The translations under genes were made by a program, and so were the position numbers. From the NCBI GenBank assembly GCA_017938925.1, contig JAGBAO010000013.1, positions 62,001-126,000 of the forward strand: a stretch of 64,000 nt of DNA, written 5' to 3'. The notes under the pieces are model-generated. The model was not told where the DNA came from. It saw only the letters and a list, made by a program, of their open reading frames with translations, and did not search any database. This DNA is from Bacteroidales bacterium. GTDB lineage: Bacteria; Bacteroidota; Bacteroidia; Bacteroidales; UBA932. Of this stretch, positions 1-64,000 are shown piece by piece (position 1 is the first letter of the stretch; every line of letters starts with the position of its first letter).

Positions 1-1
1 A

Positions 2-853
2 GAAACTATGGAGGGTTTATATTTTTGGGGTGATTGCTCAGAGTTAAATCATTCCACAGACATTAGTTGTTTTGAGAAAAATAGGATAAATAAAAAAAAC
101 TATCTAGGAGACGTAGATAGTGTTGGTTATGATATAGCGACACAAAAATGGGGTGAAAGGTGGAGAACTCCAACAAAAGAGGAGTTTGAAGAATTAATGA
201 TAAAATGCAAATGGGAAAAATGCATTGACCCCAAATCGGATCAACATGCATTAAAAGTAATTGGTCCCAACGGCAAATCAATCATCTTGCCTGTAACAGG
301 ATATGCAGGATGTAATCAAAAGCCTAAGATAGAAAGGAATAGCTTATCTGGCTTATTAGGAATACCAACAGTGCCTATCTCCCCTGAATCAATTTATTCG
401 ACGTGCCGTTTTTGGACATCATCCGAGGATGAGACAAACCCAGAACGCGCTTTTGTTTTTTCATATAATGGATATGGTAGTTTTACCAAAACGCTTACTG
501 CTAAAGAGAAAAAAGAGATAGAGATTGAAAACGCTAGATATGCTAGAAAGTCAGAATCGAATCTTAATTTTTATTTGGATTCCTGGTTGAACCCCGAAGA
601 AATGATGCGCAAACAGCGCCAAGAAAGACAAAAGGAAGAAGAAAGAGAAATACTACGAGCTATGGGAGACGATACTCAAGAAAGAGCGGACAACATTAAA
701 AAAGACCTCGAAAGAAGACGAAAATTATGGTTAGACACGCCTGTAAAATTTGAATATAATAATAAATTAAGAAATACACTGAGGCCTTTAAGGAAACACT
801 CTGGTTATGCTATACGTCCTGTAGCTGATAAAAAATGGCAAGGCAAATTATAA
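2..853 (+). CDS. FISUMP/DUF1566-like protein, 5' end outside window
   Basis: The reading frame is already open at base 2 and the first ATG is at base 8. The earliest residues already look like the inside of the domain, so the true start is probably upstream of the window. The stretch WGERWRTPTKEEFEEL, then an ILPVTGYAG segment, a FWTSSEDE segment and a C-terminal GYAIRPV closing motif are in the order seen in the FISUMP (Fibrobacter succinogenes major paralogous) family. These are usually cell-surface or lipid-anchored proteins of Bacteroidota and Fibrobacterota with a lectin-like fold. A charged, Lys/Arg/Glu-rich insertion at about residues 160-235 separates the last two blocks and is likely helical. 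Ligand and role are unknown. It opens a + strand, AT-rich series of genes. The family assignment is fairly sure; the start is not. Confidence 0.7.
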   Translation, partial: ETMEGLYFWGDCSELNHSTDISCFEKNRINKKNYLGDVDSVGYDIATQKWGERWRTPTKEEFEELMIKCKWEKCIDPKSDQHALKVIGPNGKSIILPVTGYAGCNQKPKIERNSLSGLLGIPTVPISPESIYSTCRFWTSSEDETNPERAFVFSYNGYGSFTKTLTAKEKKEIEIENARYARKSESNLNFYLDSWLNPEEMMRKQRQERQKEEEREILRAMGDDTQERADNIKKDLERRRKLWLDTPVKFEYNNKLRNTLRPLRKHSGYAIRPVADKKWQGKL

Positions 854-881
854 CAAACAACTGAACTGCAATTTTCATAAT

Positions 882-1685
882 ATGGGATTAAGTTCTAATA
901 TCTTGTGGCATCAAACCCAAAAGGATGCTTTGAAGAAAATATTAAAACAAAAAAGTTTCAGATATTCATATAGCTTGGAGCATGTTGAAGCTAAGAATGA
1001 TACATTGGAATGTGCTTTTCCAATGCTTAGTCTTTGCGATATCCCTTTTGCTGACATAGAAGATTATTTAACTAAATATGGAGGCAACTCTATTGGATTG
1101 TCAAGAGAGTGGGGGAAAAGGCACGGAATAACACCTGTTGTTTATTGTGACCCTTCGTCAAGTTTATTAAATGACAGCCTTGGTCTTATTCGTCATAATA
1201 TGGATAATGGACTTGATATATTTGTTGCAAAATTATTCTCACATATTAAAAACCATGAGGGTAAATTGCCAAAATACAATTATAAAAAGTACAGATTTTA
1301 TGATGAGCGTGAAGTGCGAATAACTCCTTCGCTGGATGATTTGGATAGATTCGGGCACAGTCCTGTTCTGCTGAAGCGTGAGTACACAACCTATAAAGCC
1401 CGCAATAGTAACAGGTCATTACTGTCAAACAAATTGACCATTCCATTCTCCTATAATGACATTCGATATTTTATATTAAGAAATGAAGATAGCATATCTG
1501 AAATTAAGGAGATTCTGTCAAAGGAAATAAACTTAAGCGAATCAAATATTGGGTTCTTTACCATTAAACAAGTTAGAGAAGACATCATAGGAGCAAATCA
1601 TAACGAAACTGATACATTAGTAAAAATTAACATCAATAATAATTTAGACAACTTCCCTCCTATTGTTGAGAAAATAAATCTATAG
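882..1685 (+). CDS. AbiGi-like protein (abortive infection antitoxin family)
   Basis: The 267-residue protein matches my memory of the AbiGi family (putative abortive phage resistance, antitoxin component). The N-terminal SSNILWHQTQK is followed by an AFPMLSLCDIP segment and then GGNSIGLSREWGKRHGITPV, the most conserved block of the family. In Lactococcus, AbiGi is paired with AbiGii, a nucleotidyltransferase-like toxin. No AbiGii-like gene lies next to it here. The neighbours are a FISUMP protein 28 nt upstream and a lipoprotein 7 nt downstream. It is AT-rich like the rest of the first 7.9 kb. A solitary copy could be a remnant, an antitoxin acting in trans, or a protein with another job. 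The family call is from recall of motifs, not from a search. Confidence 0.65.
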   Translation: MGLSSNILWHQTQKDALKKILKQKSFRYSYSLEHVEAKNDTLECAFPMLSLCDIPFADIEDYLTKYGGNSIGLSREWGKRHGITPVVYCDPSSSLLNDSLGLIRHNMDNGLDIFVAKLFSHIKNHEGKLPKYNYKKYRFYDEREVRITPSLDDLDRFGHSPVLLKREYTTYKARNSNRSLLSNKLTIPFSYNDIRYFILRNEDSISEIKEILSKEINLSESNIGFFTIKQVREDIIGANHNETDTLVKININNNLDNFPPIVEKINL

Positions 1686-1692
1686 GAACATT

Positions 1693-2253
1693 ATGATGAA
1701 AAGACTTTTCTTCCTGCTTGCATTGATAAGCCTTTTAGCCTGCAACTGCCAGAATAATTCAAACAGAAGAAACATAATTGATGCTCCTGCTATAGATACT
1801 ACTTCTTATGCCGCAACGAATGAAGATGCAGAAAATGAAGTTACTGAGGATAGTACAAGGGAAACCCTCAATGACATTCGTTTTGATGGATGGACTAAGA
1901 AGGAGTGGGCTGACAATGAATATATCCGTGCAGTCAGGAAATACATAGATGCATATAATAAGGGAGAAATTGAAAATCCCGATCTTGATAAATACAAACA
2001 CTACATGCAGGGTAAATTCATAATTGCAGACATAAGTCCTTGCTTGTGGGGTGGTGCTTTCATATACTTTTCATTCTATGATTATCCTGACAAAGTTTTC
2101 GCTGCAATGGTTTACAGTGATGTGGATGAAAAGACAAGAGTTGTTTCTAACTATGAGTGCCGCAGTTTAACATATGAAGACCTTGACTTGAATATAACTC
2201 AGGAAGAAATTCGCCAATTCTTGAAAGAATCTCCTGAACAGAAGATGTGGTAG
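1693..2253 (+). CDS. putative lipoprotein, unknown function
   Basis: This is a 186-residue protein that begins with a lipoprotein signal peptide: two Met, Lys-Arg, a hydrophobic run, and a SLLAC lipobox with Cys17 as the expected lipidation site. Residues 20-60 are Asn/Thr/Glu-rich and probably disordered. The rest is a compact acidic domain (about 65-186) with WTKKEWADNEYIRAVRKYID and a GGAFIYFSFYDYPDKVFAAMVY strand-rich part. I do not recognise the domain. It follows the AbiGi-like gene by 7 nt and is likely co-transcribed. Start at either of the two adjacent ATGs is possible. The envelope location is inferred from the signal. Confidence 0.6.
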   Translation: MMKRLFFLLALISLLACNCQNNSNRRNIIDAPAIDTTSYAATNEDAENEVTEDSTRETLNDIRFDGWTKKEWADNEYIRAVRKYIDAYNKGEIENPDLDKYKHYMQGKFIIADISPCLWGGAFIYFSFYDYPDKVFAAMVYSDVDEKTRVVSNYECRSLTYEDLDLNITQEEIRQFLKESPEQKMW

Positions 2254-2277
2254 AAATATTATAAAACAGATTCAGAT

Positions 2278-2775
2278 ATGAAATCATTTTACGCAGGAAA
2301 ATCATTGTTTACGTGGGCAGGTGCGAAGATCAATCGCACGATTGCTTTGATGTGTAAGCTCAGAGTTCATCAGGACGTGGATTATAACAATCTTATGATA
2401 TATGGGATTTCTCCAAAGCATATCTCTGATATCCTTTCACAAGAGAAGCCAAGCAATGATGAACTTGCTGCACTAGTGTCTCGTGAGGATAAGGAGGAAC
2501 AATTTGATCGTTGCTTATCGGAGGAGCGACTTAATCGTGAGTTTGCAAGCACTTGTCTAGATGTGGATAAGGCTTGGGCTAAACTCCAGAAATTATCAAC
2601 ACAGTTCGGTTCTGAGGATTTCTATAGTGATGAAGATATGGAGTACGATGAAGAATACTACGAAAGTTACCATGAAGATGCTGACGACTATGAGGTGTTA
2701 GATGATGATTACTATGAGGAGTACGATGACGATGGCGATGAAGATTTAGATGAAATTGAGAGGGGCTTGGCATAG
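2278..2775 (+). CDS. orphan protein with strongly acidic C-terminal tail
   Basis: This is 165 residues. The first 115 residues are ordinary and include a repeated-looking helical part (PKHISDILSQEKPSNDELAA). From about residue 116 to the end almost every residue is Asp, Glu or Tyr, with few others. Such DE/Y-rich tails occur in DNA-mimic or chaperone-like proteins, but nothing here proves either. It begins 24 nt after the lipoprotein gene on the same strand. No family recognised. The coding call rests on length, position and codon regularity. Confidence 0.5.
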   Translation: MKSFYAGKSLFTWAGAKINRTIALMCKLRVHQDVDYNNLMIYGISPKHISDILSQEKPSNDELAALVSREDKEEQFDRCLSEERLNREFASTCLDVDKAWAKLQKLSTQFGSEDFYSDEDMEYDEEYYESYHEDADDYEVLDDDYYEEYDDDGDEDLDEIERGLA

Positions 2776-2941
2776 AGACCTTAGTCAACAAATGGTTTTC
2801 ATACAGAACAAGAGACTTTAGAGGAACACGTGCATAATTATCATTAAAGATCACAAATTTAAGTGAACTAATTTAGACCTTTCAGCTGAAAATATACATA
2901 TCTTTACATTTTTAAACGATAGGGATAATAGCCAGTCTAAT

Positions 2942-3865
2942 ATGAATGTTTATTTTGTAGATCCAACTTATATAAAACCTGAGGGTTGGGAACCATTGCT
3001 GAAATATTTAAAGGTCAAGGAAGTTTATAGTTTGATTCCCCAAAAGCAACTACCTGTCAGTTTATGCTCTATAGTTGAAAATCATATAAAAGCAATATAT
3101 CCCAATCAAGAGATAAAAGATCGTGCGAACTATTGTACATATTGGCTTAGAGCATACATTGAAAAGCATATTCATTTGATTGTTTCTGATTTTCCAGACA
3201 TCAAAAGTGTTCCGAATGAAGAATTAAAGAAATACAGTTCTCAATCACCTTATAACAATCTCAGGTTTGATATAGGGAATTGTCTCATACTCTTAGAACT
3301 AGAGTCTGAATATGATGAGACTGGTGCTATATTAACTCCAAAGTGTTGGGTTGATGATCCTAAAGCGAGCACGGGTGAGACTAATATCCCAACTCACATT
3401 GCCTCATATTGTTTGAACATTCTAAATAAAAAGCATCAGCACAAATTATATCAAAAACAATCTGCCTTTGTTTTATTCGATAAATATTTTGTGAAGACTT
3501 ACCGATATAATCATAATCTACGGAAGTGGGAAAGCTATTCGGTTATTTTGAAGGATAAATCGCACTCTTTTACACGCATAATCAAGGATAGAATACACAA
3601 GATTTCTCCTGATGACTTTCCTATTATTGATTCAGGAGAAAAGAAATATTATACCAATATAATAAGCGAAGAAGGTGTAAGTAACTATACAAAATTTATT
3701 GAAGCTGCAAAGGAACAGGCAGAAAGATATAAAGCATATTCTAGAGATGATGATGATGATTTTGGAGAATCTTGGGAAGATGAAGTTGCAGAAATGGTCA
3801 GAGATTTTTGGAAAGAATGCGGAGCCGCTGCTTCTAATTGCGAATCGTGGCCTGGATGGGATTAA
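2942..3865 (+). CDS. hypothetical protein, 307 aa
   Basis: A soluble protein without signal peptide or membrane segment. It starts MNVYFVDPTYIKPEGWEPLL, is mixed alpha/beta by eye, and has an Asp-rich patch (RDDDDDFGESWEDE) near residue 270 followed by a short amphipathic helix and a WPGWD end. I do not recognise the family. A 166-nt gap with no evident gene separates it from the previous gene, so it may have its own promoter, although no clean TTTG...TAnnTTTG pair is visible. The next gene begins 23 nt downstream. Confidence 0.55.
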   Translation: MNVYFVDPTYIKPEGWEPLLKYLKVKEVYSLIPQKQLPVSLCSIVENHIKAIYPNQEIKDRANYCTYWLRAYIEKHIHLIVSDFPDIKSVPNEELKKYSSQSPYNNLRFDIGNCLILLELESEYDETGAILTPKCWVDDPKASTGETNIPTHIASYCLNILNKKHQHKLYQKQSAFVLFDKYFVKTYRYNHNLRKWESYSVILKDKSHSFTRIIKDRIHKISPDDFPIIDSGEKKYYTNIISEEGVSNYTKFIEAAKEQAERYKAYSRDDDDDFGESWEDEVAEMVRDFWKECGAAASNCESWPGWD

Positions 3866-3888
3866 ACGCATCTATAACACAGTTAAAA

Positions 3889-4425
3889 ATGGAACTTAAA
3901 ATACTTCTCTTACTTTTGATCGTTTTAATATGCCTGTTCCCGATCTTATATGACCCGAAACCAAGCAAGCCACAACCGAGACCAAGACAGAAAAGGCAAT
4001 CTTATGCGTGGAAAGGTCCGAAAACGGATGAGCGGATAAACAGGATGCTGGCTGAGTGCATTGAACTGATGAAAGAATTGGAAGTACCTATTTCCGATTC
4101 CATATGTCCGATAGTAAGGTTGAATGGTTCCCGCTGTCGTTTTGCGTCCTGTTATGACAGAGGTGGTCGCAAGGCATACACAGAATATGATTACTACATT
4201 GAAATGTCCGGTCACATTCTGCAAAATACCGAAAAATCTTTGCGAAGTGTTTTGCTTCATGAACTCCTACATACTATGCCGGAGGGATATGACCACAGAG
4301 GAGAATGGAAGAAATGGGCTAAATATGTCAGTGAGAAAACAGGCTATACTATCAAACGCTGCGAAGGAGATGAGACAGAGGAAGATTTAGCACGTTTCTT
4401 CGGAACTTATGTTGAACATCAATAG
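3889..4425 (+). CDS. membrane-anchored SprT-like zinc metalloprotease
   Basis: I chose the ATG at 3889 because the longer frame would need a TTG start inside the previous gene. The 178-residue product has one N-terminal membrane segment (KILLLLLIVLICLFPILY), a basic Pro-rich linker, and a catalytic domain with HELLH followed by a third ligand in the DHRGEWKKWAKYV block. That arrangement is typical of SprT-like and minimal gluzincin-type metalloproteases. The C-terminal GYTIKRCEGDETEE also resembles SprT-like ends. The order of parts suggests an enzyme tethered to the inner membrane, but its side and substrate are unknown. It overlaps or nearly abuts the next small membrane protein. Confidence 0.7.
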   Translation: MELKILLLLLIVLICLFPILYDPKPSKPQPRPRQKRQSYAWKGPKTDERINRMLAECIELMKELEVPISDSICPIVRLNGSRCRFASCYDRGGRKAYTEYDYYIEMSGHILQNTEKSLRSVLLHELLHTMPEGYDHRGEWKKWAKYVSEKTGYTIKRCEGDETEEDLARFFGTYVEHQ

Positions 4426-4435
4426 GAATAATGTG

Positions 4436-4756
4436 ATGCAGGGGAAAAATTACCAGAGAATAACGATGGGCTCATTCTTAATCATAGGAACTTTGTTGGC
4501 ATTATATCTGACTATCAATGTTGGATATGATTTGTTCTGTGCACATAATGTCTGGATGTACCGTGATGGCTTGATGCAAAAGGTAGGTTTTGTAGCATTA
4601 TATGTCAATCTACCATTATTATTTATTGCTGGACTTACGAGTACGATATCATTTCTCAGAAAGGGGCATATCTGGAAACCTATTACTAAAGGGATCATCA
4701 TAAACATAATTATTTGGCTATTAGTGGTAGGGCTAACGATTGGCTTACTTGTTTAG
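4436..4756 (+). CDS. small integral membrane protein
   Basis: I chose the ATG at 4436, 10 nt after the upstream stop. An ATG at 4409 in the same frame is also possible and would overlap the protease gene by 17 nt. The 106 residues contain about three hydrophobic helices (residues about 10-30, 48-68 and 82-104). The frame stays open for a further 28 codons after the TAG at 4754-4756 and would add another hydrophobic helix (GLLIIGSCIWLVVQIW) up to a TAA at 4841. The protein may therefore have had a fourth helix before a nonsense change. No family recognised. Confidence 0.5.
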   Translation: MQGKNYQRITMGSFLIIGTLLALYLTINVGYDLFCAHNVWMYRDGLMQKVGFVALYVNLPLLFIAGLTSTISFLRKGHIWKPITKGIIINIIIWLLVVGLTIGLLV

Positions 4757-4873
4757 GGATTAATATATAAAATCATCGGATTATTAATCATTGGATCTTG
4801 CATATGGCTCGTGGTGCAGATTTGGAAAATGATAAGGCTATAATTATTATCTTTGTTTTCAAAGCATCTATTT

Positions 4874-5578
4874 ATGACAGATCATCAATTACTGATAGGC
4901 ATAATGCAGAATGACGAAAGAGCATGGAAGCATATATGCAGAAATATGAAACAGGGATTCGCTGCGATTCTTGTTCAGACATTCTCATTCAATAGTCTTA
5001 CAAATGAGGACATTGAGGACATATTTCAGGAGTCCTGCATCGTGCTTATGCAGAAGGTAAAGAGCGGTGGGATTGCGATCTCCCGAGATGGCGCGTTGTT
5101 CAGTTATCTTGTGCAGATCGGGAAACTCACAGCCTGTAATCTTGTCAGAAAAAGAAAGGACATCACTACGGAAAATGTGGTTACAATTTCCGATAATCTA
5201 CATAAAGAATATGAAGATATTTCAGTAGATGAAAAGCAGAAGAGTCAGGATGAGTTTCTGGATAGGGTGTTTGATTCGCTCCCCTCAGACTGCAAGACAC
5301 TTCTTAAGCATTTCTACTGGGGTCGTAAACCTATGGATCATATTGCAAGTGTGCTGGGAATGCGTAACGCTGATTCAGCCAAGACTAAAAAGAACAAGTG
5401 CATGAATAAGTTTAAGGACATTGCAGCCAAGCTAATTGAAAGCGATGAGTTCGCAGAAGAAGCAGTTCGGGCTGCTGTTGAAAGAGCGGCTTTGAAGGAA
5501 CTGCTTGAAAATGAAAAAGTCTATGCGGAGAATGGGATCTGCACGGCTGCCCTGAATACAGATGATACAGAGGAATAA
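4874..5578 (+). CDS. ECF-like RNA polymerase sigma factor
   Basis: The ATG at 4874 is preferred over an upstream TTG. The 234-residue protein has a sigma-70 region-2-like half (about residues 5-95: DHQLLIGIMQNDERAWKHI, then NEDIEDIFQESCIVLMQKV) and a region-4-like half (about 125-190: LPSDCKTLLKHFYWGRKPMD, a helix-turn-helix around HIASVLGMRNADSAKTKKN). The tail from about 195 is Ala/Glu-rich. This is the two-domain architecture of extracytoplasmic-function sigma factors, although region 2 is divergent. Its TAA overlaps the ATG of the next gene (TAATG), so the two are translationally coupled. A possible -7 element TATCTTTG lies at 4848-4855 just upstream, but the matching TTTG (4821-4824) is 23 nt away, longer than usual. 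Confidence 0.75.
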   Translation: MTDHQLLIGIMQNDERAWKHICRNMKQGFAAILVQTFSFNSLTNEDIEDIFQESCIVLMQKVKSGGIAISRDGALFSYLVQIGKLTACNLVRKRKDITTENVVTISDNLHKEYEDISVDEKQKSQDEFLDRVFDSLPSDCKTLLKHFYWGRKPMDHIASVLGMRNADSAKTKKNKCMNKFKDIAAKLIESDEFAEEAVRAAVERAALKELLENEKVYAENGICTAALNTDDTEE

Positions 5579-6312
5579 TGAAAGATAGACTTGAATATAT
5601 TGCTTCTACCACATTCTTCAGTCTGCTGGCTGTTCTTTTCTTGGGAGTGTTCATTACCTCTCTTGGAAAGAATCTAGTTGATATGTGTGTCAGAGTAGGC
5701 TGGGATTGGAGACATACAGGAAATTATGTAGGTCTGTTTGCTGGATTTGCTGCATATATGGTCTTTCTGATGATTCTTACTGTCCTGAAAAGCAGACATA
5801 ATCTTTATTGGTTCATGAAATTCACCCACGAACTGACCCATACGCTTGTTGCATTGCTGTTCTTCAGAAAGATACATGAGTTCGTGGTCAGAGGCAGGGA
5901 GTGTTATGTTGATTTTAAGACTCACGAGAGGTTCACAATAGGATATGTTCCTATTACATTATCGCCATACTGCATACCTATATATACATTTATGATATTT
6001 CCGTTCAGGTTTGCAGGAGACAGTCACTATATGATAATATTCGATGCATTGATTGCATTTACATACGCATTTCACATACATTCATTCATAAGACAGACAA
6101 GGTTCACTCAGAATGACATTGAGAACTGTGGCAAGGCAAGGTCAGTGGCTTTCATAACATTCGTGCATCTTGCCGTGCTGTCTCTGATTCTCGCAACTCC
6201 AAAGGGTGGGGTTTTAAAGGCTATAGGCAGAGTCTTCTGGGAATATCCAGAGCAGATTTTAACCGATCCATCAGTCTGGATTCATGAAATAATCAATTAT
6301 TTTCAATTTTAA
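5578..6312 (+). CDS. M50B-like membrane metallopeptidase
   Basis: This is a 244-residue multi-pass membrane protein with about six hydrophobic segments. The signature is KFTHELTHTLVALLFFRKI at about residues 80-98, an HExxH-type zinc motif inside a membrane helix. It is followed by a beta-rich part and ITLSPYCIPIYTFMI, which corresponds to the 'aPy--P' region of M50B-like peptidases. The classical distal Asp motif of site-2 proteases is less clear: FDALIAFTYAFHIH is the best candidate. It starts on the last base of the sigma factor stop codon, so the two proteins should be made together. That pairing suggests membrane proteolysis linked to sigma factor activity, but this is inference. No anti-sigma factor is obvious between them. 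Confidence 0.65.
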   Translation: MKDRLEYIASTTFFSLLAVLFLGVFITSLGKNLVDMCVRVGWDWRHTGNYVGLFAGFAAYMVFLMILTVLKSRHNLYWFMKFTHELTHTLVALLFFRKIHEFVVRGRECYVDFKTHERFTIGYVPITLSPYCIPIYTFMIFPFRFAGDSHYMIIFDALIAFTYAFHIHSFIRQTRFTQNDIENCGKARSVAFITFVHLAVLSLILATPKGGVLKAIGRVFWEYPEQILTDPSVWIHEIINYFQF

Positions 6313-6382
6313 CAGTTACCTTTTCTTCGTTGTGACATTATAGAGTGAAAAACAAAACAATAACACTCTAAATTACAACATT

Positions 6383-6772
6383 ATGAAGAAAATCTTTTTT
6401 GCTGCGATCATTTCGCTCGTTACTGTTCTCTGCGTTTCTGCAACTGTCGCTGATTCAAATGCTGGCGACAACTATTCATCATCTATTACCGCTACTGTGG
6501 CTGGAATGAATGAGGGAATTGACTTTGACACAAAGACATTAGTTGTCATCTACAATCTCATGCCTCAGAAGATCAAGGATCTCTGCGTTGAAAGCTACAA
6601 GGACATAGCTCCAAGAATCGAAAAGTCAGGCAAAGGCTTCACATATGAAGGCGTGGCAATCACTCCTATCAAGACTGCAAACGGTACGGATCTGAAGTTC
6701 AGTTGCGGTGGTCACAGCGTTCTCGTACATAACTATACTAAGGCTGAGTTTGACAGAATCTTCGGATTATAA
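6383..6772 (+). CDS. exported small protein, unknown function
   Basis: This is 129 residues with a standard signal peptide (KKIFFAAIISLVTVLCVSATVA) and a mature domain of about 105 residues with no cysteine pairs beyond two Cys. The mature part contains VVIYNLMPQKIKDLC and a C-terminal GGHSVLVHNYTKAEFDRIFGL stretch. No family recognised. It lies 70 nt after the membrane metallopeptidase and 11 nt before a membrane protein on the same strand, so it may belong to the same functional group as the sigma factor pair. Confidence 0.55.
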   Translation: MKKIFFAAIISLVTVLCVSATVADSNAGDNYSSSITATVAGMNEGIDFDTKTLVVIYNLMPQKIKDLCVESYKDIAPRIEKSGKGFTYEGVAITPIKTANGTDLKFSCGGHSVLVHNYTKAEFDRIFGL

Positions 6773-6783
6773 AGTTCTGCGCT

Positions 6784-7434
6784 ATGAGGAATGTCTTGAA
6801 AGTGCTGCTGCGGATTATAGCAATCATTCTATTCCCGATCACTGCTGGGTTATATTTCATATGGCCCAGCAGGATCTTCAAGGACAGGATGAGCAAAGGA
6901 TGGAATATATTCTGGTGGATTACATACGCATTGACTGCATTGTACTGTGTTGCTTTTAAAGTTCTATCCTGCACGGTTTTCATATTATTAGCTATTGGAT
7001 CTGCTGAGGGCCCTTCTGTAAGTCGCGATAATGTTCCTGCTCCGGACTATAAGACAAGCGAAGATTTCTATAAACTCACAGGGGTTGAGTTTCCTGAATT
7101 GGAAATGGTTGATTCGCTTTTCCATGATGAAATTTACATTTATTATAGAGAATATCAGTTCGTCGCAAAAGAAGGATTGAGTGACGTTTTTTACAAGCGT
7201 CTTGAACGTGCCTGTGTGACAGACTCAACTCATTGGGAGCAGATGGTTGGCGACCAGACAGGTTACCATTACGAAATCTACCCAGATCAAGTACCTGTTG
7301 ATAGAAGTCGTGGGATGTGCGACAGGATGGTGAAAGGATTTGATGGTAAAATGGTACCTGATTGGGATGGATATTACATTACAGTCGATGTCGTGAATGA
7401 CACAATAATTCTCAGAAACATAGCGTCACTTTAA
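6784..7434 (+). CDS. membrane protein with C-terminal extracytoplasmic domain, unknown
   Basis: This is 216 residues. The first 75 or so contain two hydrophobic segments (VLLRIIAIILFPITAGLYFI and a later ALTALYCVAFKVLSCTVFILL). A polar domain of about 140 residues follows, with YKTSEDFYKLTGVEFPELEM and several aromatic residues. No family recognised. It begins 11 nt downstream of the exported small protein. A possible terminator hairpin lies 58 nt after its stop. Confidence 0.5.
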   Translation: MRNVLKVLLRIIAIILFPITAGLYFIWPSRIFKDRMSKGWNIFWWITYALTALYCVAFKVLSCTVFILLAIGSAEGPSVSRDNVPAPDYKTSEDFYKLTGVEFPELEMVDSLFHDEIYIYYREYQFVAKEGLSDVFYKRLERACVTDSTHWEQMVGDQTGYHYEIYPDQVPVDRSRGMCDRMVKGFDGKMVPDWDGYYITVDVVNDTIILRNIASL

Positions 7435-7491
7435 AACGGAAACGGATGCGTACACTAAAAACGATATTCTGAGGGATAATAGATACGAGAA

Positions 7492-7526
7492 AAGCGGTAA
7501 ATGACTTTGTGGGTCAGATACCGCTT
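7492..7526 (+). terminator. weak hairpin after the AT-rich gene series
   Basis: Arms 7492-7499 and 7519-7526 pair perfectly over 8 bp (AAGCGGTA with TACCGCTT), with a 19-nt loop and a short CATTAGTTTT run after it. It could end the transcript of the preceding genes, although the loop is long and the T-run poor. Confidence 0.35.
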
Positions 7527-7873
7527 CATTAGTTTTAGAACATTCCCTTAGGTAAAAATTGTTTGAGAATACTCTGAGGAATAGCCTTGCTTGAGTTTGT
7601 TGTTCTTTTTACAAATTTCTTTCTATCCATATTCAAAAATTCTTGAGTGAAACATAAATTCATATACCACATTATATGAAGTACAGGAGGTCAAGCAAAA
7701 TGGAATTGAGGAAAGGTTGGATAACGAGTAGAAAATCGCTATATTCGCAATGAAATATAAGGTGGACATTATGCTGCCACTTTATAGTTTCGTAGTTCAT
7801 TGATTTATTAACTAGGAGTGATTATTCTGATATAATACAGTGACTTACAGCGCTTTAATAGCCGATAGGGTAA
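7527..7873. other. AT-rich intergenic stretch, no feature seen
   Basis: No open frame of useful length, RNA gene or clear promoter was found here. It is the last part of the AT-rich segment before composition changes at about 7.88-7.91 kb. Confidence 0.5.
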
Positions 7874-8062
7874 ATGCTGGCATTCAGATTCGAGCGAGTG
7901 ACAGACACAATGGGCCGTATGCACTCTGACGCTCAGTTCGCAGGTTCTTCATCAGTTCCAGCACACGTTGAGATGATGGGATTCCTCGGAATCGGTAACA
8001 ACCCTATGGTAGGTTGCACCGTTGCTTGCGCTGTTGACGTTGCTACTGCACTGAATAAGTAA
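7874..8062 (+). pseudogene. 3' remnant of an unidentified, apparently highly expressed gene
   Basis: An ATG at 7874 opens 62 codons, but the first dozen residues look like chance coding in AT-rich DNA. From about 7905 the frame switches to very regular codon choice (GTT, GCT, AAC, GGT, ATC), as in this genome's highly expressed genes such as efp and the FKBP gene. The clearest part reads GFLGIGNNPMVGCTVACAVD. A strong terminator follows at 8249, as expected after a gene end. I read it as the last 45-50 codons of a longer gene cut off at the border with the AT-rich segment. I cannot identify the parent protein. A small intact gene is the alternative. Confidence 0.4.
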
Positions 8063-8067
8063 TCGCA

Positions 8068-8231
8068 GGGAGGGACGGTTGAAAAACTAAATCCCTCCCA
8101 ACTGCGTTGGGCCCAGACCGGCGGGCTAAAGCCCTACTGCTCGTGCACGAAAGTCCACTGGACTTTCTCTAAAGACACTCACGACCGTTCACGAGGCCAC
8201 GGGCGGCCACGGTTTTTCAACCGTCCCTCCC
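8068..8231 (+). repeat. 164-nt structured element closed by a perfect 20-bp inverted repeat
   Basis: The left arm 8068-8087 and right arm 8212-8231 are exact reverse complements. Between them are at least three smaller hairpins: CCCAAC/GTTGGG near 8097-8111, GGGC/GCCC near 8123-8134, and GAAAGTCCA/TGGACTTTC near 8149-8166. The whole could fold as a multibranched RNA or be a miniature inverted-repeat element. It lies between the gene remnant and its likely terminator, and has no open frame. Confidence 0.6.
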
Positions 8232-8242
8232 CGCTCAACGCC

Positions 8243-8288
8243 AGACACAGAGACATCCTTTCGAGGGTGTCTCTTTTTGTTTGTGTCT
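8243..8288 (+). terminator. rho-independent terminator
   Basis: Arms 8249-8258 and 8265-8274 pair over 10 bp with one G-U pair, followed by TTTTTG. A second outer pairing (AGACACA at 8243 with TGTGTCT at 8282) flanks it. It would stop transcription coming from the gene remnant and the structured element. Confidence 0.7.
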
Positions 8289-8320
8289 GTGGCTGAAGGT
8301 CTTGTTGCTTCTCCCTCAAG

Positions 8321-8512
8321 GACCGACAGGCAGAGAATCGCCTTCAAAGCTGCCTGACGGTCCCGGAAACGGCCCCAAAACCCGGAAAACGAGGACCGAC
8401 AGGCAGAGAATCGCCTTCAAAGCGGCCTGATGGTCCCGAAAACGGCCTCAAAACCCGGAAAACGAGCACCGACAGGCAGAGAATCGCCTCCAAAACTGCC
8501 TGACGGTTCATC
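8321..8512. repeat. three tandem copies of a 73-bp hairpin repeat
   Basis: Units start at 8321, 8394 and 8467, giving an exact period of 73 bp; the third copy is incomplete. Each begins with a near-perfect 13-bp hairpin (GACCGACAGGCAG ... CTGCCTGACGGTC) with a 16-nt loop, followed in the first two by a spacer ending CCCGGAAAACGAG. Substitutions between copies fall on both arms. There are no unique spacers, so it is not a CRISPR array. Confidence 0.8.
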
Positions 8513-8593
8513 TCCGGCACCCACACGAATACCCAATGAGCGCCCTGTTTCCGATGGGTCGCAGATAGTCTGCAGATTCCTGATGACAAACCC

Positions 8594-8623
8594 TTGTATT
8601 CCATACGAATTTGTCTAACTTTG
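8594..8623 (+). promoter_or_regulatory. Bacteroidales-type promoter
   Basis: TTG at 8594-8596, a 19-nt spacer, then TAACTTTG at 8616-8623 match the -33/-7 pattern of the Bacteroidales primary sigma factor. It faces the methyltransferase gene at 8775 and leaves a leader of about 145 nt. Confidence 0.6.
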
Positions 8624-8774
8624 GACAGATAAATCGGAATTATAGAACTCAATGGATTTCAGAACTTTTGGCAAATATGGTTCGCCGACCCTGCTTCTGA
8701 ACCCGGGCCTGGGGATCCCGTATGAGATATTCCGACCTCTGATCGGATGGCAGAAAGAATAGCAAGAACGCAAT

Positions 8775-9446
8775 ATGAATAAATCTTTATTGACACAGTC
8801 ATTGATAAAATTCCTCTCGGGAGTCATTATTGTCGGCCTCCTGATTTTTCTGCCGGCCGGATCTTTCTCCTATTGGCAGGGATGGCTGCTTATGGGGGTC
8901 CTGTTTGTGCCTATGTTCGTTGCCGGGTTCATCCTGATGGCCAGGAATCCCGACCTGCTCCGTAAGAGGCTGGATGCAAAGGAAAAGGAAAGCGAGCAGA
9001 AAACCGTCGTGGCTTTGAGCGGTCTGCTGTTCATTGCTGCTTTTATCACAGCAGGACTTAACTGGCGCTCAGGCTGGCTTGTCATGCCGGACTACGCAGT
9101 ATGGACGGCAGCCGTTGTCTTTATTGGGTCATACCTGCTCTATGCAGAAGTCCTCAGGGAGAACACTTATCTGTCACGCACCATAGAGGTGCAGGAAGGA
9201 CAGAAAGTCATTGATACCGGACTATATGGCATTGTGCGTCATCCTATGTATCTGGCAACAGTCATCATGTTTCTATCAATGCCGCTGGTCCTCGGATCTC
9301 CGATATCATTCATCATCATGCTTGCATACATACCCGTGATCGCCAATAGAATCAGGAATGAGGAGACAATCCTCTCAGAAGGTCTGGACGGCTACAAGGA
9401 GTATATGAAGCGTGTAAAGTATAGGGTAATTCCATTCATATGGTAA
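8775..9446 (+). CDS. isoprenylcysteine carboxyl methyltransferase family protein
   Basis: This is a 223-residue multi-pass membrane protein with about five hydrophobic segments. The C-terminal block is diagnostic: GLYGIVRHPMYLATV, then RIRNEE, GYKEYMKRVKYRVIPF. This His-Pro and Arg...Glu-Glu pattern binds S-adenosylmethionine in the ICMT/PEMT superfamily. Bacterial members methylate unknown small molecules or lipids, because bacteria lack prenylated CaaX proteins. It has its own promoter. The stop is followed 4 nt later by a broken twin-arginine leader, so a second gene once followed. Confidence 0.85.
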   Translation: MNKSLLTQSLIKFLSGVIIVGLLIFLPAGSFSYWQGWLLMGVLFVPMFVAGFILMARNPDLLRKRLDAKEKESEQKTVVALSGLLFIAAFITAGLNWRSGWLVMPDYAVWTAAVVFIGSYLLYAEVLRENTYLSRTIEVQEGQKVIDTGLYGIVRHPMYLATVIMFLSMPLVLGSPISFIIMLAYIPVIANRIRNEETILSEGLDGYKEYMKRVKYRVIPFIW

Positions 9447-9450
9447 TATC

Positions 9451-9550
9451 ATGAACAGGCGGGACTTTCTCAAACAATCAGCATCTGCACTGGGGGGCCC
9501 TTGCAACAATAAGCATGTTGGAGATGGGAAATACCCAGGACGATAAATGA
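9451..9550 (+). pseudogene. broken twin-arginine signal peptide gene remnant
   Basis: From the ATG at 9451 the frame reads MNRRDFLKQSASALG, a textbook Tat leader. It then meets a run of six G at 9492-9497. As written, the frame turns to unrelated residues and stops at 9546. If one G is removed, it continues as ALATISMLEMGNTQDDK and stops at 9550. Even the repaired frame is only 32 codons. This is a truncated relic of an exported protein, with a possible one-base error in the G run. Confidence 0.5.
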
Positions 9551-9618
9551 ATACGCACTCCATCGAGTTACCTCAGACCGAACAGTTCAGCGACAGGACG
9601 GAAGGTTCCGGATGAGCA

Positions 9619-10869
9619 TCAGAGAGCAGCAAGGAAGGCTTCGAAAAGAGGCTTGCAGCGACCAGGGAAGACTATGTGGTGGTTTCCGATCGGGGTCTTC
9701 AGGAAGTATTCCGAGCAGATGTCAGTCCGCGTGGCAGCGGCTCCGTCAAGCCGGATGACTATCTGGGTGCGGCAGAGATCCTTCTCGGACTGATTCCGAA
9801 GGAGTTCCGCCTCAGAGCAGAAACTGCGGGAGAGATCTCCTGAAACCTTGAAGACAGTTACTCCCCCGACAGGAAGGTCACCGCAGATGGCTATTCCGAT
9901 GCCGGACTCGAAGTGGGTGTTGAATCCGTATTTCTGAACCATGTTCAGCGGCACGGTGCAATGGGCAAACAATATCTCCCCTGTTTCCGGATCAATGCGG
10001 GAAGGATTTGCCTGAAAACCGCAGCAACCTGTCAGAGCATTGCCTATAGTCATGGATAGAAGCGCCGGAACATCACCTTCGCATCCGGCAGGTATGCCTT
10101 CCGCATTTAGCATCGCCAGAGCCAGGCATCCCGTATTACCCAAGGAGTCAAGAAGATCGAAACACCTGAGAGTCAAGCCGGATAATCCATATCTGTCAAT
10201 TATCCTTTTCAGTGCGACATATATTCTGACGGCACCGTCTGCGTATTTTCTCAGCGCAGCAGGAGCCTTCCTGTCGAAAGCATGCATGACGGACCGAGCA
10301 CCCTCACCCAGCATATCCGCATCAACCTTTGCAAACTCATCGACAAGTTCCTGAACAGGAAGATCCACAAGGGTGATTCCCAGCTTGTCCTTCACCTTGT
10401 CTCTGTCCGGAGCACTGGAAATCAGCCAGTCAGAGGGTTCACCGATTATTCCCAGACGCAAGCCGGAGAGTCTGGCCTTAGCAGCCGCCACCTTACACAA
10501 CACACCGATTCTGTCGGCAATATAATCCACACTTCCGTGAATGATCTCACCTGAGCGCCCCTGCATATTGAGATATGAGAGGATCTCCATGGACGCCGCA
10601 AGCGAATTGCTCTTGCCGGAAGTCAGGATCCTAACCGGGCCATCCATCACAGGAAAGATTTCCTTGAAAAGTCCCTCCGTGCCTCCAGTGCGCACATAGA
10701 TCAGATCCAGGTCGTGACTTCCATAATCTGAAAAATCCGGTCCGCGGAAATCAAACGAGAGGCCTGCCGCCTTCTCGATTTCAGAGACGAAGGCGGCAGA
10801 TGCCGCATTCACAGCCGCCTCATCATGCAGCGGCGAGGTCAAGGTATATAAACCAACGCGATAGGTCAT
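9619..10869 (-). CDS. L-fucose/L-arabinose isomerase-like protein
   Basis: This is a 416-residue cytoplasmic protein. It has an N-terminal part with IYVRTGGTEG and the C-terminal fucose-isomerase-like features: a GDVPALLSMTIGNALTG block, a HCTVPLNM block, HFESGIGIAI and a closing PIGNHHIVFPG. These correspond to the metal/substrate region of L-fucose and L-arabinose isomerase folds. It is shorter than true FucI (about 590 aa), so the reaction is uncertain; an aldose-ketose isomerase-like role is a reasonable guess. It is divergent from the threonine aldolase gene, with 83 nt between the starts. Confidence 0.7.
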   Translation of the reverse strand: MTYRVGLYTLTSPLHDEAAVNAASAAFVSEIEKAAGLSFDFRGPDFSDYGSHDLDLIYVRTGGTEGLFKEIFPVMDGPVRILTSGKSNSLAASMEILSYLNMQGRSGEIIHGSVDYIADRIGVLCKVAAAKARLSGLRLGIIGEPSDWLISSAPDRDKVKDKLGITLVDLPVQELVDEFAKVDADMLGEGARSVMHAFDRKAPAALRKYADGAVRIYVALKRIIDRYGLSGLTLRCFDLLDSLGNTGCLALAMLNAEGIPAGCEGDVPALLSMTIGNALTGCCGFQANPSRIDPETGEILFAHCTVPLNMVQKYGFNTHFESGIGIAICGDLPVGGVTVFKVSGDLSRSFCSEAELLRNQSEKDLCRTQIVIRLDGAAATRTDICSEYFLKTPIGNHHIVFPGRCKPLFEAFLAAL

Positions 10870-10952
10870 GGCATTAATTGTTTATTTCACAAAATTATAC
10901 ATTTAGGGCGGAATTTCATATCTTCGTGAAAACTTTAGATTATAGGAGCCTT

Positions 10953-11984
10953 ATGATATATTTCGATTCAGACTATATGGCAGGTGCCCATCCGGAAGTG
11001 ATGGACCGGCTGATGGAGACCAACTTCGAACAGACCACAGGATACGGCAGCGACGCCTACACTGCAAATGCATCCAGACTGATCCGGAAAGCATGCGATG
11101 CGCCTCATGCCCGCGTGCATTTCCTTGTAGGAGGCACGCAGACCAACGCCACCGTGATTGACGGAATTCTTGCCCGTCATGAGGGCGTGCTTGCCGCTGA
11201 AAGCGGACATATAAACGTACATGAGTCAGGAGCGATAGAGGCCACCGGACATAAGGTCCTTACACTTCCCTCCTATCAGGGGAAAGTCTCGGCAGATGAC
11301 ATAAGGCAGTATATATCTTCCTTCTACAAGGACGACTCCTATGAGCACATGGTCGCTCCCGGCATGCTGTACATATCCTTCCCCACCGAATATGGAACCA
11401 TATACAGTCTGAAGGAACTTGAAGACATCAGTTCCGCATGCCACGAAGCCGGGATTCCGCTTTTCATAGACGGAGCGCGCCTCGGCTTCGGACTGGCTGC
11501 ACAGGGTAATGATGTGACGCTCAATGACATCGCACGTCTGGCAGATGTCTTCTATATCGGAGGAACCAAGGTGGGAGCACTCTTCGGTGAGGCCGTAGTG
11601 GTGACCAACCCTTCTCTTCTGCGGCATTTCACTCCGCTGATCAAGCAGCATGGGGCTCTTCTGGCCAAGGGCAGGCTTCTGGGTCTGCAGTTTGAGGCAC
11701 TGTTTGCAGACGGGCTGTATTTCAGAATAGGCAGGGAGACAGTAGAAAAAGCAGTCAGACTTAAGGCCGCATTTGAGGATCACGGTTTCAAGGCTGCGAT
11801 AGACTCCCCTACCAACCAGCAGTTCTTCACACTTCCCAATACGGTGATAGACCGCCTCAAGGAGAACGTCAGCTTCGAGATGTGGGGACCGCGAGGAGAG
11901 ACGGAAAGCACTGTGCGGTTCGTCACAGGATGGTCAACCACTGATGAGAATATAGACAGGCTTGCATCTTACCTGTCCATCTGA
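10953..11984 (+). CDS. ltaE: low-specificity L-threonine aldolase
   Basis: This is a PLP-dependent fold-type I aldolase that splits L-threonine or L-allo-threonine to glycine and acetaldehyde. I chose the ATG at 10953 because the product then starts MIYFDSDYMAGAHPEV, typical for the family; the longer frame uses a TTG. In the 343-residue product, FLVGGTQTNA (about 58-66) holds the phosphate, IDGARLGFG includes Asp173, and YIGGTKVGAL carries the Schiff-base Lys206. Length is normal. Its last 16 nt overlap the convergent acetyltransferase gene. Assignment is firm; substrate stereochemistry is not determined by sequence. Confidence 0.88.
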   Translation: MIYFDSDYMAGAHPEVMDRLMETNFEQTTGYGSDAYTANASRLIRKACDAPHARVHFLVGGTQTNATVIDGILARHEGVLAAESGHINVHESGAIEATGHKVLTLPSYQGKVSADDIRQYISSFYKDDSYEHMVAPGMLYISFPTEYGTIYSLKELEDISSACHEAGIPLFIDGARLGFGLAAQGNDVTLNDIARLADVFYIGGTKVGALFGEAVVVTNPSLLRHFTPLIKQHGALLAKGRLLGLQFEALFADGLYFRIGRETVEKAVRLKAAFEDHGFKAAIDSPTNQQFFTLPNTVIDRLKENVSFEMWGPRGETESTVRFVTGWSTTDENIDRLASYLSI

Positions 11985-12451
11985 TAGGCCTCGCGGGGAT
12001 CCCCGTTTGACAGAAGTATCGTTCCGCAATGGACAAAACCATATCCCGAGAGGACATGGTGCATGATCACGTTGTCCCTATGGGTGTCGATACGGATGGA
12101 AGACGCACGCTCAAACGCCCAGTCCAGCAGGGTCCTGGCAGCATTGTGGCCAGGCTCTGAGACGGCAATGCGGTGGATGACATGATATGGCGAATCATTC
12201 AGCCATTTGCCGTCATATATGCGTGCATAGGTCGGGTCCGGCCCTGGGATGAACGCCATCGTGGCTATGACCGTGCCCTGCCTGCACAGGACGACACAAT
12301 GCCCGGCGTCAATATCCTGACGGACAATCTCTTCCGAGGGATAGCCGTCATTCCACTGATGGAGGTTTCCGCTGCTGCGCATTATACCGCGGGCACTACG
12401 GAATATCTCCATAAGGACCGGCAGGTCCTCATATGTCGCTTTTCTTATCAT
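11969..12451 (-). CDS. GNAT family N-acetyltransferase
   Basis: This is a 160-residue GNAT fold starting MIRKATYEDLPVLMEIF, with a central YHVIHRIAVSEPGHNAARTLLDWAFERA block that corresponds to the acetyl-CoA binding motif A, followed by RIDTHRDN and a GYGFVHCGTI motif B. The substrate is unknown. It overlaps the frameshifted HD gene by 4 nt at its start (ATGA-type coupling) and is the last gene of a three-gene - strand operon. Confidence 0.8.
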   Translation of the reverse strand: MIRKATYEDLPVLMEIFRSARGIMRSSGNLHQWNDGYPSEEIVRQDIDAGHCVVLCRQGTVIATMAFIPGPDPTYARIYDGKWLNDSPYHVIHRIAVSEPGHNAARTLLDWAFERASSIRIDTHRDNVIMHHVLSGYGFVHCGTILLSNGDPREAYQMDR

Positions 12452-13124
12452 TTCTCAGACAGCAATTTATCCAAAGCGCCTGTTACAACGGCACGGACTG
12501 CATCATCATCGGCGATAACCTCACGCAACTCATTCAGCCGCAACGCATTGTCGCTCCAAGGAATCCAGAGACGGAGATAGCCTCCATAACCGTATTTTTC
12601 CCTGAGGTGGGCAACAGCACGGTCTATATGGCCCTGACGGTCAAGGTCCGGATAATGCTTCATGCCATATTGCAGCGTGCGTACGATGATCGTCGGACCG
12701 TCAATCACCCTGTCGGCCTCAGCCACCAGCATTCCATATATGCTGCGCGGAGGAGTCTTTCCCGAAGCACGATGGTCTTCTGCCGCCTGCGCTATCACTT
12801 CGATCTGTTCCTCATCAAACCACTCCCTGAGCCTCTGGTCAACCCTTATTATTACACCGGAGTCGAGATGATGTCTGTCACGGCCACCGGAAAGGCCGAG
12901 ATCATGACAGGCCGCAGCAGTCAGAAGCATGGCAGGATCCACCTCCACCGCCCACTGCGGTTCAGGATTGTCGGCCAGCCCCCCCCGGAACGGTCTGCAA
13001 GCAGTTTCATGGACTGCTCCATCACGGTGAGGGCATGGTCCTCACGATGGGCAGCATCAAAGGCAGCATAGCGGGGAACGATCTCCCCGTAAAGATATTT
13101 TTCAAGGGTTTCCGGAATCGTCAT
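12448..13124 (-). pseudogene. HD-domain phosphohydrolase, frameshifted
   Basis: Two overlapping frames together make one HD-domain protein of about 225 residues. The first (from 13124) reads MTIPETLEKYLYGEIVPRY then AHREDHALTVMEQS, giving the first metal-binding His. The second contains TAAACHDLGL (the HD pair), RDRHHLDSG and AEDHRAS. The switch falls at a run of eight C (12979-12986; G on the coding strand). Adding one base, or removing two, joins the frames through LADNPEPQWAVEVDP. It could be a genuine loss-of-function, a phase-variable tract, or a sequencing/assembly error. It overlaps its neighbours by 4 nt at both ends, a sign that it was once a normal operon member. Confidence 0.7.
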
Positions 13125-13528
13125 CTGAGGATCTGATCAAGAAGAGGATATATCTCCTCCTCGGTTTCATAAGGATGGATATGAAAATACGGATTGCCTG
13201 TCAGCATGGCAGAGAGCTGGGTCTTGGTCCTGTCATAGAATATGTGGCACGGCTTTCCGAACTTCTCGGCATATGCGAGTTCATAGCCCACACCCAGGGA
13301 CGGGCAGGTGCACTCCCCGATCAGGACGTCGCTTTCCCTGAGCCAGGCAGTGTCCTGGTCATATATCTCCACATCCCTCTTCCCCTGTTCGAGGAGGTTC
13401 AGATGCGGACTTCCCACATGCTCTGTCAGAACCACCGCTGTCTTCTGCAGATATCTGATGATGCGCCCATATAGTTCCGCATCGACACGTCCGCCTCTGA
13501 TGGAGCCGGCAAAATATACTTTTCTCAT
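13121..13528 (-). CDS. nucleoside 2-deoxyribosyltransferase-like protein
   Basis: I start at the ATG giving MRKVYFAGSIRGGR, because the longer frame is upstream of any sensible start. The 135-residue product has YFAGSIRGG at its N terminus, VEIYDQDTAWLRESDVLIGECT in the middle, and GVGYELAYA with the conserved Glu. This is the pattern of the nucleoside 2-deoxyribosyltransferase / DNPH1 (Rcl) family, which cleaves or exchanges the N-glycosidic bond of deoxynucleosides or their 5'-phosphates. It heads the - strand operon with the HD and GNAT genes, which fits nucleotide salvage or house-cleaning. Confidence 0.78.
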   Translation of the reverse strand: MRKVYFAGSIRGGRVDAELYGRIIRYLQKTAVVLTEHVGSPHLNLLEQGKRDVEIYDQDTAWLRESDVLIGECTCPSLGVGYELAYAEKFGKPCHIFYDRTKTQLSAMLTGNPYFHIHPYETEEEIYPLLDQILR

Positions 13529-13657
13529 TGCATGAAACATTTGGACAAATATAGCACATTTCCATACATCGGGAATTTTCACGCCTGTAAAAATGAGGAT
13601 TGTCTGCCCTATCGAGAGAATGTATCTGTCGCAAAAGCATTCACTGATGTCAATTAC

Positions 13658-13688
13658 TTGACCGTTAAACTATGTTTTTATATCTTTG
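13658..13688 (+). promoter_or_regulatory. Bacteroidales-type promoter
   Basis: TTG at 13658-13660, 20 nt, then TATCTTTG at 13681-13688, followed after 17 nt by the ATG at 13706. It drives the metallo-beta-lactamase-fold gene and probably the acyltransferase behind it. Confidence 0.65.
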
Positions 13689-13705
13689 CTGAACAAGGAA
13701 ACGAC

Positions 13706-14722
13706 ATGTACAGGAAACTCCTCATATTGACAATCTGGCTCTGCCTGTGCCCGGGGCTTGAAGCACAGATAGTCACATCATACGACAGACCATCCAGGAA
13801 TGAATTCAAAAAGGCGGTGAACGTTGTGCTCCATCAGACAACATGTTCATTGTCAGACAAGGAGACACGAATAAAAGCCATGAGAGTGATTCAGTGTGAG
13901 ATGAACAATTTCCCACCTGAGCAATGGCGTGACTACAAAGAGCTTGACAGACCGGACAGAATTGCAGCCCTGGAGAGAAGCGGAACCCTTTATTTCTACA
14001 GGAAAGCGATGGAAAAGGTGCTGGATGAGCTGGAATCCACAGTCGTAAGTCATGGACATATGGTCATGTGGAATCTATACAATATGGGCTACATCATCAA
14101 GACACCTTCACATGTGTTCTGCATTGATCTGGTGCATAAGCACATGGAAGATTTCGCCCCGTATCTTGACTTTGCGCTCATCACTCATCGGCACAGGGAT
14201 CATGGATCGTCAGATGAATTTGAGGCATTCGCTTCTGCTGGTGTGCCTGTCTATGCTGGATATCTCCCGTCAGAAAAGCCTGAAACACTGGAATGGAACT
14301 TTGTGGAAGATGGTGAAACCTTTACAATAGACGGAATCACAATTACCGGAAAGAGGGCTGACCATCATAAGGACCGGGGATTCCAGATGATAACCGTTTA
14401 TGAGATCGACTGTGGTGACGACACCGGCAACACCGTGATCTATCACTCCGGAGATGCCTGTGACTACGAACAGTTTGAGTCACAAAAGTCCGTGGATTTC
14501 TTCATATTCCATACTGATGTCGGACTTGACATCCAGAGGGCTATTGACAAGATCAAGCCCGAGTATGCCATTTTCTCTCATGCGTGGGAACTGGCGCACA
14601 AAATAGAGAAATATCGGTGGACCATTGATGACCTCCTGGACAGGTCGTCAAGGATAGTGAACTTCCCGGCAGAAAGGATACTCCTGCCATGCTGGGGAGA
14701 AAAGATCGTTTATTCAAAATAA
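13706..14722 (+). CDS. exported metallo-beta-lactamase-fold hydrolase
   Basis: The ATG at 13706 gives a clear signal peptide (MYRKLLILTIWLCLCPGLEA) and sits just after a good promoter; the longer frame has neither. The 338-residue product carries THRHRDHGSS, the HxHxDH zinc motif of metallo-beta-lactamase-fold enzymes. Later come KRADHHKDRG and IYHSGDACDYEQF, which supply the remaining ligands (His and the bridging Asp). An alpha-helical region of about 100 residues precedes the catalytic domain. The closest architecture is UlaG-like hydrolases, but the substrate is unknown. The next gene starts 5 nt after its stop. Confidence 0.78.
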   Translation: MYRKLLILTIWLCLCPGLEAQIVTSYDRPSRNEFKKAVNVVLHQTTCSLSDKETRIKAMRVIQCEMNNFPPEQWRDYKELDRPDRIAALERSGTLYFYRKAMEKVLDELESTVVSHGHMVMWNLYNMGYIIKTPSHVFCIDLVHKHMEDFAPYLDFALITHRHRDHGSSDEFEAFASAGVPVYAGYLPSEKPETLEWNFVEDGETFTIDGITITGKRADHHKDRGFQMITVYEIDCGDDTGNTVIYHSGDACDYEQFESQKSVDFFIFHTDVGLDIQRAIDKIKPEYAIFSHAWELAHKIEKYRWTIDDLLDRSSRIVNFPAERILLPCWGEKIVYSK

Positions 14723-14727
14723 TTCAT

Positions 14728-15813
14728 ATGAAGAGAATAGTATTTTTGGACTATGTGCGAGTGTTCGCCTGCTTTCTGGTGATGCTGGTCCATGCCGCGG
14801 AGAATTTTTATGGAGCCGCATCCGGTGAACTTGCCGGACCGCAATCCTTCCTTCAGAACGAGGCCGACAGGCTTTGGGTGTCCGTATATGACGGATTTTC
14901 CAGAATGGCTGTTCCGCTTTTCATGATCGTGTCGGCCTTTCTGCTTGTGCCGATGAAGAAGGGGCAGAGTTCATGGCAGTTCTACCAGAGCCGCATCAGG
15001 CGTATAGTGCCGCCGCTGCTGTTCTTCATGATTGTCTATAGCGTACTGCCCCTTGCCTGGGGACAGACTGACTCTGCTACAGCACTGACCGATCTTTCAA
15101 GGATAGCCCTGAACTTCCCTACCCTGGCCGGACATTTCTGGTTCATGTATCCTCTGATCGGCATCTACCTGTTCATTCCGATAATATCACCTTGGCTTGA
15201 GAAGGCAAGTGCCCGCGAAGAGCGGCTGTTCATAGGCCTGTTCATGCTGTCCACATGCATCCCATACCTCAACAGATGGTGCGGAGAAGTGTGGGGACAG
15301 TGTTTCTGGAACGAATACCACATGCTGTGGAACTTCTCCGGATATCTGGGATATGTCGTCCTTGCCCACTACATCCGAGTGCATCTTGACTGGAGCAGGA
15401 CAAAAAGATTCTGGACCGGTCTTGCAGCCATGACGGCAGGAGCAGCTGCTACCATATATTCATTCTACGTTCAGGCTGTGCCTGGAGTCCTGCACTCAAC
15501 GCCTGTCATCGAACTGGGCTGGGCATTCTGTACGATCAACTGCGTGGTCCTGACAGCAGGAGCCTTCCTAATGTTCACATGCATTGAGCAGAAGGAGGCA
15601 CCCAAGTGGATCACAGACATGTCCAGACTGTCATACGGCATGTATCTGATGCATCTGCTCTGGCTGGGTGTCTGGGTGACTCTGTTCAAGGATACCCTTG
15701 CACTTCCGACCGTGGCGGCAATCCCTGCCATCGGCCTCTGCACCTTCCTGACATGCTACCTGAACACGAAACTTATTTCCCTCATTCCGGGAAGCAGATG
15801 GCTGATCGGCTGA
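14728..15813 (+). CDS. acyltransferase 3 family membrane protein
   Basis: I chose the ATG at 14728, 5 nt after the preceding stop. The 361-residue protein has about ten membrane segments and begins KRIVFLDYVRVFACFLVMLVHAAEN, whose catalytic-type His lies in the first helix. SRIRRIVPPLLFF and an HFWFMYPLIGIYL block follow, as in acyltransferase-3 / WecH-OafA proteins that O-acetylate sugars of envelope polysaccharides. The acceptor is not known. It is probably co-transcribed with the metallo-beta-lactamase-fold gene. Confidence 0.85.
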   Translation: MKRIVFLDYVRVFACFLVMLVHAAENFYGAASGELAGPQSFLQNEADRLWVSVYDGFSRMAVPLFMIVSAFLLVPMKKGQSSWQFYQSRIRRIVPPLLFFMIVYSVLPLAWGQTDSATALTDLSRIALNFPTLAGHFWFMYPLIGIYLFIPIISPWLEKASAREERLFIGLFMLSTCIPYLNRWCGEVWGQCFWNEYHMLWNFSGYLGYVVLAHYIRVHLDWSRTKRFWTGLAAMTAGAAATIYSFYVQAVPGVLHSTPVIELGWAFCTINCVVLTAGAFLMFTCIEQKEAPKWITDMSRLSYGMYLMHLLWLGVWVTLFKDTLALPTVAAIPAIGLCTFLTCYLNTKLISLIPGSRWLIG

Positions 15814-16021
15814 TGTCTGAAGTATGACAGCATCAAGCCATCAAGGAATCATCCTCTGAAATATCCTCAAAGATTGAAAAATAAAACTGACATGAAACTT
15901 ATAAGCAAAGTACTGATCATGGGCGCATCCCTTCATAGACCATGGCACCGGAGAATACTGCTCCCCTGAGGCCGAGGCCGGACAAAGAGTAAGCCATTCT
16001 TCCTTTTTCAGATAAGTTCCA
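15814..16021. other. intergenic stretch between convergent genes, nothing recognised
   Basis: The 208 nt between the convergent acyltransferase and BASS transporter genes show no convincing hairpin or gene. Confidence 0.4.
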
Positions 16022-17035
16022 TCAAGACTTGCGGCCGGCACGACGCAGCTGCCAGGAGTTGTAGAGATTGTGCCAGATGCTGTAGAGACCTCCGACAATG
16101 GCAGTTTCGGGAGTCAGGAAGGTGTATCCCATCCAGATTGCGAATACGGTGTTCTTCTGGCCGAGCGACTGTCCGGCCGTAACCTTTCTGACTTCCCTGG
16201 CACGTGCCTCGGCTTCTGCTGAAAGCTGACGACGGGGACGATAACGGCTGCCCACATACCTTCCGGCAGCGAACTGGAAGGCACAACAGAACAGCGAGAC
16301 CGCCGAGATCGACAGAATCGTGGTCCAAGGCATATGGCTTCTGACGATGGACTTGGTTGTGACTGCAATGGCAAGTGTAAGGGCCACGACCCACAGATGA
16401 AATGCAAGGTCCTCCTTTTCCAAAAGCCGCTTATGCAGGGAGGGCAGAAGATATCTCACAAGCCATGCACACAGGCAAGGGAGCATCAGAAGAGGAAGAA
16501 CCTTGGCCAGAATAAGGCTGAAGGCCTCCCAGAAACCGAGGCCGGCCATCGGCTGGATCAACGGAACCACCAGAGGGACAAGGACAGCAGTAAGAAGATT
16601 TATGAGGATTATGTAGGTCGTGATTCCCGGAATATCCCCTCCGAGCTTACGTGTGACCACTGCGGCAGCAGTTGCTGTCGGGCACATAAAGCAGAGCATG
16701 GCGCTTTCTATAAGCACCACATGGTCATGTGCCCATGGCATATATTGAAGAATCAGCAGCGCAACGCCTCCAAGACCGGCAAAGAGCCCGCCTTGGATCA
16801 GCAGCAGCCACCAGTGCCACCTGTGAGGCTTGAGGTCCTTAGGCTCGATCCTGCAGAAGGTCAGGAACAGCATGCCGAAGATAAGCAGGGGTTGTACCAC
16901 ACCGATCGAAGATTCCAGAAAGGGGCCTGCCTTATGCACCGGCTCCGGCAGCATATGATATATAAGGTATAGAGAAGCCCCGCTCGCCATGGCGATCGGC
17001 AGAATCCATTCCTTGATTACCTTCCTTATATCCAT
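16022..17035 (-). CDS. bile acid:sodium symporter (BASS) family transporter
   Basis: This is a 337-residue protein with nine or ten membrane segments. The pattern FCRIEPKDLKPHRWHWWLLL, the helix-break motif LCFMCPTATAAAVVTRKLGG, and the second crossing region GQKNTVFAIWMGYTFLTPE place it in the BASS superfamily. These fold as inverted repeats with two discontinuous helices that bind sodium and an organic anion. The substrate cannot be told from sequence. Many bacterial members carry keto acids or similar anions rather than bile acids. It lies 37 nt after purF on the same strand, with a terminator between them. Confidence 0.82.
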   Translation of the reverse strand: MDIRKVIKEWILPIAMASGASLYLIYHMLPEPVHKAGPFLESSIGVVQPLLIFGMLFLTFCRIEPKDLKPHRWHWWLLLIQGGLFAGLGGVALLILQYMPWAHDHVVLIESAMLCFMCPTATAAAVVTRKLGGDIPGITTYIILINLLTAVLVPLVVPLIQPMAGLGFWEAFSLILAKVLPLLMLPCLCAWLVRYLLPSLHKRLLEKEDLAFHLWVVALTLAIAVTTKSIVRSHMPWTTILSISAVSLFCCAFQFAAGRYVGSRYRPRRQLSAEAEARAREVRKVTAGQSLGQKNTVFAIWMGYTFLTPETAIVGGLYSIWHNLYNSWQLRRAGRKS

Positions 17036-17040
17036 TTCTC

Positions 17041-17065
17041 AAAAAACAAGGGGGCCGGAGCCCCC
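17041..17065 (-). terminator. rho-independent terminator after purF
   Basis: On the - strand GGGGGC/GCCCCC (17060-17065 with 17050-17055, 4-nt loop) is followed by TTGTTTTTT. It directly follows the purF stop and precedes the BASS start. Confidence 0.75.
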
Positions 17066-17072
17066 TGAGTCT

Positions 17073-18470
17073 TTATTCGTTGTACAGATCCGTCGGATAT
17101 TCGTTGTTGAAGCATGCCAGACAAAGGTCATCCCGGTGGCCCGCATCGAGCATTCCCTTATGGGAGAGGAAGGCAAGCGAATCCGCATCGATCAGGCGGC
17201 ACACCTCCTCGACACTGTTGCTGTTGCTTATGAGCTCCTCCGGCGTATGGACGTCCACTCCATAGTAGCAGGTGTATTTCAAAGGAGCACTCGCAATACG
17301 GACATGCACCTCGGAAGCTCCGGCCTCACGAAGCATCTTCACGATCTTGAGGGAAGTCGTTCCGCGTACGATGGAATCATCCACAAGCACAACTCTCTTG
17401 CCCTTGACTATGGTCTTTACAGGCGACAGTTTCATCTTTACACCCTTTTCACGGAGCGACTGAGTCGGAAGAATGAATGTTCTGCCCACGTATTTGCTCT
17501 TTATCAGACCCATCTCATATGGAAGTCCGCTTGCCTCGGCATAGCCTTGTGCCGCACTGAGACTTGAGTCGGGAACTCCGATCACGATGTCAGCATCAGC
17601 CGGAGCCTCCCTGAACAGGATTCTTCCTGACTCCTTGCGGTAGTTGTGCACATTGCATCCCTCGATATCACTGTCCGGGCGTGCAAAATACACATACTCC
17701 ATAGCACACATCGCGTGACGCTGAGGTTCTGCATAGAACTGGCTGCGGATGCCGTGGTGATCAAGTGTCACGATCTCGCCAGGCTCGACATCGCGGATAT
17801 ATTCAGCTCCCAGCACATCGAAGGCGCAAGTCTCGCTGGCCACTACATAACCGTCACCGAGCCGGCCTATCGCAAGAGGATGGAAGCCGTATTTATCACG
17901 GCAGGCATATATTCTTCTGCCCGTCATCACGACAAAAGCAAACGCTCCGTCAATCTGATTCAAGGCCGACTTCAGGGCATAGATTCGAGGCATCTCCCTA
18001 TCAACACCCTGCTTCTTGATAAGATGCGCAAGCACCTCGGCATCCGAATCAGACTGGAAAAGGCTTCCTCTGTCCTCAAGCTCCTGACGCAACTGTCTGT
18101 AGTTCACGATCTGACCATTGTTGGCCAGCGCGAAATCTCCTGAGTTGTGATGAAAAAGGAAAGGCTGGATATTCTCCGTTCCGTTACAGCCTGCATTACT
18201 GTAACGTACATGGCCGATGGCCATATTGCCGGGAAGCAGCCCCATCTTCTGTTCATTGAAGACCTCAGTCACAAGACCGTCACCCTTGACCCTATGGAAG
18301 ATTCCATCCGAATCGACTGTGACGATTCCGCAACCCTGCTGTCCTCTGTGCTGAAGGGCATGCAGACCATAATATGCCAGACCTGCTGCATTTTCAACAC
18401 CATATATTCCAAGCACACCACATTCGTGATGCAGCTTATCATCTCTATAACAATTATTACACTTACACAT
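17073..18470 (-). CDS. purF: amidophosphoribosyltransferase
   Basis: It catalyses the first committed step of purine synthesis: PRPP plus glutamine gives 5-phosphoribosylamine. The 465-residue chain has a 16-residue propeptide ending HHE before the nucleophile Cys17 (CGVLGIYG). The N-terminal nucleophile glutaminase domain runs to about 240, and a phosphoribosyltransferase domain with VVLVDDSIVRGTT (about 360-372) binds PRPP. Cys255, Cys401, Cys450 and Cys453 sit in MCAMEYVYF, YTCYYGVD and CLACF, which correspond to the four ligands of the Fe-S cluster in the Bacillus-type enzyme. So this is an Fe-S PurF. It is downstream of purL (98-nt gap with a hairpin) on the same strand. Confidence 0.95.
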   Translation of the reverse strand: MCKCNNCYRDDKLHHECGVLGIYGVENAAGLAYYGLHALQHRGQQGCGIVTVDSDGIFHRVKGDGLVTEVFNEQKMGLLPGNMAIGHVRYSNAGCNGTENIQPFLFHHNSGDFALANNGQIVNYRQLRQELEDRGSLFQSDSDAEVLAHLIKKQGVDREMPRIYALKSALNQIDGAFAFVVMTGRRIYACRDKYGFHPLAIGRLGDGYVVASETCAFDVLGAEYIRDVEPGEIVTLDHHGIRSQFYAEPQRHAMCAMEYVYFARPDSDIEGCNVHNYRKESGRILFREAPADADIVIGVPDSSLSAAQGYAEASGLPYEMGLIKSKYVGRTFILPTQSLREKGVKMKLSPVKTIVKGKRVVLVDDSIVRGTTSLKIVKMLREAGASEVHVRIASAPLKYTCYYGVDVHTPEELISNSNSVEEVCRLIDADSLAFLSHKGMLDAGHRDDLCLACFNNEYPTDLYNE

Positions 18471-18527
18471 AACAAATATATTTATACCCTCGTTTCCTCC
18501 ACACCAGACTTATCTTTATTGATTTGA

Positions 18528-18567
18528 AGTTATGGGAGGGCCAGTTCTTCACTCCCCTCCCATAACT
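18528..18567 (-). terminator. hairpin between purL and purF
   Basis: Arms 18528-18540 and 18555-18567 are perfect 13-bp reverse complements, starting 2 nt after the purL stop. There is no U-tract behind it on the - strand, so it is more likely an mRNA-stabilising or attenuating hairpin than a strong terminator. Confidence 0.5.
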
Positions 18568-18568
18568 C

Positions 18569-21500
18569 TTAATTACCTCTGAAATACTCAACTGCATTGA
18601 TGAAGAGAGGCTGCTCCAATCCCTCATCCATGATATTCTTGAAGAGATTCTCCTCATAACGCTCGGTATGTCCCATCTTTCCGAGGATCTGACCGTTGCG
18701 GCTGATGATACCCTCGATTCCGTAATATGAACCGTTAGGATTGTATGGAGACTCCATGGTCACCTCCTCCTCAAGCGGATCCACATACTGGAAGGCAACC
18801 TGACCGTTTGCAAAGAGCTCGCGTGCCAGCTCCTCATTGACAACGAACTTGCCCTCGCCATGGCTCACGGCAATCGTGTGAAGGTCACCCGCAGCAAAGC
18901 CTGCAAGCCAAGGAGAGTTGGTAGTAGAGACTCTCGTTGTCACCATCTGCGAGATATGACGGTTGATGTCGTTGCGGAAGAGGGTCGGGCTGTCCTTTGT
19001 CACCTGACCCAGACGGCCATATGGAAGGAGACCCGATTTCACGAGAGCCTGGAATCCGTTGCAGATACCCAGAATCAGACCTCCACGGTCGATGAGAGCA
19101 TGGATAGCATCTGCTATATCCTTGTTGTTCAGAACGTTTGCAATGAACTTGCCGCTTCCGTCCGGTTCGTCACCAGCCGAGAATCCACCGCTGAGCATAA
19201 GGATATGACACACGTCAATATTCTTCTTCATCTCAGCGATAGAGCGGAAGATGTCATCCTCGGTGAGGTTACAGAACACGCTCATGCGAACCTCGGCACC
19301 GGCATTGCGCCATGCCTTTGCAGAATCATAGTCGCAGTTCGTTCCAGGGAAGACAGGAAGATAAGCGATCGGCTTCTCCACCGGCTCACCCTTATATTTA
19401 AGGTCTGCCTTCTTGGCCTTGAACGGCTTCACGCCCTCAAGTCCTGCCGGAGTGACAGCCTTGTTGTAGGCCTCTGCAGTGTCAGGATAGATCTGAGCGA
19501 ACTTTGCTGAGTTTGCAGCCATGAGGTCGAATATGTCAAACTTCTTTCCGTTGATCGTAAGTTCGCTCTCCTCACCGTCAGTCACCTCACCGATGAGGAC
19601 TGCATCAGGCCAGTTGAGTTCCTCCTCAGCCTCGACGAGAATCGAACCGTATCCGTAGTTGAAGAGTTCCTTCTCGTCATATGTGATCTTTGCATCAAGT
19701 CCGTTTCCGAAAGACATCTTGCAGATTGCCTCGGCAAGTCCTCCGAATCCGAGGGCATATCCTGAAACTATGTTCTCCGCCTGAACCTGCTCGTGGATGA
19801 AGTTCCAGTTCGCCTTGAGCTGCTCCACATTCGGCATATGGTTGGCAAGAGGAGTGTGTCTGATCAGATAGAGCTTGTTGCCCTCATACTTGAGTTCTGA
19901 AGAGATCACCTGTCCTGCATCCACAGTGGTGATACCGAACGCCATAAGCATAGGCGGCACATTGATGTTCTCGAATGTTCCGCTCATGGAGTCCTTTCCT
20001 CCGATCGAAGGAAGTCCGAACTCGACCTGCATCTTAAGGGCACCGAGCAGAGCCGAAAGCGGCTTGCCCCATGACCTGCGGTCTGTCATACGCTCGAAAT
20101 ATTCCTGATATGAAAAACGCATCTTTTCATATGATGCACCTGCAGCCACGACCTTGGCACAAGCCTCGACTACCGCATATGCAGCACCGTGATACGGGCT
20201 CCAGCTTGCGATGAACGGGTTGTATCCGAATGCCATGATGGAGGCGGTGTCGGTGTATCCGTCGGTCGGAAGCTTCTGCACGGACACCTGAGTCTCCGTG
20301 GACTGGAGCATACCTCCGAACGGCATGAGGACGGTAGAACGTCCGATAGTCGAGTCGAACATCTCGATCAGGCCCTTCTGCGAAGTCACGTTAGGGTCCT
20401 GGAGGTTATTGTATATCTTCTCCTTGAGATCTTCTCCCTCGACATTGCGCTCGAACGGATTCTTCTGCTCAACTGCTCCTACTGTAGCCTTTGCATAATG
20501 CTTCGCTCCCGCACTGTCGATGAACTCGCGCGAAAGGTCCACCACGAGCCTGTCACCGTTGAACATGCGCATACGGCCTCTGTCGGTCACGTCCGCCACA
20601 TGGGTCACTTCCACATTCTCGCTTGCGCAGTAGGCCATCATAGCCTCCTTGTCCTTTGCCTCGATGACCACGGACATGCGCTCCTGAGACTCGCTGATCG
20701 CAAGCTCTGTAGAGTTCAGACCGCTGTACTTGACAGGAACCCTGTCCAGATATATGTCAAGACCGTCGGTGAGCTCGCCGATCGCCACGCTGACGCCGCC
20801 GGCTCCGAAGTCGTTGGATTTCTTTATGAGTCTTGTCACCTCAGGACGGCGGAAAAGCCTCTGGAGCTTTCTTTCCTCAGGTGCGTTACCCTTCTGAACC
20901 TCGCTTCCGCAAGTCTCGAGGGACTCCTCAGTGTGCTCCTTTGAAGAACCTGTTGCTCCGCCGACACCGTCGCGTCCTGTGCGGCCTCCCATCAGAAGCA
21001 CCACATCGCCTGGAGCAGGGCTCTCACGACGCACGCTGTCAGCCTTCACTGCACCGACAACGGCACCCACCTCAAGACGCTTTGCCACATATCCCTCGTG
21101 ATACACCTCACGGACATGTGTCGTTGCAAGACCGATCTGGTTTCCGTAGCTTGAATATCCGTGGGCAGCCTTGCGGGAGATTATGCTCTGAGGCAGTTTG
21201 CCCGGAATAGTCTCAGCCACAGGCTGATATATATTTCCCGCACCGGTCACGCGCATTGCCTGATAGACATAGGCACGACCTGACAGAGGGTCACGGATCG
21301 CACCGCCAAGACAGGTAGCGGCACCTCCGAACGGCTCGATCTCCGTCGGGTGGTTATGGGTCTCGTTCTTGAACTGGAGAAGCCATTTCTCTGTGGTCAT
21401 CTCTCCTTCGTCATTTACGATGTCCACGTCCACATATATGCTGCATGCATTGTTCTCTTCGCTGACCTCCATGTCATCGAGCAGCCCCTTCGCCTTGAGG

Positions 21501-22327
21501 TAACGTGCTCCGACTGTAGCCATATCCATAAGATTCACACCCTTATGCTCACGGCCGAGTTCCTGGCGGATCTTCATATAGAGGTTGAGTGTGCCGTCGA
21601 TCTCCTCCTTCATGAAGGACTCCTCGACGTCGATATCCTCAAGTTCGGTGGTGAAGGTGGTGTGGCGGCAGTGGTCGCTCCAGTATGTGTCGAGGATACG
21701 GAGCTCTGTCTCGAACGGGTCACGTCCCTCAGCCTTGAAATACTTCACGACCTCACGAAGGTCATCAGCGTTCATGGCCAGTCCCATCTTCCTGCAATAA
21801 GGAGCAAGTTCCTCCTCGGTCAGGGCAGTCAGTCCCTCGAGTACCGGAACCGGAGCCACCTCAGGCTGCTCCATCGCAGTGAGCTTCGCAAGATCCTTCT
21901 CGCGTGACTCCACCGCGTTGATATAGTATTTCTTGATTCTTTCCACCACTTCGTCGGAAGTATCTTCCGGAAGGATGATGAGCTTTGAACTCTTGATGCT
22001 CACCTTTGCTGAAGGGTCGATCAGACGGACACAGTCCACAGCGGAAGCCGCGCGCTGGTCGAACTGACCCGGGAGGAACTCCACTGCGATATATTTTGTT
22101 CCCGACAGGTCACACTCGTCAGTGACGCTGTCAGTCACGATTTCACCGAAGACGCTGTAGCGGCTCTTCTCGAGGAGATCCTCCGAGAAACCGAACAGGT
22201 CATATACATTAAGCAGACGCAGCGTTCCGAGGTCAAGCTGAAGATTCTCGTTCAGTTCGCTCAGAAGGCTGCGTGCCTCCACCTGAAATTCAGGATACTT
22301 TTCTACGTAAATGCGATAGTTGTTCAT
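18569..22327 (-). CDS. purL: phosphoribosylformylglycinamidine synthase, single chain
   Basis: It converts FGAR plus glutamine and ATP to FGAM, the fourth step of purine synthesis. I chose the ATG at 22327, just after purE; the upstream ATG at 22348 would overlap purE. The product is 1252 residues. It begins with RIYVEKYPEFQVEARSLLSE and has the synthetase halves (SDHCRHTTFTTELEDI; GGRTGRDGVGGATGSS; GGKDSMSGTFE). The C-terminal glutaminase has YLPVFPGTNCDYDSAKA, LSGGFSAGDE and the nucleophile in LILGICNGFQALV. The N-terminal form resembles the clostridial/streptococcal single-chain subtype rather than the E. coli form. It lies 7 nt downstream of purE. Confidence 0.93.
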   Translation of the reverse strand: MNNYRIYVEKYPEFQVEARSLLSELNENLQLDLGTLRLLNVYDLFGFSEDLLEKSRYSVFGEIVTDSVTDECDLSGTKYIAVEFLPGQFDQRAASAVDCVRLIDPSAKVSIKSSKLIILPEDTSDEVVERIKKYYINAVESREKDLAKLTAMEQPEVAPVPVLEGLTALTEEELAPYCRKMGLAMNADDLREVVKYFKAEGRDPFETELRILDTYWSDHCRHTTFTTELEDIDVEESFMKEEIDGTLNLYMKIRQELGREHKGVNLMDMATVGARYLKAKGLLDDMEVSEENNACSIYVDVDIVNDEGEMTTEKWLLQFKNETHNHPTEIEPFGGAATCLGGAIRDPLSGRAYVYQAMRVTGAGNIYQPVAETIPGKLPQSIISRKAAHGYSSYGNQIGLATTHVREVYHEGYVAKRLEVGAVVGAVKADSVRRESPAPGDVVLLMGGRTGRDGVGGATGSSKEHTEESLETCGSEVQKGNAPEERKLQRLFRRPEVTRLIKKSNDFGAGGVSVAIGELTDGLDIYLDRVPVKYSGLNSTELAISESQERMSVVIEAKDKEAMMAYCASENVEVTHVADVTDRGRMRMFNGDRLVVDLSREFIDSAGAKHYAKATVGAVEQKNPFERNVEGEDLKEKIYNNLQDPNVTSQKGLIEMFDSTIGRSTVLMPFGGMLQSTETQVSVQKLPTDGYTDTASIMAFGYNPFIASWSPYHGAAYAVVEACAKVVAAGASYEKMRFSYQEYFERMTDRRSWGKPLSALLGALKMQVEFGLPSIGGKDSMSGTFENINVPPMLMAFGITTVDAGQVISSELKYEGNKLYLIRHTPLANHMPNVEQLKANWNFIHEQVQAENIVSGYALGFGGLAEAICKMSFGNGLDAKITYDEKELFNYGYGSILVEAEEELNWPDAVLIGEVTDGEESELTINGKKFDIFDLMAANSAKFAQIYPDTAEAYNKAVTPAGLEGVKPFKAKKADLKYKGEPVEKPIAYLPVFPGTNCDYDSAKAWRNAGAEVRMSVFCNLTEDDIFRSIAEMKKNIDVCHILMLSGGFSAGDEPDGSGKFIANVLNNKDIADAIHALIDRGGLILGICNGFQALVKSGLLPYGRLGQVTKDSPTLFRNDINRHISQMVTTRVSTTNSPWLAGFAAGDLHTIAVSHGEGKFVVNEELARELFANGQVAFQYVDPLEEEVTMESPYNPNGSYYGIEGIISRNGQILGKMGHTERYEENLFKNIMDEGLEQPLFINAVEYFRGN

Positions 22328-22334
22328 ATAGGTA

Positions 22335-22802
22335 TTATATCGTTGCATCTAAAACTTTCTGGGTCTGCTCGGCTCTGAAGGCCTCCAGCTTCTCTGACAG
22401 CTTATTGTCTGACAGCGCGAGAATCTGTATTGCATAGAGGGCCGCATTCTTCGCTCCGTTGATCGCCATGGTAGCCACAGGAACTCCCGGAGGCATCTGA
22501 ACGATGGAAAGAAGCGAGTCCATTCCACCGAGGGCCTTGGTCTGGATAGGGATACCGATCACCGGAACCGTGGTCATACCGGCCACCACTCCTGCAACGT
22601 GGGCTGCCCCGCCTGCACCTGCAATGATGACACCTATTCCCTCAGCCCTGGCTGATTTCGCGAACTCGCACATAAGGTCTGGAGTTCTGTGGGCACTGAT
22701 TACTCTTTTGACAACCTCGACGCCGAATTCTTCGAGGAGACTGATCGCCTGCGACATGATCTCAAGATCGCTGGTCGAACCCATGATGACTGCGACTTTC
22801 AT
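22335..22802 (-). CDS. purE: 5-(carboxyamino)imidazole ribonucleotide mutase
   Basis: This class I PurE moves the carboxylate of N5-CAIR to make CAIR (step 6 of purine synthesis). I chose the ATG at 22802; the longer frame runs into the promoter. The 155-residue product reads VAVIMGSTSDLEIMSQA at its N terminus, VVKRVISAHRTPDLM with the catalytic His, and GAGGAAHVAGVVA and a GIPIQTKALGGMDSLLSIVQ loop. All are PurE hallmarks, and the length is normal. It heads the purE-purL-purF series. Confidence 0.95.
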   Translation of the reverse strand: MKVAVIMGSTSDLEIMSQAISLLEEFGVEVVKRVISAHRTPDLMCEFAKSARAEGIGVIIAGAGGAAHVAGVVAGMTTVPVIGIPIQTKALGGMDSLLSIVQMPPGVPVATMAINGAKNAALYAIQILALSDNKLSEKLEAFRAEQTQKVLDATI

Positions 22803-22843
22803 ACTGTAAATTGCTCGTTTTATGACGTTTCTTAAAAACCGCG

Positions 22844-22851
22844 CAAATATA
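22844..22851 (-). promoter_or_regulatory. -7 element of the purE-purL promoter
   Basis: TATATTTG on the - strand, about 42 nt upstream of the purE ATG. The -33 part is not a clean TTTG. No purine riboswitch fold was recognised in the short leader. Confidence 0.45.
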
Positions 22852-22909
22852 GTGAAAATTCCGGTTACTTCATCACGCGCACATATGTCAATAATAACAA
22901 ATAATTTCG

Positions 22910-22917
22910 TACATTTG
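22910..22917 (+). promoter_or_regulatory. -7 element of the cysS promoter
   Basis: TACATTTG lies 48 nt upstream of the cysS ATG and fits the TAnnTTTG consensus. A clean -33 TTTG is not present at 19-20 nt. Confidence 0.45.
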
Positions 22918-22965
22918 CAGATTGTGCGGTAAGGCCCGCACCTAACAGATAAAAACACATCAGAA

Positions 22966-24504
22966 ATGAGAGAATTATATATCACAAACTCGCTTTCGAG
23001 AAAGAAGGAACTCTTCAGGCCGATCAACGAAGGTCATGTGGGACTTTATGTCTGCGGACCGACAGTCTATGGCGACGCTCACCTGGGACATGCCCGCCCG
23101 GGAGTGACATATGATGTTTTTGTAAAGCTTTTGAAGCACCTCGGATACAAGGTGCGCTATGTACGGAACATCACCGACGTTGGACACCTTGAGCATGATG
23201 CGGACGAGGGAGAGGACAAGATTGCAAAGAAGGCACGTCTGGAGCAGCTTGAGCCTATGGAAGTGGTGCAGAGGTGCACCCTCGCCTATCATGAGGCAAT
23301 GCGGATGCTGAATGTGGCTTCCCCATCCATCGAGCCTCGCGCTTCCGGACACATAATCGAGCAGATAGACCTCGTGAAGAAGATTCTCGATGCGGGATAT
23401 GCATACGAGAGCAACGGATCCATATATTTCGACGTCCTGAAATACGACAAGGACCATAAGTACGGAGTGCTTTCTGGCCGTACCCTTGACGAGGTCAAGG
23501 AAGGCACACGAGACCTTGACGGCCAGCAGGACAAGAGGGCTTCATACGACTTCGCGCTCTGGAAGAAGGCATCGCCCGAGCACATCATGCGCTGGCCGTC
23601 ACCTTGGAGCGACGGTTTCCCGGGATGGCATCTCGAGTGCTCTGCAATGAGCGAGAAGTACCTCGGCAAGGAATTCGACATCCACGGAGGCGGAATGGAC
23701 CTGCTCTTCCCTCACCACGAATGCGAGATCGCGCAGAACACCGCATCACGCGGTTGCAGCGGTGTGAAATACTGGATGCACAACAACATGATCACCATCG
23801 AGGGCAAGAAGATGGGCAAGTCGCTCGGCAACTTCATCACACTTCCTGAGCTCTTCGCCGGACGTCACGAGAAGCTTGCCCAGGCATATACGCCTATGAC
23901 AGTCCGTTTCTTCATCCTCCAGGCACACTACCGTGGCACGCTGGACTTCAGCAACGAGGCTCTGCAGGCTGCCGAAAAGGGTCTGAAGAGGATCATGCAG
24001 GCAGGAAAGGACCTGCGCGCGCTGGCTTCAGCTGCGGGAGTATCATCCGCTCCTGCACTTGCATACGGAGAGTTCGTTTCAGCTGTCGCTCCATCAGAAA
24101 TCAAGGCTTCCAATGATGAGGTCCGTGCACTGATCGAGGGCGTATATGAGGCACTCTGCGACGACCTCAACACACCTGTCGCACTCTCACACATCTTCGA
24201 TGCAGTGCGCATCATCAACACGGCGAAGGACAAGAAGCTCACTCTTGACGCTTCTGACTGGCAGGCACTCGTCTCACTCTTCGACAATGTGGTCTATGGC
24301 GTACTCGGCCTGCGCGACGAGGAAAGCGAAGGAGGAAAGGCGGTCCAGACCATCGACGGTCTGGTGAACATGGTCCTGGAGCAGCGCAAGGCAGCCAAGG
24401 CAGCCAAGGACTGGGCGACCAGCGACCGCATCCGCGACGACCTCAAGGCCCTGGGAATCCAGATCAAGGACACCAAGGACGGCACCGAATGGACACTTGA
24501 ATAA
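22966..24504 (+). CDS. cysS: cysteinyl-tRNA synthetase
   Basis: It charges tRNA-Cys with cysteine. The 512-residue class I synthetase starts [35 protein letters not shown] carries Cys30 (zinc ligand) and the HIGH-type HLGH (39-42). [15 protein letters not shown] and [10 protein letters not shown] supply the other zinc ligands, and [10 protein letters not shown] is the KMSKS-type loop. The C-terminal DALR-like helical domain is present. It is divergent from purE. A strong terminator hairpin follows its stop and is part of a 79-bp sequence repeated at 27.0 kb. Confidence 0.95.
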
Positions 24505-24510
24505 TCTGGA

Positions 24511-24589
24511 CGAGCGCACTTTTATAGGAAAAACGCCCGAGGGTCCCCGGTTTTTCAGGGACCCTCGGGCATTTTTATGGGGTTTCTGC
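24511..24589 (+). repeat. 79-bp direct repeat, copy 1, containing cysS terminator
   Basis: About 90% identical by eye to 27033-27111, in the same orientation. It contains a 12-bp terminator hairpin (24535-24546 with 24559-24570) followed by ATTTTTA. It starts 7 nt after the cysS stop and ends 9 nt before the RAYT stop codon, so it forms the left edge of the RAYT island. Confidence 0.85.
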
Positions 24590-24597
24590 ACTATAGC

Positions 24598-25467
24598 TTA
24601 CACGATCCTTGCCACCAACTCCGGATCCAGACGTGTGAGTCGTGCAATCTGTTTCAGTCCCGCCCTGCAATTTCTCTTCAGCAACAAGCACAGTTTCAGA
24701 CGCTGATCCATTGAAATCCGATTGATGGAGTCTGCATTGAACTCTTTTCGGATAAGTTCATTCATATGGGTCAGCACTTCCTGATCCGTCATATTGACGT
24801 CATCTGCGGCCCCAAGACGTATCTCGACGTCATTTTCCACCTTCTTGGCAAGAAGCAACATCAGCCTGGATGGATGCCGGAATATATCTTCCACAGCTTT
24901 TACATCAACATAACAGGACGGCATTATCATCCCTTCTTCATCAACCATATAATGGTCTGGCAAAGAGATTCGCGATTTAGTGATACGGAAACGCCTCCTT
25001 TCGCTCATTTCATTTAACTTTTCGCCTGACATGTTCATTTTTCCATTGAAGTAAACCGAAGCAGAAGACCATCTGTAATATACAGGCAACAGCCTGATTC
25101 CTGCTGCCAGAGGATTTCTCAAGACATAGGCGATCACGTTCTCAAGATACTCCTGGCTATCCACTTTATCAATCCGGATCCCCACATCTTTCAGCCCGTG
25201 GGCCTCTCCCGAAGAGAATCTCATCCGCATAGCGCACCTGTGCTTGTACGCATCTGCAAATTTTCTACACTCATCCAATGTTCCATATAGCACAAAATGA
25301 AAATGATTGCTCATAAGGCAGAAGCATATAATGGACACATCATACCCCAAGACGCATATCGCAACATCGTTCATTCCCGCAATGAAATCATCCCGACTTT
25401 TGAAAATATTGTTCCTCTCCAGCCCATGGCTGCTCACATGATAATAACCTTTCTCCATCGTTTTCAT
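24598..25467 (-). CDS. REP-associated tyrosine transposase (RAYT), Y1/HUH family
   Basis: I start at the ATG at 25467; a GTG upstream in frame is possible. The 289-residue product has the Y1 transposase core: YYHVSSHGLERNNIF at the N terminus, then CFCLMSNHFHFVLYG with the metal-binding HFH, a Tyr-bearing helix region (ENVIAYVLRNPLAAGIR) and WSSASVYFNG. This is the TnpA_REP/RAYT branch related to IS200/IS605. A C-terminal extension (about 190-289) ends in a helix-turn-helix-like RAGLKQIARLTRLDPELV. RAYTs act on REP palindromes. It stands alone with its 3' end against the 79-bp repeat, and looks intact. Confidence 0.85.
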   Translation of the reverse strand: MKTMEKGYYHVSSHGLERNNIFKSRDDFIAGMNDVAICVLGYDVSIICFCLMSNHFHFVLYGTLDECRKFADAYKHRCAMRMRFSSGEAHGLKDVGIRIDKVDSQEYLENVIAYVLRNPLAAGIRLLPVYYRWSSASVYFNGKMNMSGEKLNEMSERRRFRITKSRISLPDHYMVDEEGMIMPSCYVDVKAVEDIFRHPSRLMLLLAKKVENDVEIRLGAADDVNMTDQEVLTHMNELIRKEFNADSINRISMDQRLKLCLLLKRNCRAGLKQIARLTRLDPELVARIV

Positions 25468-25591
25468 TTTTATGTATCCCACAAGTCTGATGACACATTC
25501 CCGTCATGCCGCGAAAGTAACTCATGAATTCCGGATCATCAGCAGATCATAAAAAAGATTCATAAAATTTTTCTTTTTCTTTAAATCGATA

Positions 25592-25617
25592 ATTTATTTT
25601 ATGCTGATAAAATAAAT
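25592..25617. repeat. AT-only palindrome upstream of RAYT gene
   Basis: ATTTATTTTA (25592-25601) and TAAAATAAAT (25608-25617) form a perfect 10-bp stem. A further half-copy (AAAATAAATTTTAGC) lies just after it. The 295 nt between the divergent RAYT gene and the next gene hold nothing else that I recognise. Confidence 0.5.
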
Positions 25618-25777
25618 CTTGCTCTGGACAAAATAAATTTTAGCATTCTTATATCATTGAATATCAAGTATTAGTAGCTTACAATATCGCATTCTTGGGT
25701 CCATCTTCCCCAGCCACAGCATCTTGTGCTGTTATTTGGCACAGGCACCGGCTTTCTTTGTAAAAAAATTTCGAGCC

Positions 25778-26434
25778 ATGACGTATCCCCATCCAATTTT
25801 AGTTACACCTCAAGAGATCCGCTACGATATTTACTGTCCATTGGAAACAATCGCGGGACACCTGCACGCCATATGCCGGTATTACGACCAAATGCATCGG
25901 AAATATGACAGTTTATTTTATGAATCAAGGACAGAAGGTAAAGTGGCCAGCTTCAAAAGCCGCCAGCGCTCCCTGCTATCATCTGAAAAAGTCTGCATGG
26001 ACAATTACAGATGGACAATAGAAAGTCTTGGCAAACTGTTTCGCATAGATCTGAATCCGGACGATTACCCTGTGGAGAAAATCAGGGTTCATATCAGATA
26101 CAGCCAATCGGACATCACCCGATTCATCTATGAGCAGGTGAAGGAAATATGTTCAGGCAAGTGTACGGAAGCTGAGTATATGGAAGGCTTTTCCGAAATC
26201 AACCTGGAAGATGAATACACCATCGGTCTCACATGCAGGGCATTGAAAGACACGACAAATCTATGGAAAATATTCTTCGGGCCTGAGAGCCTATATTACA
26301 AAAGGCTTGAAGGGGATGAATACGTAGAAAAATACAATAACGATGACAGACTGGAAAACAGCACCCACACAATGATCACCTCAATCTGTCTGATCATGAT
26401 GCTCCTCGGACTCATTACGCAATGTAGTGCATGA
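25778..26434 (+). CDS. hypothetical protein with C-terminal membrane anchor
   Basis: I chose the ATG at 25778 (MTYPHPILVTPQEIRYDI); the longer frame needs a TTG. The 218-residue product is largely helical and polar, with a charged middle (KSRQRSLLSSEKVCMDNYRW) and one hydrophobic C-terminal segment (MITSICLIMMLLGLI). It would be a tail-anchored or short membrane protein. No family recognised. It sits inside the RAYT island between the 79-bp repeats, next to a dead restriction gene, so cargo or a defence-associated gene is possible but unproven. Confidence 0.5.
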   Translation: MTYPHPILVTPQEIRYDIYCPLETIAGHLHAICRYYDQMHRKYDSLFYESRTEGKVASFKSRQRSLLSSEKVCMDNYRWTIESLGKLFRIDLNPDDYPVEKIRVHIRYSQSDITRFIYEQVKEICSGKCTEAEYMEGFSEINLEDEYTIGLTCRALKDTTNLWKIFFGPESLYYKRLEGDEYVEKYNNDDRLENSTHTMITSICLIMMLLGLITQCSA

Positions 26435-26498
26435 GACTGTACGCATGTAAATTTCGCATATATTCCATAAATCTGTGCAGATATAAACCGCAACCATC

Positions 26499-27032
26499 AT
26501 GAAGGAAATCTGGAATGAAATCTGGAATGAAATCTGTCATGACCTGTCTGAGTGCAAAAACAAGATCGTATGATGCCTTGGCTATCTAGGATGGAAAAAA
26601 TATCTTGTAGAAATAACCGTACAATACCCCATTCAAGTCGGACATAAGACAAAACTGGCAGACATTGTTGTTTTCTCGAATGGAACAGAGCAGTTCGTCA
26701 TTGAAGTCAAGAGACCCGGTCATACGATTTGTCCAGAAGACGAGAAACAGATGTTTTCATATACGCGTCTGCGGAATAACCATGTTTTATTTGGGATTCA
26801 TATCGGAGATGACATCCGACTGTACTATGATGACACCTAGTCCTTATCACTTCCTGAACCTTTATTTATCATCGAAATGACAAAGGACTACACTGACGGT
26901 GCCCAGTTTGTAGAATTATTCCCGAAGGAGTCTTTAAATATTGAAACGATGCAGAAGTTCTGTTTATCCAAGACAGATGAGTTGCACCAGAAACAGAAAA
27001 TCAAGGAAGAAACAGGCGGAAGAGTTATAGGG
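26499..27032 (+). pseudogene. type I restriction HsdR N-terminal domain remnant
   Basis: From the ATG at 26499 one frame runs to the start of the repeat at 27033, with two in-frame stops (TGA at 26571, TAG at 26838). Read through them, it gives LGYLGWKKYLVEITVQYPIQ, KLADIVVFSNG and QFVIEVKRPGHTI, then QMFSYTRLRNNHVLFGIHIG. The D...EVK pair is a PD-(D/E)xK nuclease core as in the HsdR N-terminal (HSDR_N_2-like) domain. The right end is cut by the 79-bp repeat. It is inactive by stops and by truncation. Confidence 0.65.
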
Positions 27033-27111
27033 CGAGTGCACTTTTATAGGAGAAATGCCCGAGGGTCCTGGTTTTTTCAGGGAGCCTCGGGCATTTTTAT
27101 GGGGTTTCTGC
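27033..27111 (+). repeat. 79-bp direct repeat, copy 2
   Basis: Same orientation as 24511-24589, about seven differences over 79 bp by eye. It carries the same terminator-like hairpin, with one mismatch in the stem. It marks the right edge of the RAYT island, 63 nt before xth. Confidence 0.85.
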
Positions 27112-27174
27112 TCGCGGGAGTAGCGGGAGTGGAGAAAATGTGTTATTTTAGCGACGTAAATATCAGGGAAAAAC

Positions 27175-27930
27175 ATGTACAAGTTCATATCATGGAATGT
27201 AAACGGCCTCAGGGCTGTGTGCGGGAAGGGATTTGCGGACATCTTTACAGAGCTGGACGCTGATTTCTTCTGTCTGCAGGAGACCAAGCTTCAGGAGGGA
27301 CAGATCGACCTGGAGTTCCTCGGATACAGGTCATTCTGGAACTATGCCGACAAGAAGGGATATTCGGGAACGGCCATATTCACAAGACACGAACCTGTTT
27401 CCGTAACTTACGGAATAGGAATTGACGAGCACGACCACGAAGGGCGTGTCATCACGCTGGAGATGGAGGAATTCTTCCTCGTATGCGTATATACGCCTAA
27501 CGCCCAGGACGGTCTGAAGAGACTGGAATACAGGATGAGGTGGGAGGATGATTTCAGGGAATACCTGAAGAAACTGAGCGCAATCAAGGGAGTGATAGTC
27601 TGCGGAGACCTCAACGTGGCCCATAAGGAGATAGACCTGAAGAATCCGAAGTCCAACCGAATGAATCCGGGATTCACGGACGAGGAGCGCGGCCAGTTCA
27701 CCAATCTTCTGGACGCAGGTTTCATAGACACCTTCAGATATTTCCATCCGGACCAGACCGACATCTATTCCTGGTGGTCATACCGTTTCCAGGCCCGACA
27801 GAAGAACATCGGGTGGCGTATCGACTATTTTGTAGCGAGTGAAAATCTGAAAGACAGGCTTGAAAGCGCAAGGATACACACCGAGATCTACGGATCCGAC
27901 CACTGTCCTGTGGAACTTATAATAAGATAG
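27175..27930 (+). CDS. xth: exodeoxyribonuclease III
   Basis: It is an apurinic/apyrimidinic endonuclease and 3'-5' exonuclease for base-excision repair. The 251-residue product shows all the family motifs in order: ISWNVNGLRAV, FFCLQETKLQ (metal Glu), YSGTAIFT, CGDLNVAHKEIDL, WWSYRFQARQKNIGWRIDY and GSDHCPVEL with the catalytic Asp-His. Length is normal. It is alone on the + strand and ends in a shared terminator with the convergent DUF4783 gene. Confidence 0.95.
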   Translation: MYKFISWNVNGLRAVCGKGFADIFTELDADFFCLQETKLQEGQIDLEFLGYRSFWNYADKKGYSGTAIFTRHEPVSVTYGIGIDEHDHEGRVITLEMEEFFLVCVYTPNAQDGLKRLEYRMRWEDDFREYLKKLSAIKGVIVCGDLNVAHKEIDLKNPKSNRMNPGFTDEERGQFTNLLDAGFIDTFRYFHPDQTDIYSWWSYRFQARQKNIGWRIDYFVASENLKDRLESARIHTEIYGSDHCPVELIIR

Positions 27931-27932
27931 CA

Positions 27933-27969
27933 ATTGCGGCGGGTTGATTGAGATTCAGCCCGCCGCAAT
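27933..27969. terminator. bidirectional terminator between xth and DUF4783 gene
   Basis: Perfect 11-bp stem, ATTGCGGCGGG (27933-27943) with CCCGCCGCAAT (27959-27969). It is placed between two convergent stops at 27930 and 27972. Confidence 0.7.
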
Positions 27970-27971
27970 GT

Positions 27972-28379
27972 TTAATCTATCCTTTCGATCTTTATATGCT
28001 GGACCCGGTAGTCGGAATCCTTGTAGCTGACGAATATCGTGACATTGAAGAGTTCGCCTCCGGCATTCAGGGTGCCAAGGGCATATTTCATATTCGAGCG
28101 TCCCGCCTTGTGGGTAATCTCAAAGGAGCGCGGAGTGTATGACCTGAAGAAGGTCTTCATTATCTGACGCGCCTGGTTCCTGCTGGAGTCATTGGAATTG
28201 GAGAATATCGTAACCTCCAGATTATCAGAGAACCATGCAGACAGTTTGTCTGCATCACCTTTAGCGAAGTACTTGGCTATGGGATTGAATACATCGTAGC
28301 CCTTGTCCTGAGCCACCGCATTCACAGCAGCAAGAAAGGCCACGACACTGACAGTCGCAAGTATCAATATTCTGTTCAT
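27972..28379 (-). CDS. exported DUF4783 protein
   Basis: I chose the ATG at 28379, which gives a signal peptide (MNRILILATVSVVAFLAAVNAVAQ). The 135-residue product matches DUF4783, a short exported family of Bacteroidota with a SnoaL/NTF2-like fold: AKYFAKGDADKLSAWFSDNLEV, NDSSRNQARQIMKTFF, SYTPRSFEITH and MKYALGTLNAGGELF. Function unknown. It has a near-ideal promoter on the - strand at 28403-28433. Confidence 0.85.
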   Translation of the reverse strand: MNRILILATVSVVAFLAAVNAVAQDKGYDVFNPIAKYFAKGDADKLSAWFSDNLEVTIFSNSNDSSRNQARQIMKTFFRSYTPRSFEITHKAGRSNMKYALGTLNAGGELFNVTIFVSYKDSDYRVQHIKIERID

Positions 28380-28402
28380 CTGTCCTGCTTGATTTTCCGG
28401 GG

Positions 28403-28433
28403 CAAATATACTGCAAAATTCAAACCACACAAA
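28403..28433 (-). promoter_or_regulatory. Bacteroidales-type promoter of the DUF4783 gene
   Basis: On the - strand TTTG (28433-28430), 19 nt, then TATATTTG (28410-28403). It ends 23 nt before the ATG at 28379. Confidence 0.7.
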
Positions 28434-28449
28434 AAATAAAGAAAATAAC

Positions 28450-28457
28450 TATATTTG
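28450..28457 (+). promoter_or_regulatory. -7 element of the rlmH promoter
   Basis: TATATTTG, 42 nt upstream of the rlmH ATG and back-to-back with the DUF4783 promoter. No clean -33 TTTG at 19-20 nt. Confidence 0.4.
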
Positions 28458-28499
28458 TGGGGATGTAGCATATTATTTGCTGACAAACGGACGGCCAAA

Positions 28500-28973
28500 A
28501 TGAAGATAACACTGCTGACAGTCGGAAAGACCGACAGGGACTGGGTAAGACAGGGACTCGACATCTATGTGTCGAGGCTCAAGCATTATATACCTTTCTC
28601 CATGGTGGAGATCCCCGAGCTGAAGAATGTCTCAGCCCTGTCCAAGGACCAGATCAAGGCGAAGGAGGGAGAACTGATACTCAAGAACATACGCCCGACA
28701 GACGATCTGATTCTTCTGGACGAGCACGGAAAGGAATACACATCCGTGGAACTTGCAAAGGTGATTCAGGAGAAGATCTCATACACCGGGAAGGACATGG
28801 TCTTTGTGATCGGCGGAGCCTACGGATTCTCTCCTGAAGTCTATGCAAGGGCGAACTCGAAGATTTCGCTGTCCAGAATGACATTCTCGCATCAGATGGT
28901 CAGGGCGATATTTGCCGAACAGCTGTACAGAGCCTTCACCATAATGAAGGGAGAACCATACCATCACGAATAA
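28500..28973 (+). CDS. rlmH: 23S rRNA (pseudouridine-1915-N3)-methyltransferase
   Basis: This SPOUT enzyme methylates pseudouridine 1915 of 23S rRNA in helix 69. I chose the ATG at 28500 (MKITLLTVGKTDRDWV); 157 residues is the family length. Typical pieces are the LILLDEHGKEYTSVELA core, VFVIGGAYGFS forming the knot and SAM site, and the SLSRMTFSHQMVRAIFAEQLYRA tail with the final YHHE. It is followed 10 nt later by the histidine kinase. Confidence 0.95.
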   Translation: MKITLLTVGKTDRDWVRQGLDIYVSRLKHYIPFSMVEIPELKNVSALSKDQIKAKEGELILKNIRPTDDLILLDEHGKEYTSVELAKVIQEKISYTGKDMVFVIGGAYGFSPEVYARANSKISLSRMTFSHQMVRAIFAEQLYRAFTIMKGEPYHHE

Positions 28974-28983
28974 CCCGTAACCG

Positions 28984-31900
28984 ATGTTCTCAAGAAAGCT
29001 GACATACAAGAAGATTCCTCTGCTGCTCTTCCTCCTGGCAGTAGTCTTCTTCGTCATGTCCATGACCGGAAGCAATGCAGGCGATGATACGGAAGATGCC
29101 GCAGCAAAGACAGAGAAGAAGGTCATCCAGAGGATAGATCTGCTGGAGAGCCATGTGGCACAGGTCGCAGAGACACCTCCCGACACCAAGTTCCTGATGC
29201 AGATTCCTGATGACATGGTCATCTACAGATATGTGAACGACTCGCTCACATCATGGATCAACCAGTTCCCTATCATCAACGATGACATCAGCACCAGGAT
29301 GATGATCCAGAGGCTCACCAACTTCAGGGTCAGACTCACCTCTCCTCTGACACAGGCCAGAGATGAATATTCATATATAAATCTCGGTCCGAAGTGGTAT
29401 ATAATAAAGGAGTACGAAGGAGAAGGTGGGGACAAGATCATAGCCGGTCTTGAAGTCAAGAACACCCTCATAGACGACCTGAGAAAAACAGAGAACGGTG
29501 TAAATCCCAAGTTCGGACTTCATGGAAGATTCTCCATACAGCCCATCAACCACAGCGGCGGGTCAGCCATTTCTGTTGACGGGATTCCTCTGTTCAAGGT
29601 GATCAGAGACACCGACTCAGCGATGAGGTTCTTCGACAATTCCCTGCTCCGATGGACCGCACTGATACTCCTGACAATAGCCATGATAATGTTCCTTGGG
29701 ATGCATCGCACCATCAGGACCTATCTGGTAGTCGTCACAACGATAACTGTCCTTTGCTTCATGGCGTACATCTGGGGTGACCAGATGAGCAGCACGGCAT
29801 TCTTCTCGCCAAGCACGTACGCTGACGGTCCGTTCATGTCCTCTCTCGGCGCACTGCTCATAAACAACACATACATCAGCCTGCTCTGCCTGTGTTCCTA
29901 TATGATCAACGGAAAGGTCATAGACTGGATCAGAAAGGACAAGAAACGTCGCCGGAAGGGGCTCATAATCCATGGCAGCATCGTCATAATCAGCGCACTG
30001 GCCATTTCCGTCTATACTCACTTTGCCATCAGGAGTCTCATATTCAACTCCAACATAAGCCTGGAACTGTATAAGATCAGCGGCGAGATTCCGTTCACCA
30101 TTCTGTCTTTCGCCTCATTCACATTCCTGCTGTTCTGCATACTCCTGCAGCTTCAGATGCTCAGACCAGCTGCAAGGGAACTGTTCGGGATAAGATACAA
30201 CATCTACAGGCCGCAGACTCTGGCAACCTTTGCCTTCATTCTCGCAGCATATTTTTCCATAACAGCCGAGGTCTATGGATTCCAGAAGGAGCAGAGAAGG
30301 GTGCAGGTGTGGGCGAACATGCTGGCTGTGGAAAGGGATCTGGGACTTGAAATCCAGTTCAGGGCAGTGGAGGCAGGGATTGCCTCTGACCAGCTGATAT
30401 CCGCATTGACGAATATGGAGAACTCCGGCGGAATCATTCTCAGCAGGATCAAGGAGTCATATCTGCCGAGAATCAAGCAGGAGTACAGCATGTCCGTCTC
30501 AATCATCAAGGACACCGACAAGGAGGCCATGATGAAGTTCAACGACATCCTCAACAACGGCACAGCGATCTCAAACGGTTCGCACTTCCTTTTCGTTACG
30601 GACGACAGCGGAAAGGGGGAATATGCCGGAGTATTCATGTATTACACATCCGGCAAGGGAGTGACCAGACTGCTGCTGGAGGTGGAGCCTGACACAAACA
30701 GGGAGGACCGGGGGTATTACAGTCTCCTGGGCAAGTTCTCCAACTCTGAAGGCATCAACATTCCTTCAATCTACTCATACGCAAAATACAAGGACACGAA
30801 TCTTCTGCTTGTCACCGGAAACTACCCATATCCTACGGTTTCGGACATAGCCGGCATGGAAGAGGTGAACAGGACCGGAACTGCAGTGGTCAGGAAAAAG
30901 GACTACACCCACTTCATGAACAAGGTGAGTGACAATGAGCTGATAATCATTTCACGTCCGCGCAGGGATTTCCTTGTTTACTTCACATCGTTCTCATACC
31001 TGTTCCTGATCCTCATGGGCATCCTGCTCATCTTCTCCCGTTCCAGGAAGAAGGAGACGTTCAGGAGCAACTATTTCAGGACAAGGATCAATATCATACT
31101 TTTCACCTCCTCACTGCTCATTCTCGTCAGCATGGCGATAGTCAGCATCATCTTCGTATATAAGAGGAACGAGGTGAACATGCACAACCTGATGTCATCC
31201 AAGATCAGCACCGTTCAGGCCCTGGCTGAATCCAGATGCAGGAATGCCAGAAGCTGGAGGGACCTCACGACCCAGGAATTCGGAGTCATCACCGAAAACA
31301 TCAGCAACACGACAAAATCCGACATAACCTATTATACCCCGGAGGGAAAGGTGTTCCGCTCCACTACTCCGGAGGTCTTCGAGAAGATGATCATCGGCAG
31401 CAGGATCGATCCTGAAGCCTACTATAACTTGTGCAGCCTTCATCAGCGATACTATATTCATAGAGAAAATATCGCAGACTACAGCTATTGGGCACTTTAC
31501 GCTCCTATTTTCAATGACAGGCAGGAAATGATAGCAATAGTGTGCGTACCATACACGGACAAGAACTATGATTTCCGCAGGGAGGCTTTCTTCCATGCTT
31601 CGCTGATCATCAACCTCTTCCTCCTGCTCCTGATAGCCTCACTGCTGTTCAGTTCAAGAGAAGTCAATGCCATGTTCTCCCCACTGATCGAGATGGGAAA
31701 GAAGATGAACAGCGCGGATCTCAATCACCTTGAATACATCACATACAACCGTGTGGATGAGATCTCTTCGCTGGTGGAGGCCTACAACCGTATGGTTCAT
31801 GACCTGTCGGATTCCACCCAGAAGCTTGCCCATGCCGAGCGTGACAAGGCATGGAGCCAGATGGCACGACAGGTGGCTCACGAAATCAAGAATCCTCTGA

Positions 31901-32547
31901 CACCTATCAAGCTTGAGATCCAGAGACTTATCAGGCTCAAACAGAAAGGCAATCCCGCTTGGGAGGAGAAGTTCGACAAGGTTTCTGCTGTCGTGCTCGA
32001 GCATATTGACATCCTGACCGAGACAGCCAATGAATTCTCGACATTCGCCAAGCTATACACGGAGGATCCGGTGCTGATGGACCTTGACAAGACCCTGAAG
32101 GACCAGCTGCTGATCTTCGACAACAGGGAGAATGTGCATCTGCAGTACATGGGCATGCCGGAGGCATTCGTAATGGCCCCGAAGCCTCAGCTGATACGAG
32201 TGTTCGTGAATCTGATCACCAACGCGATACAGGCGGTGGAAATACAGAGGAAGGAAGCTCTGGAACGTGGAGAGGAAGTTGTCCAGGGACGTGTGCTGAT
32301 CTGCCTGAGAAACAGTACACGTGAAGGTTATTATGACGTGGTCTTCGACGACAACGGTCCCGGCGTTTCAGAGGAAAACCAGCACAAGCTGTTCACCCCG
32401 AACTTCACCACAAAGACCGGAGGTACCGGACTGGGACTCGCCATATGCCGCAACATCATAGAAAAATGCGAGGGCGAGATCCGTTATCAGAGATCGTTCG
32501 CCCTCGGTGGTGCTTCATTTATCGTAACGCTTCCTGCCCATCAATAG
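28984..32547 (+). CDS. NtrY-like membrane sensor histidine kinase, very large
   Basis: This is a 1187-residue kinase. It has an N-terminal membrane segment, a periplasmic part with two to three further clusters of membrane helices (about 222-245, 250-270, 320-405), a second extracytoplasmic domain (about 425-660), more helices (about 660-720), and a third sensor segment before a final helix near 880. Cytoplasmic parts are a HAMP-like linker, the phospho-acceptor QVAHEIKNPLTPIKLEIQRL (His966), the N box NLITNAIQAV (about 1075) and the G box GTGLGLAICRNI (about 1147). The AHEIKNPLTPI box is the NtrY signature. It overlaps the convergent NtrX-like regulator by 7 nt. The sensing role is unknown. 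Confidence 0.85.
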   Translation: MFSRKLTYKKIPLLLFLLAVVFFVMSMTGSNAGDDTEDAAAKTEKKVIQRIDLLESHVAQVAETPPDTKFLMQIPDDMVIYRYVNDSLTSWINQFPIINDDISTRMMIQRLTNFRVRLTSPLTQARDEYSYINLGPKWYIIKEYEGEGGDKIIAGLEVKNTLIDDLRKTENGVNPKFGLHGRFSIQPINHSGGSAISVDGIPLFKVIRDTDSAMRFFDNSLLRWTALILLTIAMIMFLGMHRTIRTYLVVVTTITVLCFMAYIWGDQMSSTAFFSPSTYADGPFMSSLGALLINNTYISLLCLCSYMINGKVIDWIRKDKKRRRKGLIIHGSIVIISALAISVYTHFAIRSLIFNSNISLELYKISGEIPFTILSFASFTFLLFCILLQLQMLRPAARELFGIRYNIYRPQTLATFAFILAAYFSITAEVYGFQKEQRRVQVWANMLAVERDLGLEIQFRAVEAGIASDQLISALTNMENSGGIILSRIKESYLPRIKQEYSMSVSIIKDTDKEAMMKFNDILNNGTAISNGSHFLFVTDDSGKGEYAGVFMYYTSGKGVTRLLLEVEPDTNREDRGYYSLLGKFSNSEGINIPSIYSYAKYKDTNLLLVTGNYPYPTVSDIAGMEEVNRTGTAVVRKKDYTHFMNKVSDNELIIISRPRRDFLVYFTSFSYLFLILMGILLIFSRSRKKETFRSNYFRTRINIILFTSSLLILVSMAIVSIIFVYKRNEVNMHNLMSSKISTVQALAESRCRNARSWRDLTTQEFGVITENISNTTKSDITYYTPEGKVFRSTTPEVFEKMIIGSRIDPEAYYNLCSLHQRYYIHRENIADYSYWALYAPIFNDRQEMIAIVCVPYTDKNYDFRREAFFHASLIINLFLLLLIASLLFSSREVNAMFSPLIEMGKKMNSADLNHLEYITYNRVDEISSLVEAYNRMVHDLSDSTQKLAHAERDKAWSQMARQVAHEIKNPLTPIKLEIQRLIRLKQKGNPAWEEKFDKVSAVVLEHIDILTETANEFSTFAKLYTEDPVLMDLDKTLKDQLLIFDNRENVHLQYMGMPEAFVMAPKPQLIRVFVNLITNAIQAVEIQRKEALERGEEVVQGRVLICLRNSTREGYYDVVFDDNGPGVSEENQHKLFTPNFTTKTGGTGLGLAICRNIIEKCEGEIRYQRSFALGGASFIVTLPAHQ

Positions 32548-33689
32548 ACATAAGCCTTTACATCTGACGCAGTTATGCGGTCTCCGGAGAGAATCAGCAG
32601 ACGCTCTACGACATTTCGCAGTTCCCTGATGTTTCCCGTCCAGGTCTTGTTCACAAGGAGCTTCATTGCATCGGCATCCACCTCGCGACGGACCATGCCG
32701 GTCTCTGCACATATCTGTCCAATGAAATATTCCACAAGAAGAGGAATGTCGTCCTTGCGTTCATCAAGGGTAGGCACATTTATGACGATCACGCTGAGAC
32801 GGTGATACAGGTCCTCACGGAAGGTGCCCTTGGCAATTTCCTCCTTCAGATTCTTGTTTGTGGCTGCCACTACCCTGACATCCACGATGATGTCCTTGTC
32901 ACTTCCCACTCTGGAGAGCTTTCTTTCCTGCAGCACCCTGAGCACCTTGGCCTGTGCAGCCAGGGACATATCCCCTATCTCATCCAGGAAAAGTGTGCCT
33001 CCATCTGCCTGCTCGAACTTTCCCTTATGCTGCTTGATGGCAGAAGTGAACGATCCCTTTTCATGTCCGAAGAGTTCGCTCTCGATCAGTTCCGACGGAA
33101 TCGCCGCACAGTTGACCTCGACATAAGGCATTGCGGAGCGGCGGCTCTTCTGATGAAGATTCCTTGCGACAAGCTCCTTTCCTGTTCCGTTCGAACCTAT
33201 GATGAGCACCCTTGCATCTGTAGGGGCCACCTTGTCTATCATATCCTTGATGTGAAGTATCGGCTCAGATTCGCCGATCATTTCCTGGCCATACACCTTC
33301 TTCTTGAGAGTCCTGGTTTCCTTGACAAGATGCACCTTCTCAGTCGCATTCTTGATGGTGATCAGGATGCGGTTCAGGTCCAGAGGCTTCTGAATGAAAT
33401 CGAAGGCTCCCTTCTTGATGCACTCGACAGCAGTATCGATGTCTCCATGTCCGGAAATCATCACCACAGCTGCGTCAACACCCATTTCGTTCAGTTTATC
33501 CAGAACTTCCATTCCATCCATCTCCGGCATCTTGATGTCGCAGAATATCACGCTGTACTTTTCCTTGTCAACCATCTGACAGCCAAGCACGCCGTTCTCC
33601 GCCACATCCACGTCATAGCCTTCATCTGCAAGGATTTCCTTCAGGGAATTGCGGATGGACCTTTCGTCGTCAATAATCAAGATCTTCAT
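32541..33689 (-). CDS. NtrX-like response regulator with AAA+ domain and no HTH
   Basis: This is 382 residues: a receiver domain with phospho-acceptor Asp51 (IFCDIKMPEMDG) and Lys101, then a sigma-54-type AAA+ domain with Walker A GSNGTGKE (165-172), Walker B GTLFLDEIGD and the R-finger region RVVAATNKNL...REDLYHRL. The chain ends 14 residues after the lid (GDRITASDVKAYVY), so the Fis-type DNA-binding helix-turn-helix is missing. The sigma-54 contact loop, normally GAFTGA, is GSFTSA (212-217). It may act without specific DNA binding or through sigma-70-type promoters. It is likely the partner of the NtrY-like kinase, which lies tail to tail with it. Confidence 0.85.
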   Translation of the reverse strand: MKILIIDDERSIRNSLKEILADEGYDVDVAENGVLGCQMVDKEKYSVIFCDIKMPEMDGMEVLDKLNEMGVDAAVVMISGHGDIDTAVECIKKGAFDFIQKPLDLNRILITIKNATEKVHLVKETRTLKKKVYGQEMIGESEPILHIKDMIDKVAPTDARVLIIGSNGTGKELVARNLHQKSRRSAMPYVEVNCAAIPSELIESELFGHEKGSFTSAIKQHKGKFEQADGGTLFLDEIGDMSLAAQAKVLRVLQERKLSRVGSDKDIIVDVRVVAATNKNLKEEIAKGTFREDLYHRLSVIVINVPTLDERKDDIPLLVEYFIGQICAETGMVRREVDADAMKLLVNKTWTGNIRELRNVVERLLILSGDRITASDVKAYVY

Positions 33690-33749
33690 ATTATACAGTT
33701 GAATTTAGTTTAGCGAATAGATTGAAACCGTTCTACAAATATCGACATT

Positions 33750-33781
33750 TTTGGGAGTTTACACAATATTTTATAATTTTG
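33750..33781 (+). promoter_or_regulatory. Bacteroidales-type promoter of cmk
   Basis: TTTG at 33750-33753, 20 nt, then TAATTTTG at 33774-33781, 27 nt ahead of the cmk ATG. Confidence 0.7.
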
Positions 33782-33808
33782 TCCGGTTTATGACAAATCA
33801 CATTGCCA

Positions 33809-34489
33809 ATGACTATACCTGACATAATAATAGCCATCGACGGATACTCTTCCACAGGCAAGAGCTCCTTTGCAAAAATCATAGCAAACGAGTTTTCCTT
33901 CCTGTATCTTGATTCCGGCGCCCTGTATAGAGGCGTCACATTGTTCGCCATTGAAAACGGATTCATCGCGGACGACAATGCAATTGACGTGCCGGCACTG
34001 ACTCTGGCTATGGAAGATCTTGACCTTCATTTCGGAGAAGGGGGCACATATATTGGAAACAGATGCATCGAGAAGGAGATCCGTGGCATGGCTGTGGCCG
34101 GGAAGGTAAGTCCCATCGCAACAGTTCCTCAGGTCCGCAGCTTTGTGGACCGCAAGCTCAGGGAGTTCGGCAGGATGAAGAGGGTCGTAATGGATGGAAG
34201 GGATATAGGAACTACCGTATTTCCGGATGCCGAACTGAAGATATTCATGACAGCGGATCCGCTGATCAGGGCTCAGAGGAGGGCTGAGGAAATGAAGGCA
34301 AAGGGAACGGATGTGGACATGGACGAAGTGCTGAAGAACCTTCAGGAAAGAGACTATATTGACTCACACCGTGAAGTTTCTCCATTGACCCAGGCTCCGG
34401 ATGCCATCGTGCTTGACAACTCATATATGACCATGGAAGACCAGATGGCATGGCTTAAAGACATCATCTCCGAAAGATTCGGAGAGTAA
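33809..34489 (+). CDS. cmk: cytidylate kinase
   Basis: It phosphorylates CMP and dCMP. I chose the ATG at 33809 (MTIPDIIIAIDGYSSTGKSS); the TTG 6 nt upstream is less likely. The 226-residue product has the P-loop GYSSTGKSS, LDSGALYRGVT in the CMP-binding part, VVMDGRDIGTTVFPDAELKIFM, and the RDYIDSHREVSPLTQAPDAI lid region with Arg and Asp contacts. Length is normal. ispH begins 11 nt later, so the two are one operon. Confidence 0.95.
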   Translation: MTIPDIIIAIDGYSSTGKSSFAKIIANEFSFLYLDSGALYRGVTLFAIENGFIADDNAIDVPALTLAMEDLDLHFGEGGTYIGNRCIEKEIRGMAVAGKVSPIATVPQVRSFVDRKLREFGRMKRVVMDGRDIGTTVFPDAELKIFMTADPLIRAQRRAEEMKAKGTDVDMDEVLKNLQERDYIDSHREVSPLTQAPDAIVLDNSYMTMEDQMAWLKDIISERFGE

Positions 34490-34500
34490 ACGGGAAATTT

Positions 34501-35511
34501 ATGCTCACTGTAGATATAGACAAGAATTCAGGATTCTGTGCCGGAGTCATCCGGGCGATAGGAAAGGCCGAGGAATTTCTCGGCAAGGCGAAGGAATCCG
34601 GTGACAATGACAGGAAACTGTTCTCACTTGGTGCGATCGTCCACAATGATGCCGAGCTCAACAGGCTTATGGCGCAGGGACTTGTCACAATAGACAAGGA
34701 AGACCTTGACGAAATGGTGGATGCCAGAGGAGAAGTCCTCCTTATCAGAGCGCATGGCGAGCCTCCACAGACATACGAGAAGGCGGACAGCATCGGATTT
34801 GAAATCATCGACTGCACCTGCCCCGTGGTTCTCAAGCTTCAGCAGAGGATCAAGGAGGCATATGCAAGGCATCTGGAAACGGGCAGAGGTCAGATAGTGA
34901 TTTTCGGAAACATCGGTCACGCAGAAGTGCTCGGTCTCATCGGGCAGACAGACGGCACTGCCGTGGTTGTGGAGAATCTTCTCATGCTGGAAAAAGCCAT
35001 AGAGGACGGCTCAATAAGCCTTGACGTGCCGACGGAAGTATTCAGTCAGACCACGAAAAGTCCGGCGGAATATTCCCTGATATGTTCACGTCTTGAAGAG
35101 GAGATGGCCAGACACAATGAAATGTCAGTAGAAAGATTCAAGGGACGTGGAATGCTGACGGTGCATAACACCATCTGCTCGCAGGTGGCCACACGTCACG
35201 AAAGGCTGTCCCGTTTTGCCCTCGAACACGATATAATCATATTCGTTTCCGGCAAGGCCAGTTCGAACGGCAAAGTGCTTTGTGAACTTTGCAAGTCACT
35301 GAACATCAGAACATACCACATCGATTGCGTCGAGGACATAAAGAGAGAATGGTTCAGAGCAGATGACAGAGTAGGAATCTGCGGAGCGACCTCCACCCCT
35401 AAGTGGCTCCTCGAAAAAGTGGCAGACCACGTGATGTCCCTCAATCAATATGTCCCTGCATGGGAGGAAAAATACGGAGAATCCGAAGACCAAAAGACTG
35501 ATAATCAGTAA
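34501..35511 (+). CDS. ispH: 4-hydroxy-3-methylbut-2-enyl diphosphate reductase
   Basis: This is the last enzyme of the MEP isoprenoid pathway, making IPP and DMAPP with a 4Fe-4S cluster. The 336-residue product supplies the three cluster cysteines at Cys13 (NSGFCAGV), Cys107 (DCTCPVV) and Cys226 (HNTICSQVATRHE). The conserved His49 (IVHND), His85 (RAHGEPP) and a FSQTTKSP segment are also present. It is longer than the E. coli enzyme by about 20 residues because of a small insertion and a polar tail. It forms an operon with cmk. Confidence 0.93.
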   Translation: MLTVDIDKNSGFCAGVIRAIGKAEEFLGKAKESGDNDRKLFSLGAIVHNDAELNRLMAQGLVTIDKEDLDEMVDARGEVLLIRAHGEPPQTYEKADSIGFEIIDCTCPVVLKLQQRIKEAYARHLETGRGQIVIFGNIGHAEVLGLIGQTDGTAVVVENLLMLEKAIEDGSISLDVPTEVFSQTTKSPAEYSLICSRLEEEMARHNEMSVERFKGRGMLTVHNTICSQVATRHERLSRFALEHDIIIFVSGKASSNGKVLCELCKSLNIRTYHIDCVEDIKREWFRADDRVGICGATSTPKWLLEKVADHVMSLNQYVPAWEEKYGESEDQKTDNQ

Positions 35512-35514
35512 AAA

Positions 35515-35546
35515 TTTGGTTAGGAGCGGACAATTTTATATTTTTG
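35515..35546 (+). promoter_or_regulatory. Bacteroidales-type promoter of efp
   Basis: TTTG at 35515-35518, 20 nt, TATTTTTG at 35539-35546. The leader to the ATG at 35641 is about 90 nt and holds a short GC-rich part but no fold I recognise. Confidence 0.72.
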
Positions 35547-35640
35547 CAGCCGCTTTCGGCTATCTGACGGATTCCTCTTCATCTGAAGGCGGGACTGATA
35601 CCGGAGACTTTAAGACTAATAATTAAAATATCAATAGATT

Positions 35641-36207
35641 ATGGCAACAACAGCTGATTTCAAAAACGGACTTTATCTTGACTTCAACGGCAAGCCATGC
35701 CAGATCGTATGGTTCCAGCATGTAAAGCCGGGCAAGGGTCCTGCATTCGTAAAGACAAAACTCAGAAACCTCGAGAACGGACGTATCCTTGAGAACACCT
35801 TCACAGCAGGTGCAAAGATCGAGACCATCAACGTGGAGAGAAGACCTTACCAGTTCCTTTACAAGGATGAGGACGGATTCAACTTCATGCACGAGGAGAC
35901 CTACGAGCAGATCCACCTCGACACTGACCTCGTGGACAACGCAGACCTGATGAAGGAAGGACAGCACGTGGAGATGATGTTCCTCGCTGACGAGGAGCGC
36001 TGCCTCACCTGCGAGCTCCCTACATACGTTGAGCTTGAGGTAACATACACAGAGCCTGCAGTGAAGGGTGATACAGCTTCAACTAACGCTCAGAAGGAGG
36101 TTACCCTTGAGACAGGAGCGATTATCATGGCTCCTCTCTTCATCAACATCGGAGAGAGAATCCGCGTGAACACAACTGACCGTTCATACGGAGAGCGCGT
36201 GAAATAA
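35641..36207 (+). CDS. efp: translation elongation factor P
   Basis: It relieves ribosome stalling at polyproline. The 188-residue three-domain protein has the modification loop HVKPGKGPAFVKTKLRNL with Lys32 at the tip, the EDGFNFMHEETYEQ part of domain II, and the domain III end FINIGERIRVNTTDRSYGERV. The Lys at the tip suggests a lysyl-type or unmodified EF-P; a modification enzyme is not in the window. Codon use is strongly biased, as expected for a highly expressed gene. Confidence 0.95.
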   Translation: MATTADFKNGLYLDFNGKPCQIVWFQHVKPGKGPAFVKTKLRNLENGRILENTFTAGAKIETINVERRPYQFLYKDEDGFNFMHEETYEQIHLDTDLVDNADLMKEGQHVEMMFLADEERCLTCELPTYVELEVTYTEPAVKGDTASTNAQKEVTLETGAIIMAPLFINIGERIRVNTTDRSYGERVK

Positions 36208-36227
36208 TTCCTTCGGGGATAGTAAAA

Positions 36228-36343
36228 GACATCGTCGCAGAAAAATCATTACGTTTTTCTGCGACGATTGTCATTTTTGGGGATATTTTCCCGATTTCTG
36301 ACATCGTCGCAAAGAAATCACGAGTTTTTTCTGCGACGATGTC
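36228..36343 (+). repeat. two related GTCGCAGAAA palindromes; first is the efp terminator
   Basis: Palindrome 1: ATCGTCGCAGAAAAA (36231-36245) pairs perfectly with 36254-36268 and is followed by TTTTT at 36274, so it ends efp. Palindrome 2: GACATCGTCGCA (36300-36311) pairs with 36332-36343. The shared core also appears at 45.54-45.66 kb. They look like copies of a REP-type palindrome family rather than chance terminators. Confidence 0.7.
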
Positions 36344-36350
36344 TTATATA

Positions 36351-37235
36351 CTATTTATCCGTCTCCGGGATTTCCGCAGTCTCAGGAGCATCAAGGGACT
36401 CCGGGTTCTCCGTGGCATCGAGGGTTTCAGGCGTTGTCGGAGTCGTCCTGGACGAAACGGTATTGATGCGCTGAGGTCCGCCGGCTTCTGCACGGAGGAA
36501 GGCTGCGGAACGTTTTAGAACGAAGTTCGAGCCAAGATATTTGGTTCGGACTTCATCGTCTGCAGCCAGTGCCTCAGGAGTGCCGCTCTGGAGGATAGAA
36601 CCTTCGTAAAGCAGATATGCACGGTCAATGATGGCCAGGGTCTCACCCACATTGTGGTCTGTGATGATGACACCGATGTTCTTGTACTTAAGCTTTGCGA
36701 TGATATACTGAATGTCTTCCACTGCAATCGGGTCGACTCCGGCAAACGGCTCGTCAAGAAGGATGAACTTCGGGTCGATGGCCAGTGCGCGGGCAATTTC
36801 GCATCGGCGGCGCTCACCTCCTGAAAGCTGGATACCCTTGCTCTTGCGGACCTTATGGAGATTGAACTCGTCGAGCAGGGACTCAAGACGCTCCAGCCTT
36901 TCCGCCTTTGTGAACTGGTCTGACATCTCCATCACGGAGAGAATGTTATCCTCGACACTCATATGGCGGAACACCGATGCCTCCTGGGCAAGATATCCTA
37001 CACCCTTCTGGGACCTCTCATACATAGGAAGTCCGGTGATCTCCTCATCGTCAAGAAATATTCTTCCCGCATTCGGCTTTATAAGACCGGTGATCATATA
37101 GAAGCTTGTGGTCTTACCGGCTCCGTTAGGCCCGAGGAATCCCACGATCTCACCCTGGTTCACCTCCATGGACACGCCTTTAACAACGGTCCTCGGACCA
37201 TATTTCTTAACTAGATTCTCACAATGAAGTTTCAT
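36351..37235 (-). CDS. lptB: LPS export ABC transporter ATP-binding protein with acidic C-terminal tail
   Basis: LptB powers extraction of lipopolysaccharide from the inner membrane with LptFG. The 294-residue protein has Walker A GPNGAGKTTSFYM (near 34), the Q-loop YLAQEASVFRHM, signature LSGGERRRCEIARAL, Walker B FILLDEPFAGVDPIA and the switch TDHNVGETL. After the usual end near residue 250 there is an extra tail of about 45 residues, rich in Thr, Pro, Glu and Asp, which looks disordered. It lies 41 nt downstream of dnaX. Confidence 0.9.
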   Translation of the reverse strand: MKLHCENLVKKYGPRTVVKGVSMEVNQGEIVGFLGPNGAGKTTSFYMITGLIKPNAGRIFLDDEEITGLPMYERSQKGVGYLAQEASVFRHMSVEDNILSVMEMSDQFTKAERLERLESLLDEFNLHKVRKSKGIQLSGGERRRCEIARALAIDPKFILLDEPFAGVDPIAVEDIQYIIAKLKYKNIGVIITDHNVGETLAIIDRAYLLYEGSILQSGTPEALAADDEVRTKYLGSNFVLKRSAAFLRAEAGGPQRINTVSSRTTPTTPETLDATENPESLDAPETAEIPETDK

Positions 37236-37276
37236 ATTGTCAATGTTATCTCTTTTATATGATGTAAGAGAGGATT

Positions 37277-39100
37277 TTACTTTATATCAAGTTCAAGGTC
37301 CTTTACAAGACTCTTGACTTCGTCGTTACGCGACATCAGTTCCTTTGCCTGCTCGCTCGGCATATATACCTTCTTCTCCTGCGGGGCATTGTCTGGAGCC
37401 ACTTCCACACGGAGATAGACCTTCATCGACCCCACCAGAGCGCGATACTTGCCTTCGAGTTCATGAAGGAGCTTGGACTCCACCCATTCCTTCTGGGCCT
37501 CATTCACTACCCGGAACACCACCATCTTGGAATCTTCATTTCCGGAAATGGTCAAGGCTGTGCTGCCAAGCATGCTGGCCAGACGAGGCTTGTCGCTGTA
37601 TGCCACGGCAAGTTCCGGCCATTTTGCCTTAAGAACTTCATCCGCAGGCGGCGGTGTGTCCTGAGTCTGTGCCGAAGATGCCTTTTCCTGCTGGCCGTCC
37701 ATAACCGCCTTCATCGAAAGGGTTGCAGCCGTGCGGGAGGCACGGGTGCGGCGCTGAGGCTGCTCGACCGGAGCCTGGGCTGATGGGGTCCGGGCCGCAG
37801 ATTCGCTCGACTCGCTACTCTCGCTCGGAATGACAGGGGATGGAACCGCTTCGCTTTTTGGTGCAGGTTGCTGAGCGGCTGGTTGCACGGCTGGTTGCAC
37901 GGCTGGTTGCGGAGCTGGCTGTACGGCTGGTTGAGCCACGGATTGAGGAGCTGACTGCGGGACAGCAGGCTGGGCAACGGGCTGAGGTGCAGGCTGGGCA
38001 GCCGGGCGGTTCATAAGGAAGCTTAGCCTCATCAGAGCGAACTCTATGTGCAGACGAGGATTCACGCTGGCCCTGTAGCCAGACTCACACTGGGTCGTGA
38101 TCGCCAGAGCATCATAGAGGAACTGCAAAGGACATCTGTCTGCCTGTTCCTTATATCTCTTCTTCAATGAATCAGGGAGTTCCAGAAGAGCCTCCAGTCC
38201 TCCGCTCTTGCTGACGATCAGATCACGCATGTGCGAGGACAGGGCCGCCACGAAATGGAGTGCATTGAAGCCTTTGGTCAGGATTTCGTCAAAGGCGAGC
38301 AGTGCAGACGGATAGTCTCCCTTAAGGAAGGCATCCACCAGAGCGAAACTATATTCATAGTCAAGAACATTGAGGTTCCTCAGAACATCCTGATATTTCA
38401 CATCGGTTCCGCAGAAAGCCACTGTCTGGTCAAAGATGGTCAGCGCATCACGCATCGCTCCGTCTGCCTTGTGTGCGATCACATGAAGCGATTCGTCATC
38501 GATGGTAATTCCTTCGCTGGAAGCCACCATACGCAGGTTCTTCACTATATTATCGACTGTGATCCTGTTGAAGTCATAGGTCTGACAACGCGAAAGGATG
38601 GTCGGAAGAATCTTGTGCTTTTCAGTGGTGGCAAGGATGAATATGGCGTGCGCAGGCGGTTCCTCAAGGGTCTTGAGAAAGGCGTTGAAGGCGGCCTGTG
38701 AAAGCATGTGCACCTCGTCGATGATATAGACGCTGTACTTTCCCACCTGTGGAGGAATGCGGACCTGGTCCATGAGGGTCTTGATGTCCTCCACTCCATT
38801 ATTGGATGCGGCATCGAGCTCATGGATGCAATATGACCTGCCTTCCGCGAATGACTGGCAGGACTCGCACGTTCCGCATGGTTCCATCTGGTCGGACGGA
38901 TTCGAACAGTTTATCATCTTCGCGAAGATTCGCGCAGTCGTCGTCTTGCCGACTCCACGCGGTCCGCAGAAAAGATAGGCATGTGCCAGCTGTCCTCTCA
39001 GGATGGAATTCTTGAGGGTCTGGGCGATATTGTCCTGACCGATAAGCGTCCCGAAGGAGTCCGGCCTGTACTTTCTTGCTGAAACTATATACTGACTCAT
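37277..39100 (-). CDS. dnaX: DNA polymerase III gamma/tau subunit
   Basis: This is the clamp-loader ATPase. In 607 residues it has the start MSQYIVSARKYRPDSF, Walker A CGPRGVGKTTTARIF, zinc-binding CGTCESCQSF, Walker B IIDEVHMLSQAAFN, and sensor 1 ILATTEKHKILPTILSRCQ. After about residue 365 comes a low-complexity linker of Pro, Ala, Gln and Val repeats, then a short Ser/Glu stretch (SPVIPSESSESSESAA) encoded by a dispersed repeat, then the tau-like C-terminal domain. No slippery A-rich frameshift site is evident near the linker. Confidence 0.93.
   Translation of the reverse strand: MSQYIVSARKYRPDSFGTLIGQDNIAQTLKNSILRGQLAHAYLFCGPRGVGKTTTARIFAKMINCSNPSDQMEPCGTCESCQSFAEGRSYCIHELDAASNNGVEDIKTLMDQVRIPPQVGKYSVYIIDEVHMLSQAAFNAFLKTLEEPPAHAIFILATTEKHKILPTILSRCQTYDFNRITVDNIVKNLRMVASSEGITIDDESLHVIAHKADGAMRDALTIFDQTVAFCGTDVKYQDVLRNLNVLDYEYSFALVDAFLKGDYPSALLAFDEILTKGFNALHFVAALSSHMRDLIVSKSGGLEALLELPDSLKKRYKEQADRCPLQFLYDALAITTQCESGYRASVNPRLHIEFALMRLSFLMNRPAAQPAPQPVAQPAVPQSAPQSVAQPAVQPAPQPAVQPAVQPAAQQPAPKSEAVPSPVIPSESSESSESAARTPSAQAPVEQPQRRTRASRTAATLSMKAVMDGQQEKASSAQTQDTPPPADEVLKAKWPELAVAYSDKPRLASMLGSTALTISGNEDSKMVVFRVVNEAQKEWVESKLLHELEGKYRALVGSMKVYLRVEVAPDNAPQEKKVYMPSEQAKELMSRNDEVKSLVKDLELDIK
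37801..37845. repeat. RSEES-type dispersed repeat inside dnaX linker
   Basis: The sequence GATTCGCTCGACTCGCTACT and the following CTCGCTCGGAATGACAGGG resemble the repeat in murB (45188) and beside dnaG (47880). Here it is read in frame as a Ser/Glu-rich piece of the disordered linker. Confidence 0.5.
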
Positions 39101-39122
39101 AATTCTTCTTTACGTCAACTTA

Positions 39123-39130
39123 CAAAGATA
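39123..39130 (-). promoter_or_regulatory. -7 element of dnaX promoter
   Basis: TATCTTTG on the - strand, 22 nt before the dnaX ATG. No clean TTTG at 19-20 nt. Confidence 0.4.
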
Positions 39131-39167
39131 ATCAAATTAATTCACGAATAACACACTTGAATCCACT

Positions 39168-39214
39168 TATACTTGCAGACCTGCTCCACTGAACGCAGGT
39201 CTAAAAATATAAGT
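39168..39214. other. hairpin in the dnaX / 39.3-kb intergenic region
   Basis: AGACCTGC and GCAGGTCT form an 8-bp stem followed by AAAAATA, with outer CTTATA/TATAAG pairing. It lies between divergent genes, so it is not an obvious terminator. Confidence 0.4.
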
Positions 39215-39256
39215 ACCTGATTGACTGTAACTTGAGACTCCCTCATTAAACTCCTG

Positions 39257-39287
39257 TTTGGAGAGAGAAGATAAAGTTGTAACTTTG
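39257..39287 (+). promoter_or_regulatory. Bacteroidales-type promoter
   Basis: TTTG at 39257-39260, 19 nt, TAACTTTG at 39280-39287, followed by the ATG at 39316. Confidence 0.72.
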
Positions 39288-39315
39288 CAGCGGTTAATTT
39301 TTAGAATGGTTTGAA

Positions 39316-40164
39316 ATGAAAAGGATACTGATTCTGATCGCGGCCGTACTGCTGCCGGTATTTGCAGCTGCACAGGCGCAGATCAATACAAAGAAAGTCA
39401 AGATCGGGGACTTCACCCAGAAGGTCACAAAAGTAGTACTGACCGGAAACATGTTCTACGACAGTTCCCTGGAGGATGAAATAGTGGCCAGGTGGCGTGT
39501 ATCACCATATGAATTCTGCACACTTCCGGAGTTCGAACAGCTCAAAGGCAGCGACGAGTACTACTTCCTGCTGACCACCAAGGGGCAGTTCAAGAAGGAA
39601 TCAGAGCCCGGACTCCAGTTTCTGACTCTTGTCAAGGGAGGCAAGAAGGCTCAAGGGGGAATCGATGATATGCTTGAAGTGGTTTCGCTCCCTATTGCCT
39701 CGGCGGAAGATCCTTCCGGAAGAGAAAACATATTCTTCCCGGCATTCCTGGACATAATACAGAACTATGCCCTGGAATCCATGGAAAAGGACGCAAGTGC
39801 ATATACAGGGCTGAGCAACAATTCGCTCAACCTTCCTAAGATCAAAGGCCTGACCATGGTATTCTCCGAGGGAGATCTCAGCACTGAGATCACAGACCTC
39901 GTGAAGGATCTTAACTTTGATGAAAATATGCTCATCACTGATGAGGACACTGCAGACAGGCACATAAGCGACGAAACGGATGGAACAGTTGTCAGCTATG
40001 TAGCGGTACCTTCAGAGGCCACACCTGGTTCATATTGTTATAAGATGCTGATAGACAGCCGGTCTCACGAGCTGTACTATTTCAAGAAGCACAGGATCAC
40101 AAAGAAGACAGGAGCCGGATTCCTTGCAGAGGACATCAGAAGGATTTCATCAGCACGCAGATAG
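39316..40164 (+). CDS. exported hypothetical protein, 282 aa
   Basis: It starts with a signal peptide (KRILILIAAVLLPVFAAAQAQ). The mature protein is beta-rich in its first half (KVTKVVLTGNMFYDSSLEDEI, WRVSPYEFCTLPEFEQL) and ends in HELYYFKKHRITKKTGAGFL. No cysteine or metal motif stands out. I do not recognise the family by name, but the strong promoter and signal suggest a periplasmic or outer-membrane-associated role. The M16 peptidase gene starts 3 nt later, so the two are very likely co-transcribed. Confidence 0.65.
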   Translation: MKRILILIAAVLLPVFAAAQAQINTKKVKIGDFTQKVTKVVLTGNMFYDSSLEDEIVARWRVSPYEFCTLPEFEQLKGSDEYYFLLTTKGQFKKESEPGLQFLTLVKGGKKAQGGIDDMLEVVSLPIASAEDPSGRENIFFPAFLDIIQNYALESMEKDASAYTGLSNNSLNLPKIKGLTMVFSEGDLSTEITDLVKDLNFDENMLITDEDTADRHISDETDGTVVSYVAVPSEATPGSYCYKMLIDSRSHELYYFKKHRITKKTGAGFLAEDIRRISSARR

Positions 40165-40167
40165 AAG

Positions 40168-41457
40168 ATGATTTCAGGAAAAGCAGAATGCGGAATGCAG
40201 TATGCCGTAAGAAGGAGAAGTTCTTCTGCGGCATATTGTGCGTTGAGCATCAAGTGCGGCACACGTGACGAGGAAGGGTTTCATGGAGGCATAGCCCATT
40301 TTGTCGAGCACACCATCTTCAAAGGAACCTCCAGGCGGAGTGCCACGGTCATAAACGGATACCTCGACAGGCTGGGCGGGGAACTGAATGCGTTCACTAC
40401 CAAGGAAGAGATAGTTCTGCACGCCACAGTGCTAAAGGAGGATCTTCCGAAAGCCGCAGCCCTGCTGTTCGAGCTCGCCACTTCAGCCACGTTTCCCGAA
40501 CATGAGATCAAGACTGAGAAAGGAGTGGTCATAGACGAGATACAGTCATACAAGGACTCCCCTTCCGAAGATATCTATGACAAGTTCGAGGAAATGCTTT
40601 TCGAAGGGCATCCGCTCAGCGGGAACATCCTCGGCACCTCAGCATCTGTCAGGAAGATCACACGAGAGGAGCTTCTGAGGTTCGTCAGGGAAAAGTTCCG
40701 TCCGGAATGCATGGCCTTCACAGTGGTGGCTGACATCGAGGAGACAAGGATGGAGAGACAGGTCAGGAAGATGGTGAACGAGGTGTTCGGCCCGGATGGC
40801 GGTGCTTTCGCCAAGACAGATACCACCTGGACGGAAAGGTCTGATTCAGCTGAAGTAAACTGCAAGACAAGTCAGGAAGCGATGCTGGCCGGTCCTCAGC
40901 CAAGGCAGTTCGACAAGACTCTCAACAAGAGAAACCATCAGGCGAACTGCATAATAGGCGGGCTTGCTCCGTCGCTTTACCAGAACAGGGAGAGACTGGC
41001 GACTGTGCTTTTGTGCAACATACTCGGAGGACCGGCGAACAATTCCATCCTCAACTCCGTCCTCAGGGAGAAGTATGGATGGGTGTACGGGGTGGAATGC
41101 GGATATACCCAATATGCAGACACTGGCATAGTCACAATCAGCCTCGGCTGCGACAAGGCAAATCTCGACAAATGCGTGAAGGCAATCTGGAAGGAGCTGG
41201 ACAAGCTCAAGAGCGTGACGATGTCAGACAGAAAGTTGAAAGCGGCAAAGAAACAGCTTCTGGGGCAGCTTGCCATAAGCGGAGACAACGGTGAGACCCA
41301 GTGTCTGTCCATGGGCAAGAGCCTGCTGTCGTTCGGAAAAATTGCAGGCAGTCAGGAGAACAGGGAGATGGTGGACGGAATCACGGCGGAAGATGTCAGA
41401 AGGATGGCCTGCGAGATCTTTGCAACAGACCGTCTGTCCCGGCTGATATATATTTAG
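40168..41457 (+). CDS. M16 family zinc metallopeptidase
   Basis: This is a 429-residue pitrilysin-family protease with the inverted zinc motif HFVEHTIFKGT (HxxEH) and the distal Glu in KTEKGVVIDEIQ. The second half has the inactive-type M16 fold with GGPANNSILNSVLREKYGWVY. It resembles mitochondrial-processing-peptidase-like M16B enzymes that act on unfolded peptides. The N terminus before the catalytic core is short and unusual (MISGKAECGMQYAVRRR). No signal peptide, so it is cytoplasmic unless the upstream exported partner recruits it. Confidence 0.88.
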   Translation: MISGKAECGMQYAVRRRSSSAAYCALSIKCGTRDEEGFHGGIAHFVEHTIFKGTSRRSATVINGYLDRLGGELNAFTTKEEIVLHATVLKEDLPKAAALLFELATSATFPEHEIKTEKGVVIDEIQSYKDSPSEDIYDKFEEMLFEGHPLSGNILGTSASVRKITREELLRFVREKFRPECMAFTVVADIEETRMERQVRKMVNEVFGPDGGAFAKTDTTWTERSDSAEVNCKTSQEAMLAGPQPRQFDKTLNKRNHQANCIIGGLAPSLYQNRERLATVLLCNILGGPANNSILNSVLREKYGWVYGVECGYTQYADTGIVTISLGCDKANLDKCVKAIWKELDKLKSVTMSDRKLKAAKKQLLGQLAISGDNGETQCLSMGKSLLSFGKIAGSQENREMVDGITAEDVRRMACEIFATDRLSRLIYI

Positions 41458-41562
41458 CGCTCAGCGCAAAGCATTGATTTCCAGCATTATAGCAAGAAAG
41501 ACCTACTCCACACGACGCAGGTTATATATATCTACAAACTGATTTACAAACAGTTGAAGCAT

Positions 41563-42279
41563 ATGGAAGAAATATATAAATATATAGAGAGCCATGCCGC
41601 CAGACCGGATGTGGCACTGGACTGGGTGGTGAAGCAGACACACATCAGGACCAACCATGCAAGGATGCTGTCGGGAATGATCCAGGGACAGCTGCTCAGG
41701 ATGATCGTTCAGATTTCCGGCGCAAAGCGTATCCTGGAGCTTGGTACATTCACGGGATTCTCGGCAATATGTCTGGCATCCGGACTTCCCGAAGACGGTC
41801 ATCTCGACACTCTTGAGCTGAATGACGAGCTGGAAGACCTTATACTTGAAGGGTTCGAGAGGGCAGGACTTCAGAAAAAGATATCGCTTCTTATCGGAGA
41901 CTGCAAGGAGACACTCAAGGGACTACGAATGGAAATGGGACTGACTGAGGAACCTTGCGGAGACAGGCAATCAGAGATTGAGGATGATGGCTGTGAGGTT
42001 GGAGCTGATACATCCCGGCTCTACGACATAGTATATATGGACGCCAACAAGCGCGAATACTGCGAGTACTATGATCTGGTCTTCGACATGGTCCGCCCGG
42101 GAGGTCTCATCCTTGCCGACAACGTCATATGGGACGGAAAGGTGTGCCAGGATCCGCTTCCTCAGGACAAGCAGACCCTGAGCATAGCCAGGTTCAACGA
42201 CATGGTAAGTGCCGACTCCCGCGTCGAGACAGTCATACTCCCCCTTCGCGACGGGCTTAACGTAATCAGAAAGAAATGA
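41563..42279 (+). CDS. O-methyltransferase, class I SAM-dependent
   Basis: I chose the ATG at 41563; a TTG 9 nt upstream is the alternative. The 238-residue protein has the COMT-like fold: RILELGTFTGFSAICLA binds SAM, DTLELNDEL is motif II, DIVYMDANKREYCEYYDL holds the metal Asp, and GGLILADNVIWDGKV the second metal site. A polar insertion of about 30 residues (TEEPCGDRQSEIEDDGCEVG) before the metal Asp is unusual. It is coupled by a 4-nt overlap to the IclR gene. Confidence 0.85.
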   Translation: MEEIYKYIESHAARPDVALDWVVKQTHIRTNHARMLSGMIQGQLLRMIVQISGAKRILELGTFTGFSAICLASGLPEDGHLDTLELNDELEDLILEGFERAGLQKKISLLIGDCKETLKGLRMEMGLTEEPCGDRQSEIEDDGCEVGADTSRLYDIVYMDANKREYCEYYDLVFDMVRPGGLILADNVIWDGKVCQDPLPQDKQTLSIARFNDMVSADSRVETVILPLRDGLNVIRKK

Positions 42280-43037
42280 TCCAGGTCATCCACAGAGCAT
42301 TCGACATACTCGAATATCTTTCACAGGATCCCAAACGTGAATTCAGTCTGGGAGAAATCACCGCATACACAGGGCTGAACAGCGGAACATGTGCCAACAT
42401 CATGAAGACGCTGGTCAGAAGGAACTATGTCGTGCACCTCGGGGTGAAGAAGGGCTACAGGATAGGGATCATGCCGCTGATCATCACAGACAACGACGCA
42501 TACATCCGCCTTCTGGCAAGTGCCTGTAAACCGCCTATGAATGCTCTCTGCTCCGAGATCAACGAGATCTTCATACTTTCTGTGGTCAGACACAACAGAC
42601 GTTTCCTCGTCTATCAGACAAAGAGCACTCACGAAATCCAGGCAACGACTACAGCCGAGCAGTCCGTTTATAAGTCAACAACTGCCAGAATGATAATATC
42701 GTCATACAGCAACGCACGGCTTGAGAAACTTGTCAAGGATGTCGGTCTGCCTCAGGGTCTTGAATGGCCGGAGGTAAAGACACTAAAGCAGCTGAAAGAT
42801 GCCCTCGCAGAAATTCGGGAGAAGAAGATGGCCTTCGGATGGGACCAGTACGATGTCGTGAGTCTGGCTGTTCCGGTCGAGATAAACGGCAGCACAGTAG
42901 CCTCGGTCGGAATATATCTCCCGGCCTGCCGCTACAGTGAAGAGCTGATGAAGATATATGAGGCAAAACTCCGCGAGTGCGCCCACTTCATCAACGAAAT
43001 CGGCCTCAAGCGGAATCTGTTTGTCACTGAATACTGA
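42276..43037 (+). CDS. IclR family transcriptional regulator
   Basis: It starts ATGATCC overlapping the methyltransferase stop by 4 nt. The 253-residue protein has an N-terminal winged helix-turn-helix (HRAFDILEYLSQDPKREFSL, EITAYTGLNSGTCANIMKTL) and a C-terminal effector domain with KSTTARMIISS and AVPVEINGSTVASVGIYLPA. IclR proteins bind small metabolites. The ligand and target are unknown. The overlap suggests it may act on or with the O-methyltransferase. Confidence 0.85.
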   Translation: MIQVIHRAFDILEYLSQDPKREFSLGEITAYTGLNSGTCANIMKTLVRRNYVVHLGVKKGYRIGIMPLIITDNDAYIRLLASACKPPMNALCSEINEIFILSVVRHNRRFLVYQTKSTHEIQATTTAEQSVYKSTTARMIISSYSNARLEKLVKDVGLPQGLEWPEVKTLKQLKDALAEIREKKMAFGWDQYDVVSLAVPVEINGSTVASVGIYLPACRYSEELMKIYEAKLRECAHFINEIGLKRNLFVTEY

Positions 43038-44351
43038 TTACTGACGGGTGATGCGGGCACCGAGGGCGTTAAGACGCAGGTCTATGTCTTCGTATCCTCG
43101 GTCTATCTGATCGATGTTACTGATCACACTGGTTCCCTTGGCAGACATCGCTGCAATCAGAAGGGCGATACCTGCACGGATATCAGGAGATGACATCTTT
43201 CCGGCACGGAGCTGATAACGGTGATCGTGACCGATGACGACAGCCCTGTGAGGATCGCAGAGAATTATCTGAGCACCCATATCTATGAGCTTGTCCACAA
43301 AGAAGAGACGGCTCTCGAACATCTTCTGGTGGATCAGCACACTTCCCTTGCACTGGGTGGCGGTCACAAGCATCACGCTCAGCAGGTCAGGAGAAAGTCC
43401 CGGCCACGGAGCGTCAGCCACATTAAGGATTGAACCGTCCAGGAACGAATCGATCACATAGCTCTCCTGCTCAGGGACAAAGATATCGTCTCCCCTTCTT
43501 TCAAGATTGATTCCCAGTCTGCGGAACGCCTCAGGGATCATTCCAAGTTCATCGTAGGCCACATCCTTGATGGTGATCGAACTGCGGTTCATTGCTGCAA
43601 GGGCGATGAAGGATCCGATCTCGATCATGTCAGGGAGGATAGTGTGCTCAGTCCCTCCCAGTCTTTCCACTCCGGTGATTGTGAGCAGATTTGAGCCTAT
43701 GCCCTCAATCTTAGCTCCCATACGCACCAGCATGCGGCAGAGCTGCTGCACATATGGCTCGCAGGCTGCATTGTAGATGGTTGTGACGCCCTTTGCGAGA
43801 CAGGCGGCCATCACGATGTTTGCTGTACCTGTGACAGAAGCCTCATCCAGAAGCATATACTTTCCTGAAAGAGTCTTCCCTTCCGGAACATGAAGATAGA
43901 AGGCCTTCTTGTCGTGGTCATACTCCTGAGCTGCTCCGAGGTTCATGAAACCGAGGATATGGGTATCCACCCTGCGGCGGCCGATCTGGTCTCCACCCGG
44001 CTTAGGAAAATAAGCCCTTCCAAAACGAGCCAGAAGCGGTCCCACGACCATCACCGAGCCGCGGAGCTTGGCACATTTCGCCACGAAGTCAGCACTTGCG
44101 ACATATTCCGTGTCGATAGCATCAGCCTTGAAGGTATAGACGCCCTTATCGTGCCTTGTCACCTTCACTCCCATGCCTTCGAGAAGCAGGATGAGATTCT
44201 TCACATCCAGGATCTCAGGAATATTTGATATGGTGACCTCCTCTCCAGTAAGGAGCACGGCACTGATGACTTCAAGCGCCTCATTTTTCGCTCCCTGCGG
44301 TCTGATTGCTCCACTTAGCTTATGTCCGCCTTCTACAATGAATGAACTCAT
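43038..44351 (-). CDS. murA: UDP-GlcNAc 1-carboxyvinyltransferase with Asp at the catalytic-Cys position
   Basis: It is the first committed enzyme of peptidoglycan synthesis, adding enolpyruvate from PEP to UDP-GlcNAc. The 437-residue EPSP-synthase fold starts MSSFIVEGGHKLSGAIRPQG with the conserved Lys/Asn (AKNEAL). The active-site loop reads FPKPGGDQIGRRRVD, so residue 121 is Asp where E. coli has Cys115, the residue attacked by fosfomycin. Other conserved parts (PDMIEIGSFIALAA, GAQIILCDPHRAVV, RAGIALLIAA) are intact. The Asp form is known to be active and intrinsically fosfomycin-insensitive in other bacteria. murB is 11 nt upstream in the same operon. Confidence 0.93.
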   Translation of the reverse strand: MSSFIVEGGHKLSGAIRPQGAKNEALEVISAVLLTGEEVTISNIPEILDVKNLILLLEGMGVKVTRHDKGVYTFKADAIDTEYVASADFVAKCAKLRGSVMVVGPLLARFGRAYFPKPGGDQIGRRRVDTHILGFMNLGAAQEYDHDKKAFYLHVPEGKTLSGKYMLLDEASVTGTANIVMAACLAKGVTTIYNAACEPYVQQLCRMLVRMGAKIEGIGSNLLTITGVERLGGTEHTILPDMIEIGSFIALAAMNRSSITIKDVAYDELGMIPEAFRRLGINLERRGDDIFVPEQESYVIDSFLDGSILNVADAPWPGLSPDLLSVMLVTATQCKGSVLIHQKMFESRLFFVDKLIDMGAQIILCDPHRAVVIGHDHRYQLRAGKMSSPDIRAGIALLIAAMSAKGTSVISNIDQIDRGYEDIDLRLNALGARITRQ

Positions 44352-44362
44352 AGGTTATAGTT

Positions 44363-45469
44363 TTATATGTGATCGACCTCCGGATGAAGTCCGACTCCGA
44401 ATTTATTCTTTACTGATTCAATGATACGGCGTTCCAGGCCGATGATCTCTTCGGGATATGCATCTCCCGTGAAGTTGACCAGCACGAGGGGCTGCTTGTC
44501 CCAGACTGCCGCTCCACCGCTGCGACGGCCCTTCCAGCCGCACTGCTCTATCATCCAGGCTGCGGGGACTTTTACCATTCCGTCAGGCAAGTCATAATGC
44601 GGCACCTTGTAGTCGGAACCGAATTCTTCCTTTGCCGCAGTCTCGATCTTGATGAACTGCTCCATCGGCACTACAGGATTCTTGAAGAAACTGCCTGCAC
44701 TGCCTACAACCGACGGCTCCGGAAGCTTTTCCTGCCTGATCTTGATTATCACTTTCCTGATTAGCGCCGGAGTCAAAGCATTCTCGTCAGAGTTGTCCTT
44801 TCGCTCGAAATGACTATATACTGCATCCTTCAGATGCCCATAGTCCAGTTTCGGCTGAGCCTCACGACTCAATGCAAACACCACATGGGTAACTACATAC
44901 CGACCCTTGACCTCAGGATTCTTGAAGATGGAATCGCGGTATCCGTATCCGCATTCGCTCACATCGAACTTGACGAATTCCTCTTCGAGAGTATCGTAGC
45001 AGTACACGGTTCGGATCACATCCTTGACCTCGACTCCGTATGCTCCGATGTTCTGAACAGCAGATGCTCCGACCTCTCCCGGGATATATGACAGATTCTC
45101 CACTCCCCAAAGGCCTTCCTTTGCCGCCCAGTCGCAGAAGTCGTCGAAGACTACGCCGGCGCCTACCGAGACCAGGACTGGGGGGAAAGATTCTTCGCTT
45201 CGCTCAGAATGGCAGGAGGAAGGCTCAGAATGACACTCATCCAGGATTTCGATGAAGTTGATCTTGGAATGCAGGACGGTACCTTTGAAATCTCCCGTGA
45301 AGAGGAGGTTGCTGCCGCCTCCGATGTGGAGCACCGGACGGGCAAGTTCAGAGAACTCTATATCCACAAGGTCAGCCACCGAATCATATTCCATGAAACA
45401 GCGTGCCTTCACCTTCATTCCGAAGGTGTTCATCTTCGTGAGGTCTTTATAATACTCTGTCCTGATCAT
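44363..45469 (-). CDS. murB: UDP-N-acetylenolpyruvoylglucosamine reductase with RSEES insertion
   Basis: It is the FAD enzyme that reduces the enolpyruvyl group to make UDP-MurNAc. The 368-residue type I MurB has the FAD-binding VLHIGGGSNLLF, GVENLSYIPGEVGASAVQNIGAYG, the catalytic Ser in VGSAGSFFKNP and the C-terminal Glu region. Between residues of the FAD domain (about 75-92) there is an extra piece, CHSEPSSCHSERSEES, which corresponds to the dispersed repeat at 45188-45238. It falls in a surface loop, so the enzyme may still fold. It is directly upstream of murA. Confidence 0.9.
   Translation of the reverse strand: MIRTEYYKDLTKMNTFGMKVKARCFMEYDSVADLVDIEFSELARPVLHIGGGSNLLFTGDFKGTVLHSKINFIEILDECHSEPSSCHSERSEESFPPVLVSVGAGVVFDDFCDWAAKEGLWGVENLSYIPGEVGASAVQNIGAYGVEVKDVIRTVYCYDTLEEEFVKFDVSECGYGYRDSIFKNPEVKGRYVVTHVVFALSREAQPKLDYGHLKDAVYSHFERKDNSDENALTPALIRKVIIKIRQEKLPEPSVVGSAGSFFKNPVVPMEQFIKIETAAKEEFGSDYKVPHYDLPDGMVKVPAAWMIEQCGWKGRRSGGAAVWDKQPLVLVNFTGDAYPEEIIGLERRIIESVKNKFGVGLHPEVDHI
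45188..45238. repeat. RSEES-type dispersed repeat inside murB
   Basis: GATTCTTCGCTTCGCTCAGA, then AATGGCAGGAGGAAGGCTCA and GAATGACA, a unit and a half of the repeat. Translated on the - strand it gives two CHSE-type units. Relatives lie at 47880 and 37801. Confidence 0.75.
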
Positions 45470-45539
45470 AGCTATCCTTCATTCCACTGTGTCACTTTTT
45501 GCACAAAAAACGTCACAGTCGTTCATAAAAAAGTTATCC

Positions 45540-45664
45540 GATGCATTAACGTCATCTTCGTTGCAGAAAAAATGGTCTATCTTTCTGCGACAATGCATCA
45601 AAACAGAACATTTTCATTGAAAACAGCAACCGTTGCAGAAAAATTGTGAAATTCTTCTGCAACG
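45540..45664 (-). repeat. two GTYGCAGAAA palindromes between metG and murB
   Basis: Palindrome 3: GATGCATT/AATGCATC at 45540-45547 and 45592-45599, with inner GTTGCAGAAA/TTTCTGCGAC. Palindrome 4: CGTTGCAGAA (45631-45640) with TTCTGCAACG (45655-45664), which lies 8 nt after the metG stop and could terminate metG. They share the core of the efp-side palindromes. Confidence 0.65.
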
Positions 45665-45671
45665 ATCGTCT

Positions 45672-47837
45672 CTAACCGATCTCAGCGCCGTTGCAGAGGG
45701 TCTCGGCAGGGGTTATGAAACGCATCTTGCCGTCGTTCTGACGCGCCATGAGGATCATTCCCTTGGACTCGATGCCACGGATCTTGCGTGGAGCGAGGTT
45801 GGCCAGGATGCATATCTGCTTACCTACCATCTCCTCCGGAGAGTACTGCTCAGCAATTCCTGAAACGATGACACGCTTGTCGATTCCGGTGTCGATGGTC
45901 AGTTTGAGGAGCTTGTCTGTCTTAGGGACGCGCTCTGCCTCGAGAACTGTCGCTGTGCGGATGTCCATCTTTCCGAAATCGTCGAAGGTGCACTCTTCCT
46001 TCTGAGGAGTAACGACAGCTGCCTCTGCTGCCTTCGCTGCAGCCTCACGCTCGGCACGGATAGTCTCAAGACGGGCGATCTGGCCGTCCACAACCTCATC
46101 CTCGATCTTAGAGAAAAGAAGGGTTGCAGGATTAAGCTGATGGCCGGCAGGGAGAAGCGACGCCTTTCCAAGGTCGTCCCATGACAGCACGATACCGTCA
46201 TATGAAACACCGGTATGAACCGCTGCTCCTTCGCCTGGAGTATATATATTTTCGCTTACCGAGCCCTCTTCACCGGCACGGTGGTCGGTTCCGGCAGCGA
46301 TTCCCACGTTAAGGATGCCACGCAGTTTCTCCGAAGAGAACGGGAGGAAAGGCTCGAATGCTATTGCAAGCGAAGCACATATCTGAAGGGAGACGTTCAG
46401 GATGGAAGCTGTTCTGTCCATATCTGTCTTTGCCACCTTCCATGGTTCTGTGTCAGTGAGATACTTGTTTCCAAGGCGTGCGATGTTCATCGCCTCCTTG
46501 AGGGCCTCACGGAACTTGTAACCGTCGAGATAGCGCTGCATCTCCTCCTTGAGAGGCTGGATCTGTGCGAGAGTCTCCGCATCGATCGCCTCAGGCTTGA
46601 GGTCAGCAGGGACACGTCCTTCGAAATACTTATGTGTGAGCACCACTGCACGGTTCACGAAGTTGCCGAGGATAGCCACGAGCTCGCTGTTGTTGCGTGA
46701 CTGGAAATCCTTCCATGAGAAGTCGTTGTCCTTGGTCTCCGGAGCATTGGCAGTCAGCACATAGCGGAGCACGTCCTCCTGACCCGGGAACTGCTCAAGA
46801 TATTCATGGAGCCATACGGCCCAGCCGCGTGATGTCGAGATCTTGTCGCCTTCGAGATTGAGGAACTCGTTTGCAGGGACATTGTCAGGAAGGATATAGC
46901 TTCCGTCTGCCTTGAGCATTGACGGGAACACGATGCAGTGGAAGACTATATTGTCCTTTCCTATGAAGTGCACGAGCTTCGTGTCCTCGCTCTTCCACCA
47001 CTTCTCCCAGCTCTGAGGGAGGAGTTCCTGAGTGTTCGAGATATATCCGATAGGGGCATCGAACCACACATAGAGGACCTTTCCGTCAGCACCTTCCACA
47101 GGCACAGGCACACCCCAGTTAAGGTCACGGCTCACGGCACGAGGCTGAAGGCCGCCGTCGATCCAGCTCTTGCACTGGCCATATACATTGCTTCTCCACT
47201 CCTTGTGTCCGTCGAGAATCCACTCCGACAGCCATCCTTCATACTGATCAAGAGGCAGGTACCAATGCTTTGTCTCCTTCTTGACAAGCTCGCCGCCGCT
47301 GAGAGCAGACTTAGGGTTGATGAGTTCGTCAGGACTGAGTGTCGCACCGCACTTCTCGCACTGGTCTCCATAGGCTCCCTCGGCACCGCAGCGCGGGCAG
47401 GTTCCTGTGATGTAACGGTCTGCGAGGAAGGTCCTGGTCTCCTCGTCGTAGTACTGCTCGCTCACCTTCTCGATGAACTTGCCCTCCTCATAGAGCTTCC
47501 TGAAGAAATCGGAAGCATTCTTATGATGGGTCTTTGAAGATGTACGCGAATATATGTCGAAATTGATTCCGAGTCCTGTGAACGAATCCTTGATGATCCT
47601 GTGATACCTGTCCACGATGTCCTGAGGAGTGCAGCCTTCCTTCTGAGCCTTGATGGTGATAGGCACACCGTGCTCATCGGAACCGCAGACATAGAGGACA
47701 TCCTCACCCCTCATCCTGAGGTACCTCACATAGATGTCTGCAGGCACATATACACCGGCCAGGTGGCCTATGTGCACAGGACCGTTCGCGTATGGGAGTG
47801 CGCAGGTCACCAGCGTTCTGTTGAATTTCTTTGTCAT
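45672..47837 (-). CDS. metG: methionyl-tRNA synthetase
   Basis: The 721-residue class I synthetase has the HIGH motif in [13 protein letters not shown], the zinc knuckle [18 protein letters not shown], and a KMSKS-type loop [11 protein letters not shown] (KISTS). It has an anticodon-binding domain and a C-terminal EMAP/Trbp111-like tRNA-binding domain ([19 protein letters not shown] ... [20 protein letters not shown]) that makes it a dimer in related enzymes. Length is normal for this form. It lies between dnaG and murB on the - strand. Confidence 0.95.
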
Positions 47838-47879
47838 ATGTTGTTATATTTTTAAAATTTTTCTTCTCTATTCTATAAA

Positions 47880-47940
47880 GATCCTTCGCTTCGCTCAGGA
47901 TGACAACCGAGGGACGGCTCGGGATGACAGCCGAGGGCTA
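47880..47940. repeat. RSEES-type dispersed repeat downstream of dnaG
   Basis: GATCCTTCGCTTCGCTCAGG, ATGACAACCGAGGGACGG, then CTCGGGATGACAGCCGAGGG. It is the same repeat family as in murB and ends right at the dnaG stop codon. The gap between metG and dnaG holds nothing else. Confidence 0.75.
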
Positions 47941-50055
47941 TACCCTTCCCAGTTCGTTGTTCAGGCGGGTGCGGGCCTTGCTGTATTCCGAGATCTTCAT
48001 CAGGAGGTCCAGCTGAGCCGTCTCGTCTGTCGCTGAAGACAGCTCTGCCGTCAGTTTCTTCAGAAGCTGCTCCACCCTCTTGCACTGGTAGGTCATCAGA
48101 GTCTTAGGCACGAACTGAACGAGCCTTGTGGCTGTCGCCGTCAGAGACTGCTCATAGTTCTTCACAGTTATCTGATATTTCTCTATCAGGAGTTCTCTCG
48201 CAACTGCCGACACCTGTCCGTCCATGCTGTTGAGAAGGCGTGTCTGGATCTGTTCCTGACTCAGTCCTTCGTCATACATCGCGAAATACTCATCATAGAC
48301 CTTTCTATATGACAGATTCTCGAATCCCACCTCATCTTCAGCAAGGATTCCGTCTATGAATTCCGCAACATTCAGCACCTCTCCCTCAACATAGAACTTG
48401 GAATCCCTGTCAAATTCCAGAGGCGTACATCCGTCCTCCAGAATGAACTTCAGGAGATCCCTCTCACACGGCTCCAGATACGGGTCATTGACAAGTATGC
48501 CACTTTGCTGAACCTGTGGACCGGCAGAAGGTGCATAATCTGCTTCTTCCTGATCCATAGGCATATAGTCCCCTTCAGGTCCCGGAATGTAATCATCCGG
48601 CATCGGAGGCATATACCTGTCATCCTGAACTGGAGGGACGGCCTCAGAAGTGGCCTGAGACACCGGATACTGTTCCCTCCTCACATATCCTGCCGCACTC
48701 CCCTGTCTGGCCCGGGCGGCTTCCCGCTCCGCCTGCTTCCTGTCCGCCAGGATCATCTCGTTTCGGGAACGGGTGACCCTGTCCGTAAGTATCTGCTCGT
48801 CAATTCCGAACTTGTCAGCACAGCTCTTCACATATACGGCACGGATTACCGCATCGGGAATCAGCGCAATCGTGTCAGCTACATCGTTTATAAGGTTGGC
48901 CTTCTTCAACGGATCACCACCGGCTTCTCCCAGAAGAAGGTCTGTCTTGAACCCGATGAAATCCTGTTCGTTCTGGAATATATAGTCCTGAACCTGCTCC
49001 AGAGTGTGTCTGCGCGCAAAATCATCCGGATCCATTCCGTCCGGAAGAAGCACGATCTTCACATTGAGCCCTTCCTTCAGCACGAGGCCGATTCCCCTGA
49101 GGGCGGCCTTGATTCCGGCTCCGTCACCGTCATATATGATGGTCACGTTATTGGTGAACTTGCGGATCAGACGGATCTGTTCGACAGTGAGCGAGGTGCC
49201 GCTGGAAGCCACCACGTTGGTGATGCCCAGCTGGTGCATCGAAAGAACGTCAAGATATCCCTCGACCAGGATACACTTGTCCTGACGGGCTATCTCGTTC
49301 TTCGCGAAATATATTCCGTATAGGGAACGGCTCTTGACATATATTTCCGTCTCCGGAGAATTGACATATTTGGCTACCGACTTGTCTGTCCTGAGGGTCC
49401 TTCCACCGAAGGCTATGATGCGGCCGCTCACGGAATGGATCGGGAACATCACCCTGTCGTAGAAACGGTCCACAAGACGTCCGTCGTCATATTTGATGCT
49501 CAGACCTGTCTCGACAAGGAATTCCTCCTTATATCCTGCTGCACGGGCCGCCTCCGAAAGAGCCTTGCGGGTGACGGGAGACCAGCCGAGCCCATATTTC
49601 CTGATGGTCTCGTCCTCTAGACCGCGGCTCTTGAAATACTGGTACGCAATCGCCTGACCGTCAGGAGTCTGCATGCTTTCCTGGAAGAACTTTCCAGCAT
49701 ATTCAGACACAAGGTACAAACTTTCGCTACGCTGCCTCTTCGCTATTTCTTCCGCCGTCTCCTCCTTCTCTACAACTTCGATATTATACTTTTTGGCAAG
49801 ATATTTCAGAGCCTCGGTATATGACATGTTCTCATGTTCCATCACGAAACCCACTGCCGTACCTGACTTTCCGCAGCCGAAGCACTTGTATATACCTTTT
49901 GAAGCGGAGACCGAGAACGAAGGAGTCTTCTCGTTATGGAACGGACAGCACGCGATATGGTTGGCTCCGCGCTTCTTCAAAGTCACGAAGTCACTCACCA
50001 CATCCACGATCTGGGCGGTGTCCAATATCCTGTTCACTGTCTCCTGAGGAATCAT
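47938..50055 (-). CDS. dnaG: DNA primase
   Basis: It makes RNA primers at the replication fork. In 705 residues it has the CHC2 zinc finger (CCPFHNEKTPSFSVSASKG, then YKCFGCGKSGTA), the TOPRIM-containing core (VEGYLDVLSMHQLGI, NVTIIYDGDGAGIKAALRG, PDGMDPDDFARR) and a C-terminal helicase-binding domain ending in KARTRLNNELGRV. A Pro/Tyr/Met-rich linker (about 470-520) joins core and tail. The upstream DUF308 gene ends at its start codon, so both are one transcript. Confidence 0.94.
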   Translation of the reverse strand: MIPQETVNRILDTAQIVDVVSDFVTLKKRGANHIACCPFHNEKTPSFSVSASKGIYKCFGCGKSGTAVGFVMEHENMSYTEALKYLAKKYNIEVVEKEETAEEIAKRQRSESLYLVSEYAGKFFQESMQTPDGQAIAYQYFKSRGLEDETIRKYGLGWSPVTRKALSEAARAAGYKEEFLVETGLSIKYDDGRLVDRFYDRVMFPIHSVSGRIIAFGGRTLRTDKSVAKYVNSPETEIYVKSRSLYGIYFAKNEIARQDKCILVEGYLDVLSMHQLGITNVVASSGTSLTVEQIRLIRKFTNNVTIIYDGDGAGIKAALRGIGLVLKEGLNVKIVLLPDGMDPDDFARRHTLEQVQDYIFQNEQDFIGFKTDLLLGEAGGDPLKKANLINDVADTIALIPDAVIRAVYVKSCADKFGIDEQILTDRVTRSRNEMILADRKQAEREAARARQGSAAGYVRREQYPVSQATSEAVPPVQDDRYMPPMPDDYIPGPEGDYMPMDQEEADYAPSAGPQVQQSGILVNDPYLEPCERDLLKFILEDGCTPLEFDRDSKFYVEGEVLNVAEFIDGILAEDEVGFENLSYRKVYDEYFAMYDEGLSQEQIQTRLLNSMDGQVSAVARELLIEKYQITVKNYEQSLTATATRLVQFVPKTLMTYQCKRVEQLLKKLTAELSSATDETAQLDLLMKISEYSKARTRLNNELGRV

Positions 50056-50688
50056 CTACTGCTCGTCAACCTTTTCGTAATCAACATCCTTCACATCCTG
50101 GACAGGTTCATCTTCCTGCTTTGTCCGACTCTTCTCCGGATACTTTATATCATATTCGTCTATCGCCTTCTTCATCTTCCATGAAGACAGGAGTTCTGAA
50201 ACTCCATAGACGATCAGGGCAGCTCCCGCGACGATTCCTATCGTCTCACCGATGAACGAAGGATTCACAAGAAGGAACATTCCGCAGAAAAGCACGATCA
50301 CCGGAAGGATGAAAGCCATGGCACCCACCTTCATCACGCGGTTCGCACTGGCAAGAGTGATAAGCTGGAAGATGCCGAAGCCAAGAAGAGCAAAGGCAAT
50401 CAGATACACAAGCAGGCCTGCAAAGAAACCCGGGAAAAGGAACAGCATAAGTCCGAGGAATATGTCCACTGCCGCATTTGTCCCCATCAGGGCAAACGTT
50501 CCATTCTGTCTGTTGCGATATCCGACTATCAGCGAAACCAGTCCTGATGCAACCAGAAAGGCTGCTATGATTCTTACAGCAAGGCTCAATGCATCAGTCT
50601 TGCTTACTACCATCACCACACCGATGGCAATGGCGGTCAAGGCCCTCAGAGGACCATTGAATCTGTTCTTGTATCCGAAAGTGATCAT
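50056..50688 (-). CDS. DUF308 (HdeD-like) membrane protein
   Basis: This is a 210-residue protein with six hydrophobic helices arranged as three hairpins (LRALTAIAIGVVMVV, VDIFLGLMLFLFPGFFAGLLV, FIGETIGIVAGAALIVYGV), the HdeD/DUF308 pattern. The C-terminal 45 residues are charged and disordered. HdeD is linked to acid resistance in E. coli, but that role should not be assumed here. It lies directly upstream of dnaG on the same strand with no gap. Confidence 0.8.
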   Translation of the reverse strand: MITFGYKNRFNGPLRALTAIAIGVVMVVSKTDALSLAVRIIAAFLVASGLVSLIVGYRNRQNGTFALMGTNAAVDIFLGLMLFLFPGFFAGLLVYLIAFALLGFGIFQLITLASANRVMKVGAMAFILPVIVLFCGMFLLVNPSFIGETIGIVAGAALIVYGVSELLSSWKMKKAIDEYDIKYPEKSRTKQEDEPVQDVKDVDYEKVDEQ

Positions 50689-50808
50689 ACTCTTTTCATT
50701 AATGGTTTACAGTATCCGCATGCAAAAACCGGACAGCATCAGCCGGGTTTTCCATAATCTGCAAAAATAAGAAATTTTCACTATTTTCGCGGTCCTTTTA
50801 GAGACAAT

Positions 50809-51630
50809 ATGACATTATTTGACAATCATAATCACAGTCAGTTTTCCTTTGACGGAAAGAGGACTTCCGTGGAGGCATCAGCAAAGTCTGCCGCCGCCCA
50901 GGGTCTGGGCGGTCTCGCTGTCACAGACCACTGCGACTTTTTCATACCACCGGTGAAGAAAATGCAGGGAAATGTGGTCCAGGAATGGTTCGACGTGGCT
51001 AAGCAGCAGGAAGAAATCACGCGGGTGCAGGCAATTGTTCCTGTCAAGATCCTCAAGGGAATAGAGATCGGAATGCATGAGGACTGCAGGGAAGAGATAA
51101 GGAAAGTGCTGGCAGACAACAGGTTCGACCAGGTGATAGCCTCTGTCCACTATCTGGATGACGTGGATCCGTACCAGGGGGAATATTACGACGGCAAGGA
51201 CTGGAAGGAGGCATACGGGAGATATCTGGAGACCATCTTCCGCGAAATGATCTGGCTTGGAGACTTCGACATAATGGGGCACTACGACTATATAGTCCGC
51301 TATGCTCCATATCCTCAGAACAGCATAAGATACAAGGACTTTGCCGACCTGTTCGACACGATGTTCACGTATCTGATACAGGAAGGCAAAGCCCTTGAAA
51401 TCAACACCAAAAGCTATCAGGGGTACCGCGGACGGGAAGTTCTTCTCGACAATGAGGTCCTGCTGCGCTACCGCGAACTCGGAGGTGAAATCCTGAGCCT
51501 TGGTTCTGACTCCCATGAACCGGAACGCGTGGGAGCTGACTTCGACCGCTTCGCCGCCCTGCTCAAATCCCTGGGCTTCCGCTGGAGCGCCCACTATGAA
51601 GAGCGCAGGCTGATTCAGCTGCCGTTGTAA
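50809..51630 (+). CDS. PHP-family histidinol-phosphatase-like protein
   Basis: This is a 273-residue PHP-domain metal phosphoesterase: DNHNHSQFSFDGK at the N terminus, VTDHCDFF, LKGIEIGMHEDC, ASVHYLDDVD, MGHYDYIVR and GSDSHEPERVG supply the usual trinuclear metal ligands. This is the HisK/HisJ histidinol-phosphatase type of the last-but-one step of histidine synthesis. No other his gene is in the window, so a general phosphatase is the alternative. It ends in a terminator shared with the convergent DUF3127 gene. Confidence 0.82.
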   Translation: MTLFDNHNHSQFSFDGKRTSVEASAKSAAAQGLGGLAVTDHCDFFIPPVKKMQGNVVQEWFDVAKQQEEITRVQAIVPVKILKGIEIGMHEDCREEIRKVLADNRFDQVIASVHYLDDVDPYQGEYYDGKDWKEAYGRYLETIFREMIWLGDFDIMGHYDYIVRYAPYPQNSIRYKDFADLFDTMFTYLIQEGKALEINTKSYQGYRGREVLLDNEVLLRYRELGGEILSLGSDSHEPERVGADFDRFAALLKSLGFRWSAHYEERRLIQLPL

Positions 51631-51659
51631 GGAATGCAGGATGCTCCTGATGCCATATA

Positions 51660-51698
51660 AAAAGGGTCCGAAAGCCTCATCGGTTTTCGGACCCTTTT
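51660..51698. terminator. bidirectional terminator
   Basis: A 14-bp perfect stem (AAAAGGGTCCGAAA 51660-51673 with TTTCGGACCCTTTT 51685-51698), with A- and T-runs at the ends, between convergent stops at 51630 and 51712. Confidence 0.85.
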
Positions 51699-51711
51699 AT
51701 TTCCGTGTGAA

Positions 51712-52176
51712 CTAGAACGGGAGATCGTCCTCAGAAAGCGGAGCACTCAGGTCGTCTGCTGACGGCATCGGAGTGCCTGTAGGCGCCGCATAGCTTCCTG
51801 CAGACTGGGCGTAGTCATATCCGCCCTGCTGAGGTGCTGCCGGTGCTCCGGTATATCCTGCTCCACCTGCCACGGCTCCGGCATACTGAGCTGCTTCTCC
51901 AGCAGGCTCTATACGCCAGGCTCTGACGTCAGTGTACCATCTTCCGTTGTATTCACGGCTGCTCAAGTTGAAGGAAACCTTGACCTTGTCGCCGACCTGG
52001 TACTTGTCCAGTTCCCTGACCTTGTCCTCTCCCCAGACATTCATGCACACCTGGGTCGGAAAATTTCCTTCCTGATACTCGAATATAAACTCCTGCTTTG
52101 ACCACGCACCCCTCGCGGATGTGCCTGTCTGAACATTCAGTTTGCGGGCAATCCTGCCCTCGAGTTCAAGAGCCAT
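51712..52176 (-). CDS. DUF3127 OB-fold protein with an SSB-like C-terminal tip
   Basis: This is 154 residues. Residues 1-95 match DUF3127: WSKQEFIFEYQEGNFPTQVCM, then DKYQVGDKVKVSFNLSSREY and GRWYTDVRAWRIEP, an OB-like fold found in Bacteroidota. A Gly/Ala/Tyr/Pro-rich linker follows, and the chain ends LSAPLSEDDLPF. That acidic DDLPF tip is the SSB-type signature that recruits replication and repair proteins. The same layout (OB fold, linker, tip) suggests a single-strand-binding-like role, which is inferred. It starts 2 nt after the FKBP gene. Confidence 0.82.
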   Translation of the reverse strand: MALELEGRIARKLNVQTGTSARGAWSKQEFIFEYQEGNFPTQVCMNVWGEDKVRELDKYQVGDKVKVSFNLSSREYNGRWYTDVRAWRIEPAGEAAQYAGAVAGGAGYTGAPAAPQQGGYDYAQSAGSYAAPTGTPMPSADDLSAPLSEDDLPF

Positions 52177-52178
52177 GA

Positions 52179-52925
52179 TTATTTGTCTTCCTTAGGAACG
52201 AACTTGCCCACCTTGAGGACCTCGACGTCGAAGATAAGAGTCGAGTTAGGAGCGATGTTGCGGTTTCCTCTCTCACCGTATGCAAGGTCAGCAGGAATAA
52301 AGAGAGTTGCCTTTCCACCCTCACCGAGGAGGCCGAGGCCCTCTGTCCAGCCCTTGATCACGCGGTTTGCGACGAACTTGGTAGAGTCGTTCTCATCGAA
52401 TACTGTTCCGTCAAGGAGAGTACCCTTATAGTTAACCCACACTGTATCCTGCGGAGCCACCTTCTCAGCTGCACCCTCGGCAACGATAGTGTACTGAAGA
52501 CCGCTTGCAGTTGTGTCAACATTCTCCTTCTTTGCATTTGCTGCAAGGAATGCCTTACCCTCTGCGAGGTTCACAGCAGCCTTGTAAGCCTGCTTCTTGG
52601 TGATGAATCCGTTGAGGATGCGTCCCATTTCGTTAGGATCGATGTCGAACTGTGCGCCGAAATCCGGATCATATGGAGTTCCCTCTGCATCGAGGAAAGC
52701 CTGCATACCTCTCTTCACCTCTGACATATTGATCTCCTTGAGGTTCTCAGCGAAGTTGTTTCCCTTGAGGAAAGAACCGAAATTAACACCGATAAGGTAA
52801 CTTACTGAGTCAACCTCAGCTGCTGTAGGAAGCTCTACGTCAACCTCTGGAGCGTTAGAGCTGTTGCAAGAAACTGCGAGAGCCGCTACTACGGCTGCAG
52901 CTGCAAAAAATCTGAATGCTTTCAT
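52179..52925 (-). CDS. FKBP-type peptidyl-prolyl isomerase lipoprotein
   Basis: This is a 248-residue envelope prolyl isomerase. The signal MKAFRFFAAAAVVAALAVSC has a lipobox with Cys20. An FkpA-like helical N-terminal domain (about 35-130) is followed by the FKBP fold: SGLQYTIVAEG, VWVNYKGTLLDGTVFDEN, IKGWTEGLGLLGEGGKATLF, YGERGNRNIAPNSTLIFDVEVL. These include the usual active-site aromatic residues. It is expected to fold or rescue exported proteins. Codon use is highly biased. It precedes DUF3127 by 2 nt. Confidence 0.92.
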   Translation of the reverse strand: MKAFRFFAAAAVVAALAVSCNSSNAPEVDVELPTAAEVDSVSYLIGVNFGSFLKGNNFAENLKEINMSEVKRGMQAFLDAEGTPYDPDFGAQFDIDPNEMGRILNGFITKKQAYKAAVNLAEGKAFLAANAKKENVDTTASGLQYTIVAEGAAEKVAPQDTVWVNYKGTLLDGTVFDENDSTKFVANRVIKGWTEGLGLLGEGGKATLFIPADLAYGERGNRNIAPNSTLIFDVEVLKVGKFVPKEDK

Positions 52926-52967
52926 TTACTTTAAATATTTAATTGTTAATAATTTTTCAAAAGCCCG

Positions 52968-52975
52968 CAAATATA
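52968..52975 (-). promoter_or_regulatory. -7 element of FKBP gene promoter
   Basis: TATATTTG on the - strand, 42 nt before the ATG at 52925. No clean TTTG at 19-20 nt. Confidence 0.45.
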
Positions 52976-53043
52976 ATGATTTTTTCAATACATTGTCCTT
53001 ATTGGCAGCACAATAGTATTTTAGATATGAGTCTGGCGGACTA

Positions 53044-53862
53044 TTATAGTCCTTTTGCCTTTCCCTCGTCCCAGATGGCATCCATCTCGGCCAGAGTCAT
53101 ATCCTTGAGGTTGCGTCCCTTGCGGATGGTCTGTTCCTCGAGATATGTGAAACGGCGTCTGAACTTGGCACAGGTGCGTTCCAAGGCGGTATCAGGATTC
53201 AGCCCATACAATCTTGCAGCATTGACGGTCGCGAACAGGAAATCTCCAAGTTCCTCCTCGGCACGGTCATACGCGGCAGCCCTTTCTTCATCTGTCGAGG
53301 CTGCTGCCATGGCATCGAGTTCTGCCTGATACTCTCCCATCTCCTCCTTGACCTTGTCCCATACCTGTTCCTTGCATTCCCAATCGAAACCGACTCCACG
53401 CGCTTTGTCCTGCATGCGGTACGCTTTCAGAAGAGGCGGAAGACCGTCCGGGACACCGGACAGCACCCTCTTGTTGCCATCCTTTTCCGTGGTCTTGAGC
53501 ATCTCCCACTGCTTGATGACATCTTCAGCATCACCGACCTGTGCAGTCGAGAAGACGTGGGGATGACGATATATGAGTTTGTCACACAAGAAGTTGATCA
53601 CATCAACTATATCGAAATGCTGCTTCTCTTCACCTATCTTGGCATAGAAGAGCACGTGGAGAAGCACATCTCCCAGTTCCTTCGACAACTCCTTCTCCTC
53701 ACCTTTAAGGATAGCGTCGCTGAGTTCATATACTTCTTCGATGGTCTGGGGGCGGAGAGATTCATTGGTCTGCTTCCTGTCCCATGGGCACTTTTCTCTG
53801 AGTTCGTCAAGAACATCTATGATGCGGGCAAAGGCCTGCTGTTTTTCTTCCAATGTATGCAT
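53044..53862 (-). CDS. mazG: nucleoside triphosphate pyrophosphohydrolase
   Basis: It hydrolyses (deoxy)nucleoside triphosphates to monophosphates and pyrophosphate. I chose the ATG at 53862 (MHTLEEKQQAFARIIDVLDE). The 272-residue product has two tandem MazG domains: KCPWDRKQTNESLRPQTIEE with EEVYEL and KELGDVLLHVLFYA, and the second with KVKEEMGEYQ and AEEELGDFLFATVNAARL. These EExxE...ExxD sets bind magnesium. Length is normal for the two-domain form. It is divergent from the CoA-transferase gene by 64 nt. Confidence 0.93.
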   Translation of the reverse strand: MHTLEEKQQAFARIIDVLDELREKCPWDRKQTNESLRPQTIEEVYELSDAILKGEEKELSKELGDVLLHVLFYAKIGEEKQHFDIVDVINFLCDKLIYRHPHVFSTAQVGDAEDVIKQWEMLKTTEKDGNKRVLSGVPDGLPPLLKAYRMQDKARGVGFDWECKEQVWDKVKEEMGEYQAELDAMAAASTDEERAAAYDRAEEELGDFLFATVNAARLYGLNPDTALERTCAKFRRRFTYLEEQTIRKGRNLKDMTLAEMDAIWDEGKAKGL

Positions 53863-53870
53863 AATGGGCG

Positions 53871-53906
53871 CAAAGTTAGCAAATCTGCGAAAAATAACTA
53901 TCTTTG
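53871..53906. promoter_or_regulatory. back-to-back -7 elements of mazG and the CoA-transferase gene
   Basis: TAACTTTG on the - strand (53878-53871) points to mazG and TATCTTTG on the + strand (53899-53906) points to 53926. Leaders are short, 9 and 20 nt. Neither has a clean TTTG at 19-20 nt. Confidence 0.45.
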
Positions 53907-53925
53907 ACATGATAATCACATGATC

Positions 53926-55233
53926 ATGCACAAGGAAATCAAATTCGTTTCAGCCGAGGAGGCTGTCAAGGTCGTAAAATCCGGCGACCATATTCATCTG
54001 AGCAGCGTGGCAAGCGCGCCACGCATACTTATTGACGCACTCTGCGCCCGTGGAGACAGAGGAGAGCTTCAGGATGTAAGGATCCATCATCTTCACACCG
54101 AAGGGCCTGCACCGTATTCGGACCCCAAGTACGACGGAATCTTCTTCCATCAGGCCTTCTTTGTCGGAGCCAATGTGCGCAAGGGGGTCCAGGCAGGATA
54201 CGCCGATTATATTCCCGTATTCCTGAGCGAGACTCAGAAGCTCTACAGATGCGGAGCCCTGCGCTGCGACGTGGCGATGATCCAGGTGTGCCCTCCGGAC
54301 AAGCACGGTTATGTTTCGCTCGGAACTTCAGTGGACGCTACGCTGGCGGCGATCGAATGCGCCAAGACCGTGATCGCCGTCGTCAACCCTAACGTGCCGA
54401 GGGCATGGGGACAGGCCATGATTCCTCTGGAGATGATTGATATTTTCGTGGAAGGTAACGAGCCTCTGGAGCCCGCACATTTCAGTGAACCCAACGAGGT
54501 GGAGATTGCCATCGGAAAGCACTGTGCTGAACTGATCGACGACGGAGCATGTCTGCAGATGGGCATAGGAGCCATTCCGAATGCCGTGCTTGCTCAGCTC
54601 GGGAACCATCGCAATCTCGGAGTGCACACGGAAATGTTCGCTGACGGAGTGCTGGAACTCGTGGAAAAGGGAGTCATCAACGGTTCCAACAAGGTGACAG
54701 ACAAGGGGAAGCTCGTGTCCACATTCCTGATGGGATCGCAGAAGGTATATGACTTCATCGACGACAATCCGATGGTGGCGATGATGGATGTGGGATATAC
54801 AAACGACCCGTTCGTCATCTCACGAAACCCTAAGATGACTGCCATCAACTCCGCAGTCCAGATAGACCTGACAGGCCAGGTCTGCGCAGACTCGATCGGA
54901 ACAAGGTTCTATTCCGGAGTCGGCGGACAGGTCGATTTCGTATACGGAGCCTCACTGGCACCTCAGGGCAAGGCGATCATAGCCATGCCGTCAACGACCA
55001 ACAAGGGCGGCAGCAAGATCGCTCCGACAATCATAGAAGGAGGCGGAGTCGTTACGACAAGACCTCATGTGCACTATGTCGTGACTGAGTTCGGAGCAGT
55101 CGACCTCTACGGAAAGTCAATGCAGGAGCGCGCAAAGCTGCTCATAAGCATCGCCCACCCAGACCATCAGGAGGCACTAGACCGTGCGGCATTCGAGCGT
55201 TTCGGGCCGCACTATCACGGGGTGAAGATATAG
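53926..55233 (+). CDS. acetyl-CoA hydrolase / CoA-transferase
   Basis: I chose the ATG at 53926 (MHKEIKFVSAEEAVKVV); an ATG 6 nt upstream is possible. The 435-residue protein is a class I CoA-transferase of the acetyl-CoA hydrolase/4-hydroxybutyrate CoA-transferase type. It has IHLSSVASAPRILIDAL, LSETQKLYR, CPPDKHGYVSLGTSVDA, CLQMGIGAIPNAVL, and the catalytic Glu in LGVHTEMFADG. The C-terminal GGQVDFVYGA and FGAVDLYGKSMQERAKLL are also typical. In gut Bacteroidales such enzymes make or recycle acetate and butyrate-type CoA esters. Exact acyl group not determinable. Its last codons are duplicated 1.7 kb downstream. Confidence 0.87.
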   Translation: MHKEIKFVSAEEAVKVVKSGDHIHLSSVASAPRILIDALCARGDRGELQDVRIHHLHTEGPAPYSDPKYDGIFFHQAFFVGANVRKGVQAGYADYIPVFLSETQKLYRCGALRCDVAMIQVCPPDKHGYVSLGTSVDATLAAIECAKTVIAVVNPNVPRAWGQAMIPLEMIDIFVEGNEPLEPAHFSEPNEVEIAIGKHCAELIDDGACLQMGIGAIPNAVLAQLGNHRNLGVHTEMFADGVLELVEKGVINGSNKVTDKGKLVSTFLMGSQKVYDFIDDNPMVAMMDVGYTNDPFVISRNPKMTAINSAVQIDLTGQVCADSIGTRFYSGVGGQVDFVYGASLAPQGKAIIAMPSTTNKGGSKIAPTIIEGGGVVTTRPHVHYVVTEFGAVDLYGKSMQERAKLLISIAHPDHQEALDRAAFERFGPHYHGVKI

Positions 55234-55313
55234 GGGGCTACTTCTGCGAACGACGTCTGGTGAGCTCGCGCTGGAAGGCGCGGGCATTTTTTTGATGTTC
55301 GCTGTAGGTCACT
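55221..55313 (+). repeat. 93-bp direct repeat A, copy 1 (end of CoA-transferase plus copy of mltG 3' end)
   Basis: Identical by eye to 56890-56983 apart from one extra G. It holds the last four codons of the CoA-transferase gene and, on the - strand, a dead copy of the last 24 codons of mltG (SEHQKNARAFQRELTRRRSQ). It also contains a small CGCGC hairpin followed by ATTTTTTT, which could end the CoA-transferase transcript. Confidence 0.9.
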
Positions 55314-55370
55314 ACCAGACAGAGCAAATATATTACATAGATAGTTTGGATCAAAAATCGGCCGGGCTTT

Positions 55371-55493
55371 AGGAGTTACAATCAAGAAATCGGGCAGTTT
55401 TTTGATCCAAACTGTTGTTTTAGGCGAATACAGCGGTATACTGCCTGTTTTCGGGGGTTACAATCAAAAAACCACGCGATTTTTTGATCGTAA
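55371..55493. repeat. direct repeat B, copy 1, with REP-like hairpins
   Basis: About 94% identical to 56721-56842, same orientation. It contains a 16-bp hairpin (55456-55471 with 55480-55495, one mismatch, 8-nt loop) and a second weak stem ATCAAGAAA/TTTTTTGAT. Upstream AGTTTGGATCAAAAA at 55342 is the inverse of TTTTTGATCCAAACT at 55398. Confidence 0.8.
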
Positions 55494-55660
55494 CCAGAAT
55501 GTGGAGTGTGGCGCACACACCCGCCACGACAGTGCATCCAGCTCGGTTATACTTCCGGCTCGGTAGTGCCTCAGGTTCAAGAATATCGCTCAGGCATATA
55601 TCCAGAGTCATTCCCGGAATCATTCCTCTATGCCAACGACCCCTCTGTCCGGACGAGGTG

Positions 55661-56593
55661 TTATCTTGAACCACGGGGATAGGAGGCAGCCAGACAGCGA
55701 CGAGCCTGAAATTCACTGATGGAACAGGTCTGGCTGAGATAACGGATTGCGTCTGAGACTTCGTGTTCATTCAACATATACACCGATGAACGTCCGAGTT
55801 CCGGAACTATCTGTCTGTCTATTATCGAACATATCTCAATGTCAGACATTGACTTCCGTGAGCGGCCGTATTCGTTTGAGAGCATCTTGTCAAGAGAATG
55901 AAGAGATATCCCTTTCTCAATCAGATCAAGGGTGACAGGAGGCTGCTGATTCCTGTCCTTTTCCTGCTCCGACTTCCATTCCTCTCCAGAGAGACGATTC
56001 ATATAATAGATGTAGGAGCGAGGGGTAAGAAACATGTTTTCCACCTCAGCAACATCGATAACGGTTTCTCTCAAATATACACCGGACTGCGTCATCTTAT
56101 AGTTCGGCGGATATGAAGTCAGACGCGGCAGATGTTTATAATAAGATTTCTCCTGGAGAAGGTCTTCATCCAGCCACTTGCCCAGTTCCTTCCGGAAATA
56201 CACATTTGCAGAAGAGAAACGATAACCGAAAGGCGTCGAGGACAGACCGTGATGAAGAGGGTTTCTCAGGATATAGCATATGGCAGCCAGGATATGATGT
56301 ATGCCCTCCAGTTCAAGAACGAAAGGTGATTCCTCTCCCAAGCGACCCTGTCTGCCGTACTTCCTGTTGAAATAGCGGGAATACATCAGCCAGGCACGAG
56401 ATGCCATTTCCAAAGGGTCCTCAGTCCTGACACCGAGATGAGCATGAGAGGACATCTCTGCATCGGCAAGCAATACAGAATCCGTCTCATGGACAGAAAG
56501 AGCGATGCAGTTGAAGAGTCTGTGATAGTCATCTTCCGAACGGCAGATCAGTTCGTCACCACCGGATATACATATATGATACGGCTTTCGCAT
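55661..56593 (-). CDS. RAYT-like Y1/HUH transposase
   Basis: This is 310 residues starting MRKPYHICISGGDELI. The Y1 core is ADAEMSSHAHLGVRT with the metal-binding HAH, then WLMYSRYFNRKYGRQGRLGEE (candidate Tyr residues), ICYILRNPLHHGLS and YRFSSANVYFRKEL. A C-terminal extension ends with a helix-turn-helix-like VSDAIRYLSQTCSISEFQARR. It is related to the 24.6-kb RAYT in layout but only distantly in sequence. It appears intact. It sits inside nested direct repeats A and B, a REPtron-like arrangement. Confidence 0.8.
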   Translation of the reverse strand: MRKPYHICISGGDELICRSEDDYHRLFNCIALSVHETDSVLLADAEMSSHAHLGVRTEDPLEMASRAWLMYSRYFNRKYGRQGRLGEESPFVLELEGIHHILAAICYILRNPLHHGLSSTPFGYRFSSANVYFRKELGKWLDEDLLQEKSYYKHLPRLTSYPPNYKMTQSGVYLRETVIDVAEVENMFLTPRSYIYYMNRLSGEEWKSEQEKDRNQQPPVTLDLIEKGISLHSLDKMLSNEYGRSRKSMSDIEICSIIDRQIVPELGRSSVYMLNEHEVSDAIRYLSQTCSISEFQARRCLAASYPRGSR

Positions 56594-56609
56594 TTCGTTT
56601 TATTTTTCA

Positions 56610-56617
56610 CAAAAGTA
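56610..56617 (-). promoter_or_regulatory. possible -7 element of the RAYT gene
   Basis: TACTTTTG on the - strand, 16 nt upstream of the ATG at 56593. It fits TAnnTTTG; no clear -33. Confidence 0.3.
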
Positions 56618-56720
56618 CTTGGCGTCAACCAGGCGGAGACTAAAAAAGAGAAATTTTTATGATAAAAAAGGTGCAAAATGACTAAAAAAAAGAAAAATCT
56701 GCACTGTCTTGCCTGGCTTG

Positions 56721-56842
56721 AGGAGTTACAATCAAGAAATCGGGCAGTTTTTTGATCCAAACTGTTGTTTTAGGCGAATACGGCGGGATTCTGCCTGTTT
56801 TCGGGGGTTACTATCAAAAAACCACGCAATTCTTTGATTGTA
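56721..56842. repeat. direct repeat B, copy 2
   Basis: Copy of 55371-55493 with about seven differences. Three of them lie in the hairpin arms, and because only one side changes in places, the hairpin is weaker here. Confidence 0.8.
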
Positions 56843-56889
56843 AATCTGGTCCCCGGGAACAGGAGGTGGTGAAATGCGAAGGCAAGGAA

Positions 56890-56983
56890 GGTGAAGATAT
56901 AGGGGGGCTACTTCTGCGAACGACGTCTGGTGAGCTCGCGCTGGAAGGCGCGGGCATTTTTTTGATGTTCGCTGTAGGTCACT
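56890..56983 (+). repeat. 93/94-bp direct repeat A, copy 2 (true mltG 3' end)
   Basis: Contains the authentic mltG stop (56908-56910) and its last 24 codons. The first bases (GGTGAAGATATAG) are a copy of the end of the CoA-transferase gene. With copy 1 at 55221, it brackets 1.58 kb of RAYT DNA. Confidence 0.9.
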
Positions 56984-57939
56984 GCAAAACGATGGGTGCC
57001 GTCAAAATCAGAGCTGGCGCAGAAATATAGGAATTTATGGTTTTCCGGCGAGAGGACAGCCTCAAGACAGGCCTTTGGAGGGACATTGATCGGGGCTGGA
57101 GGCAGGCCTGCATACTTATATGTATTATATGGTGAGTCCACATTCAGATGCTTCTTCAGGATACGGTCCGGCTCGTAGTTGAAGCAGAAGGCCACGGTAG
57201 GGTCCGCCTGGAGTCTCATTCCCTTGCGGTAACGGTTCAGATAGACTCCGGCTATCCGGGGATATTCAAAGGACTTGAGGGTCTCGCCGCTTACAATGGA
57301 GGCCAGAACCGAGACCTGCATCTGATTCAGTTTCTGAGCCTTGGCCTTGTCGAGACGTTCCTGGGTCCAGAACGCGTCATACTCCTTTTTAAGGCGGTCG
57401 AAGATTTCACGGACTGATGCCGTCCAATACATCTGGTAGGTGTCCGGAAGGATCATCGCAAAGACATTCTCCGGAGTGAAGCCATATGGCTGAAGAAACT
57501 CCGCCGAATCCAGAGCCTGGGCGATGGAGACTGAATCCGCCATCATCTGAGCAGCGATCTTCTGGGCCAGCCGTGCCTTAGTGCGGATGGTTCCGGAAAG
57601 TGTCATATTGCCTGGAGTCTGCCAGCCATGGGTCAGCATTCGGGCCACATATATGCTTGTGAATGAGGGTTCTATGACATATCGCCCCGGTTTCATGCAG
57701 GCTGCGAGATTCTCTTCTTCAAAGCAGCGCTCCAGGCTGCGCGGTCTCTGGGCACCGGCTCCGCTCACCAGTGAATCGATCACTGTCTGCACGGAAGTTT
57801 CAGGCCGCACGAAGAGGACATATTTCTCAGTGAAGTTTGGACGTCTGTTGTCGTTGTACCAGCGGCCGAAGAAGAAACCGGTCACTGCGCCAATGAGGGC
57901 GCAGGATGCCATAAGGATTATTATTCTGTTCCTTTTCAT
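56908..57939 (-). CDS. mltG: endolytic transglycosylase MltG
   Basis: It cleaves nascent peptidoglycan glycan strands and so sets their length. The 343-residue protein has one N-terminal membrane helix (IIILMASCALIGAVTGFFFG), a LysM-like part (about 45-110), and a YceG catalytic domain. That domain has LASIVSGETLKSFEYPRIAGVYLNR with the catalytic Glu, RLQADPTVAFCF, and YNTYKYAGLPPAPINVP. The usual KE before ET is SG here, but the key Glu remains. It begins 6 nt after the glucosaminidase gene, so cell-wall hydrolases form one operon. Confidence 0.92.
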   Translation of the reverse strand: MKRNRIIILMASCALIGAVTGFFFGRWYNDNRRPNFTEKYVLFVRPETSVQTVIDSLVSGAGAQRPRSLERCFEEENLAACMKPGRYVIEPSFTSIYVARMLTHGWQTPGNMTLSGTIRTKARLAQKIAAQMMADSVSIAQALDSAEFLQPYGFTPENVFAMILPDTYQMYWTASVREIFDRLKKEYDAFWTQERLDKAKAQKLNQMQVSVLASIVSGETLKSFEYPRIAGVYLNRYRKGMRLQADPTVAFCFNYEPDRILKKHLNVDSPYNTYKYAGLPPAPINVPPKACLEAVLSPENHKFLYFCASSDFDGTHRFAVTYSEHQKNARAFQRELTRRRSQK

Positions 57940-57945
57940 ACTGAT

Positions 57946-59019
57946 TTATTTACGGAGAAGGATTATATCGCCTTCCCGAGGGACGTAACCCTTTTCGAAA
58001 CCGTTCAGACGGAGGATGCCGGAAAGTTTCACGCCATATCGCTGTGCGACCTCACGGAGGGTCTCCCCTTCCTCCATAACATACTTGTCCACTCCCTTTG
58101 CGGCGACCTTCTTCTTGGCACGCAGATAGACCATTGTGCCCGGAAGCAGTTCCTGATCGGCAGACAGGTCATTGAACTTCAGTATCTCCCTCTCGAAAAG
58201 ATTATATGAAGAGGCAATCGTCGCATACGTGTCACCCTCAACGGAATACACAAATGGCACCCCGTTCTGGGTGAACATCTGACGCGAGAGCGAGAAATGG
58301 AACTCCTCACGCTGCCTCTCGGTCATTGTATGCACCTGCTCCAGAACGGCAGGAGACAACGGCAGGGCATCCGGAACATTCGTCGGCCCCGCAACATCCT
58401 GTTCCTGAGGAAGATCCTCACCGACAAACGGTATCACCGTCCCGCCTTTCTTCTTGTCCCTCTTCTTCTTTCCCGACTCCTTGCCTGATCCGAATGACGC
58501 CGGCTTCCTGTCATAGACATGAAGGTCATAGTCCTCAATCAGCTTTATCAGCTTTTTAGGATATGCCGGGTCAGTCGCATATCCGGCCTTCTTCAAGCCA
58601 TAAGCCCAAGCCTTATAGTCAGTCACCTTATAATCGAAAAGGAACTTGTACCGGTCACGGTAACGAAGAAAGTCCGAATGGTCGCGATATGACTGATAAG
58701 GATGTCCGTATTTTCGGAAGCACTCCCCTTTCGCATCGTCATCATGATACACGCGTCCACCGGACCAGTTGTTGTGACACTTGATCCCGAAGTGGTTGTT
58801 GCTCTTCAGTGCCAGTTCGGAACGTCCGTTCCCTGACTCCAGCATTCCCTGCGCGAGGGTGATGCTGGCAGGAATACCGCTGCGGTACATCTCCGACACG
58901 GCCAGAGGTGCATATTTTTCTATATATAATTCCTGAGGGGATTTCTCAGCAGGAGCCCTGAATGCCATGGCGGCAAGGAGTCCCGCAGACACCAATAAAA
59001 AAAGTTGTATCTTCTTCAT
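57946..59019 (-). CDS. exported glucosaminidase with LysM
   Basis: I chose the ATG at 59019 (MKKIQLFLLVSAGLLAAMAF). The 357-residue product has a signal peptide and a glucosaminidase domain (FlgJ/LytG type; about 35-170) with ITLAQGMLESGNGRSELA holding the catalytic Glu, FGIKCHNNWSG and a YRDHSDFLRYRDRYKFLF part. A basic linker follows, then two LysM-like segments (YATIASSYNLFEREILKFN; REVAQRYGVKLSGILRLNG). It cuts N-acetylglucosaminidic bonds. mltG follows 6 nt later. Confidence 0.88.
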   Translation of the reverse strand: MKKIQLFLLVSAGLLAAMAFRAPAEKSPQELYIEKYAPLAVSEMYRSGIPASITLAQGMLESGNGRSELALKSNNHFGIKCHNNWSGGRVYHDDDAKGECFRKYGHPYQSYRDHSDFLRYRDRYKFLFDYKVTDYKAWAYGLKKAGYATDPAYPKKLIKLIEDYDLHVYDRKPASFGSGKESGKKKRDKKKGGTVIPFVGEDLPQEQDVAGPTNVPDALPLSPAVLEQVHTMTERQREEFHFSLSRQMFTQNGVPFVYSVEGDTYATIASSYNLFEREILKFNDLSADQELLPGTMVYLRAKKKVAAKGVDKYVMEEGETLREVAQRYGVKLSGILRLNGFEKGYVPREGDIILLRK

Positions 59020-59042
59020 TCCGTTCATCAAATCACGAAACA

Positions 59043-59050
59043 CAAAGATA
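59043..59050 (-). promoter_or_regulatory. -7 element of the glucosaminidase-mltG operon
   Basis: TATCTTTG on the - strand, 23 nt upstream of the ATG at 59019. The -33 is not clear. Confidence 0.45.
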
Positions 59051-59074
59051 CAACAATTTTCTATGGAACGACCC

Positions 59075-60196
59075 CTATTCTATAACGAAGTCGAATCTGT
59101 CATAATCTGCAGTACGGTGGGCAAGATGCCTTGTGCTTGGGGAGATTCCGAACAAAGGAGAATATGTGCTCACCTTCACGGTCCTGCCGTCCGGCATGAA
59201 CTCCAGGATGCGGAGCCAGCAGTCACCGCCGTTTCCTTCCCAGCCGCCGCCGAGGGTCTGGACATTGAACATCATCTGATGGACCTTGTTGCCATGGATG
59301 TTCTTGTCCACTCTCCAGCCCACATTCCAGTCATTCCTGTCAATGCGCTTGCCGTCCTTCTTCTCAGGACCGTGTCCGTGATGTCCGCAAAGCACAAGAC
59401 GGATGTTAGGAACCTGGCTCACAAGCTTCTCCCAAAGCTGAACTCCGGAATTGTTGCCTTCCTTCTGAGTCAGAGGATAGTTTTCCTTCTTGACAAGGGC
59501 ATTTTTGCATCTGCCATGGCAGGTCATGTAGGAATGAGTCATATATATGACTATATGGTCCTTGTACTTGTCCGACAGACAAAGGTCCTTTGCCCACTGG
59601 ACGGCTGCATCGCTCGGAGCGAACTCGGAAGTGATCACCAGAATCTTCCTTGACCATCCCGGAAGTTCGAACTCGAAGGCCGCATTCTCCAGAGACGCCC
59701 TTCCCTCCCTGTTCGGGAACTCCTCCACAAGACAGTCCAGGAGGACCTTGCCCTGTCTTTCCGCTGTGAAATAATCAGGGAAGAAGGTGTGCTCGTCCTC
59801 GGAATGCTTGAATCCGTAGTCATGGTTTCCAGGGCTGTGAAGATGAGGGACCTTGCCGTCTATCCACTTGAATGACTTCGACACTGCCTCCCACATCTGG
59901 CGGCTTGTCTGATTGAGCATATTGCGGTTCAGGGCGTTGTTGTCGTTCTGCTCCACAAGGTCGCCCACACAAAGGACGGCCTTCATGTTCAGATTGTCGA
60001 TGTTGTCATACACCCAGGCCATCTGAAGATCCAGAAGAGGCTGGTTGATGTCATATTTGACATATGCCTGAGGATCGCCCAGAAGGATCAGGGTGGAGGA
60101 AGCCGGATCATTGAGTTTCTGCTGGTCCGCACGATGTTGTGCAGAAAGAGACACTGCAGAAGCCAGAGCAAGGGCCAAAACAATAAACCTTTTCAT
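59075..60196 (-). CDS. exported calcineurin-like metallophosphoesterase
   Basis: I chose the ATG at 60196 (MKRFIVLALALASAVSLSAQ), giving a signal peptide. The 373-residue product has the dinuclear metal motifs in order: LILLGDPQAY, VLCVGDLVEQND, LHSPGNHDYGFK, IYMTHSYMTCHG and LVLCGHHGHG. The substrate is unknown. The gene starts 13 nt after the glutaminase stop, so it probably belongs to one operon with it. Confidence 0.88.
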   Translation of the reverse strand: MKRFIVLALALASAVSLSAQHRADQQKLNDPASSTLILLGDPQAYVKYDINQPLLDLQMAWVYDNIDNLNMKAVLCVGDLVEQNDNNALNRNMLNQTSRQMWEAVSKSFKWIDGKVPHLHSPGNHDYGFKHSEDEHTFFPDYFTAERQGKVLLDCLVEEFPNREGRASLENAAFEFELPGWSRKILVITSEFAPSDAAVQWAKDLCLSDKYKDHIVIYMTHSYMTCHGRCKNALVKKENYPLTQKEGNNSGVQLWEKLVSQVPNIRLVLCGHHGHGPEKKDGKRIDRNDWNVGWRVDKNIHGNKVHQMMFNVQTLGGGWEGNGGDCWLRILEFMPDGRTVKVSTYSPLFGISPSTRHLAHRTADYDRFDFVIE

Positions 60197-60209
60197 ATCG
60201 ATGATATTA

Positions 60210-62621
60210 TCAGTCATTTACTTCAATCTCCGGAAGCATCTTGATGAAGTAGCCTCCCACAACGGAACGGGCTATGAACATGCAGTACTCCGGCTTGTCG
60301 GTGTAGAACCAGTCAGACATAGGGACGCGGTCAACTGTCTCGTTGTAGAACTTCCAGAGCGGCTCGATGAATGCCTCGAACTGCTCGTCACTGTCCGCCA
60401 TTGTGGCAGTCCAGATGATCCAGTCTGACTTGCTGTAGGTCGAACGGTTGTCAAGAGGAAGACCATATACGTTCTGCTTTGTGAGATAGTACGGGATCTC
60501 AGCATCCATTATGTCATCATCAAAGACTCCAAGGTCAAGAAGCTCATCCCAGACGAGATTGTATTTCTGGCTCCATGTGCCCGGACGGTCGAATGTAAGC
60601 TTATAATGGTCTCCGTCCGCAGACATCTCCTTCCACTGTGCCGCAAGGTCCCTGGCAACGGCAAGATACTTCGCAGCCACATCCTCAAGTCCCTGCATCT
60701 GAGCCATGCGGGCATAGCTTGCGATACCGACAATGGCCTTTACGGAAAGATTGGCATTGTGAGCGAAGTGACCTGCAAAGTCATCTGTACAGAGCTGGTT
60801 CTCAGGGTCAAGGCCGAATTCGCAGAGATAGTCCACCCATGTGGTCATCACGTCCCAGTGCTCGCGCGCATAGGCAGGGGAATTCTCGTATGCACAGACT
60901 GCTGCAGCGCCCACCAGCATGTTTCCAGCTTCCTCGACTGGCATGTCGTAAGGGTAGGTCTGGCCGTTTGCAAGCGGGTATGTTCCCACATCATGAGCAG
61001 GGAAAGGCTTGGTCCAGCGTCCGCTCTCACTGTAATGGAAGATATGATCCATCAGAGCTCTTGCAAGAGTTGTGTTGTACTTGAGGAAGATAGGAAGAGA
61101 CGGATATGTGACATCGACTGTACCGATGGATCCGTTGCTGTTGTTCTCTTTCGAGAGGAAGGTCAGGAAGCCTTCGTTGGTCTGGACAAGCTTATGGGCT
61201 GCAATAGCCTGGCGATATGCAAGGGCGCAGAGCTCGGCATATTTTCTTCCGCCGGCCTCGGTAGCCTCCTTCATGAGCTGGCAATCAAACTCGCATGCCT
61301 TGCGGACAAGTTTGCGGTAGTCCTTGAGAGCAAGTTCGAACTGGCTTTCGATGGTCACATCTCCGGTCCTGTTCCAGTATGGACGGAGATTCTCACCAAA
61401 ATACTGAACTGAATACAGGTCGTCATAACCGATCATGAATTTCCCTTCAGAAGCCTTCACATGACCGAGGTCGCTGACAAACTTCATGAATCCTTTCTCA
61501 GACACCGAAGCCACCGTATTCTTCTCTTCAGCAGCCATATAGAAGGAGCCCCAGTTGATGCGGTCGTCGTCACCCTTCTTGCCGAGGATGTCCTGATCGA
61601 CACTCGAAGACTTCAGATAGACGATACCGTTGCGAGCATATGTCTCAGACACAGTCTCCTCGTTGCCATAGACGTTCACCGCCCAGGCAGGAGTAGCCTC
61701 AAGCGACACTTTCACGTCATGCTTGGCTCCGTCCAGAGACTTCACCTGGTAGGACATATAGTTCACAGGACGTGAGACAAGGTCCAGATCCTCAAGGAAG
61801 AGCGGAGCGAGGAAGCTCACTGAAAGTTCCACAGGACCGCAGTTGAATCCGTAATGTGTCTGCATAGGCTGGACATCTGCATAGAGCTGCTCAGCAGTCT
61901 GTCCTGACTGCTCATCCTGCCTTACCTTGACTACAAGAGCCACATCAAACTGAGCGGTGCCGGAAGGGTTTGCGCAATAAGCCGCAATCACATTCCTTCC
62001 CGGCTTGAGGGACTTGACAGCCTCCTCCGGAAGCGGTTCATAAGTACCGTAGGTCTTCTTTGGATTGTCATAGGCCTTGATGCCGTTGACATATACAGTA
62101 GCATACTCGTTTGCAATAAGGTACATGTCCACATCCTGTGCCGGGAGTTCTTTATCGAGGTTGAATTCTCTTCTTACCCACACCTCCGGGCCATCCCACA
62201 CCGTATGGATCAACGGTTTCTTGCTCTCAGAGCCGAAAGCGCCTCTTCCGAGCGTCCACTTGGAATCATTGTATTCAGGATTCATCCACTTGCCGGAAGG
62301 CTTGTTCATCGTATATTTCGCATCCCATCCCTTCTTCTCTGATATGTTGGCGATGAAGATCCTTTCTTCTGCCGGCTGGCCAAGGAAACGGTAATCCACG
62401 CCGTCCACGTTCACAACACCCACAAGATGATGTTCCACGCCTGTCCAGTGGGTCACAGGAGCATCGTAGAGTCTGTCAGCTGCAGACCATGCACAGGTAA
62501 AAGGATCGATGGTGACAAGCGGATATGCAGGAGCACGGAGTTCGTTCCTTACATGCTCGCAGCAAGGCTTGCATGAAACCGCCAGCAATGCCGCCAAAAC
62601 CAGGAAGTAAAATCTTTTCAT
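60210..62621 (-). CDS. glutaminase-family (DUF4965/DUF5127/DUF1793) lipoprotein
   Basis: This is an 803-residue exported protein with lipobox LLAVSC (Cys17). The first 270 residues include PLVTIDPFTCAWSAADRLYD and an inserted beta-sandwich of carbohydrate-binding or galactose-binding type (PEVWVRREFNLDKELPAQDV to FDVALVVKVRQDE). The rest is the glutaminase (GtaA-like) alpha/alpha toroid: MIGYDDLYSVQYFGENLRPYW, NGSIGTVDVTYPSLPIFL, DVGTYPLANGQTYPYDMPVE and LCTDDFAGHFAHNANLSVKAI. These enzymes may act on glutamine or on glycans. The substrate is not settled by sequence. Confidence 0.87.
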   Translation of the reverse strand: MKRFYFLVLAALLAVSCKPCCEHVRNELRAPAYPLVTIDPFTCAWSAADRLYDAPVTHWTGVEHHLVGVVNVDGVDYRFLGQPAEERIFIANISEKKGWDAKYTMNKPSGKWMNPEYNDSKWTLGRGAFGSESKKPLIHTVWDGPEVWVRREFNLDKELPAQDVDMYLIANEYATVYVNGIKAYDNPKKTYGTYEPLPEEAVKSLKPGRNVIAAYCANPSGTAQFDVALVVKVRQDEQSGQTAEQLYADVQPMQTHYGFNCGPVELSVSFLAPLFLEDLDLVSRPVNYMSYQVKSLDGAKHDVKVSLEATPAWAVNVYGNEETVSETYARNGIVYLKSSSVDQDILGKKGDDDRINWGSFYMAAEEKNTVASVSEKGFMKFVSDLGHVKASEGKFMIGYDDLYSVQYFGENLRPYWNRTGDVTIESQFELALKDYRKLVRKACEFDCQLMKEATEAGGRKYAELCALAYRQAIAAHKLVQTNEGFLTFLSKENNSNGSIGTVDVTYPSLPIFLKYNTTLARALMDHIFHYSESGRWTKPFPAHDVGTYPLANGQTYPYDMPVEEAGNMLVGAAAVCAYENSPAYAREHWDVMTTWVDYLCEFGLDPENQLCTDDFAGHFAHNANLSVKAIVGIASYARMAQMQGLEDVAAKYLAVARDLAAQWKEMSADGDHYKLTFDRPGTWSQKYNLVWDELLDLGVFDDDIMDAEIPYYLTKQNVYGLPLDNRSTYSKSDWIIWTATMADSDEQFEAFIEPLWKFYNETVDRVPMSDWFYTDKPEYCMFIARSVVGGYFIKMLPEIEVND

Positions 62622-62640
62622 AGATATAGTAGTTATTTAA

Positions 62641-63531
62641 TTAATTATTTCTGCTCTGAATCAGAAGTTCTCCAAGCTCCTCGATGTCCCTTACGATGAG
62701 ATCAGGTGGGAAGAACTCCGGTGCCGGGTTGTTGCGGGCATCCTCGGCCACCTTTTCCGCCGTCTCCAGGGTCGTTTCACCCGAGAGCACCAGGACACCG
62801 AAGGCTCCGGCGTTGTGTGCCATCGCAGTATCGGTGTATATACGGTCACCGACCATGGCAATCTCATCCGGGGCGAGGCCATGCCTGTCGAGTATGCCCT
62901 TGAGCATATTCGGATCAGGCTTTCCAAGTGTGATGTCAGGCTGGCGTCCTGTCGCATGCTCGATGCACTTGCAGATGGAGCCGCAGTCCACCAGCACGAC
63001 CTTCTGGTCCGTAGGGCAGACGCGGTCAGGATTTGTCGCTATATATGGAACGCCCTGGGATGCCCACCATGCCGCACGGCAGAGACGGGAATATTCCAGC
63101 GTCATGTCAAATGCCACCACGAGGACATCCGGCACATCATCAGGGCTGTCAGTGCAGGACTCGAATCCTGCCTTCTCGAACTGAGAGATCATGCTTGGGG
63201 TTCCGAGCAGGAAAAGTCTGCGTGCCTGAGGATAATGAGCCTTGATATAGTCTATCGCGGCAAGAGAAGTCGTGTACATGTTCTCTTCGTCAGCCTCGAT
63301 ACCGAGTCCTTCAAGCTTCTTGAGATAGTCGGCAACCGACTTTGACGGGTTGTTGGTCAGGAATGAATATCCTATCCCGTTGTCAGACATCTTCGCAAGG
63401 AAGGCCTTTGTGAACGGGAAGAGGGTGCTTCCCAGGTATATGGTGCCGTCCATGTCAAGGGCGACGTGCTTGATCTTCGATAATTTCTCCTTCAGCTGAG
63501 GAGTCAGACTTTCGTTGTGATTCGGTCTCAT
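62641..63531 (-). CDS. HAD-IIA family phosphatase (NagD-like)
   Basis: This is 296 residues with the HAD motifs: VALDMDGTIYLGSTLFPF (nucleophile and acid Asp), SFLTNNPSKSVADY (motif II Thr/Asn), a large cap, ITLGKPDPNM (Lys) and MVGDRIYTDTAMAHNAGAFGVLVLSG. Members dephosphorylate sugar or glycerol phosphates and UMP. The upstream neighbour (2-nt gap) is an organophosphate-type transporter, so a glycerol- or sugar-phosphate substrate is a fair inference. Confidence 0.88.
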   Translation of the reverse strand: MRPNHNESLTPQLKEKLSKIKHVALDMDGTIYLGSTLFPFTKAFLAKMSDNGIGYSFLTNNPSKSVADYLKKLEGLGIEADEENMYTTSLAAIDYIKAHYPQARRLFLLGTPSMISQFEKAGFESCTDSPDDVPDVLVVAFDMTLEYSRLCRAAWWASQGVPYIATNPDRVCPTDQKVVLVDCGSICKCIEHATGRQPDITLGKPDPNMLKGILDRHGLAPDEIAMVGDRIYTDTAMAHNAGAFGVLVLSGETTLETAEKVAEDARNNPAPEFFPPDLIVRDIEELGELLIQSRNN

Positions 63532-63533
63532 GA

Positions 63534-64000
63534 CTATTTGGTTTCCTTTATTATTCTGTTCAGTTTCTCATATCCGTCAGCAGGTGCCTTCCACATAAGT
63601 CCGATCGCTATTGCTCCTGCCACTCCGAAGGCAATGGCTACAGGGAACACCGAGTCCCATCCTCCTGTCTCGGCCAGGTTTCCGAAGATAACGCCCGACA
63701 CCACGGAGCTGGCATAGCCGAAGATACCGATGATTCCGTTACCTGTACCTGCCGCATATTTGGTAGCCTGCTGTGAAGCGCACACGCCGTACAGAGCCTG
63801 AGGGCCATAGATGAAGAAGGCAGAAAGCACGAGGTAAACAAATGAAAGATATACGGATTCACATTTCCAGAAGAGGAAGAACGTGAGGGTAGCAAACACG
63901 ATGCAGAAGAAGCAGGTCCTGTGCGCCTTGCTCTTGAAGAGCTTGTCCGAGAGCCAGCCGGCAAGAAGCATTCCCAATGTTCCTCCTACAATCTCTGTAG
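63534..64000 (-). CDS. MFS transporter (OPA/GlpT-like), N-terminal part outside window
   Basis: The frame is open to the window end, so only the last 155 or so residues are seen. They include LAGWLSDKLFKSKAHRTCFF, the loop motif of MFS proteins, then four to five membrane helices with YGPQALYGVCASQQATKYAA and GNGIIGIFGYASSVVSG. The YGPQ...AASG-like pattern recalls organophosphate:phosphate antiporters such as GlpT and UhpT. The HAD phosphatase gene follows 2 nt after its stop. Confidence 0.75.
   Translation of the reverse strand, partial: TEIVGGTLGMLLAGWLSDKLFKSKAHRTCFFCIVFATLTFFLFWKCESVYLSFVYLVLSAFFIYGPQALYGVCASQQATKYAAGTGNGIIGIFGYASSVVSGVIFGNLAETGGWDSVFPVAIAFGVAGAIAIGLMWKAPADGYEKLNRIIKETK

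What the first reader, a model, noticed from the sequence alone, without database searches (positions are those of the whole stretch)
55221..56983. RAYT gene inside nested direct repeats that duplicate a host gene junction
A 93-bp segment at 55221 is repeated at 56890 with one base difference. It spans the last codons of the CoA-transferase gene and the last 24 codons of the convergent mltG gene. So the ancestral junction of the two host genes has been duplicated, with 1.58 kb of new DNA between the copies. Inside is a second direct repeat (55371 and 56721, about 94%) flanking an intact RAYT-like HUH transposase. Single-strand HUH transposases are not known to make long target duplications, so this is either a new insertion mode or recombination between duplicates. 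The near-identity suggests it is recent.
Basis: partly seen in the sequence, partly recalled or inferred. Interest (0 to 1): 0.75.

Follow-up and report, generated by a model that had tools for sequence, protein, structure and literature searches.

The report
Transposase unit inside duplicated gene junction
A domesticated-type bacterial transposase gene with its own repeats sits between two nearly identical copies of the junction of two neighbouring genes; similar duplicated gene ends turn up at a few other such loci in relatives, and the evidence leans towards recombination at the occupied site rather than a simple footprint of the transposase jumping in.

Summary
The repeat is real: window 55221-55313 and 56890-56983 (one indel) each carry the last 13 nt of a CoA-transferase gene plus the last 24 codons of convergent mltG. 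The inner 133-bp repeat is the transposase's own pair of REP-like palindromes. The protein is a divergent RAYT/TnpA_REP. No second copy of the unit was found in the genome. The closest relative found (G175) has the orthologous RAYT (87%) at the same junction without detectable duplication, so here the duplication is younger than the RAYT's association with the junction, or was homogenised recently; it is not a proven target-site duplication. Nor is it isolated: of 150 distinct RAYT loci from the genus, 7 carry a copy of a neighbouring gene's end across the RAYT, against 0 of 154 control genes. In two of the seven, long copies (87 and 370 bp) differ mainly at third codon positions, so they diverged as working gene ends in different lineages. 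Best reading: recombination with empty-junction DNA at RAYT/REP-occupied junctions. A genuine long-duplication insertion mode is the main rival, supported by one apparently relocated RAYT (G285) whose junction is empty in a relative.

The parts
53920..55233 (+). CoA-transferase (acetyl-CoA hydrolase/transferase family) gene, left neighbour
   Evidence: Pfam PF02550/PF13336; ORF
55221..55313 (.). left copy of the duplicated gene junction (13 nt of CoA-transferase end, spacer, copy of mltG tail)
55343..55496 (.). left REP-like pair (BIME-like), containing the 133-bp repeat 55361-55493; outer limits are my reading of the palindromes
55661..56593 (-). RAYT/TnpA_REP-like HUH transposase gene, 310 aa, H50-A-H52 and Y107
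   Evidence: one family member hits Pfam Y1_Tnp
56711..56843 (.). right REP-like pair (BIME-like), 93% identical to the left one, direct orientation
56890..56983 (.). right copy of the duplicated junction (copy of CoA-transferase end, spacer, true mltG end)
56908..57939 (-). mltG (endolytic transglycosylase, YceG family), right neighbour
   Evidence: Pfam PF02618, NCBIfam TIGR00247

Best explanation
The locus is a REPtron-like unit: a divergent RAYT gene between two direct copies of its own REP-like pair, long resident at the convergent CoA-transferase/mltG junction. The 93-bp duplication was made later by recombination or repair in which empty-junction DNA (CoA-transferase end joined directly to mltG end) was used on both sides of the RAYT unit, leaving the junction twice. 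Palindrome-rich RAYT loci at convergent gene ends would be breakage and recombination hot spots. Shown: the duplication, the palindromic nature of the inner repeats, the orthologous RAYT without duplication, recurrence at other RAYT loci. Inferred: that host recombination and not the RAYT made it, that an empty-junction allele took part, and the hot-spot idea.
For: G175 carries the 87% RAYT at the same junction, and its spacers show no trace of the mltG or CoA-transferase tail (shuffle fractions 0.51, 0.53, 0.72, 0.08; positive control 0). RAYT 4-fold divergence between the two species (51/121) is near that of neighbours (79/145, 58/114, 77/120), whereas the two junction copies differ by one indel. 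RAYT pairs of 80% identity or more share a neighbour gene in 53 of 66 cases. At yifB, where RAYTs of one clade sit in six sampled species, a tail copy was found in 1 of 6 (L067). In L127 and L069 the copies differ mostly at third codon positions (5/5/28; 2/1/7 and 1/1/6), and L127 is a mosaic of identical and diverged blocks.
Against: It needs an empty-junction allele and illegitimate joins on both sides, more steps than a one-step insertion. At the divergence of G175 a neutral old duplicate could have become unrecognisable, so its absence there is not proof that it never existed; the positive control is coding sequence. The RAYT-side spacers of G000 and G175 are not alike, so residence of the same unit is not proven by its immediate flanks. 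In the three long cases the duplication begins within about 50 nt of the REP-like repeats, as if the unit's ends were defined by them.
Confidence: 0.48

Rival explanations
1. Long, variable target duplication at insertion: the REP-bounded RAYT unit entered an empty junction by a staggered or replicative (flap or template-switch) route, duplicating 93 bp here and 87-370 bp elsewhere; later gene conversion and recombination with other strains homogenised or diversified the copies.
For: One event gives intact empty-type junctions on both sides. Duplications lie within about 50 nt of the REP-like repeats in the three long cases. L069's six nearest RAYTs (74-80%) shared no neighbour gene with it, its junction is empty in G007, and it carries the duplication.
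Against: G175 has the same RAYT at the same place without duplication. An empty junction in a relative was identified only for this locus and for L069. Third-position-biased differences do not fit neutral decay of a duplicate unless recombination followed. HUH Y1 elements are described as not making larger duplications (PMC2817692, passage).
Confidence: 0.35
2. Excision and re-entry by host homologous recombination: the two junction copies let the RAYT unit pop out as a circle carrying one junction and re-enter empty chromosomes by a single crossover, giving hybrid copies.
For: Fits the way L069 and L127 copies combine sequence of two lineages.
Against: Does not explain how the first duplication arose; I had no reads in which a circle or an empty allele of this species could be seen.
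Confidence: 0.1
3. Assembly artefact or strain chimera in a draft assembly (34 contigs).
For: The assembly is a draft of unknown read type.
Against: The two outer joins are unique sequences that need real reads; the contig is 504,659 bp; similar structures occur in other assemblies.
Confidence: 0.05

Closest known systems
RAYT / TnpA_REP with flanking REPs (REPtron): PMC2817692; the Bacteroidetes subclass 2.6 (RAYT group 5) of PMC6006769 is a lead, not tested
   Same: HxH and a tyrosine conserved, gene flanked by its own palindromic repeat pairs, each type single copy in this genome, mostly fixed position
   Different: About 305 aa, against 179 in the table row of subclass 2.6 that I take as mean length; HxH with varying preceding residue and Y[IVT]LRN; the repeat pairs are often direct 80-130-bp repeats on both sides; duplicated host gene ends outside them, which I met in no passage seen
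IS200/IS605 (Y1 transposase) elements
   Same: Related catalytic motifs
   Different: No larger target duplication described (PMC2817692, passage); no multicopy element here
Homology-facilitated illegitimate recombination (PMC3240628, start of abstract seen)
   Same: One homologous and one illegitimate join can add DNA beside a gene end
   Different: Two-sided duplication of a whole junction around a resident unit is not that product in one step (inference)

Membership tests
RAYT / TnpA_REP | HUH motif and catalytic tyrosine | tested here: met
   H50, H52 and Y107 each conserved at 0.99 in 150 aligned proteins, one of them present twice
RAYT / TnpA_REP | Y1_Tnp (Pfam PF01797) domain | tested here: inconclusive
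   No hit for the window protein; 1 of 6 family members hits at 2.7e-4
RAYT / TnpA_REP | Gene flanked by cognate REP palindromes | tested here: met
   Palindromic 133-bp repeats on both sides; a flanking direct repeat of 35 bp or more in 75 of 150 distinct loci of the family
RAYT / TnpA_REP | Many cognate REPs elsewhere in the genome | tested here: inconclusive
   A few partial matches to the REP region in the own genome; no census made
RAYT / TnpA_REP | HUH fold | tested here: inconclusive
   AlphaFold model of mean pLDDT 39.4; no fold search run
RAYT / TnpA_REP | Cleavage and joining of REP ssDNA | not testable with these tools
   biochemistry
RAYT / TnpA_REP | Assignment to a published subclass (2.1-2.8) | not tested
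   no subclass models at hand
IS200/IS605 element | Multicopy mobile unit without larger target duplication | tested here: not met
   No second copy of the unit reported; 93-bp duplication at its flanks

The most novel reading that the evidence does not exclude
RAYT genes of this Bacteroidales genus can move as REP-bounded units into convergent gene junctions, duplicating tens to hundreds of bp of target, through a replicative or flap-joining route unlike the described HUH transposition; the duplications then serve as recombination sites for loss and transfer between strains.
Probability: 0.3. Interest if true: 0.8.

Novelty: new variant of a known kind. Interest (0 to 1): 0.5.

Why it matters
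[quoted passage not shown] Duplicated gene ends bordering RAYT units give a concrete trace of events at these loci, so whether RAYT units move, and how, becomes testable by strain sequencing and a simple assay.

Tried and rejected
Simple target duplication dating from the RAYT's arrival at this junction: not supported as it stands, because of G175. Inner repeat as a second target duplication: rejected, it is the palindromic repeat pair seen at many RAYT loci. A nearby tRNA as integration site: ARAGORN finds none in the window. Remnants of the duplication in G175: none found. Homology of the RAYT-side spacers between G000 and G175: none significant. Source lineage for the left U32 tail of L127: 20 tails compared (one genome twice), all only 54-67% identical to it, some nearer the left and some nearer the right copy. 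Structure: model too poor to use. PDB sequence searches: nothing significant. PHROGs, NCBIfam: nothing significant for the RAYT.

Rows dropped and weak controls. L103 proved to be the same locus as L160 (identical RAYT DNA), so the counts were redone on 150 distinct loci. Three distant relatives in the own genome (L013-L015) were left out of the set. Of 16 loci with a DNA hit I dropped 9 by hand (L073, L141, L152, L157, L169, L170, L189, L197, L209) because the hit is REP-type sequence inside a reading frame; that sorting was not blind. In the protein version of the test (151 loci with L103) 15 loci passed E 0.001: six of the seven kept, eight of those dropped, and L206, also dropped as REP-like; L067 failed there (E 0.003). 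An earlier control (92 genes, mostly mltG surroundings) gave the window RAYT and two weak hits (E 0.002, 0.005). Convergent junctions without RAYT: 0 of 20, too few to weigh. The main control includes one distant RAYT relative of the window (ORF 24598-25482). In one search the CoA-transferase row matched a wrong reading frame and was dropped. L217 and L176 hold short pieces that are not whole junctions.

Full report
What is there. The two outer copies, window 55221-55313 and 56890-56983, are 98.9% identical with one indel. Each holds the last 13 nt of a CoA-transferase gene and the last 24 codons of convergent mltG, so the junction of the two host genes is present twice with 1576 bp between. 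The inner 133-bp repeat (55361-55493, 56711-56843; 93%) is made of inverted palindromes. Between lies an intact 310-aa ORF with H50-A-H52 and Y107, positions conserved at 0.99 in 150 family proteins. The window protein itself has no significant Pfam, PHROGs or NCBIfam match, but 1 of 6 members of its alignment hits Y1_Tnp at 2.7e-4; calling it a RAYT rests on motifs, palindromic flanks and that hit. A structure model was too poor to help.

Own genome. The assembly has 34 contigs, 2.67 Mb and 92% completeness. No second copy of the unit was reported; four RAYTs (this one and three at 46-47% identity) and three distant relatives were found.

The same junction in relatives. In G175 the RAYT (87% aa) lies between the same two genes in the same orientation, with no detectable copy of either gene tail in its spacers. 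Of 56 mltG loci fetched (own included), 18 showed the CoA-transferase within the 1.5-kb flank; 17 of these have no RAYT match between the genes, several with REP-like hairpins by my reading, and one (G431, L078) has a different RAYT (25%) without a detectable mltG-tail copy. G175 itself is seen in L046 and L075, because its CoA-transferase lies beyond the flank of L076. So, where the two genes adjoin, an empty single junction is the common state, and the site has been used by two RAYT lineages.

Age. Between G000 and G175, 4-fold sites differ at 51/121 in the RAYT, 79/145 in mltG, 58/114 in the MazG-like gene and 77/120 in the LysM-like gene. The two junction copies in G000 differ by one indel. 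The left REP-like pair of G000 is 93% like its right one, 81% like the right one of G175 and 68% like the left one of G175. The duplication, and the left REP-like pair, therefore look younger than the RAYT's arrival, or have been homogenised recently. A limit: an old neutral duplicate in G175 might no longer be recognisable.

Is it isolated? I collected 151 RAYT loci: 4 of the own genome, 29 more, 1, and 117 fetched from the capped list. One proved a duplicate record, leaving 150. A flanking direct repeat of 35 bp or more within 700 bp on each side is present in 75 of 150, and of 80 bp or more in 52 of 150; most of those printed are palindromic pairs peculiar to each RAYT. I then asked whether the 3' end of a facing neighbour gene has a copy on the other side of the RAYT: 171 gene ends at 119 loci, 16 loci with a DNA hit, of which 9 are REP-type sequence by my reading and 7 are gene ends: L009 (this locus), L127 (U32-type peptidase tail, 370 bp, 90%; the copy overlaps the last 12 nt of the other gene, so a share of that gene's end is not certain), L069 (nitroreductase and SOD-rubredoxin tails, 87 bp, 82%), L122 (relic of the U32 tail), L067 (26 bp of a YifB/ComM-like gene, one difference), L176 (32 bp of a KduI-like gene), L217 (49 bp, 98%, an internal part of an SGNH-like gene, next to a tRNA-Val gene). 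Gene names other than those are my recognition of the sequence. The same test on 155 genes of the window and of twenty 20-kb regions gave one hit, which is this RAYT itself, so 0 of 154. Fisher one-sided p is 0.007 for 7 of 150 against 0 of 154, and 0.014 if L122 and L127, which are orthologous (82.5%), count once.

What the other cases say. In L127 the differences between copies fall 5/5/28 on codon positions, with long identical and strongly diverged blocks; in L069 they fall 2/1/7 and 1/1/6. Such copies diverged while each was a working gene end, that is in different lineages, and were brought together or exchanged by recombination. Of the 30 loci fetched, one (G007, L290) shows the nitroreductase and SOD-rubredoxin genes side by side, and there the junction is empty. 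The six RAYTs nearest to that of L069 (74-80%) shared no neighbour gene with it (some of those contigs are short, so a shared neighbour could be missed): it is the best candidate for a unit that moved and left a duplication. Against frequent movement, RAYT pairs of 80% identity or more share a neighbour gene in 53 of 66 cases, against 49 of 151 at 70-75%, and six sampled species have RAYTs of one clade beside yifB, one of them with a tail copy.

Mechanism. I favour recombination or repair with empty-junction DNA at a palindrome-rich, RAYT-occupied convergent junction (0.48). The rival is a long-duplication insertion of the REP-bounded unit followed by exchange between strains (0.35); it explains both sides in one step and the closeness of the duplications to the REP-like pairs, but not G175. 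Circle pop-out and re-entry (0.1) and assembly error (0.05) are less likely. The recount did not change these odds.

Literature. Seen as passages: PMC2817692, PMC6006769, PMC8266576, PMC3116915; as listing with start of abstract: PMC3240628. In the listings no title or abstract start reports duplicated gene ends at RAYT loci; most subscription papers are outside that library.

Noticed in passing
L078 (G431:C23): A distantly related RAYT (25% identity) occupies the same CoA-transferase/mltG junction in another species; the junction may be a hot spot for REP-type palindromes.
   Followed up: partly
L010 (G000:C17:66815-70726): A second RAYT of this genome is preceded directly by a 284-aa gene of unknown function, and the 101-bp repeats enclose both genes.
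   Followed up: no
L064, L067, L071, L104, L117, L118: RAYTs of one clade sit at the 3' end of a yifB/comM-like gene in six sampled species.
   Followed up: partly
L118 (G055:C153): An array of about 48-bp tandem repeats flanks a RAYT on both sides.
   Followed up: no
L217 (G356:C33) 1773-1821: A 49-bp piece of a neighbouring gene's coding sequence lies alone between a tRNA-Val gene (1631-1706) and the repeat pair of a RAYT.
   Followed up: partly
window 24598-25482: A distant RAYT relative (25%) lies elsewhere in the window (L013, G000:C16:86862-87443).
   Followed up: no
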